Source of the DNA: Actinobaculum suis
GTDB taxonomy: Bacteria > Actinomycetota > Actinomycetes > Actinomycetales > Actinomycetaceae
DNA: 64,000 nucleotides
Assembly (NCBI RefSeq): GCF_900102025.1
Contig: NZ_FNAU01000001.1
Location: 1-64,000 of the forward strand
Direction of reading: 5' to 3'
The notes under the pieces are model-generated. The model did not search any database. It had not been told where the DNA came from and saw only the letters and a program-made list of their open reading frames with translations. The position numbers and the translations under genes were made by a program. Below are positions 1 through 64,000 of the stretch, one piece after another. Position 1 is the first letter of the stretch. Every line of letters begins with the position of its first letter.

Positions 1-783
1 CCAGGCCCCAGACACCTTCGAAAAACACGCGTCAGCTACACTTGACCTTGCAGCATAAACACCACCCCCATGTCCACTTTCCGGGGGTCGGGCCCTATCG
101 TCTTCCACATTGCGACCCACCTTGAGCTTAATCAGCTTGAAGCCCTTTTCCTGCGTTTCTTCTTTGCACAGGGAAACCATCTTCTCATCCGAGTATCCGA
201 GCCAGCCGGCCGCGGTAGAATACCCGGGGTAACCATTGCGGAGCAGATTATCAATCCGCTCTTCCTTGCCGCGCTGCCCATCGGTAAGGAACTCAATAGC
301 TTCTTCCGGCCGTAACGCATCCGAAAGATAACGGAAATCAAGGGTAGCTACCAGTTCTTCTGGCTCCATGTCTGCAAGCAAACGCCAGAGCGGCTTCCCA
401 GCGCGTTTAGCTTTAATATCCCAAAGCGCGGAAAGCAAAGCGCCAATTGCCATGTGGGAGACGCCCTTTTCCGGGCCCAGCCAGCGTAGTTGTGAATCGC
501 CGACCAACAGATCCCAAGCCCGGCGCATATTATCGAGCAAGTCTTCTGTATTCTGCCCGAGCAAGTTGTGCGCCATGGAATCGATCGCCGCGCACACCAC
601 ATCATTACCGCGGCCAATGGTAAATACGAACCCTACTCCCGTAATGCCATCATCTGCATCCGTTTTCACTTCCACATATGCAGAAGAGTAATCCGGATCC
701 GGATTCATAGCGTCCGAACCGGAAAGAGTGGCGGAAGTGGGGAAACGAAAATCATATGTTTTGATACTTACAATCTTGCTCAT
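1..783 (-). CDS. L-fuconate dehydratase, partial, possibly disrupted (enolase superfamily)
   Basis: Mandelate racemase/enolase superfamily enzyme that would dehydrate L-fuconate to 2-keto-3-deoxy-L-fuconate. The N-terminus (SGSDAMNPDPDYSSAYV), the capping-domain stretch GPEKGVSHMAIGA, the LDFRYLSDALRPEEA segment and the KLKVG strand with the K-x-K catalytic lysine all fit L-fuconate dehydratases. Similarity runs from the ATG at 783 to the EDD codons ending at 97. The last 32 codons to the window edge stay open but no longer look like the family. In the +1 frame IGPD, a family-like motif, appears just after the break and soon meets a stop. The gene may carry an internal deletion, or this may be an assembly end. 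It is divergent from fucO, which fits a shared fucose pathway. Confidence 0.75.
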   Translation of the reverse strand, partial: MSKIVSIKTYDFRFPTSATLSGSDAMNPDPDYSSAYVEVKTDADDGITGVGFVFTIGRGNDVVCAAIDSMAHNLLGQNTEDLLDNMRRAWDLLVGDSQLRWLGPEKGVSHMAIGALLSALWDIKAKRAGKPLWRLLADMEPEELVATLDFRYLSDALRPEEAIEFLTDGQRGKEERIDNLLRNGYPGYSTAAGWLGYSDEKMVSLCKEETQEKGFKLIKLKVGRNVEDDRARPPESGHGGGVYAARSSVADACFSKVSGAW

Positions 784-1246
784 ATAAGCCCCTTTGCTGT
801 GTTCCTGGCAATGCATAAGCACAATGGAATAAACTCCACATCGGGTTATCCCATGTATTGGATACTATTCCCAAAATAATCAAATCGCAATAGAACTATC
901 GTCTCGAACCGTATACGATTTCCGAATCCGCACTTTTATCCTGCAATTTTGCAAATGAACAGGCCTTGTTTACAAGCCTTCCGCCAGGATGAACACACCT
1001 CCCGGCTATTGCCATTCGCACGCGAAATCCCAATTGTTGACCCACAATCTCACGAGTTGAGAAATCACTACTTTGGTCCGTCGATTTTCTATGCGGGTGC
1101 TAGCTACCATGAAAGTGCGCGTGGTGAAAACGTGTGCGGTGCGCACAGCGGCGTCGTCCGTACTTATTCACCGCACACGCGTGCGCATACGTAAGCACCA
1201 CCGCAAAGACACACCGTAAAACACTCAAGCGGAGGATAAACCTACT
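784..1246. promoter_or_regulatory. Divergent intergenic region of the fuconate dehydratase/fucO pair
   Basis: This 463-bp gap holds no convincing gene. It contains a short inverted repeat CTTGT-TT-ACAAG (965-976) and a perfect 11-bp inverted repeat, CGTGTGCGGTG at 1131-1141 and CACCGCACACG at 1169-1179. The second lies 68 bp before fucO. Either may be an operator for a sugar-responsive regulator, but no such regulator is adjacent, so this is inference. The small open frame at 949-1194 lies across the second repeat and looks spurious. Confidence 0.4.
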
Positions 1247-2398
1247 ATGACGTACCGAATGATTCTCAATCAGACGGCCTATTTCGGCCGGGGCGCTCTC
1301 GATAATCTGGTTCCTGAACTGGAGCGGCGCGGTTTCCAGAAGGCACTCGTGGTGACGGACAAGGGAGTGGAAGAAGCAGGGATTTTGGCCCAGCTCACCA
1401 CGAAACTGGAAGCCGCGAATTTTGCTTACGCCGTGTTTGTGGACGTGGTTCCTAATCCCCCGGTCGAAAATGTGCAGGCCGGAGTGGAGGCTTTACACGC
1501 TGCCCAGGCCGATGTAATCATCGGCATCGGTGGTGGTTCCCCGCAAGATACCGCGAAGGCGATCGGCATTATTGGTGCCAATCCGGAGTTTTCCGACGTG
1601 GTCTCGCTGGAAGGAACGGCCGCCACGAAAAATCCGGCAATTCCGATTATTGGTATCCCCACGACGGCTGGCACTGCCTCGGAAGTCACGATCAACTACG
1701 TGATTACGGATACCGCGAAGCAGCGCAAGTTTGTGTGCGTTGACCCGCATGATATTCCGGTAATGGCGATTGTGGATCCGGATCTGATGGACGGTATGCC
1801 CCGCTCCTTGAAGGTCGCTACCGGTTTGGATGCTCTCACCCACGCGATCGAAGGTTTCGTTACGCCCGGTGCTTGGGAGCTTTCCGACGCCGTTCACGAA
1901 AAGGCTTTCCGCATGATTGCCAAGAATTTGCAGCCGGCCGCTGACGGTGATTCGCAGGCCTTAGAAAAGATGGCTTACGCTTCTTATATCGCCGGTATGG
2001 GGTATTCAAATGTAGGCCTGGGCTTGGTGCACGGCATGGCCCATCCTTTGGGTGGGCGTTACGATGCGCCGCATGGCGTGGCAAACGGGATTCTATTGGC
2101 CCCGGTAATGGCTTATAACCAGGAGTACACGGGTGAAAAGTATCGGGATATTGCTGATGCTTTCGGAGTTGCCGATGCTTATTCGCGTCCTTTGGAAACC
2201 GTACGGGAGGAAGCTGTTAGTGCGGTAGCGAACTTGACGAAGGCGCTGGGTAATCCCACCAAGATTTCGGAAGTGGGAGTAACCGAAGCGGGACTCGATG
2301 ATTTGGCCGCAGACGCCTATGCGGACGTTTGCACGCCTGGCAATCCCCGCCCCGCCACTTTGGAAGATATTCGCGCGATCTACGCATCCCTCTTGTAA
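1247..2398 (+). CDS. fucO: Lactaldehyde reductase / 1,2-propanediol oxidoreductase (iron-containing alcohol dehydrogenase)
   Basis: Group III iron-dependent alcohol dehydrogenase, 383 residues, the usual length. It is expected to reduce L-lactaldehyde from fucose cleavage to 1,2-propanediol with NADH in the cytoplasm. Visible motifs are GIGGGSPQDTAKA (nucleotide binding, about residue 95), PTTAGTASEVT (about 140) and the iron site region, with D and H residues in GLDALTHAIEGFV and GLVHGMAHPLGGRYD followed by HGVANG. A GGAGG ribosome site lies about 11 nt before the ATG. The neighbouring divergent fuconate dehydratase supports the fucose assignment over a general alcohol dehydrogenase. A strong hairpin terminator follows. 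Confidence 0.88.
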   Translation: MTYRMILNQTAYFGRGALDNLVPELERRGFQKALVVTDKGVEEAGILAQLTTKLEAANFAYAVFVDVVPNPPVENVQAGVEALHAAQADVIIGIGGGSPQDTAKAIGIIGANPEFSDVVSLEGTAATKNPAIPIIGIPTTAGTASEVTINYVITDTAKQRKFVCVDPHDIPVMAIVDPDLMDGMPRSLKVATGLDALTHAIEGFVTPGAWELSDAVHEKAFRMIAKNLQPAADGDSQALEKMAYASYIAGMGYSNVGLGLVHGMAHPLGGRYDAPHGVANGILLAPVMAYNQEYTGEKYRDIADAFGVADAYSRPLETVREEAVSAVANLTKALGNPTKISEVGVTEAGLDDLAADAYADVCTPGNPRPATLEDIRAIYASLL

Positions 2399-2413
2399 AC
2401 ATTTCCCGCTCGG

Positions 2414-2457
2414 AAGCGCCTGCCTCGCAAGTATTCCTTGCCTGCCAGGCGCTTTTT
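2414..2457 (+). terminator. Rho-independent terminator after fucO
   Basis: The arms AAGCGCCTG (2414-2422) and CAGGCGCTT (2446-2454) pair perfectly and run into a T tract ending at 2457. The loop holds a second small stem, GCAAG/CTTGC. It starts 16 bp after the fucO stop. Confidence 0.85.
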
Positions 2458-2568
2458 GCTGGCAATTATCGGGAAACGCATAAAGTTTATTGCCAGGTGA
2501 GTTTGGCGTACGTGCAGGCCCTATTAGTTCCGAGCAGGCTCGATTAGTTACGTGCACGCCCGGTACTT

Positions 2569-3075
2569 TTATCCCACGCGGTGCAGCCAGCGGATCGGTG
2601 CGCCCGCCCCGGCATAACGGAAGGGTTCGAGTTCATCGTCCCAGGCCTGGCCGAGCGCAAGGTCTAGGCGACGCCGCAGTTCTATCGGATCATTACCGGC
2701 TTCTTCAATTGCGGCTCGCACCCGGTTTTCCGGGATCACTACATTGCCCGCCAAATCTGTTTGGGCATAGAAAATACCGAGACCGGGTGTGGCACTCCAC
2801 CTTCCGCCCTCGGAAATCCCAGTTCCATCTTCGGTGATCTCATAACGCAAGTGCTCCCACCCGTTCAGGGCGGAAGCGAGCACCGCGCCGGTACCGATCT
2901 CCCCCGTCCAGGGAACCTCCGACCGGCTCATATTGGGTAGCGCCGGTTGCTTCGTCCACTCGAAGTGGGGCTCGTAACCGAGCACAGAAGCAACCGCCCA
3001 TTCAACATGCGGTTGAACGGCCGGAGTTACCGAATGAATGAATATGACGCCTCGTGTGACGTGTTTTTCAGCCAT
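2569..3075 (-). CDS. DUF3145 family protein
   Basis: Conserved actinobacterial protein of unknown function, 168 residues. Recognisable stretches are RGVIFIHSVTPAVQPHVEWA at the N-terminus, WTKQPALPNMSRSEVPWTGE in the middle and LRRRLDLALGQAWDDELEPF with a final IRWLHRVG. An upstream ATG at 3132 keeps the frame open, but a GGAGGT ribosome site directly before the ATG at 3075 marks the true start (MAEKHVTRG). It lies on the same strand as and downstream of def, about 216 bp away. The family is restricted to actinobacteria; the sequence shows no catalytic motif or membrane segment. Confidence 0.9.
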   Translation of the reverse strand: MAEKHVTRGVIFIHSVTPAVQPHVEWAVASVLGYEPHFEWTKQPALPNMSRSEVPWTGEIGTGAVLASALNGWEHLRYEITEDGTGISEGGRWSATPGLGIFYAQTDLAGNVVIPENRVRAAIEEAGNDPIELRRRLDLALGQAWDDELEPFRYAGAGAPIRWLHRVG

Positions 3076-3291
3076 TGTTACCTCCTGCGTCTGGGTGGCT
3101 TTCCCCTTGCTACCCGACCTGCAGGAATGCATATGGCACTGCTGGTTTTTTACTATACCGGCGCAACCGCATTATGGAACAGGCCCTTTGGCCGTTCTTT
3201 ACGGCAACCTAAAAGATGTGCCTTAAATTTAAAAAGGCCCCAGTACTGCCGGCCCGGAGACCCGCCGCAGCACATAGGGCCAAGGTAAGCC

Positions 3292-3783
3292 TTAAAGAAT
3301 CAACTCGCGAATTTCCCGCATCGCCCGTTTCCGAACTTCTTTAGAAAGCCGATCAATATAGATGTGCCCATCTAAATGGTCCACTTCATGCTGGATGCAG
3401 CGGCCCATGAGTCCTTCGCCTTCTACGATCTTTTTCTTTCCGTCTAGATCGATCCCCTCCGCCCGGGCATACCAAGCGCGCTTCGTGGGGAAATATAGCC
3501 CGGGTACCGAAAGGCACCCTTCATCGCCATCTTGGAATTCATCCTCGGAAAGGGCGACGATCCGCGGATTGAGAATATAGTCAATCTCGCCGTCAATATT
3601 CCAGGAAAAAGCCCGAAGGGAAACACCGATCTGGTTTGCCGCGAGCCCGGCACGTCCGTCGTCGTCAACGTTTTCTAGCAGATCTTCCACCAGCTGCTTT
3701 ACCCCCGCATCAATCTCGCGAATTTCTTCGCACGGGGTACGCAGGACGGGATCGCCGATCACTCGAATTTCACGAAAAGCCAT
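3292..3783 (-). CDS. def: Peptide deformylase
   Basis: Removes the formyl group from nascent protein N-termini; metal-dependent cytoplasmic hydrolase of 163 residues. The three family motifs are present: GLAANQIGV (motif 1), EGCLSVPG (motif 2, metal-binding Cys) and QHEVDHLDG (motif 3, HExxH with catalytic Glu). The longer frame reaching back to 3876 is an unlikely extension; the start [15 protein letters not shown] at 3783 matches the family N-terminus. Together with DUF3145 it forms a short complement-strand group. Confidence 0.95.
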
Positions 3784-4104
3784 GCATCTATTCTTCCACA
3801 CCCGCGCCCGCGATCCAGGTGCAGGCCACAGTGGTCTGCCTATCTTCCTGGCAGCGCTCCCCAGTCCTGGCAGCACTCCCCAGTCTTGGTAGCACTCCTC
3901 CTCTTGGCAGCACTTCCTCCTCTTGGCAGCAGTCTCACCTTTCCGGCGGCGCTTTATTTTCTTCGACGCCGCTAGCCGGGAGTCACCTGCTCAGTAACGC
4001 TGCGCGGCGGGAAGCTCTTGTGGCTAAACTGGTTTAGCCGGGCACGATTCTTAGGCCGATCGGCTAAATCTGGTAGCCAGCGAGCTGGGGTTCCACAGAT
4101 ATAG

Positions 4105-4240
4105 ATCGGCCCCGGTTTAAATTCGGCCGCGGCTTAGATTCGGCCCCGGTTTAAATTCGGCCCCGGTTTAAATTCGGCCCCGGTTTAAATTCGGCCGCGG
4201 TTTAAATTCGGCCCCGGTTTAAATATGGCCCGGGTTATTA
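4105..4240. repeat. 17-bp tandem repeat array, eight units
   Basis: Unit TTCGGCCCCGGTTTAAA repeats head to tail from 4105 in exact 17-bp register: 4105, 4122, 4139, 4156, 4173, 4190, 4207, with a decayed eighth unit at 4224. Units at 4139, 4156, 4173 and 4207 are identical. There are no spacers, so it is not a CRISPR array. Seventeen is not a multiple of three, which fits its non-coding place downstream of tetR. Confidence 0.95.
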
Positions 4241-4251
4241 GCACCCGGGCC
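4227..4251 (-). terminator. Hairpin, possible tetR terminator
   Basis: Perfect 9-bp arms GGCCCGGGT (4227-4235) and ACCCGGGCC (4243-4251) with a 7-nt loop, growing out of the last repeat unit. It lies 139 bp downstream of the tetR stop. No good T tract follows on either strand, so termination is only inferred. Confidence 0.4.
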
Positions 4252-4389
4252 GTTACTCTATACGGGGATACGGCTCGCAAATTGATGAGCACGAGCCTCT
4301 CTACGCCGTTTTTTGAATTCCTGTTTTCCGGCGGGGTATTAGGATCCCGGCGGAAAGCAGCAAGCTAGGAAATTGCGCTGGTGAGAGCG

Positions 4390-5031
4390 CTATTCTGCGG
4401 AGCCCGCCGCATCGCTGTGGCGGCTCTGCTTCGATGAGAATGTGTTGTCCATAAAGGAGTAGAGCACATCGCGCACTTCGTCCGTGCGTTCGGGAGATTC
4501 CTCCACGATGGTGAGCGCATTGACCAGCAGACCGGAAATCAATCGCACTACCAGCTCCGGATCGCCTTCTACTGAAATCACATGCTCGCGCTGCGCGGCC
4601 CGCACGATTGCCACGGCGGTACCGTAGAGTCGGCGCACCGCCGGAAAGTCCCGCAAATTCGGATTAGTACGCAAATTCGCGAGTGCTACCGAGTAGATCT
4701 TCTTGGCAAGAGCATCGGCAGCATAGGAATCAAACAGAAGATCCACCATCTGGCGGAGCCGGTTTGAGACCTTTTCTTCCTCGTTAAAAGCAATATGATC
4801 CAATTGTTGGGACAAAGACAGATGGTCTGCCGCAACCCGTGCGAACAGTTCCGCTTTATCCGAAACATAGTTATACAAAGTATTGCGTGCTATGCCTGCG
4901 TTCTTCGCGACGTCACCCATGGTGATCCGCGTGTATGGCTCCTCCAGGAGAAGTTGCTCAAACGCGGACTTGATTCGACTCCAAATTAGTTTACGATGTT
5001 CCTCCACCGTCGGTGCCTGGATTTTTGGCAT
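4390..5031 (-). CDS. TetR/AcrR family transcriptional regulator
   Basis: Predicted repressor of 213 residues. The N-terminal DNA-binding domain shows TRITMGDVAKNAGIARNTLY with following NYVSDKAELFARVA, a typical TetR helix-turn-helix with recognition helix near residues 40-50. The remainder is an unrecognised helical ligand domain. Two start codons are possible at 5040 and 5031; the GGAGGG box abuts the first, so the second (MPKIQAPTV) has proper spacing and is preferred. No obvious target gene is adjacent: the upstream 420 bp lack a divergent partner. Ligand and regulon cannot be predicted. Confidence 0.88.
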   Translation of the reverse strand: MPKIQAPTVEEHRKLIWSRIKSAFEQLLLEEPYTRITMGDVAKNAGIARNTLYNYVSDKAELFARVAADHLSLSQQLDHIAFNEEEKVSNRLRQMVDLLFDSYAADALAKKIYSVALANLRTNPNLRDFPAVRRLYGTAVAIVRAAQREHVISVEGDPELVVRLISGLLVNALTIVEESPERTDEVRDVLYSFMDNTFSSKQSRHSDAAGSAE

Positions 5032-5453
5032 CGGTCTCATCCCTCCGCTAAATGACCTGTATCGAAATGTCTTTTGGCGTGAGCCCGTTGGGGCTGCTTA
5101 CTAAACATCTTCGTCAGCTCAGCATACCCGTAGCAGAGTTATCACAATCGGTATTAGATCACCGCTCGCAATCCGCCCTTGACCCCCTACCAAAGTTCTA
5201 GCGTACACGTTAATGAGTGTTTTGCGGCCATTTTGCGCCATTCGTTAACTGATCTTTCAACTGAAGGCGATCTAACTAATTGGTTAAATCTCACTTTTTG
5301 CGACACGCCGTCTTCCGCAAGAGGAAGTCGCTTTGCCGCTTATTTACCCCATTTCCTCCCACTATCTCATATCTGTGGAGCATAAAATGCGGCGCATGAA
5401 AACTATCATAGCGCCGCCACAATTATGTACATCGCCCCTGCTAATTGATGCTA
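5032..5453. other. 422-bp intergenic region, no gene
   Basis: Upstream of tetR and downstream of the HAD gene. It is more A+T-rich than its surroundings in 5210-5300, with several GTTAA/TTAAC words (near 5210, 5244 and 5282) that could be autoregulatory TetR sites. A short open frame at 5179-5385 has no protein-like features and no ribosome site. Confidence 0.45.
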
Positions 5454-6182
5454 TTAGGGGTGTTGTTTAGCTGTTTCTTGCGCATTGAGTTCAGAAATGA
5501 TGGATGGTACTTGCCGTAAATGCGTGATCACATAATCCGCTTTTTCTAGGTATTCCTGCCCGCCCATCCCGAGGTCGAAGCCGATTGCCGCGCGCGTAGA
5601 TTGTGCATATTCAATATCGACGGCCGAATCGCCCACGTACACCACCTCCTGTGCAGACAGCGCAAAACTTTCGCAAAACGCGTTTAGGGAAGCCGTGTGG
5701 GGCTTGGCCGGGAAACGATCCGCCGCACCAATAAAAGAAAAGTAAGGTGCCAAACCGGTTTCCTCCAGAATTTGTTTAGTTGCCTCGTGGTGATCATTCG
5801 TCACCACCCCCAATACGTAACCTTGGCCGGCAAGTTCCCTGACTACCTCAGTGGCCCCATCCATAAGCCGATCCACAATATTCTCTTCCAGTGCGGCCCG
5901 CCGATAATGGTCATCTACGTATTGCACAGTTTGCTCGAACGAGCGCCCTAAGAGTGGGGCGAGGCAGGCCGCCTGCTCGCCAATCGATCCGGCCACAATC
6001 AGGGAGTTGAGTTGTAAACGCCCGCCCACAAATCCCATCTTTTCTCGGAAGCTTGTTGCCTCCGTTTCATTTAGCCCTGCCTGGGCGATCGCCTCCTCCA
6101 CAAGTTGCCGCGCTGGCTCTTCAATCGTGAGTTCCAGCAGCGTTCCATCTTTGTCAAAAAGCACACCCTTAATCACGGGCAT
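5454..6182 (-). CDS. HAD superfamily phosphatase, candidate histidinol-phosphate phosphatase
   Basis: Haloacid dehalogenase-type phosphatase of 242 residues. Motif I FDKDGTL is at residues 9-15, motif II at the Thr of VVTND, motif III at the Lys of FPAKPHT and motif IV in YVGDSAVDIEYA. The helical cap between motifs I and II is of the phosphoglycolate phosphatase type. It is the last gene of the histidine operon, 93 bp after hisFIE, and the operon has no other histidinol-phosphate phosphatase, so that role is plausible. This is inference from position; the sequence alone only supports a small phosphoester substrate. Confidence 0.8.
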   Translation of the reverse strand: MPVIKGVLFDKDGTLLELTIEEPARQLVEEAIAQAGLNETEATSFREKMGFVGGRLQLNSLIVAGSIGEQAACLAPLLGRSFEQTVQYVDDHYRRAALEENIVDRLMDGATEVVRELAGQGYVLGVVTNDHHEATKQILEETGLAPYFSFIGAADRFPAKPHTASLNAFCESFALSAQEVVYVGDSAVDIEYAQSTRAAIGFDLGMGGQEYLEKADYVITHLRQVPSIISELNAQETAKQHP

Positions 6183-6275
6183 CCCTTCCTTATCTGTTTT
6201 AGTAGCGTTTCCTGCGTGCCTGCGGCAATTTGTTTACAGCTTTGCGTGCCTGCCACTCTCGGTCTAGTACCGCGC

Positions 6276-7868
<1,593 letters not shown>

Positions 7869-8034
7869 GCTAATACCTCTTGTGCCTTGTACGTTCGGGA
7901 CTCGAGTGCTTCAGTACGCCGAGTACTTCAAGTACGTCGAGTACTTTGAGTGCTTCTTCTACTCTCGGTTTCCGTATGCGGGAGCCGATGGTGGTTTGTA
8001 GAACTATTGGGAACTTCGGGAACTGTTGCTATTT

Positions 8035-8129
8035 TTTGAGAAACGGCCCGTGGCTTCGGGAACCGCAGATGGCTTCGGGAACCGCTGATGGTTTCGGGAA
8101 CCGCTAATGGTTTCGGAAGCTGCTAGTGG
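8035..8129. repeat. 19-bp tandem repeat between hisA and hisF
   Basis: Units like CTTCGGGAACCGCTGATGG repeat in 19-bp register at 8054, 8073, 8092 and 8111, with a weaker unit at 8035. They fill part of the 306-bp gap between two genes of one operon. The same gap also has GAGTACTTCAAGTAC-like repeats at about 7902-7953. No gene is seen in the gap. Confidence 0.9.
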
Positions 8130-8174
8130 TTTACAAATCCGCCGGTAGTTCAGAAAACTGCGCAGAGAAATGCG

Positions 8175-8879
8175 CTAGCGGATTTCGCGCCAAAACTCTT
8201 TGCTATGCGCGGCTTTTCCTACAATGGCCTGGCCTATTCCGGCCTCCGCTAGAGATTCCAGGTCGGCACGGCTACGCACTCCCCCGGAGGCAACCACCGG
8301 CAGGTCGGTGAGTTTTTGCAAGGCGGCGGTACGTTCCACATTTGGTCCGCTTTCCATCCCGTCCCGAGCAATATCCGTATAGATAATCCCGGCCAAATCT
8401 AGATTTTCAACGAGCGGCAAATAGCTCTCAAAAGTGTGTGCAGAAGCTTGCGTCCACCCGTTTATGTAGAGCCGGTTTTCCCGCGCATCCAAGCCGAGGA
8501 AGATCCGGCCCGGATAAGTTTTGACCATGGCAGCCAACCATTTAGGGTCAGTGATCGCCCGCGTTCCCACAATGAAATAGGAAACGCCAGCCTGCGCGTA
8601 ATACTCCAGGTCTGCCGCGCTGCGTAGCCCGCCCCCGATCTGCAATGGCAACGTAGACTGCGCGGCCAGGTCAGCAATGAACTGAGCTTGCTGCGGGCTG
8701 CGTTCGCGTGCCCCTATTAGATCCACCACGTGGATCCGAGTTACCTGCGAAAACTGAGAGTAAAAGGCTAGGGCTTGCCGCGGCTGGAGCGCCATTTCCT
8801 GGCTGGTCTCATAATCGCCTTGGCGTAGCCGTACCGATTTACCATCAATAACATCAATAGCAGGGATAATCTGGATCAT
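8175..8879 (-). CDS. hisA: Phosphoribosyl-formimino-AICAR ribotide isomerase (HisA)
   Basis: Amadori isomerase of histidine synthesis, a TIM barrel of 234 residues. It opens with MIQIIPAIDVIDGKSVRLRQ, with the catalytic Asp in PAID. Phosphate-binding turns are LQIGGGLRS (about residue 78) and VVASGGVRS (about 198); IIYTDIARDGMESGPN carries the second catalytic Asp. Its ATG overlaps the hisB stop by four bases (ATGA), so the two are translationally coupled. The 306-bp gap to hisF downstream is unusually long for an operon and holds tandem repeats. Confidence 0.95.
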   Translation of the reverse strand: MIQIIPAIDVIDGKSVRLRQGDYETSQEMALQPRQALAFYSQFSQVTRIHVVDLIGARERSPQQAQFIADLAAQSTLPLQIGGGLRSAADLEYYAQAGVSYFIVGTRAITDPKWLAAMVKTYPGRIFLGLDARENRLYINGWTQASAHTFESYLPLVENLDLAGIIYTDIARDGMESGPNVERTAALQKLTDLPVVASGGVRSRADLESLAEAGIGQAIVGKAAHSKEFWREIR

Positions 8880-9595
8880 TGGATCACACCCTTTGAAGAC
8901 GGCACCCCGCCACTCGCCGGTGCCAGCGCAATTTTTAAGGCTCGGGCAAAAGCTTTGAAAATCGCTTCGATTTCGTGGTGGGTATTTCCCGTTTTGAGGA
9001 GGTCAATGTGGAGCGTCAGGCGCGCGTTAATCGCCAGCGCGTAAAAGAACTCGCGCACTAGTTCAGTGGCGAATTGGCCCACGGTATCGCGGGAGAACTC
9101 GGCATCCATGGCCAGATAGGGCCGGCCCGAAAGATCAATCACCACGCGGGCCAAGCATTCATCCATAGGCATGTAGAAGCTGCCATAGCGCTGATAGGAG
9201 CCGCGATCTTTGTAGATTTGCCGAATTAGTTCGCCCATCACGATTCCGATATCTTCCACGGTGTGATGCCCATCGACCTCCAGATCGCCATCGGCTTGGA
9301 CGTCCAGATAAGTTTGCGAGTGGAAAGCGAAAAGAGTGAGCATGTGGTTAAAGAAACCAATGCCGGTGTTGATTTTTGACTCTTGGAAATCCCGGTTCAG
9401 GTCAATCGTCACCTGAATTTTTGTTTCCAAAGTATTGCGTTCTTGGTAGTAAACGCCCGGCGACGGCGTACCGGTTGCGCGCGTGCCGGTTGCGGACGCC
9501 CGAGTTACTGACGCGCCGGTTTCGGGCGTGCCTGCGGCGGATGTGCCTGCTGCGGATGTGTTGGCGGCAGGCGTGGTGGCTGTTTTCTCGCTCAT
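8876..9595 (-). CDS. hisB: Imidazoleglycerol-phosphate dehydratase (HisB)
   Basis: Mn-dependent dehydratase, 239 residues. The catalytic core starts near residue 50; metal ligands are in GHHTVEDIG and NTHHEIEAIFKAF, with GIGFFNHMLTLF and FYMPMDECLARVVID also typical. The first 46 residues are an Ala/Thr/Gly/Ser-rich extension with imperfect TSAAG/ATGT repeats absent from normal HisB proteins. Translation could in principle start later, but no other ATG lies before the core (next candidate codons are inside it). The core resembles low-G+C Gram-positive HisB by eye. Monofunctional: no phosphatase domain is attached. Confidence 0.94.
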   Translation of the reverse strand: MSEKTATTPAANTSAAGTSAAGTPETGASVTRASATGTRATGTPSPGVYYQERNTLETKIQVTIDLNRDFQESKINTGIGFFNHMLTLFAFHSQTYLDVQADGDLEVDGHHTVEDIGIVMGELIRQIYKDRGSYQRYGSFYMPMDECLARVVIDLSGRPYLAMDAEFSRDTVGQFATELVREFFYALAINARLTLHIDLLKTGNTHHEIEAIFKAFARALKIALAPASGGVPSSKGVIQ

Positions 9596-9737
9596 GTTTT
9601 TTCTCCTTCTGGTAGGGCGGACAGTTAGCTAGTAGTTACTGGAAAGCCCGGTTGGGACTGTGTGGTTAGGGGTAGCTGCCGAGCTACAGCTACCGGCTTG
9701 TATTCTGAGAAACGGGTTGTATTGCCGCATATTGGTT

Positions 9738-10727
9738 TTATTCGCAAGTGTTACGCCACGTGGCAAGTGCAGTTTCTAAGGCCGGATATTCTTCTAGACG
9801 GATCACGGAATAGCGGGCATACCCCGCCAACAGAGGATCTTCACCGTAAGTGCGGCCCCGGAAACCCTGAGCGGCCAAAAAGTTTGCTAGTTCTCCGGCC
9901 CGCGGCCCGCCAGTAAGCACGTAATTGGCCTGCGTAGGAAACACTTTGACCAGGTCTGCTACCTTTTGGAAGGCCTCTTTGAGCCGGGTTTGGCTGGCTC
10001 GTTGATAGTCCACAAACTCGCGTACTCGCCCCGGGTCTTCAAAAAATCCGGCCGCTAGATTTAAGACCAGCGAGTTCACCGGATAAGGATGGTTTACCCG
10101 GCAGATACGCTGGAAAGCTTGGCCGCGGCCCAACGCGATCCCCAGCCGCAAGCCCGCCATGCCATAAACCTTAGAAAGCGTGCGCAAATAGATCACATTC
10201 GCATCCCTAGGCCGGCGGTATTCGGCCGCGAATTCCACATAGCATTCGTCGATTACTAACCACCCGCCTTGCGCGGCCATACTTTGTGCCAGGTTTTCTA
10301 GTTCATCCGCCGAATACACCGCACCGGTAGGGTTATGCGGGTAGGAAATAATCGCTAGCGAAGGGCGCTTCCGGGCTATCACCTCTTGCATATCCGCAAT
10401 TTTGCAGGCCAAGTTTTCACGGGCAGGTACCGGATAGTAGGCCCGGCCTAAATCCTCGCAATACTGCTGGTACATGCCAAAATCCGGGGCAAAGAACACC
10501 ACGCCTTGCCCGCCCAGCGTCAAAATAACTTTCTGGATCCACTCATCGGAACCATTGGCAAGTTCCATACCGGCCGGATCAAGCTCGTAGTAGGCCGCAT
10601 AGGCCGCTTTGAAACGCTCTGCTTGGCCCTGCGGATAGGCCTGCACGGGAGTTTCCCGCGCGGCCCGCAAAAAATCTTCTGCCGTAAAAGGGCTTACGGG
10701 AGAAGTATTCCTATCCATAGAAATCAC
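9738..10727 (-). CDS. hisC: Histidinol-phosphate aminotransferase (HisC)
   Basis: PLP-dependent class I/II aminotransferase, 329 residues, a short HisC type. ELANGSDEWI is the usual N-terminal cofactor-phosphate region, SYPHNPTG the substrate/PLP segment, VIDECYVEF holds the PLP-pyridine Asp, and TLSKVYGMAGLRLG holds the Schiff-base lysine. It sits between hisD and hisB with gaps of 49 and 142 bp. Position within the operon makes histidine synthesis the likely role, although such enzymes can also accept aromatic substrates. Confidence 0.93.
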   Translation of the reverse strand: MISMDRNTSPVSPFTAEDFLRAARETPVQAYPQGQAERFKAAYAAYYELDPAGMELANGSDEWIQKVILTLGGQGVVFFAPDFGMYQQYCEDLGRAYYPVPARENLACKIADMQEVIARKRPSLAIISYPHNPTGAVYSADELENLAQSMAAQGGWLVIDECYVEFAAEYRRPRDANVIYLRTLSKVYGMAGLRLGIALGRGQAFQRICRVNHPYPVNSLVLNLAAGFFEDPGRVREFVDYQRASQTRLKEAFQKVADLVKVFPTQANYVLTGGPRAGELANFLAAQGFRGRTYGEDPLLAGYARYSVIRLEEYPALETALATWRNTCE

Positions 10728-10776
10728 GGAAAACCACCTACGCTACTGTGTTGTCAACTTACCGTGGCAAGCGCGC

Positions 10777-12075
10777 CTACTGCGCGGTTTCTGCGGCTTG
10801 CGCAGCTACTGCGGCTTCTGCTGCTTCTGCGGCAGCCCGCTTTTCACGGATTGCCAGAGATGCTTTGTGGGCGAATAGGCCCTCTTCCCGGGCGATCCGT
10901 TTGGCAGCCGGAGCAATATCGGCATAGGTGCTAGCGCCGAGCTGAATTACCGCGTGGCCGTGCAAATAAGAATTCACATTCAAACCGTTAGAGAATCGGG
11001 CTGCACTCGCCGTAGGTAGTACGTGGGAAGGCCCGGCAATATAGTCACCGATTGCCACCGGTGCATAAGGCCCCACAAAAATCGCCCCGGCGTAGGTGAT
11101 CGCGTCCGCAATTTCTGCGGCGTCTTCCGGCGCGACCAGCACGGAGACGTGCTCGGCCGCGATTCGGTTTGCCACTTCCAGCAAGTTTTCCCGGCTGTCT
11201 ACCACCGTGTAGTGGCAGTTTTCCAAAGAGGCAGCAATAATCTGCGCCCGTTTTTGCCCGCCGACCAAATCCGCGATGCGCGCGCTCACTTTAGCGGCAA
11301 AATCGGCAGATTCGCTGAGCAGATACGTGCGGGCATCCACATCGTGTTCGGCTTGCGCCAGAATTTCATAGGCGACGTCGTCGACCTGCGCGTTCCCATC
11401 GGTATACACCAGCACTTCCGAAGGGCCGGCCACGGAATCTATACCTACCTCCCCGTAAACGATGCGTTTCGCCGCCGCCACGTAGGCGTTACCGGGACCC
11501 ACAATCATGTCCACCTTGGGAATAGTTTGAGTACCGTAAGCTAGGGCGCCGATAGCCTGCGCGCCGCCCAGCCGGTAAACATTTTTGATACCCAAAAAGT
11601 ACAGCGTGGCAAAAGTTATGTTATTCGTATCGAACATTGGGGTAACCGCATAAAACTCTTTTACTCCGGCTACTTGGGCGGCTACTACCGTCATGAGCAC
11701 GCTGGAGGGGTACAGGGCGGTACCACCCGGAATATAGAGTCCCACGCGTTGCACCGGGTTAAGTACATAGGAAATCTCCCCCAGATCCTTATTCTTTTCC
11801 CGGATCTGCTGCTCATAGTTTTCGATGCGGTTACGCACCAATACCATGGCTTCTTGTAATTCCGGTTCTAGCCCCTCCCACGAAGCTTGCAACTGGGCTT
11901 CCGGAACCAAGAAATCCGCTACTTCTTCCCCGTCAAAACGGCTCGTATATTCGCGTAAGGCCGCATCCCCGCGCTTTTTTACGTCCTCCAAAATGGCCAG
12001 GGTATTAGACATTACTTCCAGATCGGTGGCCGAACCGGTGGCCTGATACTGGGCTAAAAATTCTGCCGCGTTCAT
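10777..12075 (-). CDS. hisD: Histidinol dehydrogenase (HisD)
   Basis: Zn/NAD-dependent enzyme oxidising histidinol to histidine, 432 residues. Signature stretches are YIPGGTALYPSSVLM, GPGNAYVAAAKRIVYG, SVAGPSEVLV, the catalytic Glu/His area AQAEHDVDA and AEHVSVLV, and the zinc site near GPSHVLPTAS. The C-terminus is an Ala/Glu-rich tail (about 25 residues) of low complexity. Its ATG overlaps the hisG stop by four bases, so the pair is coupled. Confidence 0.96.
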   Translation of the reverse strand: MNAAEFLAQYQATGSATDLEVMSNTLAILEDVKKRGDAALREYTSRFDGEEVADFLVPEAQLQASWEGLEPELQEAMVLVRNRIENYEQQIREKNKDLGEISYVLNPVQRVGLYIPGGTALYPSSVLMTVVAAQVAGVKEFYAVTPMFDTNNITFATLYFLGIKNVYRLGGAQAIGALAYGTQTIPKVDMIVGPGNAYVAAAKRIVYGEVGIDSVAGPSEVLVYTDGNAQVDDVAYEILAQAEHDVDARTYLLSESADFAAKVSARIADLVGGQKRAQIIAASLENCHYTVVDSRENLLEVANRIAAEHVSVLVAPEDAAEIADAITYAGAIFVGPYAPVAIGDYIAGPSHVLPTASAARFSNGLNVNSYLHGHAVIQLGASTYADIAPAAKRIAREEGLFAHKASLAIREKRAAAEAAEAAVAAQAAETAQ

Positions 12076-12677
12076 CCGATTACTCCTAACTGGTTCATGA
12101 ACTCGTAAATCTCATCTTCTTTTGTGTAATAGGTGCGTTTATTCGCTACGAGGCAGACGGTGGAAGTCATGATCGTTTCGTATTCGATCAACCCGTTCAT
12201 TTTTAGGGTGGCGCCGGAGTCCACAATGTCTACAATGCCGTCTGCCAGGCCCAGAATTGGGGCCAGTTCTACCGAACCGCTCAGATGAATAATCTGCACC
12301 TCTTGGCGCTGATTCAAAAAGTATTGGGAAGCCAAATGATCATAGGAAGTGGCTATGCGGCGAAATTCTTCTACGCCGGGCGGGCCGGCCAGGCTCAGGC
12401 GGCACCTACCAAAAGGCAGCTCTAGCACATTGAGCACGTCGTAGCGTTTTTCGCTAATCCGATCCAACCCGGTAATCCCCAAATCTGCCACCGCGTTTTC
12501 AACGTACGTCGGCACATCTGATGCCTTAGCGAACAAGAATCGCACCGGCCCGACCTGTACGTATAAGGCCCGGTCCGGGTTTTCTAGAGCCTGCCGGTAG
12601 GCGTCTAAACCCTGCGCCTCCAAAAAGGCGAGGAAACTTTTCAAAAGCCGGCCTTTCGATAATGCGACCGTAATCAT
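12072..12677 (-). CDS. hisG: ATP phosphoribosyltransferase catalytic subunit, short form (HisG-S)
   Basis: First enzyme of histidine synthesis, 201 residues. The frame is open to 13019, but GGGAGG lies six bases before the ATG at 12677, giving the classical start MITVALSKGRLLKSF. ADLGITGLDRI, the PRPP-site segment GIVDIVDSGATLKMNGL and a short C-terminus are seen. It lacks the C-terminal ACT-like regulatory domain of long HisG, so it needs HisZ. Most actinobacteria have the long form, which makes this subtype notable. Confidence 0.95.
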   Translation of the reverse strand: MITVALSKGRLLKSFLAFLEAQGLDAYRQALENPDRALYVQVGPVRFLFAKASDVPTYVENAVADLGITGLDRISEKRYDVLNVLELPFGRCRLSLAGPPGVEEFRRIATSYDHLASQYFLNQRQEVQIIHLSGSVELAPILGLADGIVDIVDSGATLKMNGLIEYETIMTSTVCLVANKRTYYTKEDEIYEFMNQLGVIG

Positions 12678-12691
12678 CGTGTGCCTCCCGG

Positions 12692-13621
12692 TTACTGTGC
12701 CTGCGTATTGGCGTCCGTGCTTGGGGCCGAGCTTGCGGTAGCGCGGGCGGTTGCGCGGGCGGGCCCGTGCAAACCTGTGCTTGCACTGGTATTCGCCGGC
12801 GAATTTGCTGGCAGTACCGCCGCTTTGGCAAGCGCGCCCAGTGAAATTCCGATCCCAAAACCGTCCCGATAGGAACCGCCACTCATGAGAACTTCCGCTT
12901 GCGGCCCAATTACTTGGAAGAAGAACCCGTTGTAATACTTTTGCGGCGGCCGGAAAGACAAATCCAGTACCACTCTTTCCGTATCTACCCGCAAAGCATC
13001 CCGTAGCTTCTCCAACCAAGCAAGGGCCGGGCTTTCCGGAAAGTCCGTGCGAATCTGCGCAAACTGTTCGCTCACTTTGCCTTTGAGTACGCGCGTAAGT
13101 GGGTGATCCCAGCCCAGGGAAGCCGCCAGCCGGGAAAGGTTCTTCTCATAAACCAAGGCGGCGGTTTCTTTCCCTAAACCAGAGCTTTCCAAGTACAGGT
13201 TGAGGAGTGATTCGTCATTGACCACCACCAGATCCAGGTTCTGCCCGGTCCACTCTTTGAGGAAATCGACGTGCCAACGCAGGCAGGGATAAATATCCTC
13301 CGGCGCGGGTGCATACAGCTCCACCCCGGCCTGGTTATACGAACCCGTGCCGCGGACCACCGGCCCCACGTATCCCACGCGGCTACTGCGCATGCGGTAC
13401 CGCTGCCGATATTTTATGAGCGACCACGTCCAGTCACTGCGCAGCGAATACAGGCGCCCGCTTTGTGCGTAGACCACAGTAGAAGGATGGTAAAGCTTAT
13501 CTTCCTCATGGTAGGGCTCCACTAGGTTGAGGTTCATGAGTTCATATCCCTCACCTTCCAGCCGCGCCGCGTAAGCTGCCATGAGCTCCTGTTCGCGTCT
13601 GAGTGCCTGCATGATTTTCAC
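12692..13621 (-). CDS. hisZ: ATP phosphoribosyltransferase regulatory subunit (HisZ)
   Basis: Catalytically inactive histidyl-tRNA synthetase paralogue that activates short-form HisG and mediates histidine feedback; 309 residues. Class II synthetase-like elements appear: YELMNLNLVEPYHEEDKLYH, SDWTWSLIKYRQR (motif 2-like) and VLMSGGSYRDGFGIGISLG (motif 3-like). The last 40 residues are an Ala/Thr/Ser/Pro-rich tail that looks like a low-complexity addition. It is the promoter-proximal gene of the operon and ends 14 bp before hisG. Confidence 0.92.
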   Translation of the reverse strand: MKIMQALRREQELMAAYAARLEGEGYELMNLNLVEPYHEEDKLYHPSTVVYAQSGRLYSLRSDWTWSLIKYRQRYRMRSSRVGYVGPVVRGTGSYNQAGVELYAPAPEDIYPCLRWHVDFLKEWTGQNLDLVVVNDESLLNLYLESSGLGKETAALVYEKNLSRLAASLGWDHPLTRVLKGKVSEQFAQIRTDFPESPALAWLEKLRDALRVDTERVVLDLSFRPPQKYYNGFFFQVIGPQAEVLMSGGSYRDGFGIGISLGALAKAAVLPANSPANTSASTGLHGPARATARATASSAPSTDANTQAQ

Positions 13622-13840
13622 CTCTTTCCTTCCCCGCGGTTCCTATGCCGCGTACCGTTACACCGAAGCTATGCTCTAATCTCGTACCGCTCTAGCGCTT
13701 CACCTCGCTAAAGCGTTAGGGGTTACGTTACCGGCCCTGTACCGGAAACGCAAACCCCATTCGCCGGTATCCTGTATCGGAGAGCTCACATTTCGGTGAC
13801 GACGACGCCGAATGTAAGCGGGCATGGACAATACTTTTGG
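13622..13840. promoter_or_regulatory. hisZ/yerC divergent control region with inverted repeat
   Basis: The gap between the divergent operon and regulator holds an inverted repeat, CTAGCGCTT (13692-13700) and AAGCGTTAG (13711-13719), eight of nine bases complementary with a 10-bp spacer. It lies 71 bp upstream of hisZ, a plausible operator position. TrpR-type dimers bind such spaced palindromes. Binding by the adjacent regulator is inference. Confidence 0.45.
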
Positions 13841-13888
13841 CAGACCAGTTGACAGACCAGTTGACAGACCAGTTGACAGACCAGTGAG
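13841..13888. repeat. 12-bp tandem repeat, four copies, in the regulator's leader
   Basis: CAGACCAGTTGA occurs at 13841, 13853 and 13865, with a variant at 13877. The array ends 15 bp before the ATG of the TrpR-like gene and sits where its promoter or leader should be. It may be an operator array or simply a slippage product. Confidence 0.9.
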
Positions 13889-13903
13889 AAATGAAGTGGA
13901 TCG

Positions 13904-14209
13904 ATGAACAATGACAAGTTACGCGACGATGAGCTCGATAAGCTCTTCGCCGGAATCCTCAGCCTGAAAAACATTGAAGAGTGCTACCAGTTCTTTGATG
14001 ACCTGTGCACAATCAACGAGATCCTCTCCATGAAGCAGCGCTTCCAGGTAGCAATCGCCTTGGACCAACGCAAAACCTACACCCACATCGAAAAAACTAC
14101 CGGGGCCTCTTCTTCCACCATTTCCCGGGTAAACAGATGCTTGGAATACGGATCTAACGGCTACCGGACGGTAATCTCCCGCTTGAAAGAAGAAGGTACT
14201 TTGCCGTAA
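13904..14209 (+). CDS. TrpR-like regulator, YerC/YecD (HisR) family
   Basis: DNA-binding protein of 101 residues. The TrpR-type fold is visible: LFAGILSLKNIEECYQFFDD, CTINEILSMKQRFQVAIALD, then the helix-turn-helix THIEKTTGASSSTISRVNRC, and an EYGSNGY turn. It lies divergent to hisZ. Members of this family have been proposed as histidine-responsive repressors of his genes in Gram-positive bacteria, and the placement here agrees. No better start codon is seen; the ribosome site is weak (AAGTGGA). A clear hairpin terminator follows 83 bp downstream. Confidence 0.88.
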   Translation: MNNDKLRDDELDKLFAGILSLKNIEECYQFFDDLCTINEILSMKQRFQVAIALDQRKTYTHIEKTTGASSSTISRVNRCLEYGSNGYRTVISRLKEEGTLP

Positions 14210-14292
14210 AGAGAGGCTGGCCTGGCCGCGGCTGCTAAACGCCCGCGGCCGCCTATTACCTTTTGGCCCCATTTTGCGGGTTAAAACATTTT

Positions 14293-14332
14293 CCCCGGAA
14301 GCACTCTTCGAGGTGTTTCCGGGGTTTTATTT
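14293..14332 (+). terminator. Rho-independent terminator after the TrpR-like gene
   Basis: Arms CCCCGGAAGCAC (14293-14304) and GTGTTTCCGGGG (14313-14324) pair over 12 positions with one G-T pair, an 8-nt loop, and TTTTATTT directly after. It also lies just beyond the 3' end of the convergent tRNA-Asn. Confidence 0.88.
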
Positions 14333-14406
14333 GGCTCCCGCAGCTGGATTCGAACCAGCAACCCTCCGATTAACAGTCGGATGCTCTGCCGTTGAGCTAT
14401 GCGGGA
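14332..14406 (-). tRNA. tRNA-Asn (GTT)
   Basis: On the complement the cloverleaf begins TCCCGCA at 14406 and closes with TGCGGGA. The D-arm AGCTCAACGGCAGAGC, anticodon loop CT-GTT-AA within a CCGA/TCGG stem, and T-arm GCTGGTTCGAATCCAGC are clear. Discriminator G and CCA appear encoded (GCCA at 14335-14332). Confidence 0.96.
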
Positions 14407-14421
14407 TCGCAACGAGTAATT

Positions 14422-14450
14422 ACTCTAGCAGGGGTGGCCGAAAAAACCAA
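14422..14450 (-). promoter_or_regulatory. Sigma-A-type promoter of tRNA-Asn
   Basis: On the complement, -35 TTGGTT (14450-14445) and -10 TAGAGT (14427-14422) are separated by exactly 17 bp. The expected start is near 14415, a few bases before the tRNA 5' end. Confidence 0.6.
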
Positions 14451-14525
14451 ACCGGCAATTCCGGCCCGCATCACCCCTCCCCGCTTCGAGGCCCCTTTTC
14501 TAACACCCCGATTTTTCGCCGCGTT

Positions 14526-14885
14526 TTAGCCATATCGAGCCGGCCCAGGGAAGCTATCCCCGCTCGCACTCGCCTGCACCGCATACGAGTAGAGAGAAAG
14601 GTCACCCCCAAGAGCGGCGGAATCAATGTGCTCGCGTAGCATGCGTCCGGCAAAGAAAAGCAAGACCATCAAAACTAGTCCAAACACGAAGGCGATCAGC
14701 AGCCGCATGCGCATTACGTGCTTCATCTCTTCAATTTCCTCCGGGGTCATACTCGATTCTGTTTTCTCTTCCGCCTGTTTATCACCCGCCGGTTTATCGC
14801 CAAATTCTTGCATGGCTGGGGCTTGCGCCGCTTCGGGAGACATAAGCGGCGTACGCTCTTTTTTCTTTCCAGGTTTTTCGCACAT
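14526..14885 (-). CDS. Small single-pass membrane protein, unknown function
   Basis: 119 residues. A charged N-terminal half rich in Glu, Lys and Pro (residues 1-57) precedes one hydrophobic helix, LLIAFVFGLVLMVLLFFAG (about 61-79), and a short polar tail. The positive residues just before the helix (MRMR) and the acidic N-terminal half leave the topology open. No family is recognised. It stands alone on the complement strand between tRNA-Asn and the rightward femAB gene, divergent from the latter. Opposing frames overlap it, so moderate confidence. Confidence 0.55.
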   Translation of the reverse strand: MCEKPGKKKERTPLMSPEAAQAPAMQEFGDKPAGDKQAEEKTESSMTPEEIEEMKHVMRMRLLIAFVFGLVLMVLLFFAGRMLREHIDSAALGGDLSLYSYAVQASASGDSFPGPARYG

Positions 14886-15018
14886 ATGGTCAGCATAGCC
14901 CGCTTAGACGAGGACAAATTTGGACCTTGCAAACTTCGCCAAATGCAATACCTCGACCCAAGCTTTCAACACTCCCCTAAGGTAGTCCTAGTCGATTTTC
15001 TGTACACAACGAGGAATT

Positions 15019-16320
15019 ATGTTCGAATTTGTATCACTATCGGAAGAGGCCTATGCCAACGCAGTTACCAGCCAGGTAAGCCGCGGGTCCTACCGTTTTC
15101 TGCTCCCGCAACTTCCCGAATACGGGCAGGTGATGAGCCGTCACGATGAGAAACAGATCGAATACCTTGCGGTACGCGAAAGAGGCTCGGCCGAATCGGC
15201 TAACCCGGCTACCGGTGCGCACGGCGAAATTGTGGCTACTGCCCTGGTGTACTACCAACCCTGGCGCAAGCTTTTCCGGCGCGCCATAATCACTTACGGC
15301 CCGGTACTTGATTGGGATAATGAACCTCTGGTGCGCTTCTTCTTTACGGAACTGGAAAAGCATTTTTCCGCGCGCAAGAATGTGGTGAGTTTACGCATAA
15401 ATCCGCCGGTTGCCAAAGCTTACTATGAAGACATTGAAAAGACTGCGGAGAGCGAGCAAGGCCAGGCCGTCCACAATTTCCTCACCTCCCAGGGCTTTGT
15501 ACGCACCACGAAAGAGTTTTATGACCAGCCGGATATTCCCATCCGCTACCTGTACACGAAAGATATTGCCGGGAAGAGTTTCCCTGAGGTTGCCGATACC
15601 CTCCGCGGCACGATGCGCCGGCAGGTAAAACATCGCGGCCGCTACGGCGTCGAGGTAGAGTTTAGCGGCGCCGAAAACTGGGATGTATTCCATAAGCTAT
15701 ACGAGGCGAGCCGGGAGCGCACCGACATGGAAGAACTATCTGGTTCCTCCGCGCAAATGTACCGTGACCTCCTGGCAACCATGGGCCCGCAGAAAGCTTT
15801 TATTGGCTTGGCCTATGCGAATCCAGAAGAATACTTAGCCCAGTTGCAAGCCGATTTGCAGGATCTAGAGACCCGTATTGCCAAGCTGGAAGAACCACCC
15901 GCTACCGGCAAGAAAACTCGCGCTTTGAAAGAACTGCGCAACCAGCAGCAGGCATCCACGCGGCGGATCGCGCAAATCTCGCAGTTACTGGATACCTACG
16001 GGCCCGGGCGGATTGCCTTTGCGGGAGTGCTAGCTTTCCGTTGCGGTGATGAACTCGTACAGCTTTTGCGTGGCTTCAATAAGGATTTCGGGTTATTCAA
16101 CCGGGACTATCCGCTCGAATCGGCTCTCTTGCGCTGGGCGTGCGAGAACCAGATCCGGATTTACAACACCTTCGGAGTTTCTGGCATCTTCGACGATTCC
16201 GCACCCGACGCCGCCGTGCTCGAATACAAACGAAACCTGCACGGCAATATCGAAGAGTTCATTGGCACATACACCCTAGAGCTTTCGACGCTTGCCGGCC
16301 CGCTCGGTGCCCTCGAATAG
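15019..16320 (+). CDS. FemAB-family peptidoglycan bridge aminoacyltransferase (copy 1)
   Basis: 433 residues. FemA/FemX-type enzymes add amino acids from aminoacyl-tRNA to the lipid II stem peptide at the cytoplasmic membrane face. Seen here are the N-terminal SRGSYRFLLPQLPEYGQVM, AIITYGPVLDWDN, DVADTLRGTMRRQ-like segment (residues about 190-205, PEVADTLRGTMRRQVKHRG), and a helical hairpin (about 275-325: ADLQDLETRIAKLEE, ALKELRNQQQ) typical of the tRNA-binding coiled coil. IRIYNTFGVSGIFD and the EYKRNLHGNIEEFIGTYTL end are family-conserved. A second copy lies at 46338. The amino acid added cannot be told. Confidence 0.9.
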   Translation: MFEFVSLSEEAYANAVTSQVSRGSYRFLLPQLPEYGQVMSRHDEKQIEYLAVRERGSAESANPATGAHGEIVATALVYYQPWRKLFRRAIITYGPVLDWDNEPLVRFFFTELEKHFSARKNVVSLRINPPVAKAYYEDIEKTAESEQGQAVHNFLTSQGFVRTTKEFYDQPDIPIRYLYTKDIAGKSFPEVADTLRGTMRRQVKHRGRYGVEVEFSGAENWDVFHKLYEASRERTDMEELSGSSAQMYRDLLATMGPQKAFIGLAYANPEEYLAQLQADLQDLETRIAKLEEPPATGKKTRALKELRNQQQASTRRIAQISQLLDTYGPGRIAFAGVLAFRCGDELVQLLRGFNKDFGLFNRDYPLESALLRWACENQIRIYNTFGVSGIFDDSAPDAAVLEYKRNLHGNIEEFIGTYTLELSTLAGPLGALE

Positions 16321-16366
16321 TTCGCTGCTGGCGCGCGGCGGGTTTTAGAAGCGTCATCAAGGCACG

Positions 16367-17611
16367 CTAGAAGCCAGTATCTGTGGGTTCGGGATAGTAG
16401 GTGCGCATGGTTTTGATTTCCCGGGCCCCGTGAATGGCCCGGTAGGCCAGGCGTTTCATATTTCGATCGGCCGGGTAGTCTAGCGGGTCAACCACGCCCC
16501 CTTCCTGCTGTATGGTTTCGATGCGGGCCAAGAGTTCTGGATCGCGAATGTACGTTTCATTTGCGAGTTGTGAGGGAATAATGGCGAAGATTTTTTCTTG
16601 CGTGATCCGCTGCCTATTGCCGCGCACATTGAACATATCGTCTAGTACGGCCCGGGCCAGGTTGACGCCGCCTACTTTCAAATAGTAGTGGCCGCGCCCG
16701 GCCCGCGGGTTGAGGTCCAACCAGTATTCTTTGCCATCTCGCGGATCGATTTTCACATCGAAGGAGAAAAAGCCCCGCAACCCCACTTTCTGGGCTACCC
16801 GGATTCCGTCCTCCACGAGCCGGCCGGCGGTATCCGTGAGAATCAGACCCGCATTGCCGAGATAGTTGGGACTATGCAGGCCGAGGAGTACGCGGCCCGA
16901 GCCGGCCGCCGTCGCCTCCCCTAACGCATCTATATAGCCGTTTACCACCCACTGGGTAGTATCGTCACCGGGAATTAGTTGCTGGACGATAACCGGCACC
17001 CGCACCCCGGCAGTATGCAATTCTCCGAGCTTACGAACCAGCGCATCCGGATCAGTGAAGGGTTCCACTTTTGCAAGCCCGGAAGCAAAGTTTCCTTCCA
17101 AATCGGTACCGTCGGCAGGTTTGAGCACCACCGGGAAAATCATTTCCGTAAGCTCTGCAATCCACGTGCCCGGCCGGGAAAGCTCTAGCGTACGAATTTG
17201 CGGCACATGCAAGCCCAGTTCGCTAAACACGCGGGCCATCTGCGGTTTGGAATTGGCGGTATGGACCGCGGCCAGGGGCGCATACGGCAACGCCCACCGC
17301 GAAGCAATCCGGTCACGGTTCCCAGCAATCAGTTCCACCCCTTCGTCGCTGTTAATGAGGGCGATGAGGAACTTGTCTGGAAACTCGCGGGAAAGGGAAT
17401 CGAAAATCGCCAGCGTTTTTTCCGGGTCTTTCAGGGCTTGCCGGCCCACAATCCGGGTTTCCAAAATCCGTGAATCATTGATTGGACCGCGCGCGAAAGG
17501 TGCGATCACCAGGCTTTTCAGCCCCGCAGTTTCATGGAATAGCCGCGCGAAGCTATAGGCCTCAATCTCGTTTCCGAAGATGACGGGCAAGATATTCCGC
17601 GTCTTCCGCAC
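16367..17611 (-). CDS. ATP-grasp ligase, candidate D-aspartate-ligase-like enzyme of the peptidoglycan bridge
   Basis: 414 residues with a GTG start at 17611, chosen because AAGGAGG lies seven bases upstream; the ATG at 17635 would include that box. An N-terminal Rossmann-like part (LPVIFGNEIEAYSFARLF) is followed by an ATP-grasp core: FPVVLKPADGTD (nucleotide-binding Lys), VIVQQLIPGDD, GFFSFDVKIDPRDG and the metal-binding YWLDLNPRAGRGHYY. This resembles carboxylate-amine ligases that activate D-aspartate for bridge formation. Location between a FemAB gene and murJ supports a murein role. The substrate is inferred; other ATP-grasp amino acid ligases remain possible. Confidence 0.75.
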   Translation of the reverse strand: MRKTRNILPVIFGNEIEAYSFARLFHETAGLKSLVIAPFARGPINDSRILETRIVGRQALKDPEKTLAIFDSLSREFPDKFLIALINSDEGVELIAGNRDRIASRWALPYAPLAAVHTANSKPQMARVFSELGLHVPQIRTLELSRPGTWIAELTEMIFPVVLKPADGTDLEGNFASGLAKVEPFTDPDALVRKLGELHTAGVRVPVIVQQLIPGDDTTQWVVNGYIDALGEATAAGSGRVLLGLHSPNYLGNAGLILTDTAGRLVEDGIRVAQKVGLRGFFSFDVKIDPRDGKEYWLDLNPRAGRGHYYLKVGGVNLARAVLDDMFNVRGNRQRITQEKIFAIIPSQLANETYIRDPELLARIETIQQEGGVVDPLDYPADRNMKRLAYRAIHGAREIKTMRTYYPEPTDTGF

Positions 17612-17697
17612 CTTGTTTCCTCCTTGAATACGCAAAGCTCGCCAGTGGCGTGGCTATTTCTGTACCAACCGCGCCCGCAGGCCCAACCGAATTGCAG

Positions 17698-19977
17698 TTA
17701 ACTCTTCTTCAACTTACTGAGGATTTTACGTACCAGATCCCAGAAAACGCGAACTTCGTCCATCCGCAAAATAGCCATGAGTGCAAGGTAGATCCCCACT
17801 ATTGCAACTCCCCCAACTATCAGCGCTCCGAAAGCCGAGCCGAGGGATATGGGGGCGAAGAGCGGACCAAATAACCGGAGCACCAAGAACCCGCCCAGCA
17901 TGGCACTAACCGAAACCACCGCGAGCTTCAGGTGGAATGTGAGTAGATCTGGATAGTTCCAGCCTCCAACCCGCGGGCTTAGTTTTGCCAACATTACAAA
18001 AGTGCAGGCAATATTAGTTGCGGACATCACTACCCCCACGCCGACTACTACCCACTGCGGGGGCAGGAAACCGCACAGGAAGAATCCGACTACGCCGGCA
18101 ATCTGGAAGGGCAGATTCACCCAGAAAGCTCCGCGGGTATCTTCGAAGGCATAGTAGACGCGGTCTAGCACCTGCACGGCGCCGATCGCGGTCAAGCCGA
18201 TGGACATTGCGGCCACTACCCGTGCTAAAGTCACAGCTTCTTGCGGGGCTGAAGTGAGGGCAAAAATACGGGAGATCGGTACGGAAAGCACGATCAGGCC
18301 TACCGAACACAAGAACATGATGGTGGAAACAACTTTTAAGGTACGTTCCACATCTTCCCGCATGCGTATGATCTCCCCTTCCGCTACCGCGCTAGACATT
18401 CGGGTAAAAACGGCGGTGGCAATGGAAACCACGAATAGAGAAGTGGGAATCGAATAGATCGTGTAGGCGGTGTCATAGGCAAAGTTACCGGCCACGGTTT
18501 GCAGGTCCATCCCGGCCTGTTCGGCGCGGGCCGAAGCCCCGGCTGCCACATTAGAAGTAATTGCCGTGGGAATAAAGGATACGAGCATGGTGAGGGCCAT
18601 CCACCATGAAGCCCGGCCAGCTGCTCCCAAACCGGAACCACGCCAGCGGAAATCGAAACGGAAACGGATCCCTGATGCCCGCAGCGGCCACACCAAAATA
18701 ATGGCCTGGGCGGCGATTCCCAATGTAGATATGCCACCAATCGCGCCTACGCGTTGCGCTGTCCAGGCACTCGGATCTGCCCCGTCAGCCGGGGTAACCG
18801 GCCCCCACACCGCCAAAATGGCGAGGAAACCCGCGATTGCCACCACATTATTGAGCGCCGGCGCCCACATATACGGCCCGAAACTTTCCCGTGCGTTCAG
18901 CACCTGCCCCATTACGGTATACATGCCGTAGAAGAAAACTTGCGGCAAACACCAATAGGCGAATTGCACGGTGAGGTGATACCAATCATCGTCCATCGTG
19001 GCGGCCATCATTTTCACAATGAATGGTGCACCGGCCGTAATAACGACAGTCACTGCACCCAGACCCACGATGGCAATGGTCAAAAGCTTGTTGATATAGG
19101 CTTGCCCGCCGTCGTCACTGCGTTTCGTGGCCCGCACGATTTGTGGGACGAGTACCGCGTTTACGATCCCGCCCACAATAATCATGTAGATCAGATTGGG
19201 CAGTTTGTTAGCCACATTGAAAGCATTACCGGCTTGGCTAGTGAGCCCCACTACCGCGGCCAATAGGATCGGGCTACGAACCAGCCCCAGCACGCGGGAG
19301 ACCAAAGTACCCACAAACATGACGAAAGAGTTATAGGCAGCGGATTTCTTTTCCGGTTGCTCGGTTTCGGTGCCTACTTGCGCATGTGCATCGGCGTCGC
19401 CGTATTCGTAATCCTCGTGATAGGCGTAGTCCGCATCGTATTCATAAGCCTCTGTGGTTGCGTAGGGTTCGCCGTAGCCGTGCGCGTGTTGGGAGGCCTC
19501 CCGGGCAGCGGCTTCTTGTTGGGCCGCTTCCCAGGCCGCGCGGCGCTGGGCTCGCCGCCGGCGTTGCCAGGCAATCTGGGCGTCCGTTACTTCGTCTGTT
19601 GGCTGGTAGCGCGAACTTTGAGTTTCTTGCCGTTCCGGGCCGGCCGGGTAACGCAAGGCGGGCAAAGTGCGTGTGGCGCTCGGATCTTCTGGGGCTTCCT
19701 CCACCGGTACGCGCGTATCACGAATTGGGCGCGGTGGAGCGGCACGGCGTACCCTATTGGACGGACGTGCGGGGCGCTTCGACGCCGATGAACCCGGCCC
19801 CTCAGGGCGAATAACCGGTAGTTCCCCGGTCAAACCAGAAATAAAATCTGCGGCCCCAGGATTGGGTTGCAAGCCGGTGGGTTCTTGCATCGAAGGGTAA
19901 GTTGCCCACGGACGCATCCCCGCATCATCGGAAAAGTGCCTGCCTTTTCGAGTGCCTCTACTCGGCCTATCACTCAT
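17698..19977 (-). CDS. murJ: Lipid II flippase MurJ with long cytoplasmic N-terminus
   Basis: MviN/MurJ polytopic protein of 759 residues that flips lipid II across the membrane. The transporter core starts near residue 210 (NSFVMFVGTLVSRVLGLVR) and shows GGIVNAVLVPQIVRA, QVLNARESFGPYMWAP and the usual 14-helix pattern. The first 210 residues are hydrophilic and disordered-looking: Pro/Arg-rich, then a Tyr/Asp/Glu/His-rich stretch (about 165-205, EYDADYAYHEDYEYGDADAH). Unlike mycobacterial MviN there is no C-terminal kinase-like part. It is upstream of the ATP-grasp gene on the same strand, 86 bp away. Confidence 0.93.
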   Translation of the reverse strand: MSDRPSRGTRKGRHFSDDAGMRPWATYPSMQEPTGLQPNPGAADFISGLTGELPVIRPEGPGSSASKRPARPSNRVRRAAPPRPIRDTRVPVEEAPEDPSATRTLPALRYPAGPERQETQSSRYQPTDEVTDAQIAWQRRRRAQRRAAWEAAQQEAAAREASQHAHGYGEPYATTEAYEYDADYAYHEDYEYGDADAHAQVGTETEQPEKKSAAYNSFVMFVGTLVSRVLGLVRSPILLAAVVGLTSQAGNAFNVANKLPNLIYMIIVGGIVNAVLVPQIVRATKRSDDGGQAYINKLLTIAIVGLGAVTVVITAGAPFIVKMMAATMDDDWYHLTVQFAYWCLPQVFFYGMYTVMGQVLNARESFGPYMWAPALNNVVAIAGFLAILAVWGPVTPADGADPSAWTAQRVGAIGGISTLGIAAQAIILVWPLRASGIRFRFDFRWRGSGLGAAGRASWWMALTMLVSFIPTAITSNVAAGASARAEQAGMDLQTVAGNFAYDTAYTIYSIPTSLFVVSIATAVFTRMSSAVAEGEIIRMREDVERTLKVVSTIMFLCSVGLIVLSVPISRIFALTSAPQEAVTLARVVAAMSIGLTAIGAVQVLDRVYYAFEDTRGAFWVNLPFQIAGVVGFFLCGFLPPQWVVVGVGVVMSATNIACTFVMLAKLSPRVGGWNYPDLLTFHLKLAVVSVSAMLGGFLVLRLFGPLFAPISLGSAFGALIVGGVAIVGIYLALMAILRMDEVRVFWDLVRKILSKLKKS

Positions 19978-20237
19978 GCGTTGATGCTATCGCAGGATTT
20001 GGCGGGCACGAAAAACCACGGCATGTACAACCCTTCCTCTTCGCCTTGCAGCATTCTTTGCCACGGCGCGTGCGGGCAGCGGCAATCCAGGCGATGCTCT
20101 CGTATGGGCCGGTTAGTCTGGCCCAGGCGCGTGCGGGCAGCGGGCTCGCTAGAAAGCCGTGCCCACTATTGCCGGCACCAGCCTTCCGGATTATTCACGC
20201 ATCTCGGATTTTTGCTCCATGGTTCTAAGATTTCAGC

Positions 20238-21119
20238 CTAAGATTCCAGAATGTCACGCACCGCGGCCTCGGTCTGCGCGCTGGCTTGCAGGGCGGGTTC
20301 TTTCGCCACAGTGTTAATCGGCAAACCCTTCACTTTAACCGCGGCTTTAATGGCCGTGATAAAAAGATCGGAAGCATCGTATATCCGCATTAGATTTGCT
20401 ACCCGGGTGGCCTGCTGGATGGCAATCGCATAGTCTCCGCGTTCATAGGCGCGATGCATGGCCACAAAGGTTTCTGGCTCCACATTCGTCATTCCGGTAA
20501 GAATGCCAGCGCCGCCGCTCACCCGATTGGTTAGGTAATATTCGTCATAACCGGAAAGCACCGAGAAGTCCTTCCGGATCGGATGGACGGCCTGCACAAT
20601 TTTCCGCGTGTGGGAAGCATTATCCACGGTGTCTTTAATCCCCACAATTGATTCATATTTGCCGGCGAGCCGAGCCACGAGTTCCGGCGTCAAATCTGAA
20701 CCGGTGCGATCCGGGAAGTTATAGAGCAGGATCGGTAGCTTCGTATTCTCGGCAATAGCCGAGAAATACTTTTCGGCAACTTCTTCGGAAGGGCCAAAAT
20801 AGTACGGGGAGACGATCACCGCGGCGTCGGCACCACATTCATCGGCATAATTCGTAAGCGCAATGACTTCTTCCTGGTTAGTACCACCGGTACCCACCAA
20901 AAGTTGCGTGCGGCCAGCCACGTGCTTGGTCATATGACGGATGGCTTCCTGCTTTTCCTCTACCGTAAAAGCATAAAACTCCCCGATTGATCCAAACAGC
21001 AAAACGCCGTTGATTCCGGCCGCAATCAGGTGATCAACGTGCTTCTCCCAGTTCTCCAAATCAATCGAACCGTCCTTCCGGAGCGGCGTGATTGACGGCG
21101 TGTAGATTCCTGCAAACAT
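20238..21119 (-). CDS. DapA/NanA-family class I aldolase, 2-keto-3-deoxy acid aldolase candidate
   Basis: 293 residues, TIM barrel of the dihydrodipicolinate synthase family. The Schiff-base lysine is in VGIKDTVDN, the catalytic tyrosine in LLYNFPDRTG, and the carboxylate-binding loop reads FGSIGEF rather than the GTTGE of true DapA. That loop and YNFPxxTG resemble sugar-acid aldolases of the YagE type. GGAGG six bases upstream fixes the start at 21119 (MFAGIYTPS). It is divergent from an IclR regulator. With fuconate dehydratase and fucO in the same window, cleavage of 2-keto-3-deoxyfuconate is possible but unproven; true dihydrodipicolinate synthase is less likely. Confidence 0.8.
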   Translation of the reverse strand: MFAGIYTPSITPLRKDGSIDLENWEKHVDHLIAAGINGVLLFGSIGEFYAFTVEEKQEAIRHMTKHVAGRTQLLVGTGGTNQEEVIALTNYADECGADAAVIVSPYYFGPSEEVAEKYFSAIAENTKLPILLYNFPDRTGSDLTPELVARLAGKYESIVGIKDTVDNASHTRKIVQAVHPIRKDFSVLSGYDEYYLTNRVSGGAGILTGMTNVEPETFVAMHRAYERGDYAIAIQQATRVANLMRIYDASDLFITAIKAAVKVKGLPINTVAKEPALQASAQTEAAVRDILES

Positions 21120-21592
21120 TTTTCCTCCAGTGGTTCTCAGCTCACGCCCGCAGACTCTCAACTCGCGCCGCAGGCACCTAACTCGCGTCTACAAGCTCTC
21201 AGCTCGCGCCCGCAGGCTGCGCTGATAAAGTACCTGCCGTAAGCTGTGCGGTGCAGCCCAGCTTACGGCAGGCTATCTGGCGCGCCCTCTCCTAGCGCGC
21301 CAATATATCTCTTGTGGATCCTATCTTTTACCGGCCAAACTAAGCGGATTCACACAGTTATTTGCACGTTATTCGTTACAACATTGGAATTCTCGAATCG
21401 CCCTTTCCAACCTTATTGAAAGACAAACCCATAACTTCACCCCGACATGGTTCCACTGGGCGGAACCGAGTTCTATTTAAGTTGTGATTTGAATGTTAGT
21501 CCTGTCAGAAGATAAGCGCAAGGGACTACGAGAGTAAGCTGAAATGGCGATGTAGTTACGGATACGTAACACGGGAAGGGGTCGGTAGCTTT
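21120..21592. promoter_or_regulatory. Divergent control region between the aldolase and iclR
   Basis: 473 bp without a gene. It holds, in order, repeated CAGCTCGCGCCCGCAGGC-like text (21138-21220), a perfect 13-bp inverted repeat CCTGCCGTAAGCT (21233-21245)/AGCTTACGGCAGG (21260-21272), a 7-bp inverted repeat GGCGCGC/GCGCGCC (21279-21301), and GGTTCC-N7-GGAACC (21449-21467). The last sits 126 bp before iclR and is a fair candidate operator for an IclR-type dimer. Confidence 0.5.
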
Positions 21593-22396
21593 ATGGCAGC
21601 GGAAAAACTCACCGCCGCAGATAAGACGTTAATGGTACTTATTGCGGCCATGCAGGAGAGTAGATTTATAGATATTGTGACCGCTACCGGGCTTTCTAAA
21701 TCCACGGTGCATCGTCTTTTACAAACCTTGCTCAACTATGGCTTTGTAACGCTTACCGCCGATGGGGAATATTTGCCGGGCCCTTCCGCCCTGCGAATGG
21801 CTGGCACGGCTTTCGAATCCATCGACATTTCGAAGATTGCCTTGCCGTTTATGGAAGAACTATCAGCGGCTACCGGTTATACGATCCATTTGGGCGCGCT
21901 CAATGGCACGGAAGCTATTTATATTGCGATCGTGAATGGGGACGCGCCGTACCGTATTCCTTCCGGCATTGGTGACCGTTTGGCTTTGCATTCCACTTCT
22001 ATTGGCAAATCCTTGCTCACCGGTTTTTCGGAGCGGGCACTGCGCCGGTATTTGCGCGATCCGGGCTTGAGCCCAAAAACTCCCAATACGCACACCGATG
22101 CGCAGGCCTTGCGCACAGATTTACAAGCTATTCGCGAGCGCGGCTATAGCTATGATGATGAGGAAAACGTGCCGGGGATTCGTTGTATTGGCGCGCCGAT
22201 TAGATCGCATACCGGTCAGATTACGCATGGGCTGTCCCTTACTTCCCTGGCCATGGAAAACTCGCTTGCTGATTTAGAAAAGCTTGCTCCGCAGGTGATT
22301 GCTACCGCGCAAAAGATTTCCACTGCCCTGGGTGCGCCTTCCGCCGGTACCGGTATCGCCAGCGTCGGTACCGGTACCGTTACCGACGTCGCTTAA
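21593..22396 (+). CDS. IclR family transcriptional regulator
   Basis: 267 residues. The N-terminal winged helix-turn-helix reads SRFIDIVTATGLSKSTVHRLLQTL, followed by NYGFVTLTADGEYLPG. The C-terminal effector domain shows TIHLGALNGTEAIYIA, LHSTSIGKSLL, RGYSYDDEENVPGIRCIGAPI. A Gly/Thr/Ala tail closes the protein. It probably controls the divergent aldolase, and perhaps nagA beyond its 3' end, in response to a sugar acid; ligand not predictable. Confidence 0.92.
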   Translation: MAAEKLTAADKTLMVLIAAMQESRFIDIVTATGLSKSTVHRLLQTLLNYGFVTLTADGEYLPGPSALRMAGTAFESIDISKIALPFMEELSAATGYTIHLGALNGTEAIYIAIVNGDAPYRIPSGIGDRLALHSTSIGKSLLTGFSERALRRYLRDPGLSPKTPNTHTDAQALRTDLQAIRERGYSYDDEENVPGIRCIGAPIRSHTGQITHGLSLTSLAMENSLADLEKLAPQVIATAQKISTALGAPSAGTGIASVGTGTVTDVA

Positions 22397-22530
22397 CGTA
22401 CCTCTCGCGCGGCGCGCCAGGAGCGCGGGTACCGAGTGCGGCAACTACCAATATTGCCAAACCGCTAGAGGTACGAATACCGCCAATTCCGCATCTGCTG
22501 TGCGCTAGCCGCGGCCGGTAACCAGGTGGC

Positions 22531-22632
22531 CAGCCGTAGCAACTGGTCAGCCGCAGCAACCGGTCAGCAGTAGCAGCTGGCCAGCCCTAGCAACTGGTCA
22601 GCAGTAGCAATTGGCCAGCCGTAGCAACTGGT
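22531..22632. repeat. 17-bp tandem repeat between iclR and nagA
   Basis: Six units like CAGCCGTAGCAACTGGT in strict 17-bp register from 22531 (22548, 22565, 22582, 22599, 22616), the last touching the nagA stop codon. The array lies between the 3' ends of convergent genes. Confidence 0.93.
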
Positions 22633-23804
22633 CAGCCGTGCAAGCCAGAGAATTTTTCGCCGTCGCGGTAGACCGCGAGCGGTTCTAGTTGCCCATTGGT
22701 GATTACCATATCGGCGATATTGCCGGGGCGTAGCTCCCCGTGTTTTTCGAGTCCGATCACGCGGGCCGGCGTGGCTGAGGCCATGGTTACCGCATCGGGT
22801 AGCGCAACGCCGGCTTGCCAGGTGGTTCGTACTACGTCAAGCAGGTGCGAGGTGCCGCCGGCCAGGTTGCCGCCCCGCAAACGTGCCACGCCTTCGGCCA
22901 CATGCACCAAAATACCGCCGAGTTCGTAGGTGCCGTCTTCCATTCCGGTGGCGGCCATCGCGTCTGTGATGAGGCTGATCCGGTTCGGGCCGAGCGCGTC
23001 CACCAGGTTCTTCACCAAAGAAGGGGCGATATGCACGCCGTCCCCAATGAGTTCTATCGTTGCGTTTCCGCAGGCTGCGGCCGCAATATATTCGGGTACC
23101 GGCCCCGGGGCGCGGTGCATTACCTCCCGCATAGCGTTGAAAAGATGCACGGCGACGGGCCGGCGATCCGAACCGGTAGCTTTAAAGGCTTCTACCGCAA
23201 TTTCGAGCATGTGCCGGGCTTGGGCGGCGTCGGCATTGGTATGCCCAAAGCCGGGGGTTACGCCTTGTTCCACCAGGTAGCGGACGAGTTCTGCGGCTCC
23301 TTCTCGTTCCGGGGCCACCGTCATCGACCAGGCGTACCCGCGCGCCGCTTCTAACAGGCTGGCGGCCGCTGATATATCCGGGCCGGTAATAAAGGAGCCG
23401 TTTTGCGCACCGGCGCGTTCTGTGGAGAGGAAAGGACCTTCGATATTAATAGCGGAAATCAGCCCGGTATCGCAGGCATCAGCAAGTAGACCGGCAGAGA
23501 ACTCCATGCGGTCAAGTTCCATGGTGGAAAGGGTGGCGGCCAGGCGCGTGGTGCCGTGGCGAATGTGTTCGTGGGCGGCGCGGGCCACTTCTTCCTTGTT
23601 TACGGCGTCTGGGAAGGATTCTCCGCCGCCGCCATGTACGTGTTCGTCTACTAAACCGGGGAGAATAAAGTTATCGGAAGGGGCAAGGTCCGCGTCGGTA
23701 GGGCGCGCAGGCCCCACGTAACTGATTGTGTCTGCTTCCCAGGCGACGACGCCGTCCTCCACGATTTCATGCTTGCAAACAATTCGGCCACGCACTGCCG
23801 GCAT
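22632..23804 (-). CDS. nagA: N-acetylglucosamine-6-phosphate deacetylase
   Basis: Amidohydrolase that deacetylates GlcNAc-6-phosphate; 390 residues. Metal and catalytic motifs are PGLVDEHVHGGGG, NIEGPFLSTERAGAQN, TPGFGHTNADAAQ, VHLFNAM and LITDAMAATGM (catalytic Asp). The frame opens at 23834, but AAGGAGG six bases before the ATG at 23804 selects MPAVRGRIVCKH. No nagB or transporter adjoins it. With the nearby IclR regulator it suggests host amino-sugar use. Confidence 0.94.
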   Translation of the reverse strand: MPAVRGRIVCKHEIVEDGVVAWEADTISYVGPARPTDADLAPSDNFILPGLVDEHVHGGGGESFPDAVNKEEVARAAHEHIRHGTTRLAATLSTMELDRMEFSAGLLADACDTGLISAINIEGPFLSTERAGAQNGSFITGPDISAAASLLEAARGYAWSMTVAPEREGAAELVRYLVEQGVTPGFGHTNADAAQARHMLEIAVEAFKATGSDRRPVAVHLFNAMREVMHRAPGPVPEYIAAAACGNATIELIGDGVHIAPSLVKNLVDALGPNRISLITDAMAATGMEDGTYELGGILVHVAEGVARLRGGNLAGGTSHLLDVVRTTWQAGVALPDAVTMASATPARVIGLEKHGELRPGNIADMVITNGQLEPLAVYRDGEKFSGLHG

Positions 23805-23991
23805 TCGGCGCCTCCTTGCGCTTTGCGGCATCACCTGGTGTAGCGGTAATGCCTCGCTATCCCTGTACGCTCACGCTGTGGGCGGTCCTGTACCACAAAA
23901 GAACCACCCGTGACGTACGTCCCAGACTACCTGAGTTGTGTCGCAAACCCAAGCTACGCGAACTGGGTTCACGCGCATCTTCTCCGCAAAC

Positions 23992-24068
23992 TGGTGCCCC
24001 GGGCAGGACTTGAACCCGCGACCGATGGATTATGAGTCCACTGCTCTAACCTGCTGAGCTACCGGGGC
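23992..24068 (-). tRNA. tRNA with CAU anticodon (elongator Met or Ile2)
   Basis: On the complement the acceptor GCCCCGG (24068) pairs with CCGGGGC, then discriminator A and encoded CCA. D-arm AGCTCAGCAGGTTAGAGC, anticodon stem-loop GGACT-CAT-AATCC and T-arm GCGGGTTCAAGTCCTGC are clear. CAT may be elongator methionine or lysidine-modified isoleucine; identity rests on elements I cannot score by eye. Confidence 0.94.
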
Positions 24069-24264
24069 ATAATCATTCGCACCAACCGCGCCGGGCGCGG
24101 GCAAGGCTGCTTTACGCGGCCACTGCTTGGGCGAACCTAAAAAATGATAGCAGGAGGAGGGCGAGTTATGCCCATCCCGCATCGCATTCTGGGCGTGCAA
24201 TGCGACTCGCTTCACTCTACCGGCTACGTTACCCGCACGACGCTAGCTGATCTTCTCCGCGATG

Positions 24265-26475
24265 CTAGCTGATTTGTTCTTCGCAGGCACGGCGTTGGGC
24301 TTCGAGTTCCATGAGCCGGCCAAAAAGTTGCTCGTAGGTGGCATCTGCGGGATTAGTGCGCTGCAGGGCGCTACGCACTTCCGTAATTTGCCTTTCGATC
24401 CCCTGCCGGATCAAGGACAGCGTAATCCCCCACACGTAGCGCGGGAGCCTTTCCGCACTGTCTTCGGGGAGGGCTTCGGCCGCTAACTGAGATACCGCGG
24501 GAGCCAACTGCGGCCCGGCCTGCTCACTGACAGCCGCAATATAATCCGCATTTGCGGCCCTCTCTGCTGCTTCCGAGCTGGCCCCGCTTTGCACTAGTTC
24601 CTCGTATTTTGTGGCCCAAGCCTGCGTACCGCCAATCTCCCGGATGGCTTCGTGAATACGCCGATGGAGCGGATGGGAGAAGGTCTGGGATGGCAAAGAA
24701 TCCATTTCCGCGGCCCGCGCAAAAGCCGGAAGCTGTAGATAGACATTCAAAGCTTCATGCTCTACGCGCTCTGTGGTCTCCCTAATTTCTCGGCGGGCGG
24801 GCAATATCTGGGTTGCCACTAATTCCGCGTTTTCGGCGTTTTGCGGCTGTTGCGGGTTAGGCGCGGTTTGTAGATGCTCCGAACCAGGCGCAATTTGCTG
24901 ATCTTGCGGCTTAGAATCACCTTGCTGATTCTGGCCGTCTCGCTGATTTTGCCCGCCCGGCAAGTTCTGCCCGCCCGGCAAGTTCTGCCCGCCTCGCTGA
25001 TTTTGCAGATTTGTTGCCCCCTGCCCGCGGCTGGCGCCGGTCAGGCTACGCGGCGGACGGGCCGGGGCAAGTTGAGATTGCCGGCGTTCCCGGCTCTGGC
25101 TAGGTTGCCGGGCAGCTTCCGCTACCGCGGCCTGTACTACCGGCTCTTCCATTCCCAACCAGCCAGCTAAGTTCCGCGTATATTCACCGCGCAATACCCG
25201 GTCTCGAATGCCGGCCACGATTGGGGCACCTGCCCGCAACGCCATAGTGCGGCCTTCTGCCGTATCCAAAGGCATAGCATCAATCATGGTACGGATCGCA
25301 AATTCGAAAAGCGGGCGGCGGGAAGCCACTACCTCCCGCAAAGCCGCATCCCCCATTTTTTGCCGCACTTCGCACGGATCCATACCGCCCGGCGAAATCG
25401 CCACAAAAGTTTGGGCCGCAAAAGACTGATCTTCTTCAAAAGCCCGCAAAGCTGCTTTTTTACCGGCCTCATCACCGTCGAAAGTAAAAATCACTTCACC
25501 GCCATAGGAACCACCACTGCGCAAAGATACGCCAGCAGCCGGATTGGCGGCGTCGCCCAATAGGCGCCGCACGATTCTAATGTGCCCTTCCCCGAAAGCA
25601 GTACCGCAGGTAGCAACCGCAGTTTTAATACCGGCGAGGTGCGCGGCCATTACGTCCGTATAGCCTTCGACGATCACGATTTCTTTCTTCCGGGAAACTT
25701 CCTGTTTCGCCAGATTTAAACCGTAGAGCACGCTGGACTTGTGGTAGATCGAAGTTTCGGGCGTATTGAGATATTTCGGCCCTTTGTCATCTTCGCTCAC
25801 GCGGCGGGCGCCGAAACCTACCGGCTCGCCAGTAATCGAATAAATCGGCCACATGAGGCGGCCGCGGAACCTGTCATAAAGGCCGCGTTTGCCTTGCGAT
25901 GCTAGGCCGGCCGCCAAAATCTCTTTATCGGAAAATCCGCTTTGCCGCAAAAACGAAGTCAGCCCATCCCATTCATTGCGGGAAAAACCGACCTGGAAAT
26001 GGTTCATTGCGGCCTCATCAAAACCACGCTCGGCTAACATTTGGCGGGCTGCGGCCGCTTCCGGCGTTGCGAATTGGCGCCGATAAAACTGGATCGCTAC
26101 CCGGTGCGCGTCAATCAGGCGGATCTTGCGTGGCTCTCCCGGTTTGCGTTGCGGGCCGCCTTCCTCATAGTGCAATTCGATACCGTAGCGGCGGGCCAGC
26201 AGCTCCACGGCCTCCACAAAACCAATACTCTCGGTTTTTTGCACGAAGGAGATAACATCGCCGTCTTCCCCGCACCCAAAACAGTGATAGCGCCCGTGAT
26301 TAGGACGCACGTGGAAAGAAGGCGTTTTTTCGTCATGAAAAGGGCATAAACCGAGGAAAGAATCCATACCCGAAGGCTTTAAAGTGACGTATTGCGATAC
26401 TATTTCGTCTATACGTGCAGTGCCCCGCACCAGATCAATATCTTCACGTCGAATCAGCCCGGCCATGGCACACAT
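24265..26475 (-). CDS. dnaG: DNA primase
   Basis: Makes RNA primers at the replication fork; 736 residues, longer than usual. The CHC2 zinc ribbon shows GLCPFHDEKTPSFHVRPN and HCFGCGEDGDVISF (about residues 40-75). The TOPRIM core has IVEGYTDVMAAHLAG and FTFDGDEAGKKAALR. Residues about 455-555 form a Gln/Asn/Gly-rich linker with GGQNLP repeats before the C-terminal helicase-binding domain. Start at 26475 or, three codons later, 26466; GGAAGAAG fits the first. dgt lies upstream on the same strand, a usual actinobacterial pairing. Confidence 0.95.
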   Translation of the reverse strand: MCAMAGLIRREDIDLVRGTARIDEIVSQYVTLKPSGMDSFLGLCPFHDEKTPSFHVRPNHGRYHCFGCGEDGDVISFVQKTESIGFVEAVELLARRYGIELHYEEGGPQRKPGEPRKIRLIDAHRVAIQFYRRQFATPEAAAARQMLAERGFDEAAMNHFQVGFSRNEWDGLTSFLRQSGFSDKEILAAGLASQGKRGLYDRFRGRLMWPIYSITGEPVGFGARRVSEDDKGPKYLNTPETSIYHKSSVLYGLNLAKQEVSRKKEIVIVEGYTDVMAAHLAGIKTAVATCGTAFGEGHIRIVRRLLGDAANPAAGVSLRSGGSYGGEVIFTFDGDEAGKKAALRAFEEDQSFAAQTFVAISPGGMDPCEVRQKMGDAALREVVASRRPLFEFAIRTMIDAMPLDTAEGRTMALRAGAPIVAGIRDRVLRGEYTRNLAGWLGMEEPVVQAAVAEAARQPSQSRERRQSQLAPARPPRSLTGASRGQGATNLQNQRGGQNLPGGQNLPGGQNQRDGQNQQGDSKPQDQQIAPGSEHLQTAPNPQQPQNAENAELVATQILPARREIRETTERVEHEALNVYLQLPAFARAAEMDSLPSQTFSHPLHRRIHEAIREIGGTQAWATKYEELVQSGASSEAAERAANADYIAAVSEQAGPQLAPAVSQLAAEALPEDSAERLPRYVWGITLSLIRQGIERQITEVRSALQRTNPADATYEQLFGRLMELEAQRRACEEQIS
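24951..25004. repeat. 18-bp coding repeat in the dnaG linker
   Basis: Two identical 18-bp units GCCCGCCCGGCAAGTTCT (24951, 24969) and a diverged third (24987) encode GGQNLP-type hexapeptides on the complement. Confidence 0.9.
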
Positions 26476-26516
26476 TCTACGAACTTCTTCCCGCCGCGGC
26501 GATGTTACTGCTTACG

Positions 26517-26604
26517 GCTTGCCGTATCGCGCGCCTGCCGTGTCACGAGTCTGCGGTGTCGCGAGTCTGCTGTGTCGCGAGTCTGCCGTGTCGCGCGTCT
26601 GCTG
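26517..26604. repeat. 16-bp tandem repeat between dgt and dnaG
   Basis: Units like GTCTGCCGTGTCGCGA in 16-bp register at 26517, 26533, 26549, 26565 and 26581, with a partial sixth. It fills the gap between the dgt stop and the dnaG start. Confidence 0.92.
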
Positions 26605-26678
26605 CCGGCGTCGGCCCTGCTACCTCCGGAAACACGTACCACCGAAAACCCGGGCGCGTACGTCAATCGGCTAGCACC

Positions 26679-27953
26679 CTAGTTTCGCAACATACCTACC
26701 AGGCGCGAGTGCCATTCGCGTGCCGACTGGTCTGTAAGGGAAGCCACCTGGTCAACCACGAGGCGCAACCGGCCAGCCGCATCGGCCGCGGGCCATAGTT
26801 CGTAAAGATGCGGTTCTAAGGCGCGCGGATTGGCTTCCAAAGCGTCTACGAGGTCGAAAATAATCGTCCGCTGTTCCAGGTAGCGCGGATCATGTTCGCG
26901 CGGAGCCATCACGTAAGTAACCGCAATTCCCTTTAACGCGGTAATTTCTGCCCAGGTTTCTGCCGGTATCACGATTTGCCCGCCGTAGCGGCGCAGCGGT
27001 TCGCGTCCGTACTCTGCCCAAGTAGCGTGGCAAATCGCGCCAACGAAACGCCCGATCAAGTCTGAAGTAAGATCTTTCATCGCCGCTAGATCCCGGTGCG
27101 AACCGGCAAAACCAAACGGCCAGTTTTCCTCCCGCACCAAACGATGCAAAGCACCGTCCACCGCCGCTGCGTCGGTATAGCCGTACCATTGCGCGCACGC
27201 GGCCGCAATGCGGGCACGTTCTTCCGAATCGCGCAAGTTTTCGGGGTGGAAAAATCCGCGTACGACGGCGTCTTCCACGTCATGCACGGAGTAAGCAATA
27301 TCATCTGACATGTCCATGATTTGGGCTTCCACCGCGCGCTGTTTGCCGCGTTGCTGATGCAACCACTCGAAAACCGGGTAATCATCAGCGTAGTAATTGA
27401 ACTTGCGGGTGGGCTTGCCTAGCGGACCCAAAGGCCCTTCCCCGCGCGCCCAAGGATATTTAATGGTGGCATCCAAAGTAGCGCGGGTAAGATTGAGGCC
27501 CGCTGCTTGCCCGTTCGGATGCAAACGTTTCGGTTCCAGCCGGGTCAAAATCCGGAGGGTTTGCGCATTGCCTTCAAAACCGCCAATATCTTTGGCTACT
27601 TCATTGAGGGCGGTTTCGCCATTGTGGCCAAACGGCGGGTGGCCTAAATCGTGGCTCAGGCACGCCGCTTCTACGAGGTCTTGATCGCACCCGAAATTCT
27701 TGGCTAAAGAGCGGCCCACCTGAGCTACCTCCAAAGAATGGGTGAGGCGCGTGCGCACAAAATCATCGGATTCTGGGCCTAATACCTGGGTTTTTGCGCC
27801 CAGCCGGCGCAGGGCCGAAGAATGCAGTACGCGGGCCCGGTCACGTTCAAAATCGGTGCGAGAACGTGATTTTGGCGGTTCTGGTACCCAGCGCTCCGTA
27901 TCTTCTGCTTCGTAACCACGCGGTATATTTCCCGCGTTTACATTAATGCTCAC
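26679..27953 (-). CDS. dgt: Deoxyguanosinetriphosphate triphosphohydrolase-like protein
   Basis: HD-domain dNTP triphosphohydrolase of 424 residues, releasing tripolyphosphate from dNTPs. HD signature elements are RTRLTHSLEVAQVGRSLA, CLSHDLGHPPFGHNGE (HD pair) and MSDDIAYSVHDVEDA (distal Asp). N-terminal RSRTDFERDRARVLHSSALRRLGAKTQV is characteristic of the actinobacterial subgroup. It appears to start with GTG at 27953 (MSINVNAG). Upstream of dnaG on the same strand. Confidence 0.93.
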   Translation of the reverse strand: MSINVNAGNIPRGYEAEDTERWVPEPPKSRSRTDFERDRARVLHSSALRRLGAKTQVLGPESDDFVRTRLTHSLEVAQVGRSLAKNFGCDQDLVEAACLSHDLGHPPFGHNGETALNEVAKDIGGFEGNAQTLRILTRLEPKRLHPNGQAAGLNLTRATLDATIKYPWARGEGPLGPLGKPTRKFNYYADDYPVFEWLHQQRGKQRAVEAQIMDMSDDIAYSVHDVEDAVVRGFFHPENLRDSEERARIAAACAQWYGYTDAAAVDGALHRLVREENWPFGFAGSHRDLAAMKDLTSDLIGRFVGAICHATWAEYGREPLRRYGGQIVIPAETWAEITALKGIAVTYVMAPREHDPRYLEQRTIIFDLVDALEANPRALEPHLYELWPAADAAGRLRLVVDQVASLTDQSAREWHSRLVGMLRN

Positions 27954-28081
27954 ACCTCAAGGGTAACTGCAATACCTGTTATGAGCCCACAGTATCCACA
28001 CGCGCGTATCCACAAACGCGCGGGCGCCGTGAAATACCGCTCACCTCTCGAAAAATTGCCCGCCTCGCTTGAGATTGCAAT

Positions 28082-28100
28082 GAGAATCATTACCATTATC
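28082..28100. promoter_or_regulatory. Fur/Zur-type operator before the anchored metal ABC locus
   Basis: The complement of 28082-28100 reads GATAATGGTAATGATTCTC, matching 16 of 19 positions of the classical Fur consensus GATAATGATAATCATTATC. An AATGA-GAA-TCATT palindrome overlaps it. It lies 148 bp upstream of the first gene of the locus, in a 294-bp gap otherwise empty of genes. A Fur-family regulator is encoded at 44841. The metal (Zn, Fe or Mn) is inferred. Confidence 0.7.
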
Positions 28101-28247
28101 GTTGTGTGGAAAGAGTGTGCCGTCCCTATTTGCTTCTTTTCTCTGAGCAGTGGCGGCCGTGCGGTAAGCACCTTCTTTTCCGGCAATCAAAGGTGCCGCG
28201 CGCATAGTTCGTGGCGGGCCGAATTACAAGGATAGAAAGAACAACGA

Positions 28248-30422
28248 ATGCGTTCTACATTCACGCGACGCACGCGGGGCACTATCGCGGCACTTGCTGC
28301 TCTCGCGATTTCTGGGCTGGGGCTGAGTTCACCAGCATTCGCGGCCGGAACTAGCTCGCAACCGGCCACTCACAATGCCATCCTCCTCAATAAGGGAGTG
28401 ACGGCACCGAATGTATGTGCCAATCCCGTCCACAACACTTTGACTCTCGAAACTGGACACACCGATATTTTCAACCCGGTAGTCAACGGCGATGGTATTT
28501 CCTTGGTTCTCAAGGAAGATGCTTCCAAGCCCGGAACCGGAGTTTTCCGCAACCCGAACTACGTGATTTTTGGGGTGCGCGAGGGGGCTTTCCAAAAGCA
28601 AACCGCGCAATTCTCCGAAATTGGTACGAGCGGTTATCTGCTCCCGGCCAATCAGGACCAGAACCTGGTGTGGCCGGGCTGGGATTCCCTCATGTTGGCT
28701 AACGACGCGAAATACGAAAACCCAGTTTCCGTGCGTTACGTTTTCGATACCGTTACCGGCCCGGGCCGGGCTTTCGTCTTCGGCTCCGGTGCTTTCGGGG
28801 AACTGAACCCGCGGCTAAATACGGGCGGTACGCAGATTACGGACGGTTTCTATGTGGAACAGGGCTTTTTGGCTCATGAACACGTGAACTGGTTGTTTGA
28901 AAAGCCGGGTGACTACGTGTTCACGGTCCATGCCGAAGTACATGCGCAAGACGGCAACGTTTACCATTCCGAGCAGGCCCGTTATCGCTGGGCAGTAGGC
29001 GATGCGGCAATCGCGCAGGCGAAGGAAACCGCTGCTGCCGAATCTGCGGTTCGTTGCGCCGGGGAAAACGGTGCTTTGGACCCTGCCGCTACGGCGAAGG
29101 AAGAAGAAGGTTTGGCCGCCGCGCAGGTGGTCAAGGCAGAAACCGCGGGCACCACCGAAACTGGCCAAGACGGTAGCAACCAGTCTGATGCCGGTAAGAA
29201 CGACGCCGCTAACTCCGCCGCACCGGGTACGGGCACAGATACGAACAATTCGCAAAACAATGCCGGGCAGCAAACTGGTTCCCCAGATGCCACTTCCGGC
29301 AAGGATAACGCCGGCAATAACGCCCCGGCAGGCAATCAAGGCGGGGCTCAGAGCACTGCCCCTGATGCCGACCAGGGCGGAGCTCAGGGTGATGTCACTC
29401 TGTCTCCGGTAGCCACCGGGGCAGATAACGGTTCTCCGGAGGCACCGGCTGCGGGCGGTACTGCTGCGGGAGGCGGGCAAGAAATCTGCTTGCCCACGGA
29501 AGTGAAGAAGGAAGTTTCGAAGGAAGAGGCCGAAAAGGTTAAGGCCGGCGGCAGCCAGGGAGCTACCACCGCTGATTCTGGCACCACCAAGTTGGGTGAT
29601 TCGCACACGATTCCGGCCAATACGCACGTTCATCCGAACTGGATCTTCACTAAGCCGGGCACTTACAAGGTGCATTTCACGGCTGCCGCTACTTTGAAGA
29701 GTGGCGAAAAGGTTTCCACCCCGGTCACCTTGACTTTCAATGTGGGCGGTTCTGGAAATGCGAATGATGGCCACTTCGATTTGGGTGCAACGGTGAAGGA
29801 CGGCAAGCTGGTACCGCTCGTCAAGGACGATCGCCGGCAGCCAGCCCAGTGGGTTGATCCGGCCAGTTTGACGTTCGGCTTGGGTGACAAGGCGAAGACG
29901 AAGGCCCCAGCCGGCCTCGAATTCATCGCTCCGGCCGGCGCGGAAATCTACACGATTTCCGCCACCCAGGTAGCCGGCGTGCCTTGGCTGGGCATGAACA
30001 CTATGAACTCCGATTTCCTCAGCCAAACCACTGGCGAACTGCACTGGACCTTGCAGGGTGTGGACGGGCCGGGCGCGCTCGCCGTCTTCACCTCCGGCAA
30101 CCTGGGCCAAACCGTTGGCGAACACTGGTTCGGTGGGCTCGCCGGTAAGGGCGATGCTCAGGCTCCGGCCGGCACCACCGGCCAAGCCCCGCAAAATGCC
30201 AAGGTCAGCGAGGAAAACGGCAAGTACTACGTGACCACGATCGAAGGTCGTACGCCCAGTGGGGAACCATGCGAACTAGATCCGGCGAAGCGTCCGGGTG
30301 GCAAGCTCTCGCACACTGGCGCAGACACCACCTCGGCTACTGTTCTGGCAGGCATGTTCCTGTTTGCCGGTGCTTGCGCGGTGATTTCTGGTAATCGCTC
30401 CTACCGCCGCCGCCAGGCCTAA
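28248..30422 (+). CDS. Surface-anchored metal ABC-associated protein (choice-of-anchor M / TIGR03769-type repeats)
   Basis: 724 residues. An N-terminal signal peptide ends near AFAAG (residue 34). A first domain (about 55-260) ends in LAHEHVNWLFEKPGDYVF, the His-x-His..W.F..PG hallmark. A Gly/Asn/Asp/Gln-rich linker (about 290-405) follows, then a second hallmark NTHVHPNWIFTKPGTYKVHF (about 460), and a further beta-rich domain. The C-terminus has LSHTG, a hydrophobic helix and RRRQA, a sortase-type sorting signal with a non-canonical first position. First gene of the five-gene locus, behind a Fur/Zur box. Likely an extracytoplasmic metal-capture or metal-relay protein; substrate not shown. 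Confidence 0.88.
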   Translation: MRSTFTRRTRGTIAALAALAISGLGLSSPAFAAGTSSQPATHNAILLNKGVTAPNVCANPVHNTLTLETGHTDIFNPVVNGDGISLVLKEDASKPGTGVFRNPNYVIFGVREGAFQKQTAQFSEIGTSGYLLPANQDQNLVWPGWDSLMLANDAKYENPVSVRYVFDTVTGPGRAFVFGSGAFGELNPRLNTGGTQITDGFYVEQGFLAHEHVNWLFEKPGDYVFTVHAEVHAQDGNVYHSEQARYRWAVGDAAIAQAKETAAAESAVRCAGENGALDPAATAKEEEGLAAAQVVKAETAGTTETGQDGSNQSDAGKNDAANSAAPGTGTDTNNSQNNAGQQTGSPDATSGKDNAGNNAPAGNQGGAQSTAPDADQGGAQGDVTLSPVATGADNGSPEAPAAGGTAAGGGQEICLPTEVKKEVSKEEAEKVKAGGSQGATTADSGTTKLGDSHTIPANTHVHPNWIFTKPGTYKVHFTAAATLKSGEKVSTPVTLTFNVGGSGNANDGHFDLGATVKDGKLVPLVKDDRRQPAQWVDPASLTFGLGDKAKTKAPAGLEFIAPAGAEIYTISATQVAGVPWLGMNTMNSDFLSQTTGELHWTLQGVDGPGALAVFTSGNLGQTVGEHWFGGLAGKGDAQAPAGTTGQAPQNAKVSEENGKYYVTTIEGRTPSGEPCELDPAKRPGGKLSHTGADTTSATVLAGMFLFAGACAVISGNRSYRRRQA

Positions 30423-30444
30423 TCACAAAATATGAACTGGACAC

Positions 30445-30493
30445 CTTTCGGGCGGCCCCATCCGCGTTTTGCGCGGGCACGGCCGCCCGAAAG
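30445..30493. terminator. Long nested hairpin after the first surface-protein gene
   Basis: Perfect 13-bp arms CTTTCGGGCGGCC (30445-30457) and GGCCGCCCGAAAG (30481-30493), with an inner CCGCG/CGCGG stem. No T tract follows. It may terminate or attenuate readthrough, or protect the upstream mRNA end within the operon. The rest of the 257-bp gap holds loose CACAGGCTCAC-like repeats. Confidence 0.55.
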
Positions 30494-30679
30494 GCCGTCA
30501 AGCCTTCGTGTACACAGGCCACAGATTCGCTCGCCACAGGCTCACACGCTACAGACTCACGTGTCACCGCATTGCTTGCCATCGGTTCACGCACCACAGG
30601 TGCACGCCCAGTTTTACCTACCCGTAGCTTTGCCCGTACTCCCGCGAAGTAAAAACGCAGAGAAGGAATACATCGCAAT

Positions 30680-32422
30680 ATGAGATTCCGCAGCATTCAC
30701 CGCTCGCGCCCACCGCGTACCGCGTGCGCGAACCGGCCCAGGCGGCGTCGGTTACCGGCACTGCTGGGCAGGTATGCAACCAGTTTGGCGCTTCTCGGAA
30801 CGCTAACGCTCGGTGGTTGTACAGCCCCGGAAGCGCGCAGCGACGATACCGTAACGGTGGCTGCCTCTACCCCGATCATCGCTGACCTCGTTAGCAATGT
30901 TGCGGGCACGCGCGCACACACCACTTCGATCGTGCCCTTCGGCGCCGACCCGCATACTTATGAGCCTTCTTTGGCGGCGCTGAAGGATATTGCGCGGGCA
31001 GACGTCGTTTTCTCGAATGGGTTGCTCCTAGAAAGCCAGGCGCTCACGAATACGATTGACGCCAATCTGCCGAAAGGGACGCGAAACATTACGCTTGGCG
31101 ATGCTGCGGTTGCGTACGGGGCACGGCATATCGCCCTGGTCGAAGATGCTTCGCTCGCTACCGTGTGGCTCGGTTTCCGGGTGGAAGACGACGCCGCCGC
31201 GGCCGCCAGCCACGGCGGTACGGATCCGCAAGCAGATACTGCGGATGCGGCAGATGGCGCGGATGCGGCAGATGCTGCGGATACTGCGGAGGCTGCGGCC
31301 CGCAAACAAAAGTCGAGCGTCACGCTCACGGCAAGTGCGGAAGGGCCCGGCCAGCTTTCTGCCTTCACCACCGGTACTTTCGGCCAGCCTACGGCCTGGA
31401 TTGTTTCGGACCGAAAAGCGAGCGAAAATGAAATCGAATTGCCGCTAAACGCACACACCCACATGTCTTGGGGGTTTTCCGCCCCCGGGATTTACACCAT
31501 GCATTTACAAGCCCACCTCAATGAGCCCGGGCAAGAGCCACGCCCACTCGGAGAAACCGATGTGACATTCGCGGTGGGTGTGGACCCGGCGAAAACCGGC
31601 CGCGAGCACCAAATAGATTCCGGGCACGTCGATATTACGGCCTACACTTCCGGCGCGCTCGATTTCCGCGGCGAAGTAGGCACAAAACAAACCACGCGCT
31701 GGGGCACGGATGAATCCGTAGTGGTAGTCCCCCATTCGGCGGCAACCACGGTACCGGGGGACCCCAGCTGGAACTTTTTGGGCCATCCGGGTAGCGAGGC
31801 CTGGGTTTTGGCGCAGGCCGTAGTTGGCAAACACGTGCATGGAGATATCGATCCGCACATGTGGCTCGATATTTCTAATGCGATCGCCTACGTGGAAGTA
31901 ATCTGCACGGAACTAAGCCGTGTTGACCCGGCAGGTGCACCAGAATATGAAGCCAATGCAGCGGCCTATATTGAGCAACTTAGCGCGCTTGATGAATGGT
32001 CTGCCGGGGTGATCAGTTCCATTCCGAAAGCCAACCGGAAGCTGGTAACCACCCATGATGGTTTCGGATACTTGGCAGATGCCTACCATTTGCAGGTGGC
32101 CGGTTTTGTGGCACCTAACCCGACGGCGGAACCTTCCGCCCAGGCCCTTGCCAATCTCACCCGCACCTTGGTTGATCTGCATGTACCAGCCGTATTTGCC
32201 GAACCAGGCTCGCGCGCCCACCGCGGCGAACTTGAAGCGGCCGCCCAAGCCGCAAACGCGCAAGTATGCGAACTGGTATCCGATACTCTCACCGAGCAGG
32301 CACACAGCTACGTGGCCCTAGTGGAAACCAATACCCAAACCCTGAAATCTTGCTTGGATCCGGGGGCACTGCCAGCCTGGCCGCCAGATTATGCAACACC
32401 GCAGCCTGGTTCCACCGCCTAA
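30680..32422 (+). CDS. Metal ABC transporter substrate-binding lipoprotein split by an anchored-repeat domain
   Basis: 580 residues, about twice a normal ZnuA. Lipobox LGGC places the lipidated Cys at 47. The cluster A-I binding fold begins VTVAASTPIIADLVSNVAG and supplies ligand His in GADPHTYEP (residue 92). Residues about 155-390 are an insert containing an Ala/Asp repeat (about 185-207) and the hallmark NAHTHMSWGFSAPGIYTMHL. The fold resumes with GDIDPHMWLD (second His), TTHDGFGYLAD (third His) and VFAEPGS (acidic ligand). This is the TIGR03772-type architecture, so the protein binds metal at the membrane and feeds the following ATPase and permease. Confidence 0.9.
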   Translation: MRFRSIHRSRPPRTACANRPRRRRLPALLGRYATSLALLGTLTLGGCTAPEARSDDTVTVAASTPIIADLVSNVAGTRAHTTSIVPFGADPHTYEPSLAALKDIARADVVFSNGLLLESQALTNTIDANLPKGTRNITLGDAAVAYGARHIALVEDASLATVWLGFRVEDDAAAAASHGGTDPQADTADAADGADAADAADTAEAAARKQKSSVTLTASAEGPGQLSAFTTGTFGQPTAWIVSDRKASENEIELPLNAHTHMSWGFSAPGIYTMHLQAHLNEPGQEPRPLGETDVTFAVGVDPAKTGREHQIDSGHVDITAYTSGALDFRGEVGTKQTTRWGTDESVVVVPHSAATTVPGDPSWNFLGHPGSEAWVLAQAVVGKHVHGDIDPHMWLDISNAIAYVEVICTELSRVDPAGAPEYEANAAAYIEQLSALDEWSAGVISSIPKANRKLVTTHDGFGYLADAYHLQVAGFVAPNPTAEPSAQALANLTRTLVDLHVPAVFAEPGSRAHRGELEAAAQAANAQVCELVSDTLTEQAHSYVALVETNTQTLKSCLDPGALPAWPPDYATPQPGSTA

Positions 32423-32631
32423 GTTGCAGTGCCACCGCCGAAGCACCGGTCGCGCAGCCAAGTATCAGCTGCGCTGCCTACTAAATTTGGGTTGCGCTGC
32501 CTAAGTAGCGGTTTTAGCACCGCCCACGTTTTGGTTTAGCCGCGGTAGTTTTCACCGGGCAAACACCCACAACCAGCGCATACGAAAAGAAACACAACCG
32601 GTACACACAAAAAGGAAAGAACAACAATCTC

Positions 32632-33798
32632 ATGAAAAGATCTCGATTCACTCGCGGCATCCGCACCATCCGCGCCGGCGGCGCTACCCTGTGCGCTGCC
32701 CTGTGCGCTGCACTGTTTGCCCTCACCGCCTCCCCGGTAGCTCTTGCCGATGAGGAACAATCCACGAATGCCGATCCGGCACTAACCCAAGTATTGGAAG
32801 CCGATGAAGAGGTTGCGCCCCTGGGCACACCCGCCGAACTCGACGAACACCATGCCGATCTCGGCCCGCGCCTCATCGACGGCAAGTGGACGCTCATGGT
32901 ACGGGACGATTCCCAAGCCACGCCCGTATGGCGGCACCTGGAAGACGTAGTTTTCCGCGTGCACGACGCCGGCAAAATGACCGTGCCAGACACCAGCGAT
33001 TACGCTTTCGTCAACGCCACCGGCGAGGCCTATATCATTCCCCAACAAGAAGTTCCCGGCGTTTTGTGGCTGGGCTGGAGCACCCAAGATCCCGAAGTAG
33101 TAAATACCGTCAACGGGCAAGTAAAACTCATCTACGGCGGCATGGAAGGGCCCGGCGGTTTCAATCTCTTCGTGCAAGCCGGTAACTTCGCCGGCCCCAC
33201 CGAACTGTGGAACTCGGCCCAAGAAATCTCCCAGCCCATGAACGTAGACCTCAATACCCACACCCATGCCAACTGGGTTTTCGCCCAGCCCGGCGTGCAT
33301 CTAATGCGCGTCACCGCTGCGGCCACCCTCACTGATGGCACCGCGGTAGAAGATACCCAAATCCTGCGCTTCGCCGTAGGCGACCAAGTCACCACGGAAG
33401 AAACCCGCCAAGCTACCTGGCCCGGCACCGCTGCCAACCTGCCCAGCGCGGAAGAAGCAAAGGCCGGCGCAACATCTGGCAATAGCGCCGCGGTTTCCAC
33501 CCCCGCCACCAATTCCGGCGGAAACTCCACGGCCGGAATTATTGCGGTATGCGCCGTCGTTATCGCACTCGTGGCGCTCGCGGTACTGATCGTGTTTGCC
33601 CGCCGCCGCAAAGCCGCGCAACTCGCGGCCCTTGCCGGCCAAGCCAAAGAAAAGGCGCGCGCTGCCGGCTCCGAAGCTGCAGCCGTCACAACCGGTGCTA
33701 GCTCCCGGGCATCCGGCTCGCCGGCAACAGATTCCCCGGCAACAGATTCCCCGGCAAACGGCTCGCCAGCCCCGCACTCCCCCAGCACGGAAGGGTAA
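32632..33798 (+). CDS. Membrane-anchored protein with one anchored-repeat (TIGR03769-type) domain
   Basis: 388 residues. Signal peptide to about residue 40 (SPVALADEE). One extracellular domain (about 60-265) holds NTHTHANWVFAQPGVHLMRV near residue 205, the same His-x-His..W.F..PG hallmark as its neighbours. A transmembrane helix IIAVCAVVIALVALAVLIVF (about 304-323) precedes RRR and an Ala/Ser/Pro-rich cytoplasmic tail with ATDSP repeats. It has no sorting motif, so it is membrane-anchored instead of wall-linked. Nine bp upstream of the ATPase gene. Confidence 0.87.
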   Translation: MKRSRFTRGIRTIRAGGATLCAALCAALFALTASPVALADEEQSTNADPALTQVLEADEEVAPLGTPAELDEHHADLGPRLIDGKWTLMVRDDSQATPVWRHLEDVVFRVHDAGKMTVPDTSDYAFVNATGEAYIIPQQEVPGVLWLGWSTQDPEVVNTVNGQVKLIYGGMEGPGGFNLFVQAGNFAGPTELWNSAQEISQPMNVDLNTHTHANWVFAQPGVHLMRVTAAATLTDGTAVEDTQILRFAVGDQVTTEETRQATWPGTAANLPSAEEAKAGATSGNSAAVSTPATNSGGNSTAGIIAVCAVVIALVALAVLIVFARRRKAAQLAALAGQAKEKARAAGSEAAAVTTGASSRASGSPATDSPATDSPANGSPAPHSPSTEG

Positions 33799-33806
33799 TA
33801 ACTCGC

Positions 33807-34541
33807 ATGCAACTGAAGGTGAAAGATCTGCACGTTTCGCTGGGCGGCCGGGAAGTGCTTACCGGCATCAACCTGGAACTGAGCGAGGGGCAACTCACCG
33901 GGCTGATCGGCCCAAACGGGGCAGGAAAAACTACGCTGATGCGTGCGATCCTCGGCCTGGTGAAAGCTAGTTCAGGAAGCGTGGAACTGGACGGAAAACG
34001 GCCGCAGCCGGGCGCGATTGGCTATGTGCCGCAACTTTCGCTTACCGAATGGACCTATCCGATTAGTGTGCAAGAACTAGTGGCTACCTCGTTTAGCGGG
34101 CAAAAACGCCGGTGGCGGCGCCGGCGCGCCGAAGAATGGCGGAAAGTCTATGCGGCCTTGGAAACCGTGGAGCTGCTCGACTATCGCGAACGGCCTATCG
34201 CGGAGCTTTCCGGCGGGCAAAAACAGCGCGTCGTGGTAGCCCGGGCGCTTGCCACCGATCCGGCCGTGCTCCTTCTGGATGAACCATTCACCGGACTGGA
34301 CTATCCGAACCAAGATTCTTTGGCCACTTTATTTGGTTCCCTGGTGGGCACCGGGCGCGCAATCCTCATGTCTTCACATGATTTGCCCCAAGCCATGGAC
34401 GTATGTACGGACTTGGTAATGCTCAACCGGACCGTGCGCGCACACGGCAAACCGGAAGAATTGCGCGATCCGCAACCCTGGCAAGAAACCTTCCAGGTTG
34501 GTAACGATTCTTCGCTTTTGCGTGTTTTGGGGGTCATCTAG
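33807..34541 (+). CDS. Metal ABC transporter ATP-binding protein (anchored-repeat type)
   Basis: 244 residues, ZnuC-like. Walker A GLIGPNGAGKTTLM, Q-loop VPQLS, signature LSGGQKQRVVVARALA, Walker B AVLLLDEPFTGLD and H-switch SSHD are all intact. It energises uptake of the metal delivered by the upstream binding protein. The stop TAG shares its G with the GTG start of the permease gene (TAGTG), indicating coupling. Confidence 0.94.
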   Translation: MQLKVKDLHVSLGGREVLTGINLELSEGQLTGLIGPNGAGKTTLMRAILGLVKASSGSVELDGKRPQPGAIGYVPQLSLTEWTYPISVQELVATSFSGQKRRWRRRRAEEWRKVYAALETVELLDYRERPIAELSGGQKQRVVVARALATDPAVLLLDEPFTGLDYPNQDSLATLFGSLVGTGRAILMSSHDLPQAMDVCTDLVMLNRTVRAHGKPEELRDPQPWQETFQVGNDSSLLRVLGVI

Positions 34542-35401
34542 TGAATATCATCGAGTTCTTCAACGATCTGAGTAATCCGGTACTTGCCTTTTTGCCGCGC
34601 GCGCTAATCGTGGCCATGCTTTCTTCTGTGGTGTGCGGAATTGTGGGAACGCACGTGGTTTTGCGCGGCATGTCCTTTGTGGGAGACGCCCTTTCACACG
34701 CGATCTTCCCCGGTATTGCTATTGCGTTCGCGCTTCAGGGGTCGATTATGGCGGGCGGGATGATTGCCGGTGGAATCGTGGCCCTGTTGATCGCGGCCGC
34801 CTCCCAAAACCGCAAGCTTCGGGAAGATTCCCTCATCGGAATTTTCATGGCTGGAAGCTTCGCCTTGGGCGTGATTATTATTTCTCGCATCCCCGGGTAC
34901 ACCGGTTCTCTGGAATCTTTCCTGTTCGGTTCGCTCACCGGCGTTTCCGATTCGCAATTGGTAACGGTTGCGATTACCGGCGCACTAATTTTGCTCTGCC
35001 TTGCCTTCCTACATCCGCAACTGGTGGCCTCCACAGTAGACCGTGACTACGCGCAGACCTTAGGCATCCGGCAAGGGCCTTTGGACGCCGTGCTCTACTT
35101 GTTAGTAGCCGCAACCGTGGTGATTTCGGTGCAGTCGATCGGCAATATTTTGGTGCTCGCCTTACTCGTAACCCCGGCCGCAAGCGCGCGTTTACTTACG
35201 AACCGGCTCGTGCCAATGATGGTTATTTCTCCCCTGCTCGGCTGTTTTGCGGCTTTTATGGGGGTGTGGATTTCGTGGTCCTGGGATTGGCCGGCCGGTG
35301 CTTCTATCGTCATGGTGCTCATGGTGGTTTTCGCGGCCGCCTGGGTGGTTTCTTCCGTCCGTACGGCTCGGCGCCGCCGCGGGCAGGCCGTACCGGCATA
35401 G
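34541..35401 (+). CDS. Metal ABC transporter permease (anchored-repeat type)
   Basis: 286 residues with GTG start. ABC-3 family inner-membrane protein with about eight helices: FLPRALIVAMLSSVVCGIVG, HVVLRGMSFVGDALSHAIFPG (the conserved coupling/gating segment), GNILVLALLVTPAASARLL and others. Last gene of the five-gene metal locus. Only one permease gene is present, so the transporter would use a homodimer. Confidence 0.94.
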   Translation: MNIIEFFNDLSNPVLAFLPRALIVAMLSSVVCGIVGTHVVLRGMSFVGDALSHAIFPGIAIAFALQGSIMAGGMIAGGIVALLIAAASQNRKLREDSLIGIFMAGSFALGVIIISRIPGYTGSLESFLFGSLTGVSDSQLVTVAITGALILLCLAFLHPQLVASTVDRDYAQTLGIRQGPLDAVLYLLVAATVVISVQSIGNILVLALLVTPAASARLLTNRLVPMMVISPLLGCFAAFMGVWISWSWDWPAGASIVMVLMVVFAAAWVVSSVRTARRRRGQAVPA

Positions 35402-35561
35402 TTCGAAATTTTCCTATCCGAACCAGCTTTGTTTTTTTCACACTCGCCTAGAATTATTTCGGAACGAGTACCGGAGCAATGAAGACCGGCGTGCGTGCCT
35501 CTCTGCTTGATTTCGAGTTGTGTTCCTAAGGTTTGGCACCCGACAGAAGGGCAGGATGGTT

Positions 35562-37664
35562 ATGCATAGGCTCGCAAAAGTTTCCCTCGTGCTCGCAATC
35601 CTCTATTCGGCTTTGTTCTCCTTCCAATTGCTGGTAGACCTTGATAGCTATAAGCCGCTCGGGGCGCGGAGCACTTTCACCGTGGAGGAAGTGAGTACCG
35701 AAAGTAAAGCCGCAGCTTTGCAGGCCTTGCAGGAAAGTGCCGCAACACATCAGGCAAATATTTATAAAATCGCGCATCGGCAAGACAATTCCTTTGAGGG
35801 GCGCATCCTCTTCGCTTTTATTGGTGATACCGCTAGTTTTGAGGAAGCGGGCGGCGAAGATTATCCTTCCGTAGTAACCGGTAAACACGCTACTCAGGTG
35901 CGTGCCGGTAGCGAGATCACCACGGAGGATTTGCGTGGCACTTACGCCACCTCTTTGGCTTACTCCAGTGCTGACTATGCCGCTCTCCTGGCAGATTTGG
36001 AAACGGCCGGTTTTCGTTGCACTTCGCAACGGGTTCCTACCATCGCCCTGGTGCTTTTCACGGTGAGTACGAATAACAGCTCCGCCACCATGGCGATCCT
36101 CTTTGTTCTCACCCTTCTCACCTTTGGATACGGTGCTTCCCAAAGCCGCAAAATCCGCGCTCTGGAAGAAATACACGGCTATTCCACCGCGCAAATGCTC
36201 CGGCGGGACGTGCGTGATCTGAGCAAGATTTTTGCGCTGTTCTTGCCTCCAACTTTGCTTGTGACCCTGCTCGCTTTGTTTGTTTATAACAGCCTGCAAC
36301 AGCTGAGCCGCTACTTGCAGATTTTGGTTCTCACCTGGGCGGGGTTTTATGTTTTTGCCCTGCTGGCTTGCGTGCTTGCCACGATCACTTTGGGTATTCG
36401 CGCTCCGGTCGCCGTGCTCAAAGGGGACCGTGCGGGAAGGAGCCTCGCGGTGTTTTCCACTATCGCCGCCCTCGGCACGCTCATTATTGTGTTTGCGACG
36501 ACGACGGCCACCTGCAACCGGATCGACGCCGTAAACACTCTCACCAAAGAATCGGCACAATGGCGCGCGAATGGCCAACTATATGCGTTGCGTCTTACTA
36601 CCACCGGCAACCAGTATGACGATATGGAAGCAGCGCCGGCCTTCCAGCAAATCGTGGCCCAAGCCGAGCAAGACGGCAAAGTCCTCTTGGTCGCATATAA
36701 CGACTATGCGCTTATAGGCGAAGCCGAACCACCGATGGATGGGTATCCGGCCAGCGATCCATACGCGAGGGGTGGTAGCAAATCTTTGCTAGTGAATGGA
36801 AACTATTTGGACCGCCAAACAGTGGTGGACGTTTCCGGGCGGCGGCTCACGTCCGCCGTCGTACCCACCGAAACCGGGCACTACCTACTCCTGGTACCTG
36901 AAAACTATCCCGGAGATGTAGAACTACTTGCCGAAAAATACAATAAGGATTTCACTCCTTCGCACTGTAAGCCTGAGCTGGCTTCGGAGGTAACAGATCC
37001 CGAACCGTGTTTCACGCTCCATGCACAGGTGATAAGGATTCCGGCGGGTCAGACATACAGCACGTATGGTGGCACCAAATATCAGCCGGCAGATGATCAA
37101 GCAGCTACCCGGCTGCAAGATCCGATTATTGCCGTAGCCTCCGCTGCTTCGCAGGTAGTGCCCCCGATCTCATACATTTCCTATGCTTCTACCGATGATC
37201 TGTTCTTTACAGATTCGCAGGCTTTGGATGCCGCGCTGGTACAGGCCGGGATCCGCGGTAACTTCCAAGGGATAGATAATGCCGCGGATGCCGTGACCAC
37301 TTCGGTGCAACTTGCCCAACAGGCTCTCCAACAAGATCTTATTAGTATGGCGCTTGCCCTGTTCGTGCTAGTAACGGCAGCGATTATTTTCGCTGAGATC
37401 TATTGCGACCGGTTCCAGAAACGTAATTTCTTGCGCAAAATCCACGGGTATCCTTTCGCGGTTCGGCATCTGAGCTATCTCGCGGTGGAAATCATGGTGG
37501 TGCTCCTGGCTCTGGCCTGCAGTTTTGGTATCGCCCACGTAGAACTTTCGGTACGCAACTGCCTGCTCCTGGCGGGGCTAAGCGGCCTGTACCTTTTGCT
37601 TTCGGTATCCACCCTGATTGCTTATGAGCGGCGTTTCAATGCCACGATTATCAAACGGGATTAG
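35562..37664 (+). CDS. Lactococcin-972-type bacteriocin-associated membrane protein (DUF1430/TIGR01654)
   Basis: 700 residues. Predicted helix near the N-terminus (VSLVLAILYSALFSFQLL), a large extracytoplasmic domain, two helices around 190-300 flanking REDV-like cytosolic text (HGYSTAQMLRRDVRDLSK), a second extracytoplasmic domain, and C-terminal helices with NFLRKIHGYPFAVRH. The duplicated IHGY motifs are typical of this family. A GTG frame opens at 35520, but AGGA five bases before the ATG at 35562 is the better start. It pairs with the ATPase 104 bp downstream. Role: export of, or immunity to, a bacteriocin-like peptide; none is encoded nearby. Confidence 0.78.
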   Translation: MHRLAKVSLVLAILYSALFSFQLLVDLDSYKPLGARSTFTVEEVSTESKAAALQALQESAATHQANIYKIAHRQDNSFEGRILFAFIGDTASFEEAGGEDYPSVVTGKHATQVRAGSEITTEDLRGTYATSLAYSSADYAALLADLETAGFRCTSQRVPTIALVLFTVSTNNSSATMAILFVLTLLTFGYGASQSRKIRALEEIHGYSTAQMLRRDVRDLSKIFALFLPPTLLVTLLALFVYNSLQQLSRYLQILVLTWAGFYVFALLACVLATITLGIRAPVAVLKGDRAGRSLAVFSTIAALGTLIIVFATTTATCNRIDAVNTLTKESAQWRANGQLYALRLTTTGNQYDDMEAAPAFQQIVAQAEQDGKVLLVAYNDYALIGEAEPPMDGYPASDPYARGGSKSLLVNGNYLDRQTVVDVSGRRLTSAVVPTETGHYLLLVPENYPGDVELLAEKYNKDFTPSHCKPELASEVTDPEPCFTLHAQVIRIPAGQTYSTYGGTKYQPADDQAATRLQDPIIAVASAASQVVPPISYISYASTDDLFFTDSQALDAALVQAGIRGNFQGIDNAADAVTTSVQLAQQALQQDLISMALALFVLVTAAIIFAEIYCDRFQKRNFLRKIHGYPFAVRHLSYLAVEIMVVLLALACSFGIAHVELSVRNCLLLAGLSGLYLLLSVSTLIAYERRFNATIIKRD

Positions 37665-37767
37665 CGAGGCGTTAGTAGACCTCACAACCGTACTCACAAC
37701 AACAAACTCTCCGCACCTGTTTTAGTTTTATCTCTCTTTATCTCGCCCACCAGAAAGGGGAAACATT

Positions 37768-38445
37768 ATGGCAAGCCAGGCAACTGCAGGCCCGGTGCTG
37801 CAAGTGCAGAACTTGGTGAAAAAGTTCGGGAACCACACGGTACTTCCCGGGGTGAGTTTTTCGGTTCCGGCCGGCACCATGCTGGCGGTGACCGGGCCTT
37901 CCGGTTCCGGGAAAACCACGCTTTTGAATTGTTTGGGGCTGCTGGAAAATTTTGATTCCGGCGAGTTTTCCTTCGGAAGCTTTCACGCGGTTAAACATGG
38001 TTCCCGGAAGGCGCGTGGGTTCTTCCGGGATGTGCTCGGGTTTCTATTCCAAAACTACGGTTTGATCGAGGATTGGACCGTGGCAGAAAACTTGCGGTTA
38101 CCTTTGCAAGTGCGGCAACTCCATAAAACGGAAAGACGGGAGCGGATGGCGCAGGCCCTGGCTCAGGTGGGTTTGACGGGCCGTGAAAAGTCGAAGGTCT
38201 ACACGCTTTCCGGTGGAGAACAGCAACGCGTGGCGCTGGCCCGATTACTGCTGAAAGAACCGCAGCTGATTTTGGCGGATGAGCCTACTTCCGCGCTCGA
38301 CGCCGCTAATTCGGACGTGGTGATGCAAGCTTTGCGGCAACGCGCCGCTGCGGGCGCGCTGGTAATCCTCTCCACGCACAACCCGGCTATCGTTCAGCTT
38401 TGCGATTCGGTGCTCGACTTAGGCACAGCCCCGGCCCAACAATAA
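37768..38445 (+). CDS. ABC transporter ATP-binding protein (lactococcin-972 export group)
   Basis: 225 residues, LolD/MacB-like. Walker A TGPSGSGKTTLL, Q-loop FLFQNYGLIEDWTV (the xxFQNYGLIEdxTV text is typical of the lactococcin 972 group), signature YTLSGGEQQRVALARLL, Walker B LILADEPTSALD, H-switch STHNP. GAAAGGGG supplies the ribosome site. It is expected to drive the upstream DUF1430 membrane protein. Confidence 0.9.
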   Translation: MASQATAGPVLQVQNLVKKFGNHTVLPGVSFSVPAGTMLAVTGPSGSGKTTLLNCLGLLENFDSGEFSFGSFHAVKHGSRKARGFFRDVLGFLFQNYGLIEDWTVAENLRLPLQVRQLHKTERRERMAQALAQVGLTGREKSKVYTLSGGEQQRVALARLLLKEPQLILADEPTSALDAANSDVVMQALRQRAAAGALVILSTHNPAIVQLCDSVLDLGTAPAQQ

Positions 38446-38548
38446 CGGTGAGTGGCCGGCAGATGGCTGGCCCGCCGGAAACGGAAACCGGCACGCACAC
38501 GGCAACCGGCAGGCACACGGCAACCGGCAGGCTTAGCTACCGGCCGGG

Positions 38549-39886
38549 TTAGGCTTCGGCCACTTCGATTTCTCCGGAAGCTATTTTCGCGGCCTGTGCC
38601 GGGCTCAGTTCGCGCGAATCCAGCCACCCCTCGGGTAGGGCCGCCGGTTTTTCGGTACCGCCCCGGCCGCGCCGGCCTTCCGCCGCATCGGGGAAAGGCT
38701 GGGAAAGATCGAGGGTAGCGAAAATGTTTTCCAGGTCTGCCAAGGAAGATACTAGCGAGAGCGCGTGGCGGGCCGGGCCGCCTACGCTGTACCCGTGCAT
38801 ATAGTTCGCCATATGCCCGCGCATATGCCGCATTGCTTGTTCTTCGTTACCGAAATGACGAACCGCAAGTTTGGCGTGGCGCATTATCTGCGCGGCTACC
38901 TCGGCCAGCCCGGGCCGTTTGCGGGCAGGGCTGCCGTGGAGGGCGGCTGCGATGTCGTAGAACAGCCAGGGGCGGCCTTGAGCGCCGCGGGCCACCGCTA
39001 CTCCGGCTACCCCGGTTTGTTCCATCATGGCCAGGGCGTCTGCGGCTTCAAAAATATCGCCATTGCCGATCACGGGTAGCTCGGTCATGGCGGCTAGCTC
39101 TGCTAAACGGTCCCACTGGGCGTCTGCCGAATAGCGCTGGGTGCAGGTGCGGGCGTGCATGGTAAGAGCGCTAATACCGGCATCTTCGGCAATATGGACG
39201 AGGTCGCGGAAAGTTTCGTGTTGGCTATCCACACCGATCCGGAACTTCGCCGTCACCGGGATAGTAAAATCTCGGTCCTGGCTAGCTTCCCGAGCCGCGC
39301 GTACCGATTCTTCTAAAACCTGGCGGAGTAAATCGGTTTTCCATGGCAGTGCCGCTCCCCCGCCTTTCCGGGTGACCTTCGGCATCGGACACCCAAAGTT
39401 CAGGTCAATATGGTCTACCCGGTTTTCGCTTACCAACATGTGTACTGCCCGGCCCGTCATCTTCGGGGAAACCCCATAGATTTGAATAGAGCGCACCGGA
39501 TCACCCGGATCGGGAGCAATCATGCGCAAGCTCACTTCGCGGCGTTCTACCAAGGCCCGGGAAGTTATCATTTCGCACACGAACAGCCCAGCTGGCGCGA
39601 AAGTTCCCGGCGTGGCATTACGTTTAGCCAGCTGTGCCGCCGGATCATAGCCTGCCGCGCGGGCTCCAGCTTCTGCTTCCTCCCGAACCAGCTGGCGAAA
39701 TGGTGGGTTGGTTACACCGGCCATGGGCGCTAACACGAGCGGAGTACCAACCGTAATATCGCCAATCTGTAATTCGTGTTTGCCGCCCGGCGTTGGCACG
39801 GCAGTAGCTTGCCGATCTGTGTTTTCTTCACTCATTCCCGTGTGCTCGTACCTTCCCATAAAATCCGCAGAACCGGCTTGTAGCAT
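38549..39886 (-). CDS. dusB: tRNA-dihydrouridine synthase
   Basis: FMN enzyme reducing specific tRNA uridines. Core motifs are LVLAPMAGVTNPPFRQL, NFGCPMPKVTRKGGGAAL (catalytic Cys), TVKFRIG-type VTAKFRIGVD, MHARTCTQRY and VIGNGDIF. Length is up to 445 residues; three in-frame ATGs (39886, 39859, 39835) precede the core and none has a strong ribosome site, so the start is open. An insert of about 25 residues, EEAEAGARAAGYDPAAQLAK, sits early in the barrel, and the tail after residue 400 is Gly/Arg/Glu-rich. Confidence 0.92.
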   Translation of the reverse strand: MLQAGSADFMGRYEHTGMSEENTDRQATAVPTPGGKHELQIGDITVGTPLVLAPMAGVTNPPFRQLVREEAEAGARAAGYDPAAQLAKRNATPGTFAPAGLFVCEMITSRALVERREVSLRMIAPDPGDPVRSIQIYGVSPKMTGRAVHMLVSENRVDHIDLNFGCPMPKVTRKGGGAALPWKTDLLRQVLEESVRAAREASQDRDFTIPVTAKFRIGVDSQHETFRDLVHIAEDAGISALTMHARTCTQRYSADAQWDRLAELAAMTELPVIGNGDIFEAADALAMMEQTGVAGVAVARGAQGRPWLFYDIAAALHGSPARKRPGLAEVAAQIMRHAKLAVRHFGNEEQAMRHMRGHMANYMHGYSVGGPARHALSLVSSLADLENIFATLDLSQPFPDAAEGRRGRGGTEKPAALPEGWLDSRELSPAQAAKIASGEIEVAEA

Positions 39887-39932
39887 TGCCTAGCAGAATT
39901 GCGCTACCGGATTGCCGTAGATCCGTATTGCC

Positions 39933-39983
39933 GCAGGTCCGCAACTACTGTAGGTCCGCAGCTACTGCGGATCTGCAAACTTA
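39933..39983. repeat. 17-bp tandem repeat between dusB and the PRC-barrel gene
   Basis: Units GCAGGTCCGCAACTACT (39933), GTAGGTCCGCAGCTACT (39950) and a weaker one (39967) in 17-bp register. The 338-bp divergent gap around it holds no gene. Confidence 0.75.
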
Positions 39984-40224
39984 GCTGCGCTAGCGCATTC
40001 TAACCACTTTGCCCCTCCTTCGCCTATCGGCTTTCGCATATATCTCGCCTGGTAGTCTGCCTATGTCAGAAAGAGACATTAGGGATTTTGTTAGGGACTT
40101 TGAAAGTAGAGGACCGTCCTGTTCGCCGCCCTAAAACAATTCGGCGGGCGGGCACGGAAATATCCGTGAGCTGGCGGGCCGCGAAAGCCGGCGGGCGCTA
40201 GCTCTAGCAGTAGTGGAGGTTGCT

Positions 40225-40833
40225 ATGGCAGAAAAGGAAAAGGCAGCAGCAGGAACCGCAGAAACCACGGGTGGCTCGGCGGAGGGAACCACCGCCGCCG
40301 CGGAAGCAACCCCGGGCACCTGCGCGGGCGAAAACACAAGCCCCGTGGATGAAGCCACCGGCGCCGCGGATGAAGCCACCGCCGCCGCGGAAAAAACCCA
40401 GCGTGGCCCGGCTGCGCCTGCCCCCACTCCCCTTGATATTGTTGCCCTCCCGGAGGCCACGGCGAAGGAAATCACGGCTTTGCTAGACCGCGCGGTGCGC
40501 GATAATGCCGGGGAAAAAATTGGCCGCGTGAAAGACGTCTTCGTCGATAACGAAACACAAGAGCCCGTCTATGTGCTTATCGCGCATGGACGATTGCATC
40601 TTTCTACCAGTCTGGTCCCGATTGCGGGGCTCAAACTGGATACTTCCGCCAAACGGCCTTTCGTGGCCTGCAAATATGCGGCAGAAACGATTTTGAGCGG
40701 TCCCGAATACGATCCGGCTCTCGGCCTTACCGAAGAAGTGCGCGCCGCGATTGCCGCGCACTACGCCGCGGATACTGCCGCTTCTTCGGCTGCTTCTTCG
40801 GCCGCTTCTTCGGCTGCTTCTACTGCTGTCTAG
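40225..40833 (+). CDS. PRC-barrel domain protein
   Basis: 202 residues starting at MAEKEKAAAG, with GGAGG five bases upstream of the ATG at 40225 (an earlier ATG at 40213 overlaps the ribosome site). Residues about 1-75 are Ala/Thr/Glu-rich and disordered. The PRC-barrel core is about 85-180: GEKIGRVKDVFVDNETQEP, VYVLIAHGRLHLSTSLVPIAG. The tail repeats SSAA. PRC barrels serve in RNA processing, photosynthetic complexes and cell division; no specific role can be assigned here. Confidence 0.8.
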   Translation: MAEKEKAAAGTAETTGGSAEGTTAAAEATPGTCAGENTSPVDEATGAADEATAAAEKTQRGPAAPAPTPLDIVALPEATAKEITALLDRAVRDNAGEKIGRVKDVFVDNETQEPVYVLIAHGRLHLSTSLVPIAGLKLDTSAKRPFVACKYAAETILSGPEYDPALGLTEEVRAAIAAHYAADTAASSAASSAASSAASTAV

Positions 40834-40864
40834 GCGCGCTAAAGCTGCCGCCCGCCTAGCGCGC
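40834..40864. terminator. Hairpin between convergent PRC-barrel and YibE/F genes
   Basis: Arms GCGCGCTA (40834-40841) and TAGCGCGC (40857-40864), perfect over 8 bp, directly after the PRC gene stop. No T tract; weak termination candidate. Confidence 0.4.
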
Positions 40865-40964
40865 TAAAACTGCCGCGGGGCGCGGCTAACCGTAGCGGCA
40901 TGGTTGCCATATACACCGCTACGGGTCTTGTACACCGCTACGGGCCGGCGCCGCCAACTGCTGC

Positions 40965-42134
40965 CTAGATCAGATTCTTTTTCTCCCGGCTGGGAGCTAC
41001 CGGTGCCAGCATGGCAGCAATTACCGTGGTAGCCGGGATCGCCAGTACCAGCCCGATGGAAGCAGCCAGAGTGCGGGCGATTTCTTCGGAAATCTGGGCA
41101 ACTTGCAGAAGGTCTAAGAAAGGCCGATCGTAGAGCGAAGCCAAGATGAGGAGCGGCAGCGCGCTTCCCACATAAGCAAAAGCCAGGGTGTAAACCGTGG
41201 AGGCAATATGGTCTCGGCCAATTGCCATACCTCGCATGAACAGCCGGCGGCGGGAAGAATGCGGGCTTTCCGCATGCAATTCCCAAATTGTGGAGACTTG
41301 CGTAATCGTCACGTCATTGAGCGCGCCCAGCCCGGCTAGCACAATCCCGCACAGCAAAAGCGAACGCATATTCATGCCGCCCAGGTTCCAAGACAGCATG
41401 GCCCCTTCATCGCCGGTAGCGCCCGTCAAGTTCTGTGCATGTACCGCCCAGGTAGCCACGCCCGCCGTGATTACCAGCCCGAAAGCCGTCCCGAGAATCG
41501 CCGTCGTCGTACGAATAGAAACTCCGTGCGCCAAATATATCGAAAGGAACATCATGGCGCCCCCGCCGGCAAGCACCACGGGCAAGGCGGAAGTGCCGCT
41601 CGCGAGCGCCGGGATCATAAACAGGCCGACCACGAGGAGAGAAGCTCCCAGGCCGAGCAAGGACATGAATCCTTTCCGGCCGGCAACTAGTAAAACTACG
41701 GCAATATATACGGCGAGGAGGGCGAGCATGGCCGGGCCGCGTTCGAAATCTACGAATACGTAGGCCACGCCTGATTCCAGCATGGATGGGGTGAAGCGGG
41801 CTTGGATGGTATCGCCTACGGATAGTCCGGAGGCTACTACTTCGGCAGGAACGTGTACGGGTACGAAGATGCCGTCTACGTTCATTTGGACTTCGGTTTG
41901 GCCCAGTTCATCGGTGGTTCCTACGGAAGTAATTTTTCCGCGTACCAAGGATGATTTCTCGTCATTGAGGGGAATTGATCCTACCGGGGTTTCCCCGCGC
42001 GGCCATAAAACGATGAGGCCGATTATGGTGGCGAGAGCCATCGGAACAACGATGGCCGCCAAGATTTTCGCGATGCGACCGCGCGAGGCGGCTGACAACG
42101 GGGTCGCCGCCCCGCTCGGCGCATGAATGTGCAT
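40965..42134 (-). CDS. YibE/F family membrane protein
   Basis: 389 residues. One N-terminal helix (AAIVVPMALATIIGLIVLW), an extracytoplasmic beta-rich part (about 60-135, VRGKITSVGTTDELGQTEVQ), then about seven helices with LAHGVSIRTTTAILGT, GALNDVTITQVSTIWELH and IAIPATTV-like LAIPATTVIAAML. The NDVTITQ segment is characteristic. Function of the family is unknown. It begins five bp after the glyS stop on the same strand. Confidence 0.88.
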   Translation of the reverse strand: MHIHAPSGAATPLSAASRGRIAKILAAIVVPMALATIIGLIVLWPRGETPVGSIPLNDEKSSLVRGKITSVGTTDELGQTEVQMNVDGIFVPVHVPAEVVASGLSVGDTIQARFTPSMLESGVAYVFVDFERGPAMLALLAVYIAVVLLVAGRKGFMSLLGLGASLLVVGLFMIPALASGTSALPVVLAGGGAMMFLSIYLAHGVSIRTTTAILGTAFGLVITAGVATWAVHAQNLTGATGDEGAMLSWNLGGMNMRSLLLCGIVLAGLGALNDVTITQVSTIWELHAESPHSSRRRLFMRGMAIGRDHIASTVYTLAFAYVGSALPLLILASLYDRPFLDLLQVAQISEEIARTLAASIGLVLAIPATTVIAAMLAPVAPSREKKNLI

Positions 42135-42139
42135 ATGGA

Positions 42140-43537
42140 TTAGGCCCCCACGAGCTTTCCGGCCAGGTAGCTTTCTACCTCGGCAATCGGGATGCGGACC
42201 TGTTCCATGGTGTCGCGGTCTCGGACCGTAGCTGCGTTATCTTCCAACGAATCGAAATCGATGGTGATGCAGAACGGGGTGCCGATTTCGTCTTGCCGGC
42301 GATAGCGGCGGCCCACCGCGCCCGAATCGTCGAAGTCCACGTTCCAGTATTTACGCAAGCTGTCGGCCAGTTCGCGGGCCAATGGCGTGAGCTTTTCGTT
42401 TCGGGAAAGCGGGAGTACGGCTGCCTTGACCGGGGCGAGCCGCGGGTCGAGGCGCAGTACCGTACGCTTATCTACCCCGCCCTTCGTGTTTGGCGCTTCA
42501 TCTTCGGTGTAGGCCGAAACGAGGAAGGCCATGAGCGAGCGGGTGAGCCCGGCGGAAGGTTCGATCACGTACGGGATGTAACGCTTGCCGGTCTTCTGGT
42601 CGAAGTAGCTCAAATCCTTACCCGAATGTTCAATATGGGTAGAAAGGTCGAAATCGGTGCGGTTGGCAATGCCTTCGAGTTCTCCCCATTCCCCGCCGGC
42701 AAATCCGAATTTGAACTCGATATCTACCGTGCGTTTTGAATAGTGTGAAAGCTTTTCTTGCGGGTGTTCGTACAGGCGTAGTTCTTCGGCCGGAATGCCC
42801 AGGTCTTGGTACCAGGCGAGGCGGTGGTCAATCCAGTACTGATGCCATTCTTCATCGGTTCCCGGTTCCACAAAGAATTCGAGTTCCATTTGCTCAAATT
42901 CGCGGGTGCGGAAAATAAAGTTACCGGGCGTGATTTCGTTCCGGAAAGATTTTCCGATCTGCCCGATCCCGAAGGGCGGCTTCATGCGGGAAGACTGTTG
43001 CACATTAGAGAAGTTTGTGAAAATTCCCTGCGCGGTTTCCGGGCGCAGATAGTGCAGTGCGGATTCGTCTTGCACCGGCCCCAGATAGGTTTTAAGCATC
43101 ATGTTGAAATCGCGCGGTTCCGTCCATTTTCCGGTTACCCCGCACGCCGGGCACTGTAGTTCTGCCAGTTCGATGCTTTCCGGTTCAGCAATATCGTGCT
43201 TGCTTGCCTGTTCTTCTTGCAGCTGGTCCATGCGGAAGCGGCGGTTACAGTTCAAGCATTCGATAAGCGGGTCGTTAAAGACGCCCACGTGGCCGGAGGC
43301 CACCCAAACTTCCCGGGGAAGGATAATCGCGGAGTCTAGCCCCACCACATCACCCCGGCTTTGCACCATGTATTTCCACCACTGGCGCTTAATATTTTCC
43401 TTTAACTCGGTCCCCAGCGGACCGTAGTCCCACGCGGAGCGTGAGCCCCCGTAGATTTCACCGGATTGGAACACAAAACCTCGCCGTTTTGCGAGGGCAA
43501 TGACGTTATCGAGACGCGTGGGAGCTTTTTTCGCCAC
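42140..43537 (-). CDS. glyS: Glycyl-tRNA synthetase
   Basis: Class II alpha2-type synthetase of 465 residues. The frame is open to 43618, but AAAGGA nine bases before a GTG at 43537 gives the expected start [20 protein letters not shown] (M at initiation). Motif 1 area [12 protein letters not shown], motif 2 [12 protein letters not shown] and [21 protein letters not shown], motif 3 [17 protein letters not shown], anticodon domain near the C-terminus. A CxxC pair (CLNCNRRF) and CPAC form a probable zinc site. Confidence 0.95.
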
Positions 43538-43730
43538 CTTACTATTATCCTTTCCCGCGCATCCGGCTGATGCGCGCGAGGCCATTGTACGGGTTGCGCC
43601 GCCTAAGCAGTATGCCAAACCTCCCGGAGTGCCGAGTTTTTACCGCCACCCGATCCGCGCTTCGTGCCAAATACGCGGGTATCCACCTGCCGCTTTGACA
43701 AGATTAGCGTGAATCGGCACGATAAGTTAC

Positions 43731-44699
43731 GTGAGTACTTTTCTTCGCCGCCTCAGCGCACTTGCAACGGTTTGTATGCTTAGCCTTGCTGGTTGTACGA
43801 CGCCGCCGCCCAGCCCGGCTGCTTCTTCTTCCGGCCCTGCAGCTGACTCAGACACTGTGCAAACCCCCGCTACGCCGAAAATTCGGGTAACTGCCACTAG
43901 TTATCCCATTGCCTGGGTGGCAGAACAGATTGGCGGCGAATATGCCACCGTTAGCATGGCCACCCCGGCCGGCGTCGATCCTTTACTTTATGCTTATACA
44001 CCGGAAGAGCTGGCGCAACTGGGTGAGGCTTCCGATGTGCTGTTCTATGTTGCGGGTTTCCAGCCGGCCCTAGATGAAAATCTGGCACAGGTGAGTACGC
44101 CCGCGGTTGATTTAGCCCCGCACGTGCAGCTCGTCCACCATCGTGCTTTGGCCGGTAACCACGGTGATGAATCCGGAGAAGCAGGCCGCCAGCTCGATCC
44201 GTATTTCTGGCACGATACCGAAAGACTTACCCGCCTGGCCGGCGCCGTGCGCGAGGCTTTGAGCAATATGGATCCGGCGCATGCCACCGAATACGCGCAG
44301 GCACTGGATTCGCTTACCGGGAAGCTCAATGAGCTGGATGCGCATTATGCTGCCGGGCTAGCCCAGTGTGCCACGCGCACCGTCGTCACCTACCGGCCCG
44401 CCTACGCTTATATGACAGACCGTTACCATCTACAGCAAGTAGCAGTGCAGGCGATGGACCCCGCGATCACTCCCACCGCAAAAGATATCCGAAACGTAAA
44501 ACTCGAGATCAACGCCAATCACGTGGGCACAGTTTTTACGGAAGGCGGTAACAGCGAAGCAATAGCGCAACTAGCCGGTGAAACCGGCACCCAAGTGGCA
44601 AGCCTGGATTCTCTTTCCACTCCCCCGGCAGAAGGTGACTATTTGAGCGGCATGGAAGAAAATCTGCAGTCGCTACGCGCCGGACTGGGGTGCCAGTAA
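43731..44699 (+). CDS. Orphan ZnuA-like lipoprotein with altered metal ligands
   Basis: 322 residues, GTG start, lipobox LAGC near residue 22. The cluster A-I fold is clear (KIRVTATSYPIAWVAEQIGG, YTPEELAQLGEASDVLFYVA). Yet the usual ligand positions differ: DPLLYAYTP instead of DPHxYEPxP, LDPYFWHD instead of DPHxWLD, and VTYRPAYAYM instead of THDAFGYL. It may bind another ligand or use other His residues (HHRALAGNHGD loop). No ABC partner adjoins it; Zur lies 141 bp downstream. TTGACA at 43695 and no good ribosome site suggest a near-leaderless mRNA. Confidence 0.8.
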   Translation: MSTFLRRLSALATVCMLSLAGCTTPPPSPAASSSGPAADSDTVQTPATPKIRVTATSYPIAWVAEQIGGEYATVSMATPAGVDPLLYAYTPEELAQLGEASDVLFYVAGFQPALDENLAQVSTPAVDLAPHVQLVHHRALAGNHGDESGEAGRQLDPYFWHDTERLTRLAGAVREALSNMDPAHATEYAQALDSLTGKLNELDAHYAAGLAQCATRTVVTYRPAYAYMTDRYHLQQVAVQAMDPAITPTAKDIRNVKLEINANHVGTVFTEGGNSEAIAQLAGETGTQVASLDSLSTPPAEGDYLSGMEENLQSLRAGLGCQ

Positions 44700-44840
44700 C
44701 GTTCCCGAACGGGGACGGCTAAGCTAAGGGATAGCCGGTTTGGGCTACGTGCAGGCCGCAAATAGCGCCAGTACCCCGTCACCCGTACCGGTTTGTTTAG
44801 GCAGTGCCCGTATTCAAGTTTTTTGCGTTAGGAGATGACC

Positions 44841-45290
44841 ATGACCGCGCCGAGGCAACGTGTTACTGCCCAGCGGCGAGCCATTATCGCTGTTCTGGAA
44901 GGCACGGATCAGTTTATTTCTGCACAAGACCTCCACGATAAGCTCACCGAGGAAGGCACCCGGATCGGGTTGGCAACGGTGTATCGCACCCTGCAATCGC
45001 TAGTGGATGAGGGGAGCCTGGATACCATTATCGAAGAAGGCCAAACCCTGTACCGGGCCTGCGAAACCACCGATCACCACCACCACCTAGTGTGCCGGAT
45101 CTGCGGAAAGACCGTAGAGATCATTCCGCCCAACACCGAAAATTGGTTCACCAGGGTGGCTGCCCAGGCCGGCTTTTCGGATGTGGAACACACTTTGGAA
45201 CTCATTGGGCTGTGCTCCAAGTGTGCGCCCAAAGTCGCGGCCGTGAAACAACAGCGTGCTGAAACAGGCCCGGCGCGCCACGCGGAATAA
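44841..45290 (+). CDS. zur: Fur-family metalloregulator, Zur/FurB-like
   Basis: 149 residues from the ATG at 44841, which has GGAG at proper spacing; the ATG at 44835 abuts it. Winged helix QDLHDKLTEEGTRIGLATVYRTLQSL, then metal site text TTDHHHHLVCRICGKTVEI and structural CxxC pairs CRIC and CSKC. The lineage with HHHH-LVC and CSKC fits zinc regulators of actinobacteria. It follows a metal-binding-type lipoprotein gene and likely binds the box at 28082. Fur or Mur function cannot be excluded by eye. Confidence 0.85.
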   Translation: MTAPRQRVTAQRRAIIAVLEGTDQFISAQDLHDKLTEEGTRIGLATVYRTLQSLVDEGSLDTIIEEGQTLYRACETTDHHHHLVCRICGKTVEIIPPNTENWFTRVAAQAGFSDVEHTLELIGLCSKCAPKVAAVKQQRAETGPARHAE

Positions 45291-45362
45291 ACCCAGCCAG
45301 TTAAGCGAAACCCACTAACAACTTGAGACAAAAAAGCGTTTACTGTCGCTAAATTTTCAGTT

Positions 45363-45372
45363 AGGGTACCCT
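45363..45372. promoter_or_regulatory. Perfect 10-bp palindrome abutting a start codon
   Basis: AGGGTACCCT ends two bases before the ATG of the DedA-like gene, where a ribosome site is expected. Its AGG may serve as that site; a bound protein or hairpin would block translation. Could be chance. Confidence 0.35.
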
Positions 45373-45374
45373 GC

Positions 45375-46019
45375 ATGGATGGGTACTCCTTTCTCGCCGG
45401 AAAACCTTTTATCATCGTCTATTTAGTGCTTTTTCTAGTGGTTTCTTTGCGTTCCACCGCTACGTTTTGGCTCGGCCGCTACGCCGCATATTTGGTGCTA
45501 AAACAAAAAGAGCCCAGTAATCGCATTGCAAATTACGCTTGGTCCTGGGCCCATAATCCCAAAACTTTGGCGGCTGCAGATCGCATCCAGCGCCGCGGCT
45601 GGCCGCTGGTCACCCTCTGCTTCTACACGATTGGTATCCAGACGGTGATCCTTATCGGCGCAGGGCTAACCCGCATGCGGGCCTGGCGTTTTACCGCTGC
45701 CGCTTTCTTCGGTTGGGTTGGTTGGGCACTTATCTATTCCACGGTGGGCATGGCCGCGCTGGCCGCCGTCTGGTCCGCCATCCTCGGTTCCTGGTGGGGC
45801 ATCGGAATCATTGCGGTGCTCATTATTGCCGCGGGTAGCTACGTGTTTATGCGGCGGTACCGGAGAACGCAGCGCATCGAAAACCAAGATGCTACCGCGC
45901 GCATCACTGCGGAAACTGAAAACCCCGATTCGGCAATCTCGAAGGCGGCGAACCTTGCGACCGCCGATACGGTGGCACAGACCGCACAATCTTCAACGCG
46001 CGAAGCACCGCACGCCTAA
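45375..46019 (+). CDS. DedA/VTT-like small membrane protein
   Basis: 214 residues. Hydrophobic segments at about 10-28, 78-98, 102-122 and 130-155. The ATFWLGRYAA and RRGWPLVTLCFYTIGIQTV segments resemble the DedA family (FLGRYxG, and xRxGxxxVxxxRFxPGxR), but the arginine motif is weak. The last 55 residues are Ala/Thr/Glu-rich. DedA proteins move polyprenyl phosphate or phospholipids; here the call is tentative. 19 bp before an S4-domain gene. Confidence 0.6.
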   Translation: MDGYSFLAGKPFIIVYLVLFLVVSLRSTATFWLGRYAAYLVLKQKEPSNRIANYAWSWAHNPKTLAAADRIQRRGWPLVTLCFYTIGIQTVILIGAGLTRMRAWRFTAAAFFGWVGWALIYSTVGMAALAAVWSAILGSWWGIGIIAVLIIAAGSYVFMRRYRRTQRIENQDATARITAETENPDSAISKAANLATADTVAQTAQSSTREAPHA

Positions 46020-46038
46020 GCGTGCAATACTAGGCATC

Positions 46039-46275
46039 ATGCAGGAAGATCTTCCAGAAATTGAAGTTCGCGTGCCCATCAAACTGGGCCAGTTCGTCAA
46101 GCTTGCGAGTTTTGTGGGCACGGGCGGAGAGGCACGCGAAGTTATTCAAGCCGGGTACGTATTCGTAAACGGCGAGCCGGTTTCCGAACGGGGGCGCCAG
46201 CTGTACGGAGGCGACGTCGTAGAATTTGACGACGGCGAATACGTGCTCGCGGTACGCGTGGCCGAAAGATCGTAG
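46039..46275 (+). CDS. S4 domain RNA-binding protein
   Basis: 78 residues, MQEDLPEIEV start at 46039 within a longer chance frame. VPIKLGQFVKLASFVGTGGEAREVI, QAGYVFVNGEPVSERGRQL and GDVVEFDDGEYVLAV form a complete S4 fold of the YbcJ/YaaA kind. A TAGG box lies before the ATG. Such proteins bind structured RNA, possibly ribosomal; no partner is indicated. Confidence 0.88.
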   Translation: MQEDLPEIEVRVPIKLGQFVKLASFVGTGGEAREVIQAGYVFVNGEPVSERGRQLYGGDVVEFDDGEYVLAVRVAERS

Positions 46276-46322
46276 ACTCTCTGCGGGGGCACCTGCACCC
46301 ATTCTCTTTTCCGTTGTTTCAC

Positions 46323-46328
46323 TATAAT
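46323..46328 (+). promoter_or_regulatory. Consensus -10 element immediately before femAB copy 2
   Basis: TATAAT ends nine bases before the first ATG at 46338, so transcription would begin at or within a few bases of the start codon. No ribosome site lies between them, which suggests a leaderless mRNA, a common actinobacterial form. Confidence 0.55.
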
Positions 46329-46337
46329 GCTGGGATT

Positions 46338-47636
46338 ATGATGCGCTTCAGACCTCTCACCGCTTCGGAATACACGAATTTCGTCAAAACTGCACCGCGC
46401 CTTTTCGTGCAGCAGTTACCCGAGTACGCCCAGGCGCGTACCGAACTTGGCTCCCGCGTCGAATTTGTGGGAGTTGTGGAAGAAACTCCGGGCCCGGACG
46501 GCCAGGCCGGCGAACCGCGGGTTTTGGCGGCCGCTTCGATTCGCTACCAGCCGTGGCGGCGCTTCTTCTGGCGCACTCATATCCAGTACGGCCCCACGAT
46601 TGACTGGTCTGATCTGCCGCTCGTAAAGTTCTTCTTTGCCGGCTTGCGTGAATATTTGGCGAAACAAAAGCGAGTGCTTTCGCTGCGGGTCACGCCACGG
46701 CTGGATATGCACACCTATGAAGATATTAAGATCGTTGCCGATAATCCGGCGGCCGGGCCGGCTTTAGATGTGCTTTCTCAAATAGGTTTCCAGCGGGTGA
46801 ATATTGAGTTCTTTGACCGCGGGGATATTCCGGGCCGTTTTATTTATGTGAAAGATATTGCGGGTCTAGATTTTGAGGAAGCTACCGCTACTTTGGCGAA
46901 AGGTTTGCGGCGGCGTTTCCACAATGAGGGCCGTTACGGGGTGACCGTGAAGTTCTTAGGTCCCGAAGATTTCGGGTACCTGGATGGTTTGCACGAGTCG
47001 ACGACGGACCGCGTGGAAGGCATGCCCACGATTTCGGAAGATTCCCGCCGCCTATATATTTCGCTCATGAAACATTTGGGCCGGGAACGTTCCTTCGTCT
47101 GCGTGGCTTTCTTCTCCCCGGTTGCTTATATCAGCCAACTGGAAACCACCCGGGAAGAAAGCCTGGCACGCATCGAAGTATTGCAAGAACGCAAACAAAC
47201 GAAGGCGCGAGATCGCGAGCTTGCGGAATTGGATAAAACCTTGACCCACACCGCGGAGCAAATCGCCGCGGCCCAGGAAGTGCACGAAAAATACGGGGAT
47301 AACATTCCGATCAATTCGGCCCTCGGTTTCCAATGCAATCAGGAACTGATCTTGCTTCTGGGTGGTATGGACAAGCGTTTCACCCAGTTCGCGCGGGACT
47401 ACCCGGTAGAAAGAGCTGCCTTCAAGTGGGCCTGCGATCGGCAACTCGATATTTACAACACTTTCGCGGTTTCGGGAATTTGGGACGAAACCGCGCCCGA
47501 TGCCCCGGTAATCCGGTTCAAACGCTGGCTCAATGGCCGCGTAGAAGAATATCCGGGCACCTACGATTTAGCGCTCTCGCCCCTCGCCCGCCCACTCGGC
47601 GCCACCGAGGGCGGGAAAACCCTCACCGCCGTCTAA
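46338..47636 (+). CDS. FemAB-family peptidoglycan bridge aminoacyltransferase (copy 2)
   Basis: 432 residues from the ATG at 46338 (a second ATG follows directly). Same architecture as the protein at 15019: FVQQLPEYAQAR, THIQYGPTIDWSDLPLVKFFF, ATLAKGLRRRFHNEGRYGV, coiled-coil hairpin (about 275-325: LETTREESLARIEVLQER), DIYNTFAVSGIWDETAPDAP and RFKRWLNGRVEEYPGTYDL. The two copies may add successive residues of one cross-bridge, as FemX/A/B do. It is isolated from other wall genes. Confidence 0.9.
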   Translation: MMRFRPLTASEYTNFVKTAPRLFVQQLPEYAQARTELGSRVEFVGVVEETPGPDGQAGEPRVLAAASIRYQPWRRFFWRTHIQYGPTIDWSDLPLVKFFFAGLREYLAKQKRVLSLRVTPRLDMHTYEDIKIVADNPAAGPALDVLSQIGFQRVNIEFFDRGDIPGRFIYVKDIAGLDFEEATATLAKGLRRRFHNEGRYGVTVKFLGPEDFGYLDGLHESTTDRVEGMPTISEDSRRLYISLMKHLGRERSFVCVAFFSPVAYISQLETTREESLARIEVLQERKQTKARDRELAELDKTLTHTAEQIAAAQEVHEKYGDNIPINSALGFQCNQELILLLGGMDKRFTQFARDYPVERAAFKWACDRQLDIYNTFAVSGIWDETAPDAPVIRFKRWLNGRVEEYPGTYDLALSPLARPLGATEGGKTLTAV

Positions 47637-47701
47637 GGCCTAGCGCCTAGGGCTTACCACCTAGGGCTACCGCTTAGTGCCATCGCAATCGTGTCCAGCC
47701 G

Positions 47702-47737
47702 CCTGGGCCCGTTGCCTTCTCGGGCAACCGGCCCAGG
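47702..47737. terminator. Strong hairpin between convergent femAB2 and dnaE
   Basis: Arms CCTGGGCC-C-GTTGCC (47702-47716) and GGCAAC-C-GGCCCAGG (47723-47737) pair over 14 bp with one C-C mismatch and a 6-nt loop. No T tract, a form reported for actinobacterial terminators. It could serve both convergent genes. Confidence 0.6.
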
Positions 47738-47784
47738 GCCACCGGCAACGGCGGCGGCGCGCGGCGGCGTACCTCACTTCATAA

Positions 47785-50700
47785 CTAGCTCATAATGCAG
47801 TTACGGCCGAGCAGTACCCGCAGGTCGGAGAAGAGCGCGCTGACCGGGTTCACATAGAACTTTTGCGCCACCTGTACCACCACGGTTTTTCCGGGGCACC
47901 GCACATGCAAACGCACGGGCGCTGAACCCGGATAGTTCTGGAGCACTTGCCGCAAGGAATCCATCAAGGAACTCGTGCACATCCGCTCCCCGAGCTGCAA
48001 ATCAACCGGGGAATCCGGCATGAGATCGTGCGAAGGTAGCGTCATTTCTTGGGCGGCTAGTTGTAGGTTGCCGTCCCGGTCTGAAACCCGGCAGCGCACG
48101 ATCGCTACCTGGTCGGTCTGCAGATTCCCCGAAACTTGCTGGTAGGTGTTCGGGAAGAAGTTGATTTCCGCGGAACCGGTGAGGTCTTCGAGTACCACCG
48201 TGGCCCACATACGCCCGTTTTTCTTGGAAATCCGGGTTTCTACTTTGGTGATCAGCCCGGCCAGCGAAAGCGAAGCCCCATCCGGAATGGTCTCTTCATT
48301 CATCAGCCGCACGATCGTTGTATCAGCGGCCCGGTCCAGAATGTGTTCCATTCCGGAAAGCGGATGGTCCGAAACATACAGCCCCAAAACGTCACGTTCT
48401 TTATTGAGCTTTTCGCGTTTATCCCATTCGGGAATTTCCGGAATGGTTACTTCCACGCCTTCTTGCACCGAAGTGCCGCCAAAGAGGTCGAACTGGCCTA
48501 CTGCTTCGTTCTTTTTCAAAGCGGCCACGGAATCTACTGCCTCATCCACGCGGGATAGCAAAGCGCGGCGCGAATACCCAAAACTATCGAAAGCTCCAGC
48601 CTTGACCAGTGATTCAATCGCCCGCTTATTGAGTACCTGGATCGGCACCTTGTCCAAAAAGTCTTGGAAGGATTCAAAACGGCCCTTTTCTTTCCGGGCT
48701 TGCACAATCCCTTCCACGATCGGGATACCCACATTTTTTACCGCGGAAAGGCCGAAACGGATTTCCTCACCCACGGCAGAGAAATTCATTTGCGATTCGT
48801 TTACGTCTGGCACTAGCACGCGGATGCCCATGCGCCGCGTCTCCCCCAAATACAGCGAGAGTTTATTGCGGTTATCGCGCCGGGAAGTAAGAACCGCGGC
48901 CATATATTCCACCGGATAGTGGGCCTTAAGCCACGCCGTCCACATGGAAATCACGCCATAGGCCGCCGAGTGCGACTTGTTGAACGCGTACGAGGCGAAT
49001 GGTTCCATGGTTCCCCACAGAGCCTGCACCGCTTCCTTCGAATAGCCATTCTCCTTCATGCCTGTTTCGAAGTCCACGTACATTTTATCCATCTCGTGTT
49101 TCTTCTTTTTGCCCATGGCTTTCCGCAAGGAATCGGCTTGCCCCATGGAGAAACCAGCCACTTTCCGGGCAATCTGCATGATCTGTTCCTGGTAGACGAT
49201 CAAGCCGTAGGTGGGCCCCAAAATTTCGTGCAAAGGCTCATCGAGTTCGGGATGGATAGGCTCAATTTTCTGCATCCCGTTCTTCCGCAAGGCATAGTTG
49301 GTATGCGAATTCATGCCCATCGGGCCGGGCCGGTACAGGGCCGAAACCGCGGAAATATCATCGAACCCGGTGGGTTTCATTTGCCGCAGGAGCGTACGCA
49401 TACCCGACCCATCCAGCTGGAATATGCCCAGGGTTTCCCCGCGTTGCAAAAGCTCCATCGTGGTTTGGTCTTCAAAATCGACTTCCTCGATTACCACCGG
49501 TTCTTTGCCATTATCAACGATATTCTGCAGGGCATCGTCAATCGTGGTCAGGTTGGAAAGGCCCAGGAAGTCCATCTTCAAAATGCCCAGTTCTTCGCAT
49601 AGTGGGTATTCGAACTGGGTGATAACGGCGCCGTCGGCCGGGCGTTTCATAAGCGGAATAACATCGGTGAGCGGGACCGAACTCATCAGCACCGCACACG
49701 CATGCACACCCCACTGCCTGGTCAGGCCTTCAATTCCTTGCGCCAAAGAAAACACACGTTGGGCATCCGGATCACCCTTCACCGTTTCCCGGAACTCTAC
49801 GGCTTCGTTGTAACGCGGCGCGTTTTCGTCAAAAACTTCCGAGAGTTTAATATCGTTGCCCATCACCGCGGGTGGAAGTGCCTTGGTGAGCCGATCCCCC
49901 ATTTCGTAGGGGTAGCCGAGCACGCGGGAAGCGTCTTTGAGCGCTTGCTTGGTTTTGATGGTACCGAAGGTGACCACTTGGGAAACCTTATCGTGGCCAT
50001 ATTTTTCTTCCACGTATTCGATAACTTCACCGCGCCGCCGCTCATCAAAGTCGACGTCGATATCCGGCATGGATACTCGTTCCGGGTTCAAGAACCGTTC
50101 GAAAAGCAAGCCGTGTTTGATCGGATCAAGTTGGGTGATTCCCAGCGCATAAGCAACCATCGAACCGGCACCCGAACCACGGCCCGGCCCCACGCGGATA
50201 CCATTATCGCGAGCCCAATTAATGTAATCGGCTACTACCAGGAAGTACCCGGGGAATCCCATTTCGCAGATCACGCCAACTTCATAGTCGGCACGTTTGC
50301 GCACGTCTGCCGGAATTTTTTCGCCGTAGCGTTCATGCAGGCCGCGTTCTACTTCTTTGACAAACCAGGAAGTAATATCTTCACCCGCAGGGACGGGGAA
50401 TACGGGCATATAGTTCGCCCCTTCCGCCGCGGTTTGGAAAGAGACTTCGCAGCGTTCGGCAATGAGCAAGGTGTTTTCCATGGCCCCGGGCAAATCTCCG
50501 AAAAGATCATACATTTCCTGGGTGGAACGCAGATGGTACCCTTCGCCGTCGAACTTGAAACGGGTGGGATCTTGCAGGGTGGAGCCGGAATTAATGCAGA
50601 GCATAGCGTCTTGGATTTCGGCGTCTTCCTTGCTTACATAGTGAGAATCATTGGTGGCGATAAGCGGGGCGTCGATCTTTTTTGCCAGATCTAGCAGGGC

Positions 50701-51318
50701 GTTACGCACGCGGCGTTCCACCTGGTTATTGTGGTCCATGATCTCCACGAAATAGTTTTCTTTCCCGAAGAGATCTTGCATTTGCCCGGCCGCTTCCAGC
50801 GCTTCTTTTTCTTGGCCGAGCCGCAACCGGGTTTGTACTTCCCCGGAAGGGCAGCCAGCCGTGGCAATCATGCCCTCGTGATATTGCTCCAGCAGGTCCA
50901 TATCCATGCGCGGCCATTTACCCATTTGACCTTCGAGGGAAGCTTGGGAACCCATGCGGAAGAGGTTGTGCAGGCCCGTATTGTTATAGGACAGCAAAGT
51001 GAGATGCGTGTAAGCACCACGGGCAGAAACATCATCGGCACGTTGTTCTTCGGTTCCCCACAGCACGCGATCTTGCCCGAAGCGGGAAGTTCCCGGGGTC
51101 ATATAAGCTTCAATACCAATGATCGGCTTCACCCCCTGAGCTTTACATTCCTTGTAAAACTCGTAGGCACCAAAAAGGTAACCGTGATCGGTGATAGCGA
51201 TAGCGCTTTGCCCGAGCCGTTTAGCTTCCGCTACAAGCTTTTGAATCTTTGCGGCTCCGTCTAGCAGAGAATAATCAGTGTGAACATGCAAGTGCGCGAA
51301 ATCTTTAGGAGCTGCCAT
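47785..51318 (-). CDS. dnaE: DNA polymerase III subunit alpha
   Basis: Replicative polymerase of 1177 residues, DnaE1-sized. The PHP domain opens FAHLHVHTDYSLLDGA; palm-domain catalytic aspartates are in RVSMPDIDVDFDERRRGEVIEY (about 410) and further on KMDFLGLSNLTTID. GPGRGSGAGSMVAYALGIT, YQEQIMQIARKVAGFSMGQAD and the fingers text follow. The OB fold is near 1000-1080 (LSLAGLITKVETRISKKNGRMW). The start MAAPKDF at 51318 is clear. Confidence 0.97.
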   Translation of the reverse strand: MAAPKDFAHLHVHTDYSLLDGAAKIQKLVAEAKRLGQSAIAITDHGYLFGAYEFYKECKAQGVKPIIGIEAYMTPGTSRFGQDRVLWGTEEQRADDVSARGAYTHLTLLSYNNTGLHNLFRMGSQASLEGQMGKWPRMDMDLLEQYHEGMIATAGCPSGEVQTRLRLGQEKEALEAAGQMQDLFGKENYFVEIMDHNNQVERRVRNALLDLAKKIDAPLIATNDSHYVSKEDAEIQDAMLCINSGSTLQDPTRFKFDGEGYHLRSTQEMYDLFGDLPGAMENTLLIAERCEVSFQTAAEGANYMPVFPVPAGEDITSWFVKEVERGLHERYGEKIPADVRKRADYEVGVICEMGFPGYFLVVADYINWARDNGIRVGPGRGSGAGSMVAYALGITQLDPIKHGLLFERFLNPERVSMPDIDVDFDERRRGEVIEYVEEKYGHDKVSQVVTFGTIKTKQALKDASRVLGYPYEMGDRLTKALPPAVMGNDIKLSEVFDENAPRYNEAVEFRETVKGDPDAQRVFSLAQGIEGLTRQWGVHACAVLMSSVPLTDVIPLMKRPADGAVITQFEYPLCEELGILKMDFLGLSNLTTIDDALQNIVDNGKEPVVIEEVDFEDQTTMELLQRGETLGIFQLDGSGMRTLLRQMKPTGFDDISAVSALYRPGPMGMNSHTNYALRKNGMQKIEPIHPELDEPLHEILGPTYGLIVYQEQIMQIARKVAGFSMGQADSLRKAMGKKKKHEMDKMYVDFETGMKENGYSKEAVQALWGTMEPFASYAFNKSHSAAYGVISMWTAWLKAHYPVEYMAAVLTSRRDNRNKLSLYLGETRRMGIRVLVPDVNESQMNFSAVGEEIRFGLSAVKNVGIPIVEGIVQARKEKGRFESFQDFLDKVPIQVLNKRAIESLVKAGAFDSFGYSRRALLSRVDEAVDSVAALKKNEAVGQFDLFGGTSVQEGVEVTIPEIPEWDKREKLNKERDVLGLYVSDHPLSGMEHILDRAADTTIVRLMNEETIPDGASLSLAGLITKVETRISKKNGRMWATVVLEDLTGSAEINFFPNTYQQVSGNLQTDQVAIVRCRVSDRDGNLQLAAQEMTLPSHDLMPDSPVDLQLGERMCTSSLMDSLRQVLQNYPGSAPVRLHVRCPGKTVVVQVAQKFYVNPVSALFSDLRVLLGRNCIMS

Positions 51319-51399
51319 GCGGCCGATCCTACCGCACGCATACAGAGCTGCTAATGGGCCCGGGCATGTCTCACGTTTCCAGAAGAGCGCAAGTGGTAG

Positions 51400-52191
51400 T
51401 TAGCCGCGCAAATATTTACGGGCGGTGCGATGCGGTATCCCCGCGTCCAGGTATTCTTGGCCCGGATCTGCCACATAGCCCAGTTTTTCGTAAAACCCCA
51501 AGGCGCGGGTTTGGGCTGACAGTTCAATGAGTATTCCATCCCCAAGGTCCCAGGTAGCCACAGCGGCAGCCTCTGCAGCCTCCATAACGCGCCGCCCAAT
51601 TCCCTGCCCGCGCGCGTGCGCGCAGGTTGCCACGCGGCCAATATGTACAACGGGAACCAACGTAGCTACTTCGGCTTGTATTAGTTGTACTTGCACGTCT
51701 GATTCCGAGACCAAAACTCGCGTAGGTGGTTGCGCGCCCGAAGCTTGCGGATAAGACTGCGCGCCCGAAGCTTGCACACCGGAACCTTGCGGGTAGGACC
51801 GCGTGCTAGGTATCGCGTCTGCTTTGGTGGCCGGCAGCGTGGAGGAGCGGGGGCACCACGTGGCGTCGAAGTTTGCAGCGGGTGCGGTCACTATGGGCAC
51901 GCTAGCCGGATTCTTCCCTACCCCAGGTAACCCGAACCAATATTCTTGCAACTGCGCGCGGTTGAGGAACTCATCCGGAGGGAGCACCCGGGCTGTGCCG
52001 GCGTCGTGGCCTTTTATGGGATCGGTGACCACTAGGTGGATCGTGCGCTCATCGTGATCGGCACTGTCCCATTCTTCTTCCGGGGAAACGCCCTGCTCTG
52101 CAATAAAAACCTGCTGGCGGATTTCCCGGGCGCGGCGCAATATTTCGGCTCGCTGCCCCGCTTGCATTCCAGTTTCGGCACCTATTTGCAT
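51400..52191 (-). CDS. GNAT acetyltransferase (ElaA-like) with internal low-complexity insert
   Basis: 263 residues. The N-terminal half IRQQVFIAEQGVSPEEEWDSADHDERTIHLVV, AGTARVLPPDE is ElaA-like. The acetyl-CoA site VVHIGRVATCAHARGQGIGRRVMEAA (Q/RxxGxG/A) and FYEKLGYV lie in the C-terminal half. Between them residues about 90-180 are a Ser/Gln/Ala-rich insert with SYPQxSGxQ repeats, not found in typical 150-residue ElaA proteins. Substrate unknown. Between dnaE and rluD on the same strand. Confidence 0.8.
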   Translation of the reverse strand: MQIGAETGMQAGQRAEILRRAREIRQQVFIAEQGVSPEEEWDSADHDERTIHLVVTDPIKGHDAGTARVLPPDEFLNRAQLQEYWFGLPGVGKNPASVPIVTAPAANFDATWCPRSSTLPATKADAIPSTRSYPQGSGVQASGAQSYPQASGAQPPTRVLVSESDVQVQLIQAEVATLVPVVHIGRVATCAHARGQGIGRRVMEAAEAAAVATWDLGDGILIELSAQTRALGFYEKLGYVADPGQEYLDAGIPHRTARKYLRG

Positions 52192-52208
52192 GTTTTTACT
52201 TGCCTATT

Positions 52209-52304
52209 CCTATTTGCACGCGTTCTTATTTGCACGCGTTCCTATTTGCACGCGTTCCTATTTGCGCGCGTTCCTATTTGCGCGCGTTCCTATTTGAACA
52301 CGCC
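52209..52304. repeat. 16-bp tandem repeat between the GNAT gene and rluD
   Basis: CCTATTTGCACGCGTT-type units in 16-bp register at 52209, 52225, 52241, 52257, 52273 and 52289; the last runs into the rluD stop region. Confidence 0.95.
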
Positions 52305-53213
52305 TTCGCGCATGAGGTCGAGGGCGCCTTGCAGATCTGCCGGATATTGGGAAGTGAACTCACGCCACGTACCGTCTGGATGTTCGAATCCAAGCCGGGT
52401 GGCGTGTAGCCACTGGCGCTCCAAACCTAGTTTCTTTGCTAATACGGGATCGGCACCATACATTTCATCACCCACACACGGATGGTTCAGGGCAGACATG
52501 TGGACGCGGATCTGGTGGGTGCGCCCGGTTTCGAGATGTACTTCCACGAGCGTGCCCCCGGCCATAGCTTCGAGCGTGTCGTAGTGGGTGACGGCGTGCC
52601 GCCCGCCCTTTTGCACCGCCATTTTCCACTGGTGGCGCCGGTCGCGTTTGATCGGGGCATCTATCGTGCCCGAAAGCGGATCGGGATGGCCTTGCACTAC
52701 CGCATGATAAATCTTCACCGGGATGCGATCATGAAATTCGCGTTTGAGGAGGCTATAGGCCCGCTCCGATTTAGCAACAACCATGCATCCCGAAGTTCCC
52801 ACATCAAGCCGGTGCACGATTCCGTGCCGCTCCGGTGGCCCCGATTTTGCCACCGGTATTCCCGCTTCCTGCAAAGCACCTAATACGTCCGGACCCTCAA
52901 AATTCAAAGATGGATGCGCGGCTAATCCGGCCGGCTTATCGACCACCACTACATCTTGATCTTCATACAGCAAGGGAATTTCCACTCCCCCGATCGGTTC
53001 TACCTGCCGCGGCGCCGGAAGATTAATTTCCACCACGTTTCCCGCTGTCACCACGTCCGACTTCACCGCCTGCTGGCCGTCGAGGCGCGCCTGCCCCTCA
53101 TCAATAATGCGTGCAATCGAAGAACGTGACATACCGGTGATACGGGCTAGTACTAGATCAATACGCTCCCCGTCAAAAGAATCCGGGATCGGGTAGACAC
53201 GCCGCTCCGTCAT
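52290..53213 (-). CDS. rluD: Ribosomal large subunit pseudouridine synthase, RluA/RluD family
   Basis: 307 residues from the ATG at 53213, six bases after GGAGGG and overlapping the lspA stop (ATGA). S4 domain at the N-terminus (RIDLVLARITGMSRSSIARIIDEGQARLDG). Catalytic core: VVDKPAGLAAHPS, HRLDVGTSGCMVVAKS with the catalytic Asp, and LETGRTHQIRVHMSALNHP. Expected to modify helix 69 of 23S rRNA, though RluA-family targets vary. lspA-rluD linkage is widely conserved. Confidence 0.94.
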   Translation of the reverse strand: MTERRVYPIPDSFDGERIDLVLARITGMSRSSIARIIDEGQARLDGQQAVKSDVVTAGNVVEINLPAPRQVEPIGGVEIPLLYEDQDVVVVDKPAGLAAHPSLNFEGPDVLGALQEAGIPVAKSGPPERHGIVHRLDVGTSGCMVVAKSERAYSLLKREFHDRIPVKIYHAVVQGHPDPLSGTIDAPIKRDRRHQWKMAVQKGGRHAVTHYDTLEAMAGGTLVEVHLETGRTHQIRVHMSALNHPCVGDEMYGADPVLAKKLGLERQWLHATRLGFEHPDGTWREFTSQYPADLQGALDLMREGVFK

Positions 53214-54100
53214 CGGCATCCCTCCGTTTCTCTCCTCTCCGTAGATGTTTCACTAACGTGCGCTGCGGTTGCTTCTTCTGTTTTGTCCGTTGTAGGCACA
53301 CTAGCGTTATCCAGCTTGCTGCTGGTTTCCAGTTCTCCAGTGCCAGGCGTATCCGCGGTGGCCAACTTGTTGCTGGTTTCCGTGTTTTCGGCCCGGAAGG
53401 CTTGTATTAGCAAAAGAACGACGCCGCCCACGATCGCAATATCGGCAATATTGCCTACAAACCAATCCGCATAGGCCAGGAAATCGACGACGTGCCCGGC
53501 CAGTTTTCCGGGTGGGAAGAACAAACGATCGATCACATTACCGATCGCGCCACCCCAAATCAGCGCGAACGCAATCCGGGTGAGCCGCCCCACCGGCCGG
53601 GAAAGAAGCCAGGGAATTACTACTACGCAAACCACCAAAGCAAAAACGGTAATCACCCGGGTGGCGCCCGCACCCATAGAGAAAGCGGCACCCGGATTGA
53701 AAACCAGTTGCAGGCCAAACAGATCGCCAAGCAGAGGGATCCGTTCCCCCGGATCCAGGTTTGCTAAAGCCACCCGTTTCGTAATCTGGTCTACGATCAC
53801 GATGCTGAGGGCAATTACGGCTACGCCTAGCCATTGCGGAAGCCGCGCATCTAGCCCGGTTGGTTCTATTCCAACCGTTTCCGGTTCGGCTGTCTTCGTT
53901 CCAGCTGTTTCCGGTGCGGCTGGCTTCGTTCCAGCCGTTTCCGGTTCGGCTGGCTTCGTTCCAGCTATTTCTGGTTCGGCTGGCTTCGTTCCAGCTATTT
54001 CTGGTTCGGCTGGCTTCGTTCCAGCTGATTCCGGTGCGGCGAGTTTGGGCGCGGCGGCTGGTTCCGCCTCATTACTGGCCGTTTCCGTTTTCTTCATCAT
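53210..54100 (-). CDS. lspA: Lipoprotein signal peptidase with repeat-bearing N-terminal extension
   Basis: Cleaves lipoprotein signal peptides in the membrane; 296 residues against about 165-200 normally. The four-helix core spans about residues 87-235: VAVIALSIVIVDQITKR, FNPGAAFSMG, GGAIGNVIDR and ADIAIV with the two catalytic Asp. The first 85 residues carry five AEPExAGTKP decapeptides; the last 60 are Thr/Glu/Ser-rich. GGAGG upstream supports the start at 54100 so the repeat is translated. The window encodes at least two lipoproteins (30680, 43731) as substrates. Confidence 0.94.
   Translation of the reverse strand: MMKKTETASNEAEPAAAPKLAAPESAGTKPAEPEIAGTKPAEPEIAGTKPAEPETAGTKPAAPETAGTKTAEPETVGIEPTGLDARLPQWLGVAVIALSIVIVDQITKRVALANLDPGERIPLLGDLFGLQLVFNPGAAFSMGAGATRVITVFALVVCVVVIPWLLSRPVGRLTRIAFALIWGGAIGNVIDRLFFPPGKLAGHVVDFLAYADWFVGNIADIAIVGGVVLLLIQAFRAENTETSNKLATADTPGTGELETSSKLDNASVPTTDKTEEATAAHVSETSTERRETEGCR
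53883..54032. repeat. 30-bp coding repeat in lspA
   Basis: Five 30-bp units start at 53883, 53913, 53943, 53973 and 54003, each encoding a decapeptide AEPExAGTKP or a close variant on the complement. Units 3 to 5 are nearly identical in DNA, pointing to recent expansion. Confidence 0.95.
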
Positions 54101-54302
54101 GCCACCTACCTCCGCCCGCTTCGCTGAAATTGCGGGCGGACACCGCTTCGCTTCCTGTTACTACCGAGCTACCAGGATACTATTGCCGAACTACCAGGGT
54201 ACTGTCACCTGCATTTCGCCCGCTTCTCGCTCGCATCTCGCCGGTATCGGCTCGCAATCGCAAGCAGCTACCGGGCAACAACATATTCTTTTTGGCACGG
54301 AG

Positions 54303-54341
54303 AAGCGGCGGCCTACCACATTAGGGTATAGGCCGCCGCTT
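54303..54341. terminator. Hairpin between divIVA and lspA
   Basis: Perfect 13-bp arms AAGCGGCGGCCTA (54303-54315) and TAGGCCGCCGCTT (54329-54341), 11 bp after the divIVA stop on the complement. The T-rich side lies on the plus strand, so on the gene strand it is a U-poor terminator. Confidence 0.6.
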
Positions 54342-54351
54342 TTCATTAACA

Positions 54352-54942
54352 CTACTTGGTCTGGTTTGGATCTTGGGCGCCGGATTCGACGTTGTTCAAC
54401 AAAGACTCCAGGTAGCTGCGTAGACGCGTACGATAGTCGCGCTCGAAATCCCGCAGTTCGGAGATCTTGCGTTCCACCAAGCCACGTTCCTGTTCCAGGT
54501 TGGCCAAAGTGCGGTTCGACTTTTGTTCCGCATCTGCCACGATCTGCTGGCTCTTGGCCTTGGCTTCGGCAACAAGCTGGTCCGATTCGGATTGGCCACG
54601 GGCCACCAACTGTTCGTAGGTTTCCTGCGCCATCTGCAATACCGCCGCGGCGGAAGTGCCAGCCTGTTCGCTTGGTGCCTGGCCCGCGAAGGAAGCCGTG
54701 GTGCTTGCCTGATCGGGACCGGCCAAATTCGCAGAAAGACCTGCTTGCTGATTCTGGGCTGCACGAGCTTCTGCCGTCTTCGCCCGGTTCTCCGCATCCT
54801 CGCGGGCAGCCGTTAGCTCGCGAATCGTTTCGGCAACCTCGTCGAGGAAGAAATCTACCTCATCCTCGTCATACCCCGTATCAACGCTTGCGGGTCGCTT
54901 AAAGCGGATGTTTAAAACATCTTGTTCCGTGAGCAACGCCAT
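54352..54942 (-). CDS. divIVA: Polar growth/division protein DivIVA (Wag31-like)
   Basis: 196 residues. The N-terminal membrane-curvature domain is LLTEQDVLNIRFKRPASVDTGYDEDEVDFFLDEV. A first coiled coil runs to about residue 65, a Gln/Ala/Ser-rich linker (65-95) follows, and a second coiled coil (about 100-180, ETYEQLVARGQSESDQLVAEAKAK split here) ends the protein. It recruits the cell-wall elongation machinery to poles. Located downstream of sepF and yggT. Confidence 0.95.
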   Translation of the reverse strand: MALLTEQDVLNIRFKRPASVDTGYDEDEVDFFLDEVAETIRELTAAREDAENRAKTAEARAAQNQQAGLSANLAGPDQASTTASFAGQAPSEQAGTSAAAVLQMAQETYEQLVARGQSESDQLVAEAKAKSQQIVADAEQKSNRTLANLEQERGLVERKISELRDFERDYRTRLRSYLESLLNNVESGAQDPNQTK

Positions 54943-55090
54943 TCCTCACCTCTGAAGTTTCTATATGTCTAAATATTCCTCGGGACAAAGTCCCATAGGA
55001 CCTAGAGTACCCGTTAATCCTAACCGTGTTCCCAGACCTTTGGAACATATCCGCCATGGCTAGTTATGCTTCTGGCCCGGGATTATGCCC

Positions 55091-55378
55091 TCAGAACACT
55101 CGAATAATGATCGAATTGAGAATCTGCAGGCCGAAAAACAAAATGAGGAAACCGATATCGAGAGAGATACCACCGAGCCGCAAGGGCGGGATATATCGCG
55201 CTAATAAGCGCAACGGCGGATCAGTGAGTTTGTAAATCAGGTTGATTATCACCAACAAAACACCGCTGGGACGCCAGTCTCGGGCGGTGATTACCACAAT
55301 GTCTACAATTACTCGCCCCACGAGGATCAACAAGTATGTCTGTATGAGGAGCGATAATATAGTGCCAAGAACTGTCAT
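55091..55378 (-). CDS. YggT family membrane protein
   Basis: 95 residues with two hydrophobic helices (LGTILSLLIQTYLLILVGRV, about 4-23, and LDIGFLILFFGLQILNSIII, about 73-92) flanking the conserved YKLTDPPLRLLARYIPP. Its ATG overlaps the sepF stop by one base (TAATG). Conserved partner of sepF in the division cluster; biochemical role unknown. Confidence 0.93.
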   Translation of the reverse strand: MTVLGTILSLLIQTYLLILVGRVIVDIVVITARDWRPSGVLLVIINLIYKLTDPPLRLLARYIPPLRLGGISLDIGFLILFFGLQILNSIIIRVF

Positions 55379-55791
55379 TAGAAGCTATCGGTAGACTCCC
55401 GGCGTTGCATTTCCATGCGAACCGAATGCGGGGTCATCAACAGCACTTCCGAAGAGATCTTGTTGAGATCTCCGTGCAGACCAAAGCACAAACCGGTAGC
55501 AAAATCGACGATCCGATTGCGTGCTGAATCGTCAGCTTCCGCAAGGTTGATAATTACCGGCAAGCCATTGCGGAACTGCTCCGCAAAACCCCGTACATCC
55601 GTGAATGCCCGCGGCTTAGCGGTGATAATACGGGAGAAATCCGGTCCGGAATCCACCGCGCGCAAGGAGCTTACTTCTGCTTCCTCTTCGTGGTGGTCAT
55701 CCTCGTAGTATTCTTCGGCGTCGTCGAACTCATCAAGATATTCATCATCATTGAGAGCTGCCCGGTTGACTATTCTTTTGAACATTCCCAT
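55378..55791 (-). CDS. sepF: Cell division protein SepF
   Basis: 137 residues from the ATG at 55791, six bases after AAAGGG; the longer frame to 55911 is not needed. N-terminal amphipathic helix MGMFKRIVNRAAL, an acidic Tyr/Asp/Glu linker, and the SepF core RAFTDVRGFAEQFRNGLPVI, DFATGLCFGLHGDLNKIS, VLLMTPHSV. It tethers FtsZ to the membrane; actinobacteria lack FtsA, so SepF fills that role. Confidence 0.95.
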   Translation of the reverse strand: MGMFKRIVNRAALNDDEYLDEFDDAEEYYEDDHHEEEAEVSSLRAVDSGPDFSRIITAKPRAFTDVRGFAEQFRNGLPVIINLAEADDSARNRIVDFATGLCFGLHGDLNKISSEVLLMTPHSVRMEMQRRESTDSF

Positions 55792-55940
55792 GGCTACCCT
55801 TTCACAGTTTCCCTGAGCCTCAAGGTAGGTGAGTTTGGCCTGCTTGTCACTCATGTACCGCGGGCGTGTCGCCCCGGAGGGAACTAACACTACTGCCCCG
55901 GTATGCAGCATTAAGCAGGCCGGCGCCTACTTCCCCAATT

Positions 55941-56735
55941 CTAGCCCCGCTCTTCGAGCGTGACGATTCCCGCAAACCTTCCGGTGCGAGGTTGCGCACC
56001 TTCCCCGCTGCGTTGCGCTACATGGGTGGCACGGCGGTACGAATAATACGTGGGGTCTTCGTAGGTGCACGGCTCGTTATCGTATATTTGCCCAACGAGC
56101 GGATTTCCGGCCAGTTGGGCACGCAAACCAGCCCGCATATCCAGGGCGGGCGTGCCCCACCGGCTCGAAGCACCCACCCCGGGCAGTATCGCTGCGGAGT
56201 CTTCCTGCATTTGCGCGCTTACCTCATAGCAAGCCGGGCAAATGCACGGACCCACATAAACATCAACGGGAACGCCGAGCCGCTCGATCGCGGCCGGCAC
56301 GATACCGGCGAGCAGACCGCGCCGGCCCGCATGTACAGCCGCTGCGCGCGGGCTGGTTTTCCCTACCAAAAGTACCGGCATGCAGTCCGCCACCATAACG
56401 GCCGCGGCGAAGGACGCTTTGCCGTCATTAGCCGCGGCGGGAGGTGCCAACGTGAGCCCATCGGTTTCTGGCGAGGCGTAACAACCAGATTCCGCTAGGG
56501 CTGCGGCGTCGGCAATGCGCGTGCCATGTACTTGGTCCATGAACACGGGGCGGGTGCCTAGTTCGCGGGCAAGTAGCTCCCGATTGCGGGAAACTCGGCC
56601 CGGGTTATCTCCTACGTGGTGGCCCAGATTGCAGGATTCAAACGGGCTTTCAGAGACTCCGCCAGCGCGGGAGGTAAATCCTGCTTTCACCACATAGCCA
56701 GAGATTTCCCGTTCGCACACCCACCGCACGAGCAT
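55941..56735 (-). CDS. pgeF: YfiH/PgeF-type multicopper-fold protein (peptidoglycan editing / nucleoside phosphorylase)
   Basis: 264 residues. Family marks are GFTSRAGGVSESPFESCNLG, FMDQVHGTRI, AVMVADCMPVLL, AAVHAGRRGLLAGIV and GPCICPACYEV, giving the Cys/His zinc site. YfiH enzymes have been assigned purine nucleoside activity and a role in keeping L-Ser out of the murein stem. It lies between ftsZ and sepF, three bp after the ftsZ stop, as in many actinobacteria. Confidence 0.93.
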   Translation of the reverse strand: MLVRWVCEREISGYVVKAGFTSRAGGVSESPFESCNLGHHVGDNPGRVSRNRELLARELGTRPVFMDQVHGTRIADAAALAESGCYASPETDGLTLAPPAAANDGKASFAAAVMVADCMPVLLVGKTSPRAAAVHAGRRGLLAGIVPAAIERLGVPVDVYVGPCICPACYEVSAQMQEDSAAILPGVGASSRWGTPALDMRAGLRAQLAGNPLVGQIYDNEPCTYEDPTYYSYRRATHVAQRSGEGAQPRTGRFAGIVTLEERG

Positions 56736-56738
56736 GAA

Positions 56739-57956
56739 CTAGTCCTCTTCGAAAAGGAAGGAGGGAATGTCTAGATCGGCGCGGCGCGGTTCTTCCACGC
56801 GGCGCGGCAGTTCCACATTGCGCGATTCGTAACGGTAACGATTCGCTTCGGTTTCGGCCGCGTGTTGCGGACCCGCAATTGGGTGGGCGGGGCTGGCCAC
56901 GGTATCCGGAATGCCCGCCGGTACCGCGTCTTCCACCGGGATTTCCGGAACCTGCTGCGCCACCGGTACTTCCGGCACTGCTTGCGGTTCCGCCGCGGGA
57001 ACACCGCGATCCTGGTTTTCATCAAAACCAGCGGCGATCACCGTAACGCGCACTTCATCACCCAGAGATTCGTCGATGATCTGCCCCACGATAATATTCG
57101 CGTTCGGATCCACCGATTCCTTGACCAGCTTCGAAGCTTTCGCCAGTTCCTTCATGCCGAAATCTTCCCCGGCCTGGAAGCTGAGCAAGACGCCGTGGGC
57201 GCCGTCGATCTTCGCTTCCAGCAACGGGGAGGCGATCGCGTTTTCGGTAGCCCGCATGGCCCGGTCTTCCCCAGAAGCGGTGCCGATCCCCATCAGGGCG
57301 GTGCCAGCATCCTTCATAATCGCCTTGACGTCCGCAAAGTCCAGGTTTACCAGGCCGGGAATCGTAATCAGATCAGAGATCCCCTTCACGCCGGAACGCA
57401 GCACTTCATCAGCCAGGTTATAAGCCTCAATAATCGTCAGATCTTGTTCGCTGATCTCCAGCAAACGGTCATTGGGAATAACGATGAGGGTATCTACAGC
57501 CTTGCGCAGTTCCGCAATCCCGCTTTCCGCATTCCGGGCACGCTGGGCGCCTTCGAATTCGAAGGGGCGGGTAACGACGCCGACCGTCAACGCCCCGGCA
57601 TCCCGGGCAATGCGTGCCACCACGGGAGCCGCACCGGTTCCGGTACCGCCACCTTCACCGGCGGTCACGAAGACCATATCCGCTCCCTGCACGGCGTCTT
57701 CAATAATTTCGGTGTTTTCTTCCGCCGCCCGTTTTCCCACGGAAGGATCAGCTCCCGCACCCAGGCCATTAGAAACATCGCGCCCAATATCGAGCTTGGT
57801 TTCCGCTTCCGATTTGACGAGCGACTGCGAATCCGTGTTTACGGCAATGAATTCGACGCCGGCTAGGCCATCTTGAATCATTCGGTCAATCGCGTTTACG
57901 CCACCGCCTCCAACGCCGATGACCTTAATATCGGCGACATTATGATTTACCGTCAT
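56739..57956 (-). CDS. ftsZ: Cell division GTPase FtsZ
   Basis: Tubulin-like, 405 residues. [16 protein letters not shown], the GTP-binding [22 protein letters not shown], the T7 loop [11 protein letters not shown] and the C-terminal tail [10 protein letters not shown], the partner-binding peptide. The linker (about 315-390) is Pro/Glu/Ala/Val-rich. GGGAGGG before the ATG gives a strong ribosome site. Confidence 0.97.
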
Positions 57957-57972
57957 CTGTTTCCCTCCCGAA

Positions 57973-57991
57973 CCTCAAGTAAAACTTGAGG
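57973..57991. promoter_or_regulatory. Palindrome in the ftsZ leader
   Basis: CCTCAAGT-AAA-ACTTGAGG is a perfect 8-bp inverted repeat with 3-nt loop, centred 26 bp upstream of the ftsZ ATG and just before its ribosome site. It may be an operator or an RNA hairpin affecting ftsZ translation. Confidence 0.55.
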
Positions 57992-58106
57992 TTTTACGCC
58001 TCTGACTTCGCGCAAAAGATATTGGCGAAATGATAGTGATGCAATTCTGACGCGCGGGCAACTTTCAGTCCCGCATAAAGTCACGCTTTAATGCCCTTCT
58101 TTCTAA

Positions 58107-59327
58107 CTATTTAATTACCGCTGCGGCGGGTTCGGAGATATCGAAAACGGTGCCCGGCTGGCCGAGCAGCACGCGCAAAACTCCGAGTTTTTCCTGACCT
58201 TGCGAAGCATCTCCCCACACCACAGTTCGACCTTCCGTCAAGGCCAGCACCACCCGGCCCGCATTATCTAATTTAGTGCTCTCCACCAGGGCCCGAATAT
58301 CTGGATCCAGGCCGCGCAAAACTTCCAAAGCCGTACTCACTGCCGCCGGATTAGTCTCGGTGGCAGCCCCGATGCGGGGCAGGGCGGCCCTGGCTTCTTC
58401 CGTCACCCGCATTTCTTCCCCCTGACCGTCCACCGGCGTGCATTCCGCACCGCGGCCCAAGCAGGCCACGGCTTCACGCCACGAAAGTTCCACACTCAAA
58501 CCATGCGGATACTCCTTATGCGCGTTCACGCTAGCTAATTCCGGGATCTCCTCCTGGAGGGTGCTGGTCACCTTCCCCAGCCCTAAACGCGTAAGTGGGA
58601 TACCCGCAAATTGGTTAAGTAGTTCTGCAATATCGGCATCGCTTACCACGGCTTGGGCAGATACCTCAGAGACGCTAATACGATCCTCATGCAAAGCAAA
58701 GACCGGGCTGAAAAATATCAGCCAAAGAGCGAACAGGCCCGCCCCGACCACAGCCCCCAGGCCCAGGGTTTTGCGCCACACTACGCGGCGTTTTTCGCGG
58801 CGCCGTTCCCGGCGTCTTTCCGCTAAATCCGGGGGCCGCGTGCCCGAACCGCTCGGGCTTTCCCGGCGCTGGTGTAGCTCTCCAGCCGCCTCGCTGGGCG
58901 AAATATCGGCCAGTTCAAAGAAAGAATCTTCGTAGACCACCGGCGCGGTGACAGCCGTGGGTGTAACCGGTTGAGCATCGGTTTTGCGAGGCCGGTGCGC
59001 GGCTGTGCCCTGCGCCGGGCGCGGTTGCCGTGCGCCCTTGTGCGGTTGCGGCACGGCCGCGCGTGATTGCGGCACGGCCGCGTGCTCGTATGACTCACGT
59101 GATTTATGTGGCTCACGCGACTTGTGCTGCCGCGGGGTGCCCGCGCGCTCGCGCGGCTCACGCGGAGATTCGCTGCCGCGCGGGGATTCGCTGCCGCGCG
59201 GCCGGCTGGCGGCGCGGCGCGGGTTGAGATCGCGCGCGGTACGGCGTCGGCGTACCTGGGAGCTTCCACTCGCCGCATCCGGTGCGGGAACGGTAGGCTC
59301 CGCTGGTTCGTTTCTGCGGCCTCTCAC
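58107..59327 (-). CDS. ftsQ: Cell division protein FtsQ with long basic N-terminus
   Basis: 406 residues, GTG start overlapping the murC stop (GTGA), with GGAGG upstream. Residues 1-195 are Arg/Pro/Ser/Glu-rich and cytoplasmic. One helix LGLGAVVGAGLFALWLIFF (about 196-214) leads to the POTRA domain (ISVSEVSAQAVVSDADIAEL) and FtsQ domain (PLTRLGLGKVTSTLQEEIPELASV, LSVELSWREAVACL). Bridges early and late divisome parts. Divergent length of the N-terminus is usual in actinobacteria but this one is extreme. Confidence 0.93.
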   Translation of the reverse strand: MRGRRNEPAEPTVPAPDAASGSSQVRRRRTARDLNPRRAASRPRGSESPRGSESPREPRERAGTPRQHKSREPHKSRESYEHAAVPQSRAAVPQPHKGARQPRPAQGTAAHRPRKTDAQPVTPTAVTAPVVYEDSFFELADISPSEAAGELHQRRESPSGSGTRPPDLAERRRERRREKRRVVWRKTLGLGAVVGAGLFALWLIFFSPVFALHEDRISVSEVSAQAVVSDADIAELLNQFAGIPLTRLGLGKVTSTLQEEIPELASVNAHKEYPHGLSVELSWREAVACLGRGAECTPVDGQGEEMRVTEEARAALPRIGAATETNPAAVSTALEVLRGLDPDIRALVESTKLDNAGRVVLALTEGRTVVWGDASQGQEKLGVLRVLLGQPGTVFDISEPAAAVIK

Positions 59328-60760
59328 CCGGCCTCCTTGAAACGATGCTGCAAGGTTTCCACGATGAGCGGGCAGAGTTCGGTAACGTCCCCGGCACCCA
59401 TGGTGAGTAGCAGATCCCCCGGGGTGGCGCAGCGTGCCAAGGTCCGGGCTGCTTCCTCTTTACTGGCAATAAAGGTGCCGTGCCCGTCCATTTGGGTGGT
59501 GATTAGATCACCTTCCACTCCCGGCATCGGTTCTTCACGCGCCCCGTACACGCCGGTAACGATCGCCGTATCCGCACCGGCCAGGGCGCGGGCAAATTCG
59601 GCCGCGAAATTCTTGGTCCGCGAATACAGGTGGGGTTGGAATAGCACCCGCACGGCTCCGCTTCCCGCTTTTTCCCGCGCGGCCTGCAAAGTGGCGGCCA
59701 CCTCGGTGGGATGGTGAGCGTAGTCGTCGAAAAGCCGAATGCCGCACACTTCCCCGCGCGGTTCGAAACGCCGCCCGGTTCCGGTATAGCTTTCCAAGGC
59801 CTTAGCCATAACCGCTGGGTCTACGCCCAGGTCTACCCCGGTAAGCCACACTCCGGTGGCATTTAGTTCATTGTGCGCGCCCGGAACCTGCAAGGTAAAC
59901 CGGGCCAGGGTTTCTCCTTCCGGTGTTTCTATCACGCACTGGCCGTGCCCGCGTACCACTACGTGCTGGCGAGCCCCCGGTGCCGGCGTGCCGCGGCCAT
60001 AGCTGGCCACGCGAATGTTACGCGCCCCGGCCGCAGCGGCAAGGTGGCGTGCCCCAGGGTCATCCGCGCACACAACAAGAAGCCCGCCCGGTACGATCCG
60101 CGCCGCAAATTCCTCGAAAGCGGCCGCGAAGGCTTCCTGCGTGCCATAAAAATCGAGGTGGTCCGGCTCAATATTGGTGACCAGTGCTGCCCGCGGCGCA
60201 TAGTTCAAGAAAGACGCATCCGATTCATCGGCTTCCGCTACCAAAACATTGCCGCTACCCAAATGGCCGCCACTCAAATGGCTGCCATCGGCCGCGCGAA
60301 TGCTTCCGCCAATCGCCCACGAAGGGTCTTGCCCGGCAGTTCGCAAAGCCATGGCGAGCATGGCCGAACTGGTGGTTTTGCCATGTGCGCCCGCAACCGC
60401 CACAAAATCCCGCGCCCCAGCGGCAAAAGCCAAAGCTTGGGAACGGTGCCATACTTCTTGCCCCCGCTGGCGGGCCACCGTCAATTCCGGGTTATCTTCG
60501 TGAATCGCGGTAGAGCGCACCACAATCGCGCCTGCCGGCACATTTTCTGCCCGCTGGCCGATAGCTACCCGCGCGCCTGTTTCCCGCAAACGCTGCGTAT
60601 TTTCTGATTCACGCGCATCCGAACCGGTAACAGTGTGCCCTTCGGCCAGTAACAAGGCGGCGACGACAGACATGCCGGCCCCACCAATCCCAATCATGTG
60701 GAAGTGCCGCCGCGCTGATGTGCGGGCGGAAGTGGCCTGTGCTAACTGCGGTGTTGTCAT
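59324..60760 (-). CDS. murC: UDP-N-acetylmuramate-L-alanine ligase
   Basis: 478 residues. MIGIGGAGMSVVAALLL binds UDP-MurNAc, VAGAHGKTTSSAMLA is the ATP loop, EADESDASFL and DYAHHPTEVAATL are conserved Mur ligase sites. Adds L-Ala to UDP-MurNAc in the cytoplasm. Coupled by ATGA overlap to murG upstream and GTGA overlap to ftsQ downstream. Confidence 0.96.
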   Translation of the reverse strand: MTTPQLAQATSARTSARRHFHMIGIGGAGMSVVAALLLAEGHTVTGSDARESENTQRLRETGARVAIGQRAENVPAGAIVVRSTAIHEDNPELTVARQRGQEVWHRSQALAFAAGARDFVAVAGAHGKTTSSAMLAMALRTAGQDPSWAIGGSIRAADGSHLSGGHLGSGNVLVAEADESDASFLNYAPRAALVTNIEPDHLDFYGTQEAFAAAFEEFAARIVPGGLLVVCADDPGARHLAAAAGARNIRVASYGRGTPAPGARQHVVVRGHGQCVIETPEGETLARFTLQVPGAHNELNATGVWLTGVDLGVDPAVMAKALESYTGTGRRFEPRGEVCGIRLFDDYAHHPTEVAATLQAAREKAGSGAVRVLFQPHLYSRTKNFAAEFARALAGADTAIVTGVYGAREEPMPGVEGDLITTQMDGHGTFIASKEEAARTLARCATPGDLLLTMGAGDVTELCPLIVETLQHRFKEAG

Positions 60761-61872
60761 TGTGCCTCGCGTTCTGCTGCAACTTCTTCAATCACACGGC
60801 CCAAACGGTAGGCCCCATCGCGCGGGCTAATACCGCGCTGTGCGAGCCGCATGCGCTCGAGCTGCTCCGGATCGTGGAGAGTGCGAACTACTAAAGCTAT
60901 GCTTTCTGCGCAAAACTCTTCATCCTTGACCAGCAAAGAACCACCCTTTTCCTGGGCGTCTTTCGCGTTGAGTGCTTGTTCCCCGTTCCCGATGGGAAGC
61001 GGTACGAACATGGCCGGAATGCCCAGCGCACAAACTTCCGAAACGGTTCCGGCACCGGCCCGGCTAATCACCCAGTCGGCTACCGCATAGGCTTCCTCCA
61101 TTTCGGAGAGATATTCGAGCACCGCATAGTGTTCGTAGCCGGCAACCCGTTCCCGTACCGGGCCGTCTTTCCCGCGGCCCGTCAAATGCAGCACCTGGAT
61201 CTCAGCTTCCGCGAGGGCCTCCGCGTTTTCAGCCACTACCTCATTAATATGTGCGGCTCCTAGCGATCCGCCGGTTACCACCACAGTGCGCATTTCGGGA
61301 TCCAAACCGAAACGGGCGGCCGCCGCTTTCCGGCGTTCGCTGCGGTCATTATCTTCTGCCAGCTTCGCTATTTCAGGGCGGAGCGGCAGGCCCACAAACT
61401 GGGTGGTACCGTTGCGGGCACGCAAACGGGTAGTGGCAAAAGCTAGGCACACGGCGGCTGCATGGCGTGCGCCGAGCCGGTTTGCCAACCCGGGCAAAGC
61501 ATTTTGTTCGTGTATCACGAAGGGAACTTTTAAGGCACGCGCTGCCGCATAGAGGGGCGTGGAAGTGTATCCTCCAAAACCTACCGCCACGTCCGCATTG
61601 GTTCGCCGCAAAATCTCTTTACAGCGTTTGATAGCGCGCGGGTAGCGCACCGGGAAGCGGAACAGATCCGCATTGGGCCGGCGCGGGAAAGGAACCCGCG
61701 GGATTACTTCGAAAGGAATTCCCGCTTCGGGCACCAGGCGCGATTCCATACCTTCGGCGGTTCCTATCGCGGTTACTTCGTGCCCCCATTCCCGCAGCTG
61801 GCGGGCCGTTGCCAGCATGGGATTAATGTGGCCAGCGGTACCGCCCCCGGCAAGAACGATCCGTAACGCCAT
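60757..61872 (-). CDS. murG: Lipid II synthase MurG (GlcNAc transferase)
   Basis: 371 residues from the ATG at 61872 with GAGGAGG upstream. GT28 family: LAGGGTAGHINPMLATA at the N-terminus, FGGYTSTPLYAAA, HEQNALPGLANRLGA, VVTGGSLGAAHINEVV and the UDP-GlcNAc site VISRAGAGTVSEVCALG. Works at the inner membrane face on lipid I. 20 bp after ftsW. Confidence 0.96.
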   Translation of the reverse strand: MALRIVLAGGGTAGHINPMLATARQLREWGHEVTAIGTAEGMESRLVPEAGIPFEVIPRVPFPRRPNADLFRFPVRYPRAIKRCKEILRRTNADVAVGFGGYTSTPLYAAARALKVPFVIHEQNALPGLANRLGARHAAAVCLAFATTRLRARNGTTQFVGLPLRPEIAKLAEDNDRSERRKAAAARFGLDPEMRTVVVTGGSLGAAHINEVVAENAEALAEAEIQVLHLTGRGKDGPVRERVAGYEHYAVLEYLSEMEEAYAVADWVISRAGAGTVSEVCALGIPAMFVPLPIGNGEQALNAKDAQEKGGSLLVKDEEFCAESIALVVRTLHDPEQLERMRLAQRGISPRDGAYRLGRVIEEVAAEREAQ

Positions 61873-61892
61873 AGCTGCCTCCTCTGGTTGCT

Positions 61893-63272
61893 TCACCTTG
61901 TTTTGCTAACGATTGATACCACGCGTTTGACCAAGTGGGGCCGCTGTTTGAAGGAAGCGCGTACTCCCTCTACGGAGAATGCGGCGCTAATTGCCACTCC
62001 CACGGCCATCAGGCAGGAGATCACCGAAGATCCTCCTTGGCTCATGAATGGTAGTGGAACCCCGAATACTGGAAGCATGGAAGTTACCACTAGCATATTC
62101 GCCAAGGCTTGCCCGCACAGCCACAGGGCAATCCCGCCCACCGTAAGCTTGGCGAAGCGGGAAGGGTGGTGTATGCAAATACGCACTAGGGATATCCCCA
62201 CCATTAGGAATAGGATCACTACCGCCGCGCATCCTAAGAAGCCCAGCTCTTCGCCCACGACGGCGAAAATGAAATCGGTTTGAGCTTCGGCTAGATTGCC
62301 CGGCCATTTTTCAATCCCGGTGCCCAAGCCCGATCCGCCCAGGCCACCCGAACCGAAAGCCCACAGCGCATAATCCGCTTGGGTGGGAGAACCCCCGGCA
62401 GGCAAAGTAAAAATGTTTTCGAAGAAGTCTTGCACGCGGGCCAAGCGGGAAAGGCTCACCGCAATGGCGAGGGCCGTACCCAGGATGCCAGCCAGGCCGC
62501 CTACCGCAAACCATTGCCAGGCCATGCCGGCTAGCCAGAGCATTCCGGCCGTGAACAAAGCAAAAACCAGTACGGTTCCCATATCGTGGCCCAGGCCTAC
62601 CAGCCCGGCGGAGAGCAGGAAGATAGCAATGGGCCACACCCAGTTTTTTATGTCTTCCCATTCTTCCCGGCGCAGCAAGTTGACGCTTGCTGCCCCGCGA
62701 ACATTGACCAAGGTGGCGGCTAGCGCAATAATCGTGGCTAGTTTCAAAAACTCGGAGGGTTGCATACGGATAGGGCCTAGCGCCACCCAGTTGCGGTTAC
62801 CGGCTACTGCCACGCCGAGGGGTGAAAATACCAAGCATTGCAAAAGTAAGGCCCCCGCCCAGAATGCGGCCCAGGATTTGCGGAAGAACTCAATGGGGAA
62901 ACGAGACAGAATTGCCGCGACTACTATTCCCACGCAGGCATAGAAAATTTGCAGGTAAACCCCGCGGAAAGTGTTGGTAGCTCCCGCCGCGGCGCTTCGC
63001 ATCGCGCCGGGCGTGACCGCGGAAAACACCATAACGAGACCCAAAACCGTGAGCACGAGGGTGGCCACCGCGAGCATAATGATCGAATGGCGCATTACGT
63101 CACGCACTTTTTCGGCGTTTTCTGCCGGCAGGCGGGTAGCGCCCGTTACTGGTTTGCCTTTCGGGGTACGGCGGCGGGCCTGGCCCGTAGCGCCGCGTGA
63201 CCCGCGGCGTGTGGCACGGGTCGGGGCATCGTGACGGGTCGCGGCATCGTGGGTGCCACCGGTTTTTGCCAT
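61893..63272 (-). CDS. ftsW: Septal peptidoglycan polymerase FtsW
   Basis: SEDS glycosyltransferase, 459 residues from the ATG at 63272 (MAKTGGTHD; AGGAA upstream). The first 58 residues are a basic cytoplasmic tail rich in Arg/Thr/Gly. Ten-helix core with GNRNWVALGPIRMQPSEFLK (essential loop), AEAQTDFIFAVVGEELGFLG and PLPFMSQGGSSVISCLMAVG. Starts four bp after the murD stop. Confidence 0.95.
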   Translation of the reverse strand: MAKTGGTHDAATRHDAPTRATRRGSRGATGQARRRTPKGKPVTGATRLPAENAEKVRDVMRHSIIMLAVATLVLTVLGLVMVFSAVTPGAMRSAAAGATNTFRGVYLQIFYACVGIVVAAILSRFPIEFFRKSWAAFWAGALLLQCLVFSPLGVAVAGNRNWVALGPIRMQPSEFLKLATIIALAATLVNVRGAASVNLLRREEWEDIKNWVWPIAIFLLSAGLVGLGHDMGTVLVFALFTAGMLWLAGMAWQWFAVGGLAGILGTALAIAVSLSRLARVQDFFENIFTLPAGGSPTQADYALWAFGSGGLGGSGLGTGIEKWPGNLAEAQTDFIFAVVGEELGFLGCAAVVILFLMVGISLVRICIHHPSRFAKLTVGGIALWLCGQALANMLVVTSMLPVFGVPLPFMSQGGSSVISCLMAVGVAISAAFSVEGVRASFKQRPHLVKRVVSIVSKTR

Positions 63273-63276
63273 GTTG

Positions 63277-64000
63277 TTATTTCCTCGCTTCCCGGGCGAA
63301 GGCGTCCCCGCGATCGGCATAAGAAGTGAATTGGTCCATGGAAGCGGCGGCCGGCGCTAGGAGCACGGTATCGCCCGGCTGGGCAATTTGCCGGGCCCAG
63401 GTGATCGCTTCTTGCATGGGAGCGGTGGCCAGCGCGGAAATGTAGTACACCGGAATGGTCAGCTCCGCTAAGGCCTCATGCCATTCTTCTTGTTCCGTAC
63501 CGATCACCACCACGGCCCGCAGTTTGCTTTCCACTTCGCGCACCAAGTTTGTGAAGTGGGCCCCCTTCGGTTGCCCACCGGCGATCCACACCACCGTCCC
63601 ATCGGCTTGGGCGAGCAAAGAAGCCCGCGCCGCGTGAGCATTGGTGGCTTTCGAATCGTCGATATATCGCACCCCGTCTTTCACGGTTACGGTTTCAATG
63701 CGATGTTTGCCGGGCAGCATGGATCGCAGGCCGGCCCGGATCGACTGCGCGGAAATCCCCAATGCCCGGGTGAGCGCTGTAGCCGCCAAAGCATCAGCCA
63801 CAATATGTTCCGGAACTACTTCCGCATCCGGGGCAAGCTGCGCCAAATCGGCTAGTTCATACAGTTCGGTGGCCGTATTCCAACGGTCAGCCCCAAAGGC
63901 GCGGTCTACCACGATGCCGTCTACCACGCCGAGCTGGCCCACTTGCGGCACGCCCGCGGTATATCCAATCGCCCGGGCACCTTCTACCACATCGGCCCCA
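63277..64000 (-). CDS. murD: UDP-N-acetylmuramoylalanine-D-glutamate ligase, C-terminal part
   Basis: Adds D-Glu to UDP-MurNAc-L-Ala. The frame runs off the right window edge, so only about 240 C-terminal residues are seen; a GTG at 63990 is an internal valine, not the start. Marks are LPGKHRIETV, DDSKATNAHAA (ligand-binding), WIAGGQPKGAHF and LLAPAAASMDQFTSYADRGDAF. First visible gene of the leftward murein/division cluster. Confidence 0.94.
   Translation of the reverse strand, partial: GADVVEGARAIGYTAGVPQVGQLGVVDGIVVDRAFGADRWNTATELYELADLAQLAPDAEVVPEHIVADALAATALTRALGISAQSIRAGLRSMLPGKHRIETVTVKDGVRYIDDSKATNAHAARASLLAQADGTVVWIAGGQPKGAHFTNLVREVESKLRAVVVIGTEQEEWHEALAELTIPVYYISALATAPMQEAITWARQIAQPGDTVLLAPAAASMDQFTSYADRGDAFAREARK

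Follow-up and report, generated by a model that had tools for sequence, protein, structure and literature searches.

In Actinobaculum suis, the gene directly upstream of zur encodes a zinc-binding protein homologue that no longer carries its metal ligands. This gene, here named znuAx, lies at positions 43731-44699 (+) of the window, the 64,000-nucleotide stretch of DNA that was analysed, and encodes 322 amino acids from a GTG start codon. Its product is a ZnuA-family (cluster A-I) lipoprotein in which four metal ligands are replaced (L85, Y158, R222 and S296). Judged from the alignments, znuAx is a decommissioned zinc-binding subunit. It is almost certainly not a functional ZnuA and has probably been put to another use in Actinobaculum. 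The ZnuA family is known; a search of open-access papers found no description of a member in the state of znuAx.

Fold and metal ligands of znuAx

The Pfam profile ZnuA (PF01297) matches znuAx with 191 bits, against a cut-off of 29, over profile positions 1-262 of 263, which places the protein in this family. NCBIfam profiles give matches below their cut-offs alone, to AztC, MntC, AdcA and others. One of these profiles, TIGR03772, scores 66.6 bits against an NCBIfam cut-off of 350, so znuAx is not classed as an anchored-repeat substrate-binding protein (SBP). The signal MSTFLRRLSALATVCMLSLAGC contains the lipobox LAGC with Cys22 (judged by reading), as in a lipoprotein, and the Cys22 column is invariant across the 38 rows of a MAFFT alignment, A2. 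The AlphaFold2 model of znuAx (pLDDT 86, pTM 0.81) is predicted to be a two-lobed cluster A-I binding-protein fold. Among the matches listed, AdcA, ZnuA and YcdH are the best in Foldseek, and VIA-align superposes the model on ZnuA 1pq4_A over 251 aligned residues with a Z score of 28.4 and an rmsd of 2.0 Å. The model of a canonical control, from locus L016, gives structure matches of the same kind among those listed. The first-pass annotation had stated that the fold is kept, and the profile score, the model and both structure searches bear this out. The fold, the lipid anchor, C213, C321 and the cleft scaffold are all conserved in znuAx.

The zinc ligands of AdcA are His63, His140, His204 and Glu279, as given in an excerpt of PMC7858048, and those of AdcAII are His65, His141, His205 and Glu280 in the corresponding excerpt of PMC8416893. 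By alignment, the canonical ligand positions of znuAx are changed as H85L, H158Y, H222R and E296S. The replacement of the three His ligands had been read from the sequence in the first-pass annotation, and phmmer alignments to the structures of AdcAII (3cx3) and AdcA (7jj8) likewise show no His at these three places. The fourth ligand is also gone, a change absent from that annotation. Its column holds S296 in the MAFFT alignment and in the phmmer alignment to 3cx3; in the phmmer alignment to 7jj8, a nearby gap would put D293, not S296, at this position. A functional Zn/Mn binding protein is recognized by three His or His-His-Glu together with one Glu or Asp, and znuAx has lost this set. The annotation had also contrasted znuAx with a second ZnuA-like protein of the window, encoded at 30680-32422 (+), and the contrast holds, with DPHTY, DPHMW and TTHDG intact in that protein. 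At its ligand positions, the A. massiliense orthologue carries W, Y, R and T. A sequencing or assembly artefact was rejected, as this separate copy in a second species shows these losses too.

The conservation of these substitutions was checked in a family search of 213 genomes, where 133 had a match at an E value of 1e-25 or better, at 134 places, and 80 had no match. These places comprise the two Actinobaculum copies and 132 other matches; the within-genus comparison is one of two genomes, the window genome and A. massiliense FC3 (G001). Both Actinobaculum species have lost the same four ligands. The three His are kept in neither of the two Actinobaculum sequences versus 131 of the 132 other family matches (125 of 127 aligned rows, plus L020, L053 and L054, plus L200 and L201, plus L194), and no further copy without the three His was found among these 132. 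The remaining match, L181, is a gene cut by a contig end, with His at both of the positions covered. In L194, znuA is split over two reading frames with part of the three-His set in each, and znuC and znuB lie alongside. The fourth ligand is less strict: 13 of the 127 aligned rows lack both Glu and Asp there. Several loci from other genera keep the three His and have Ala as the fourth ligand (L118, L131, L150, L174, L186, L188, L190, L192, L193 and L195).

A contig scan with two short exact peptide patterns, which more diverged copies could escape, gave A. massiliense as the sole match, and one viral scan found no copy. In a quick tree, the Actinobaculum proteins pair up as sisters with an SH-aLRT of 100, nested inside canonical ZnuA. 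The pair has a long stem of 0.80, and its next neighbours are L016-L019 at a support of 75. Among open-access papers, no report of an orphan, ligand-less cluster A-I SBP like znuAx was found.

The znu locus and Zur control

Directly downstream of znuAx is zur (44835-45290, +), a Fur-family zinc uptake regulator named by reading and position. The divergent neighbour on the other side is glyS (42140-43618, -). In other genera, the gene order is znuA-znuC-znuB-zur in all 10 of the non-Actinobaculum loci compared (L044 and L046-L054). Divergent glyS lies upstream of znuA in nine of these 10; in the exception, L044, dnaE takes the upstream place and glyS lies downstream. The two Actinobaculum species have divergent glyS followed by znuAx-zur, and znuC and znuB are gone. 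The place that these two genes occupy in other genera is a 135-bp gap (44700-44834, +) between znuAx and zur. A znuC or znuB relic in the gap was considered and rejected: no protein relic was detected, and shuffles score as high in 62 of 100 cases for the window and 64 of 100 for A. massiliense. The description of znuAx in the first-pass annotation as a gene upstream of zur without transporter partners is therefore accurate, with no ABC gene adjacent. Comparison of these loci shows that znuAx descends, at the same locus, from a znuA-znuC-znuB-zur cluster whose transporter genes were lost.

Of 100 further loci, 94 have a znuC match in the flanking sequence that was fetched. The other six have no clear znuC or znuB in the fetched flank, yet keep the three His (L115, L134, L146, L177, L187 and L196), so a missing neighbour does not alone bring ligand loss. 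Four of these six come from one genus (g30), L177 has one match at an E value of 0.005, and L134 adjoins zur.

Relocated copies of znuC and znuB were not found across the 14 Actinobaculum metal-permease loci or regions tested, where the best identities are 37% for ZnuB and 39% for ZnuC. Within the znu locus, ZnuB and ZnuC share 50-62% identity between genera and 68-76% between two genomes of the Actinotignum-like group (g3). PF00950 identifies six clear ABC-3 permeases in the window genome, which belong to five systems and each lie beside another SBP, and three extra weak matches at 24 bits against a cut-off of 20.1. A. massiliense has four clear permeases in three systems, each next to its own binding protein. 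No cognate ATPase and permease adjoin znuAx, and the clear ABC-3 permeases are all beside another SBP. ZnuA-family matches number six in the window genome and five in A. massiliense, where one protein is counted in two pieces and the matches represent four proteins. A further metal ABC system (L096; G000:C8:1-8947) includes a ZnuA-like protein with a long insert, in an open frame of 472 amino acids. Of the Actinobaculum loci tested, this one has the permease closest to ZnuB (37%). A promoter and terminator consensus scan gave nothing exceeding shuffles.

Zur control is apparent elsewhere in the window. A Zur-box matrix trained on nine Zur-box-like sites upstream of canonical znuA genes identifies a palindrome of 23.1 bits at 28077-28099 (+). 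The next best site in the window scores 13.7 bits, and the maximum over 10 window shuffles is 16.3 bits. The palindrome resembles the actinobacterial Zur motif as presented in an excerpt of PMC2823685. Behind it lies an anchored-repeat zinc ABC gene cluster (28248-35401, +), assumed from its spacing to be an operon. The cluster is composed of a surface protein starting at 28248 (+), the SBP at 30680-32422, a second surface protein from 32632 (+), an ATPase from 33807 (+) and a permease from 34541 (+) that matches PF00950; the surface proteins and the ATPase were named by reading their translations. The SBP, with its intact ligands, matches TIGR03772 with 506.9 bits, and a long insert with a choice-of-anchor M / TIGR03769 repeat splits its ZnuA domain. 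In A. massiliense, the equivalent site (L045:2116) scores 21.1 bits and is likewise upstream of the anchored-repeat cluster. Upstream of znuAx, no Zur box was found; the best site there scores -2.0 bits (5.4 bits in A. massiliense), and znuAx is not counted in the Zur regulon.

The Actinotignum-like group is mixed in this respect. No Zur box is present at znuA in L016-L020 (genomes G051-G055), whereas G056, of the same group, has a 23.2-bit site at znuA (L021:1458) and no match to the anchored-repeat SBP. G052 and G053 have a palindromic site of 16.5 bits before the anchored-repeat SBP (L198:6555 and L199:8526), a score near the shuffle maxima. To the eye, these genomes look like a stepwise hand-over of Zur control. 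The box pattern of G051-G055 versus G056 suggests an order of events in which Zur control moved first and the loss of znuCB and of the ligands followed in Actinobaculum.

Conservation, the His loop and possible roles

Over aligned residues, identity between the two Actinobaculum proteins is 49%, compared to 63, 69 and 74% for three other SBPs of the genus, so znuAx evolves faster than these. A canonical znuA pair, L016/L021, is equally diverged, with 52% identity and a pN of 0.348. Between the znuAx copies, pN is 0.355 versus a pS of 0.78, an estimate that is coarse because dS is saturated, and at the level of sequence these values show that znuAx evolves under purifying selection. Conserved sites were defined as the 73 positions where 26 or all 27 of the canonical rows agree. 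Both species keep 46 of them and have changed 13; a further nine differ solely in the window species and five solely in A. massiliense. In six pairs of canonical rows used as controls, zero to two such sites are changed in both members. Of a sensor, a binder of another ligand and a decoy, the candidate roles put forward in the first-pass annotation, none is singled out: the cleft changes are partly common to the two species, whereas a loop with several His residues is strongly kept. It is very probable that znuAx is kept for a function.

This flexible loop, LVHHRALAGNHGDESGEAGR, is encoded at 44130-44189 (+), codons 134-153, and holds His136, His137 and His144. Conservation in znuAx is highest in the loop HHRALAGNHGDESGEAGR and the motif that follows. 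Over residues 134-162, the Actinobaculum proteins agree at 25 of 29 positions, with 14 synonymous differences. Non-synonymous codons number 4 of 29 here and 123 of 243 in the remainder (p = 1e-4; the stretch was picked post hoc). An equally conserved stretch of 29 residues occurs somewhere in 40 of 5000 shuffles, which makes the significance moderate. The canonical pair L016/L021 has no such excess, at 12 of 26 versus 112 of 243. Nucleotide-level constraint or an overlapping antisense gene was considered as the source of the loop conservation and is not supported, as synonymous sites vary as elsewhere. The His residues common to both Actinobaculum proteins are 136, 137, 144 and 233; His136, His137 and His144 are the only ones shared by both species and the Actinotignum-like relative L016.

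Relatives with a complete ligand set also carry the loop, in the form LVHHRGLADNHGDEATEAGR in L016-L020 (G051-G055). Because these relatives already have it, the loop did not arise as a replacement, and an origin as a replacement metal site was rejected. AlphaFold2 confidence in the loop is low, with a mean pLDDT over residues 141-150 of 55 in znuAx and 49 in the canonical control. The first-pass annotation had allowed that the His residues of the HHRALAGNHGD loop might take the metal positions. This is not supported: the loop is inherited, and the models predict no placement in the pocket. Ligand loss, the kept fold and orphan status are supported, and the earlier reading as a whole is partly supported. 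The loop is old, flexible and constrained at the protein level, though the former site is gone.

A precedent for such a loop is AztC, which, according to an excerpt of PMC6689063, needs both its flexible loop and three conserved His residues to accept zinc from AztD. Such loops can therefore take part in zinc hand-over. The best explanation, with a probability a little short of even, is that znuAx is an ex-ZnuABC subunit kept as a transporter-less accessory lipoprotein that acts through its His loop. In this reading, the ZnuABC importer was dismantled in the Actinobaculum lineage, leaving znuAx as the former zinc-binding subunit. Going by the boxes, Zur-controlled zinc import would have passed to the anchored-repeat ABC cluster. 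Comparison with the relatives shows that the znu locus lost its Zur box, ATPase and permease, and the binding protein its four zinc ligands. On the external side of the membrane, znuAx would serve as an accessory lipoprotein whose working part is H136, H137 and H144 with D146/E147. The loop may supply the Zur-controlled anchored-repeat importer, either by binding zinc loosely or by docking a surface protein that handles zinc. By analogy, a loop-centred zinc relay or docking by znuAx is plausible but tentative. That the His loop, once an accessory for loading the cleft, is now the functional element of a stand-alone extracytoplasmic protein and relays zinc to the unrelated Zur-controlled anchored-repeat importer is rather unlikely. 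Against this explanation, the genus-level argument comes from two genomes and the stand-alone role of the loop is extrapolated from other proteins. The three His in a disordered loop may also bind nothing.

The cleft, in place of the loop, may be the part in use. It could be remodelled for another ligand through a Tyr/Arg pocket (Y158, Y221, R222, Y225 and Y89), with the loop as a lid; candidate ligands are anions, peptides and chelates, either ferric or organic. Tyr158, Arg222, Tyr225, Tyr221 and Tyr89 are found in both species and are absent from the corresponding columns of the 36 other rows of A2. The sites changed in both species cluster by the ligands, with 9 of 13 lying four or fewer residues from a ligand versus 11 of the 60 others (p = 6e-4, for a four-residue window chosen by the analyst). 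Segments 101-112 and 224-239, which presumably line the cleft, are also well kept. However, the two species agree on the new residue at just 5 of the 13, a proportion that does not exceed the 95 of 201 for ordinary variable sites, and ligand positions 1 and 4 differ between them (L/W and S/T). No SBP-less permease for inward transport was found, three weak PF00950 matches aside, and a remodelled cleft with any of these ligands is a doubtful reading. Continued metal binding in the cleft through non-canonical residues, such as E271, D293 or an infolding loop His, is extremely unlikely. E271 is kept in znuAx and is Glu in all 29 orthologues of A2, D293 falls at the fourth position in one phmmer alignment, and AdcAII mutants lacking a single ligand still bound zinc according to an excerpt of PMC8416893. 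In znuAx, however, four ligands are lost and not one, H161 is Gln in A. massiliense, and the model, with its low-confidence loop, predicts no cleft placement.

Two further readings leave the cleft without a ligand. As a surface protein for protein-protein contact, for example an adhesin or a cell-wall scaffold, znuAx would keep its fold and lipid anchor with the cleft chemistry gone, as is seen. Cluster A-I also includes Lmb, a laminin-binding adhesin and one of the top fold matches listed. The strongest conservation, however, is in the loop and the ligand-2 motif and not across the outer face, and with no specific evidence of an adhesin found, a contact role is quite unlikely. Less likely still is that znuAx is a decaying relic of importer loss with a frame open by chance. 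Its faster evolution than the three other SBPs, the canonical positions lost singly in each species (nine and five) and a weak Shine-Dalgarno context (by reading) are consistent with decay. Against decay, the frame is open in two species at saturated synonymous distance with pN well below pS, and the sites kept in both species and the near-identical loop stretch point the same way.

The history of this locus is an apparent step-by-step retirement of a textbook zinc importer, in which Zur control moved elsewhere, the box, permease, ATPase and metal site were lost, and the binding protein was kept. It offers a clear natural example in which to ask what roles such binding proteins have beyond metal binding and whether the His loop is functional in its own right. 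Annotations of 'ZnuA' beside zur need a ligand check.

Comparison with known systems

ZnuA and AdcA, the binding proteins of ZnuABC importers (PF01297), share with znuAx the fold, the lipoprotein signal, a His loop before the second ligand, the zur neighbour and common descent. Unlike these proteins, znuAx has four ligands replaced, no adjacent ATPase or permease, and no Zur box seen. The laminin-binding SBPs of the Lmb type have in common with znuAx the fold and the character of a surface lipoprotein. Unlike znuAx, Lmb-type SBPs retain the ligands for metal and participate in its transport, in agreement with the title of 3hjt. The second SBPs AdcAII and IutE are like znuAx in being SBPs besides the main one of an importer, and a protein of this sort might in principle work with an importer nearby. 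According to excerpts of PMC8416893 and PMC12445094, AdcAII and IutE both bind zinc, whereas znuAx has none of the four ligands. The extracytoplasmic chaperone AztD is a beta-propeller according to an excerpt of PMC6689063, a fold unrelated to that of znuAx, and no kinship is claimed. What AztD and znuAx would have in common is the proposed role of holding zinc outside and passing it to an SBP.
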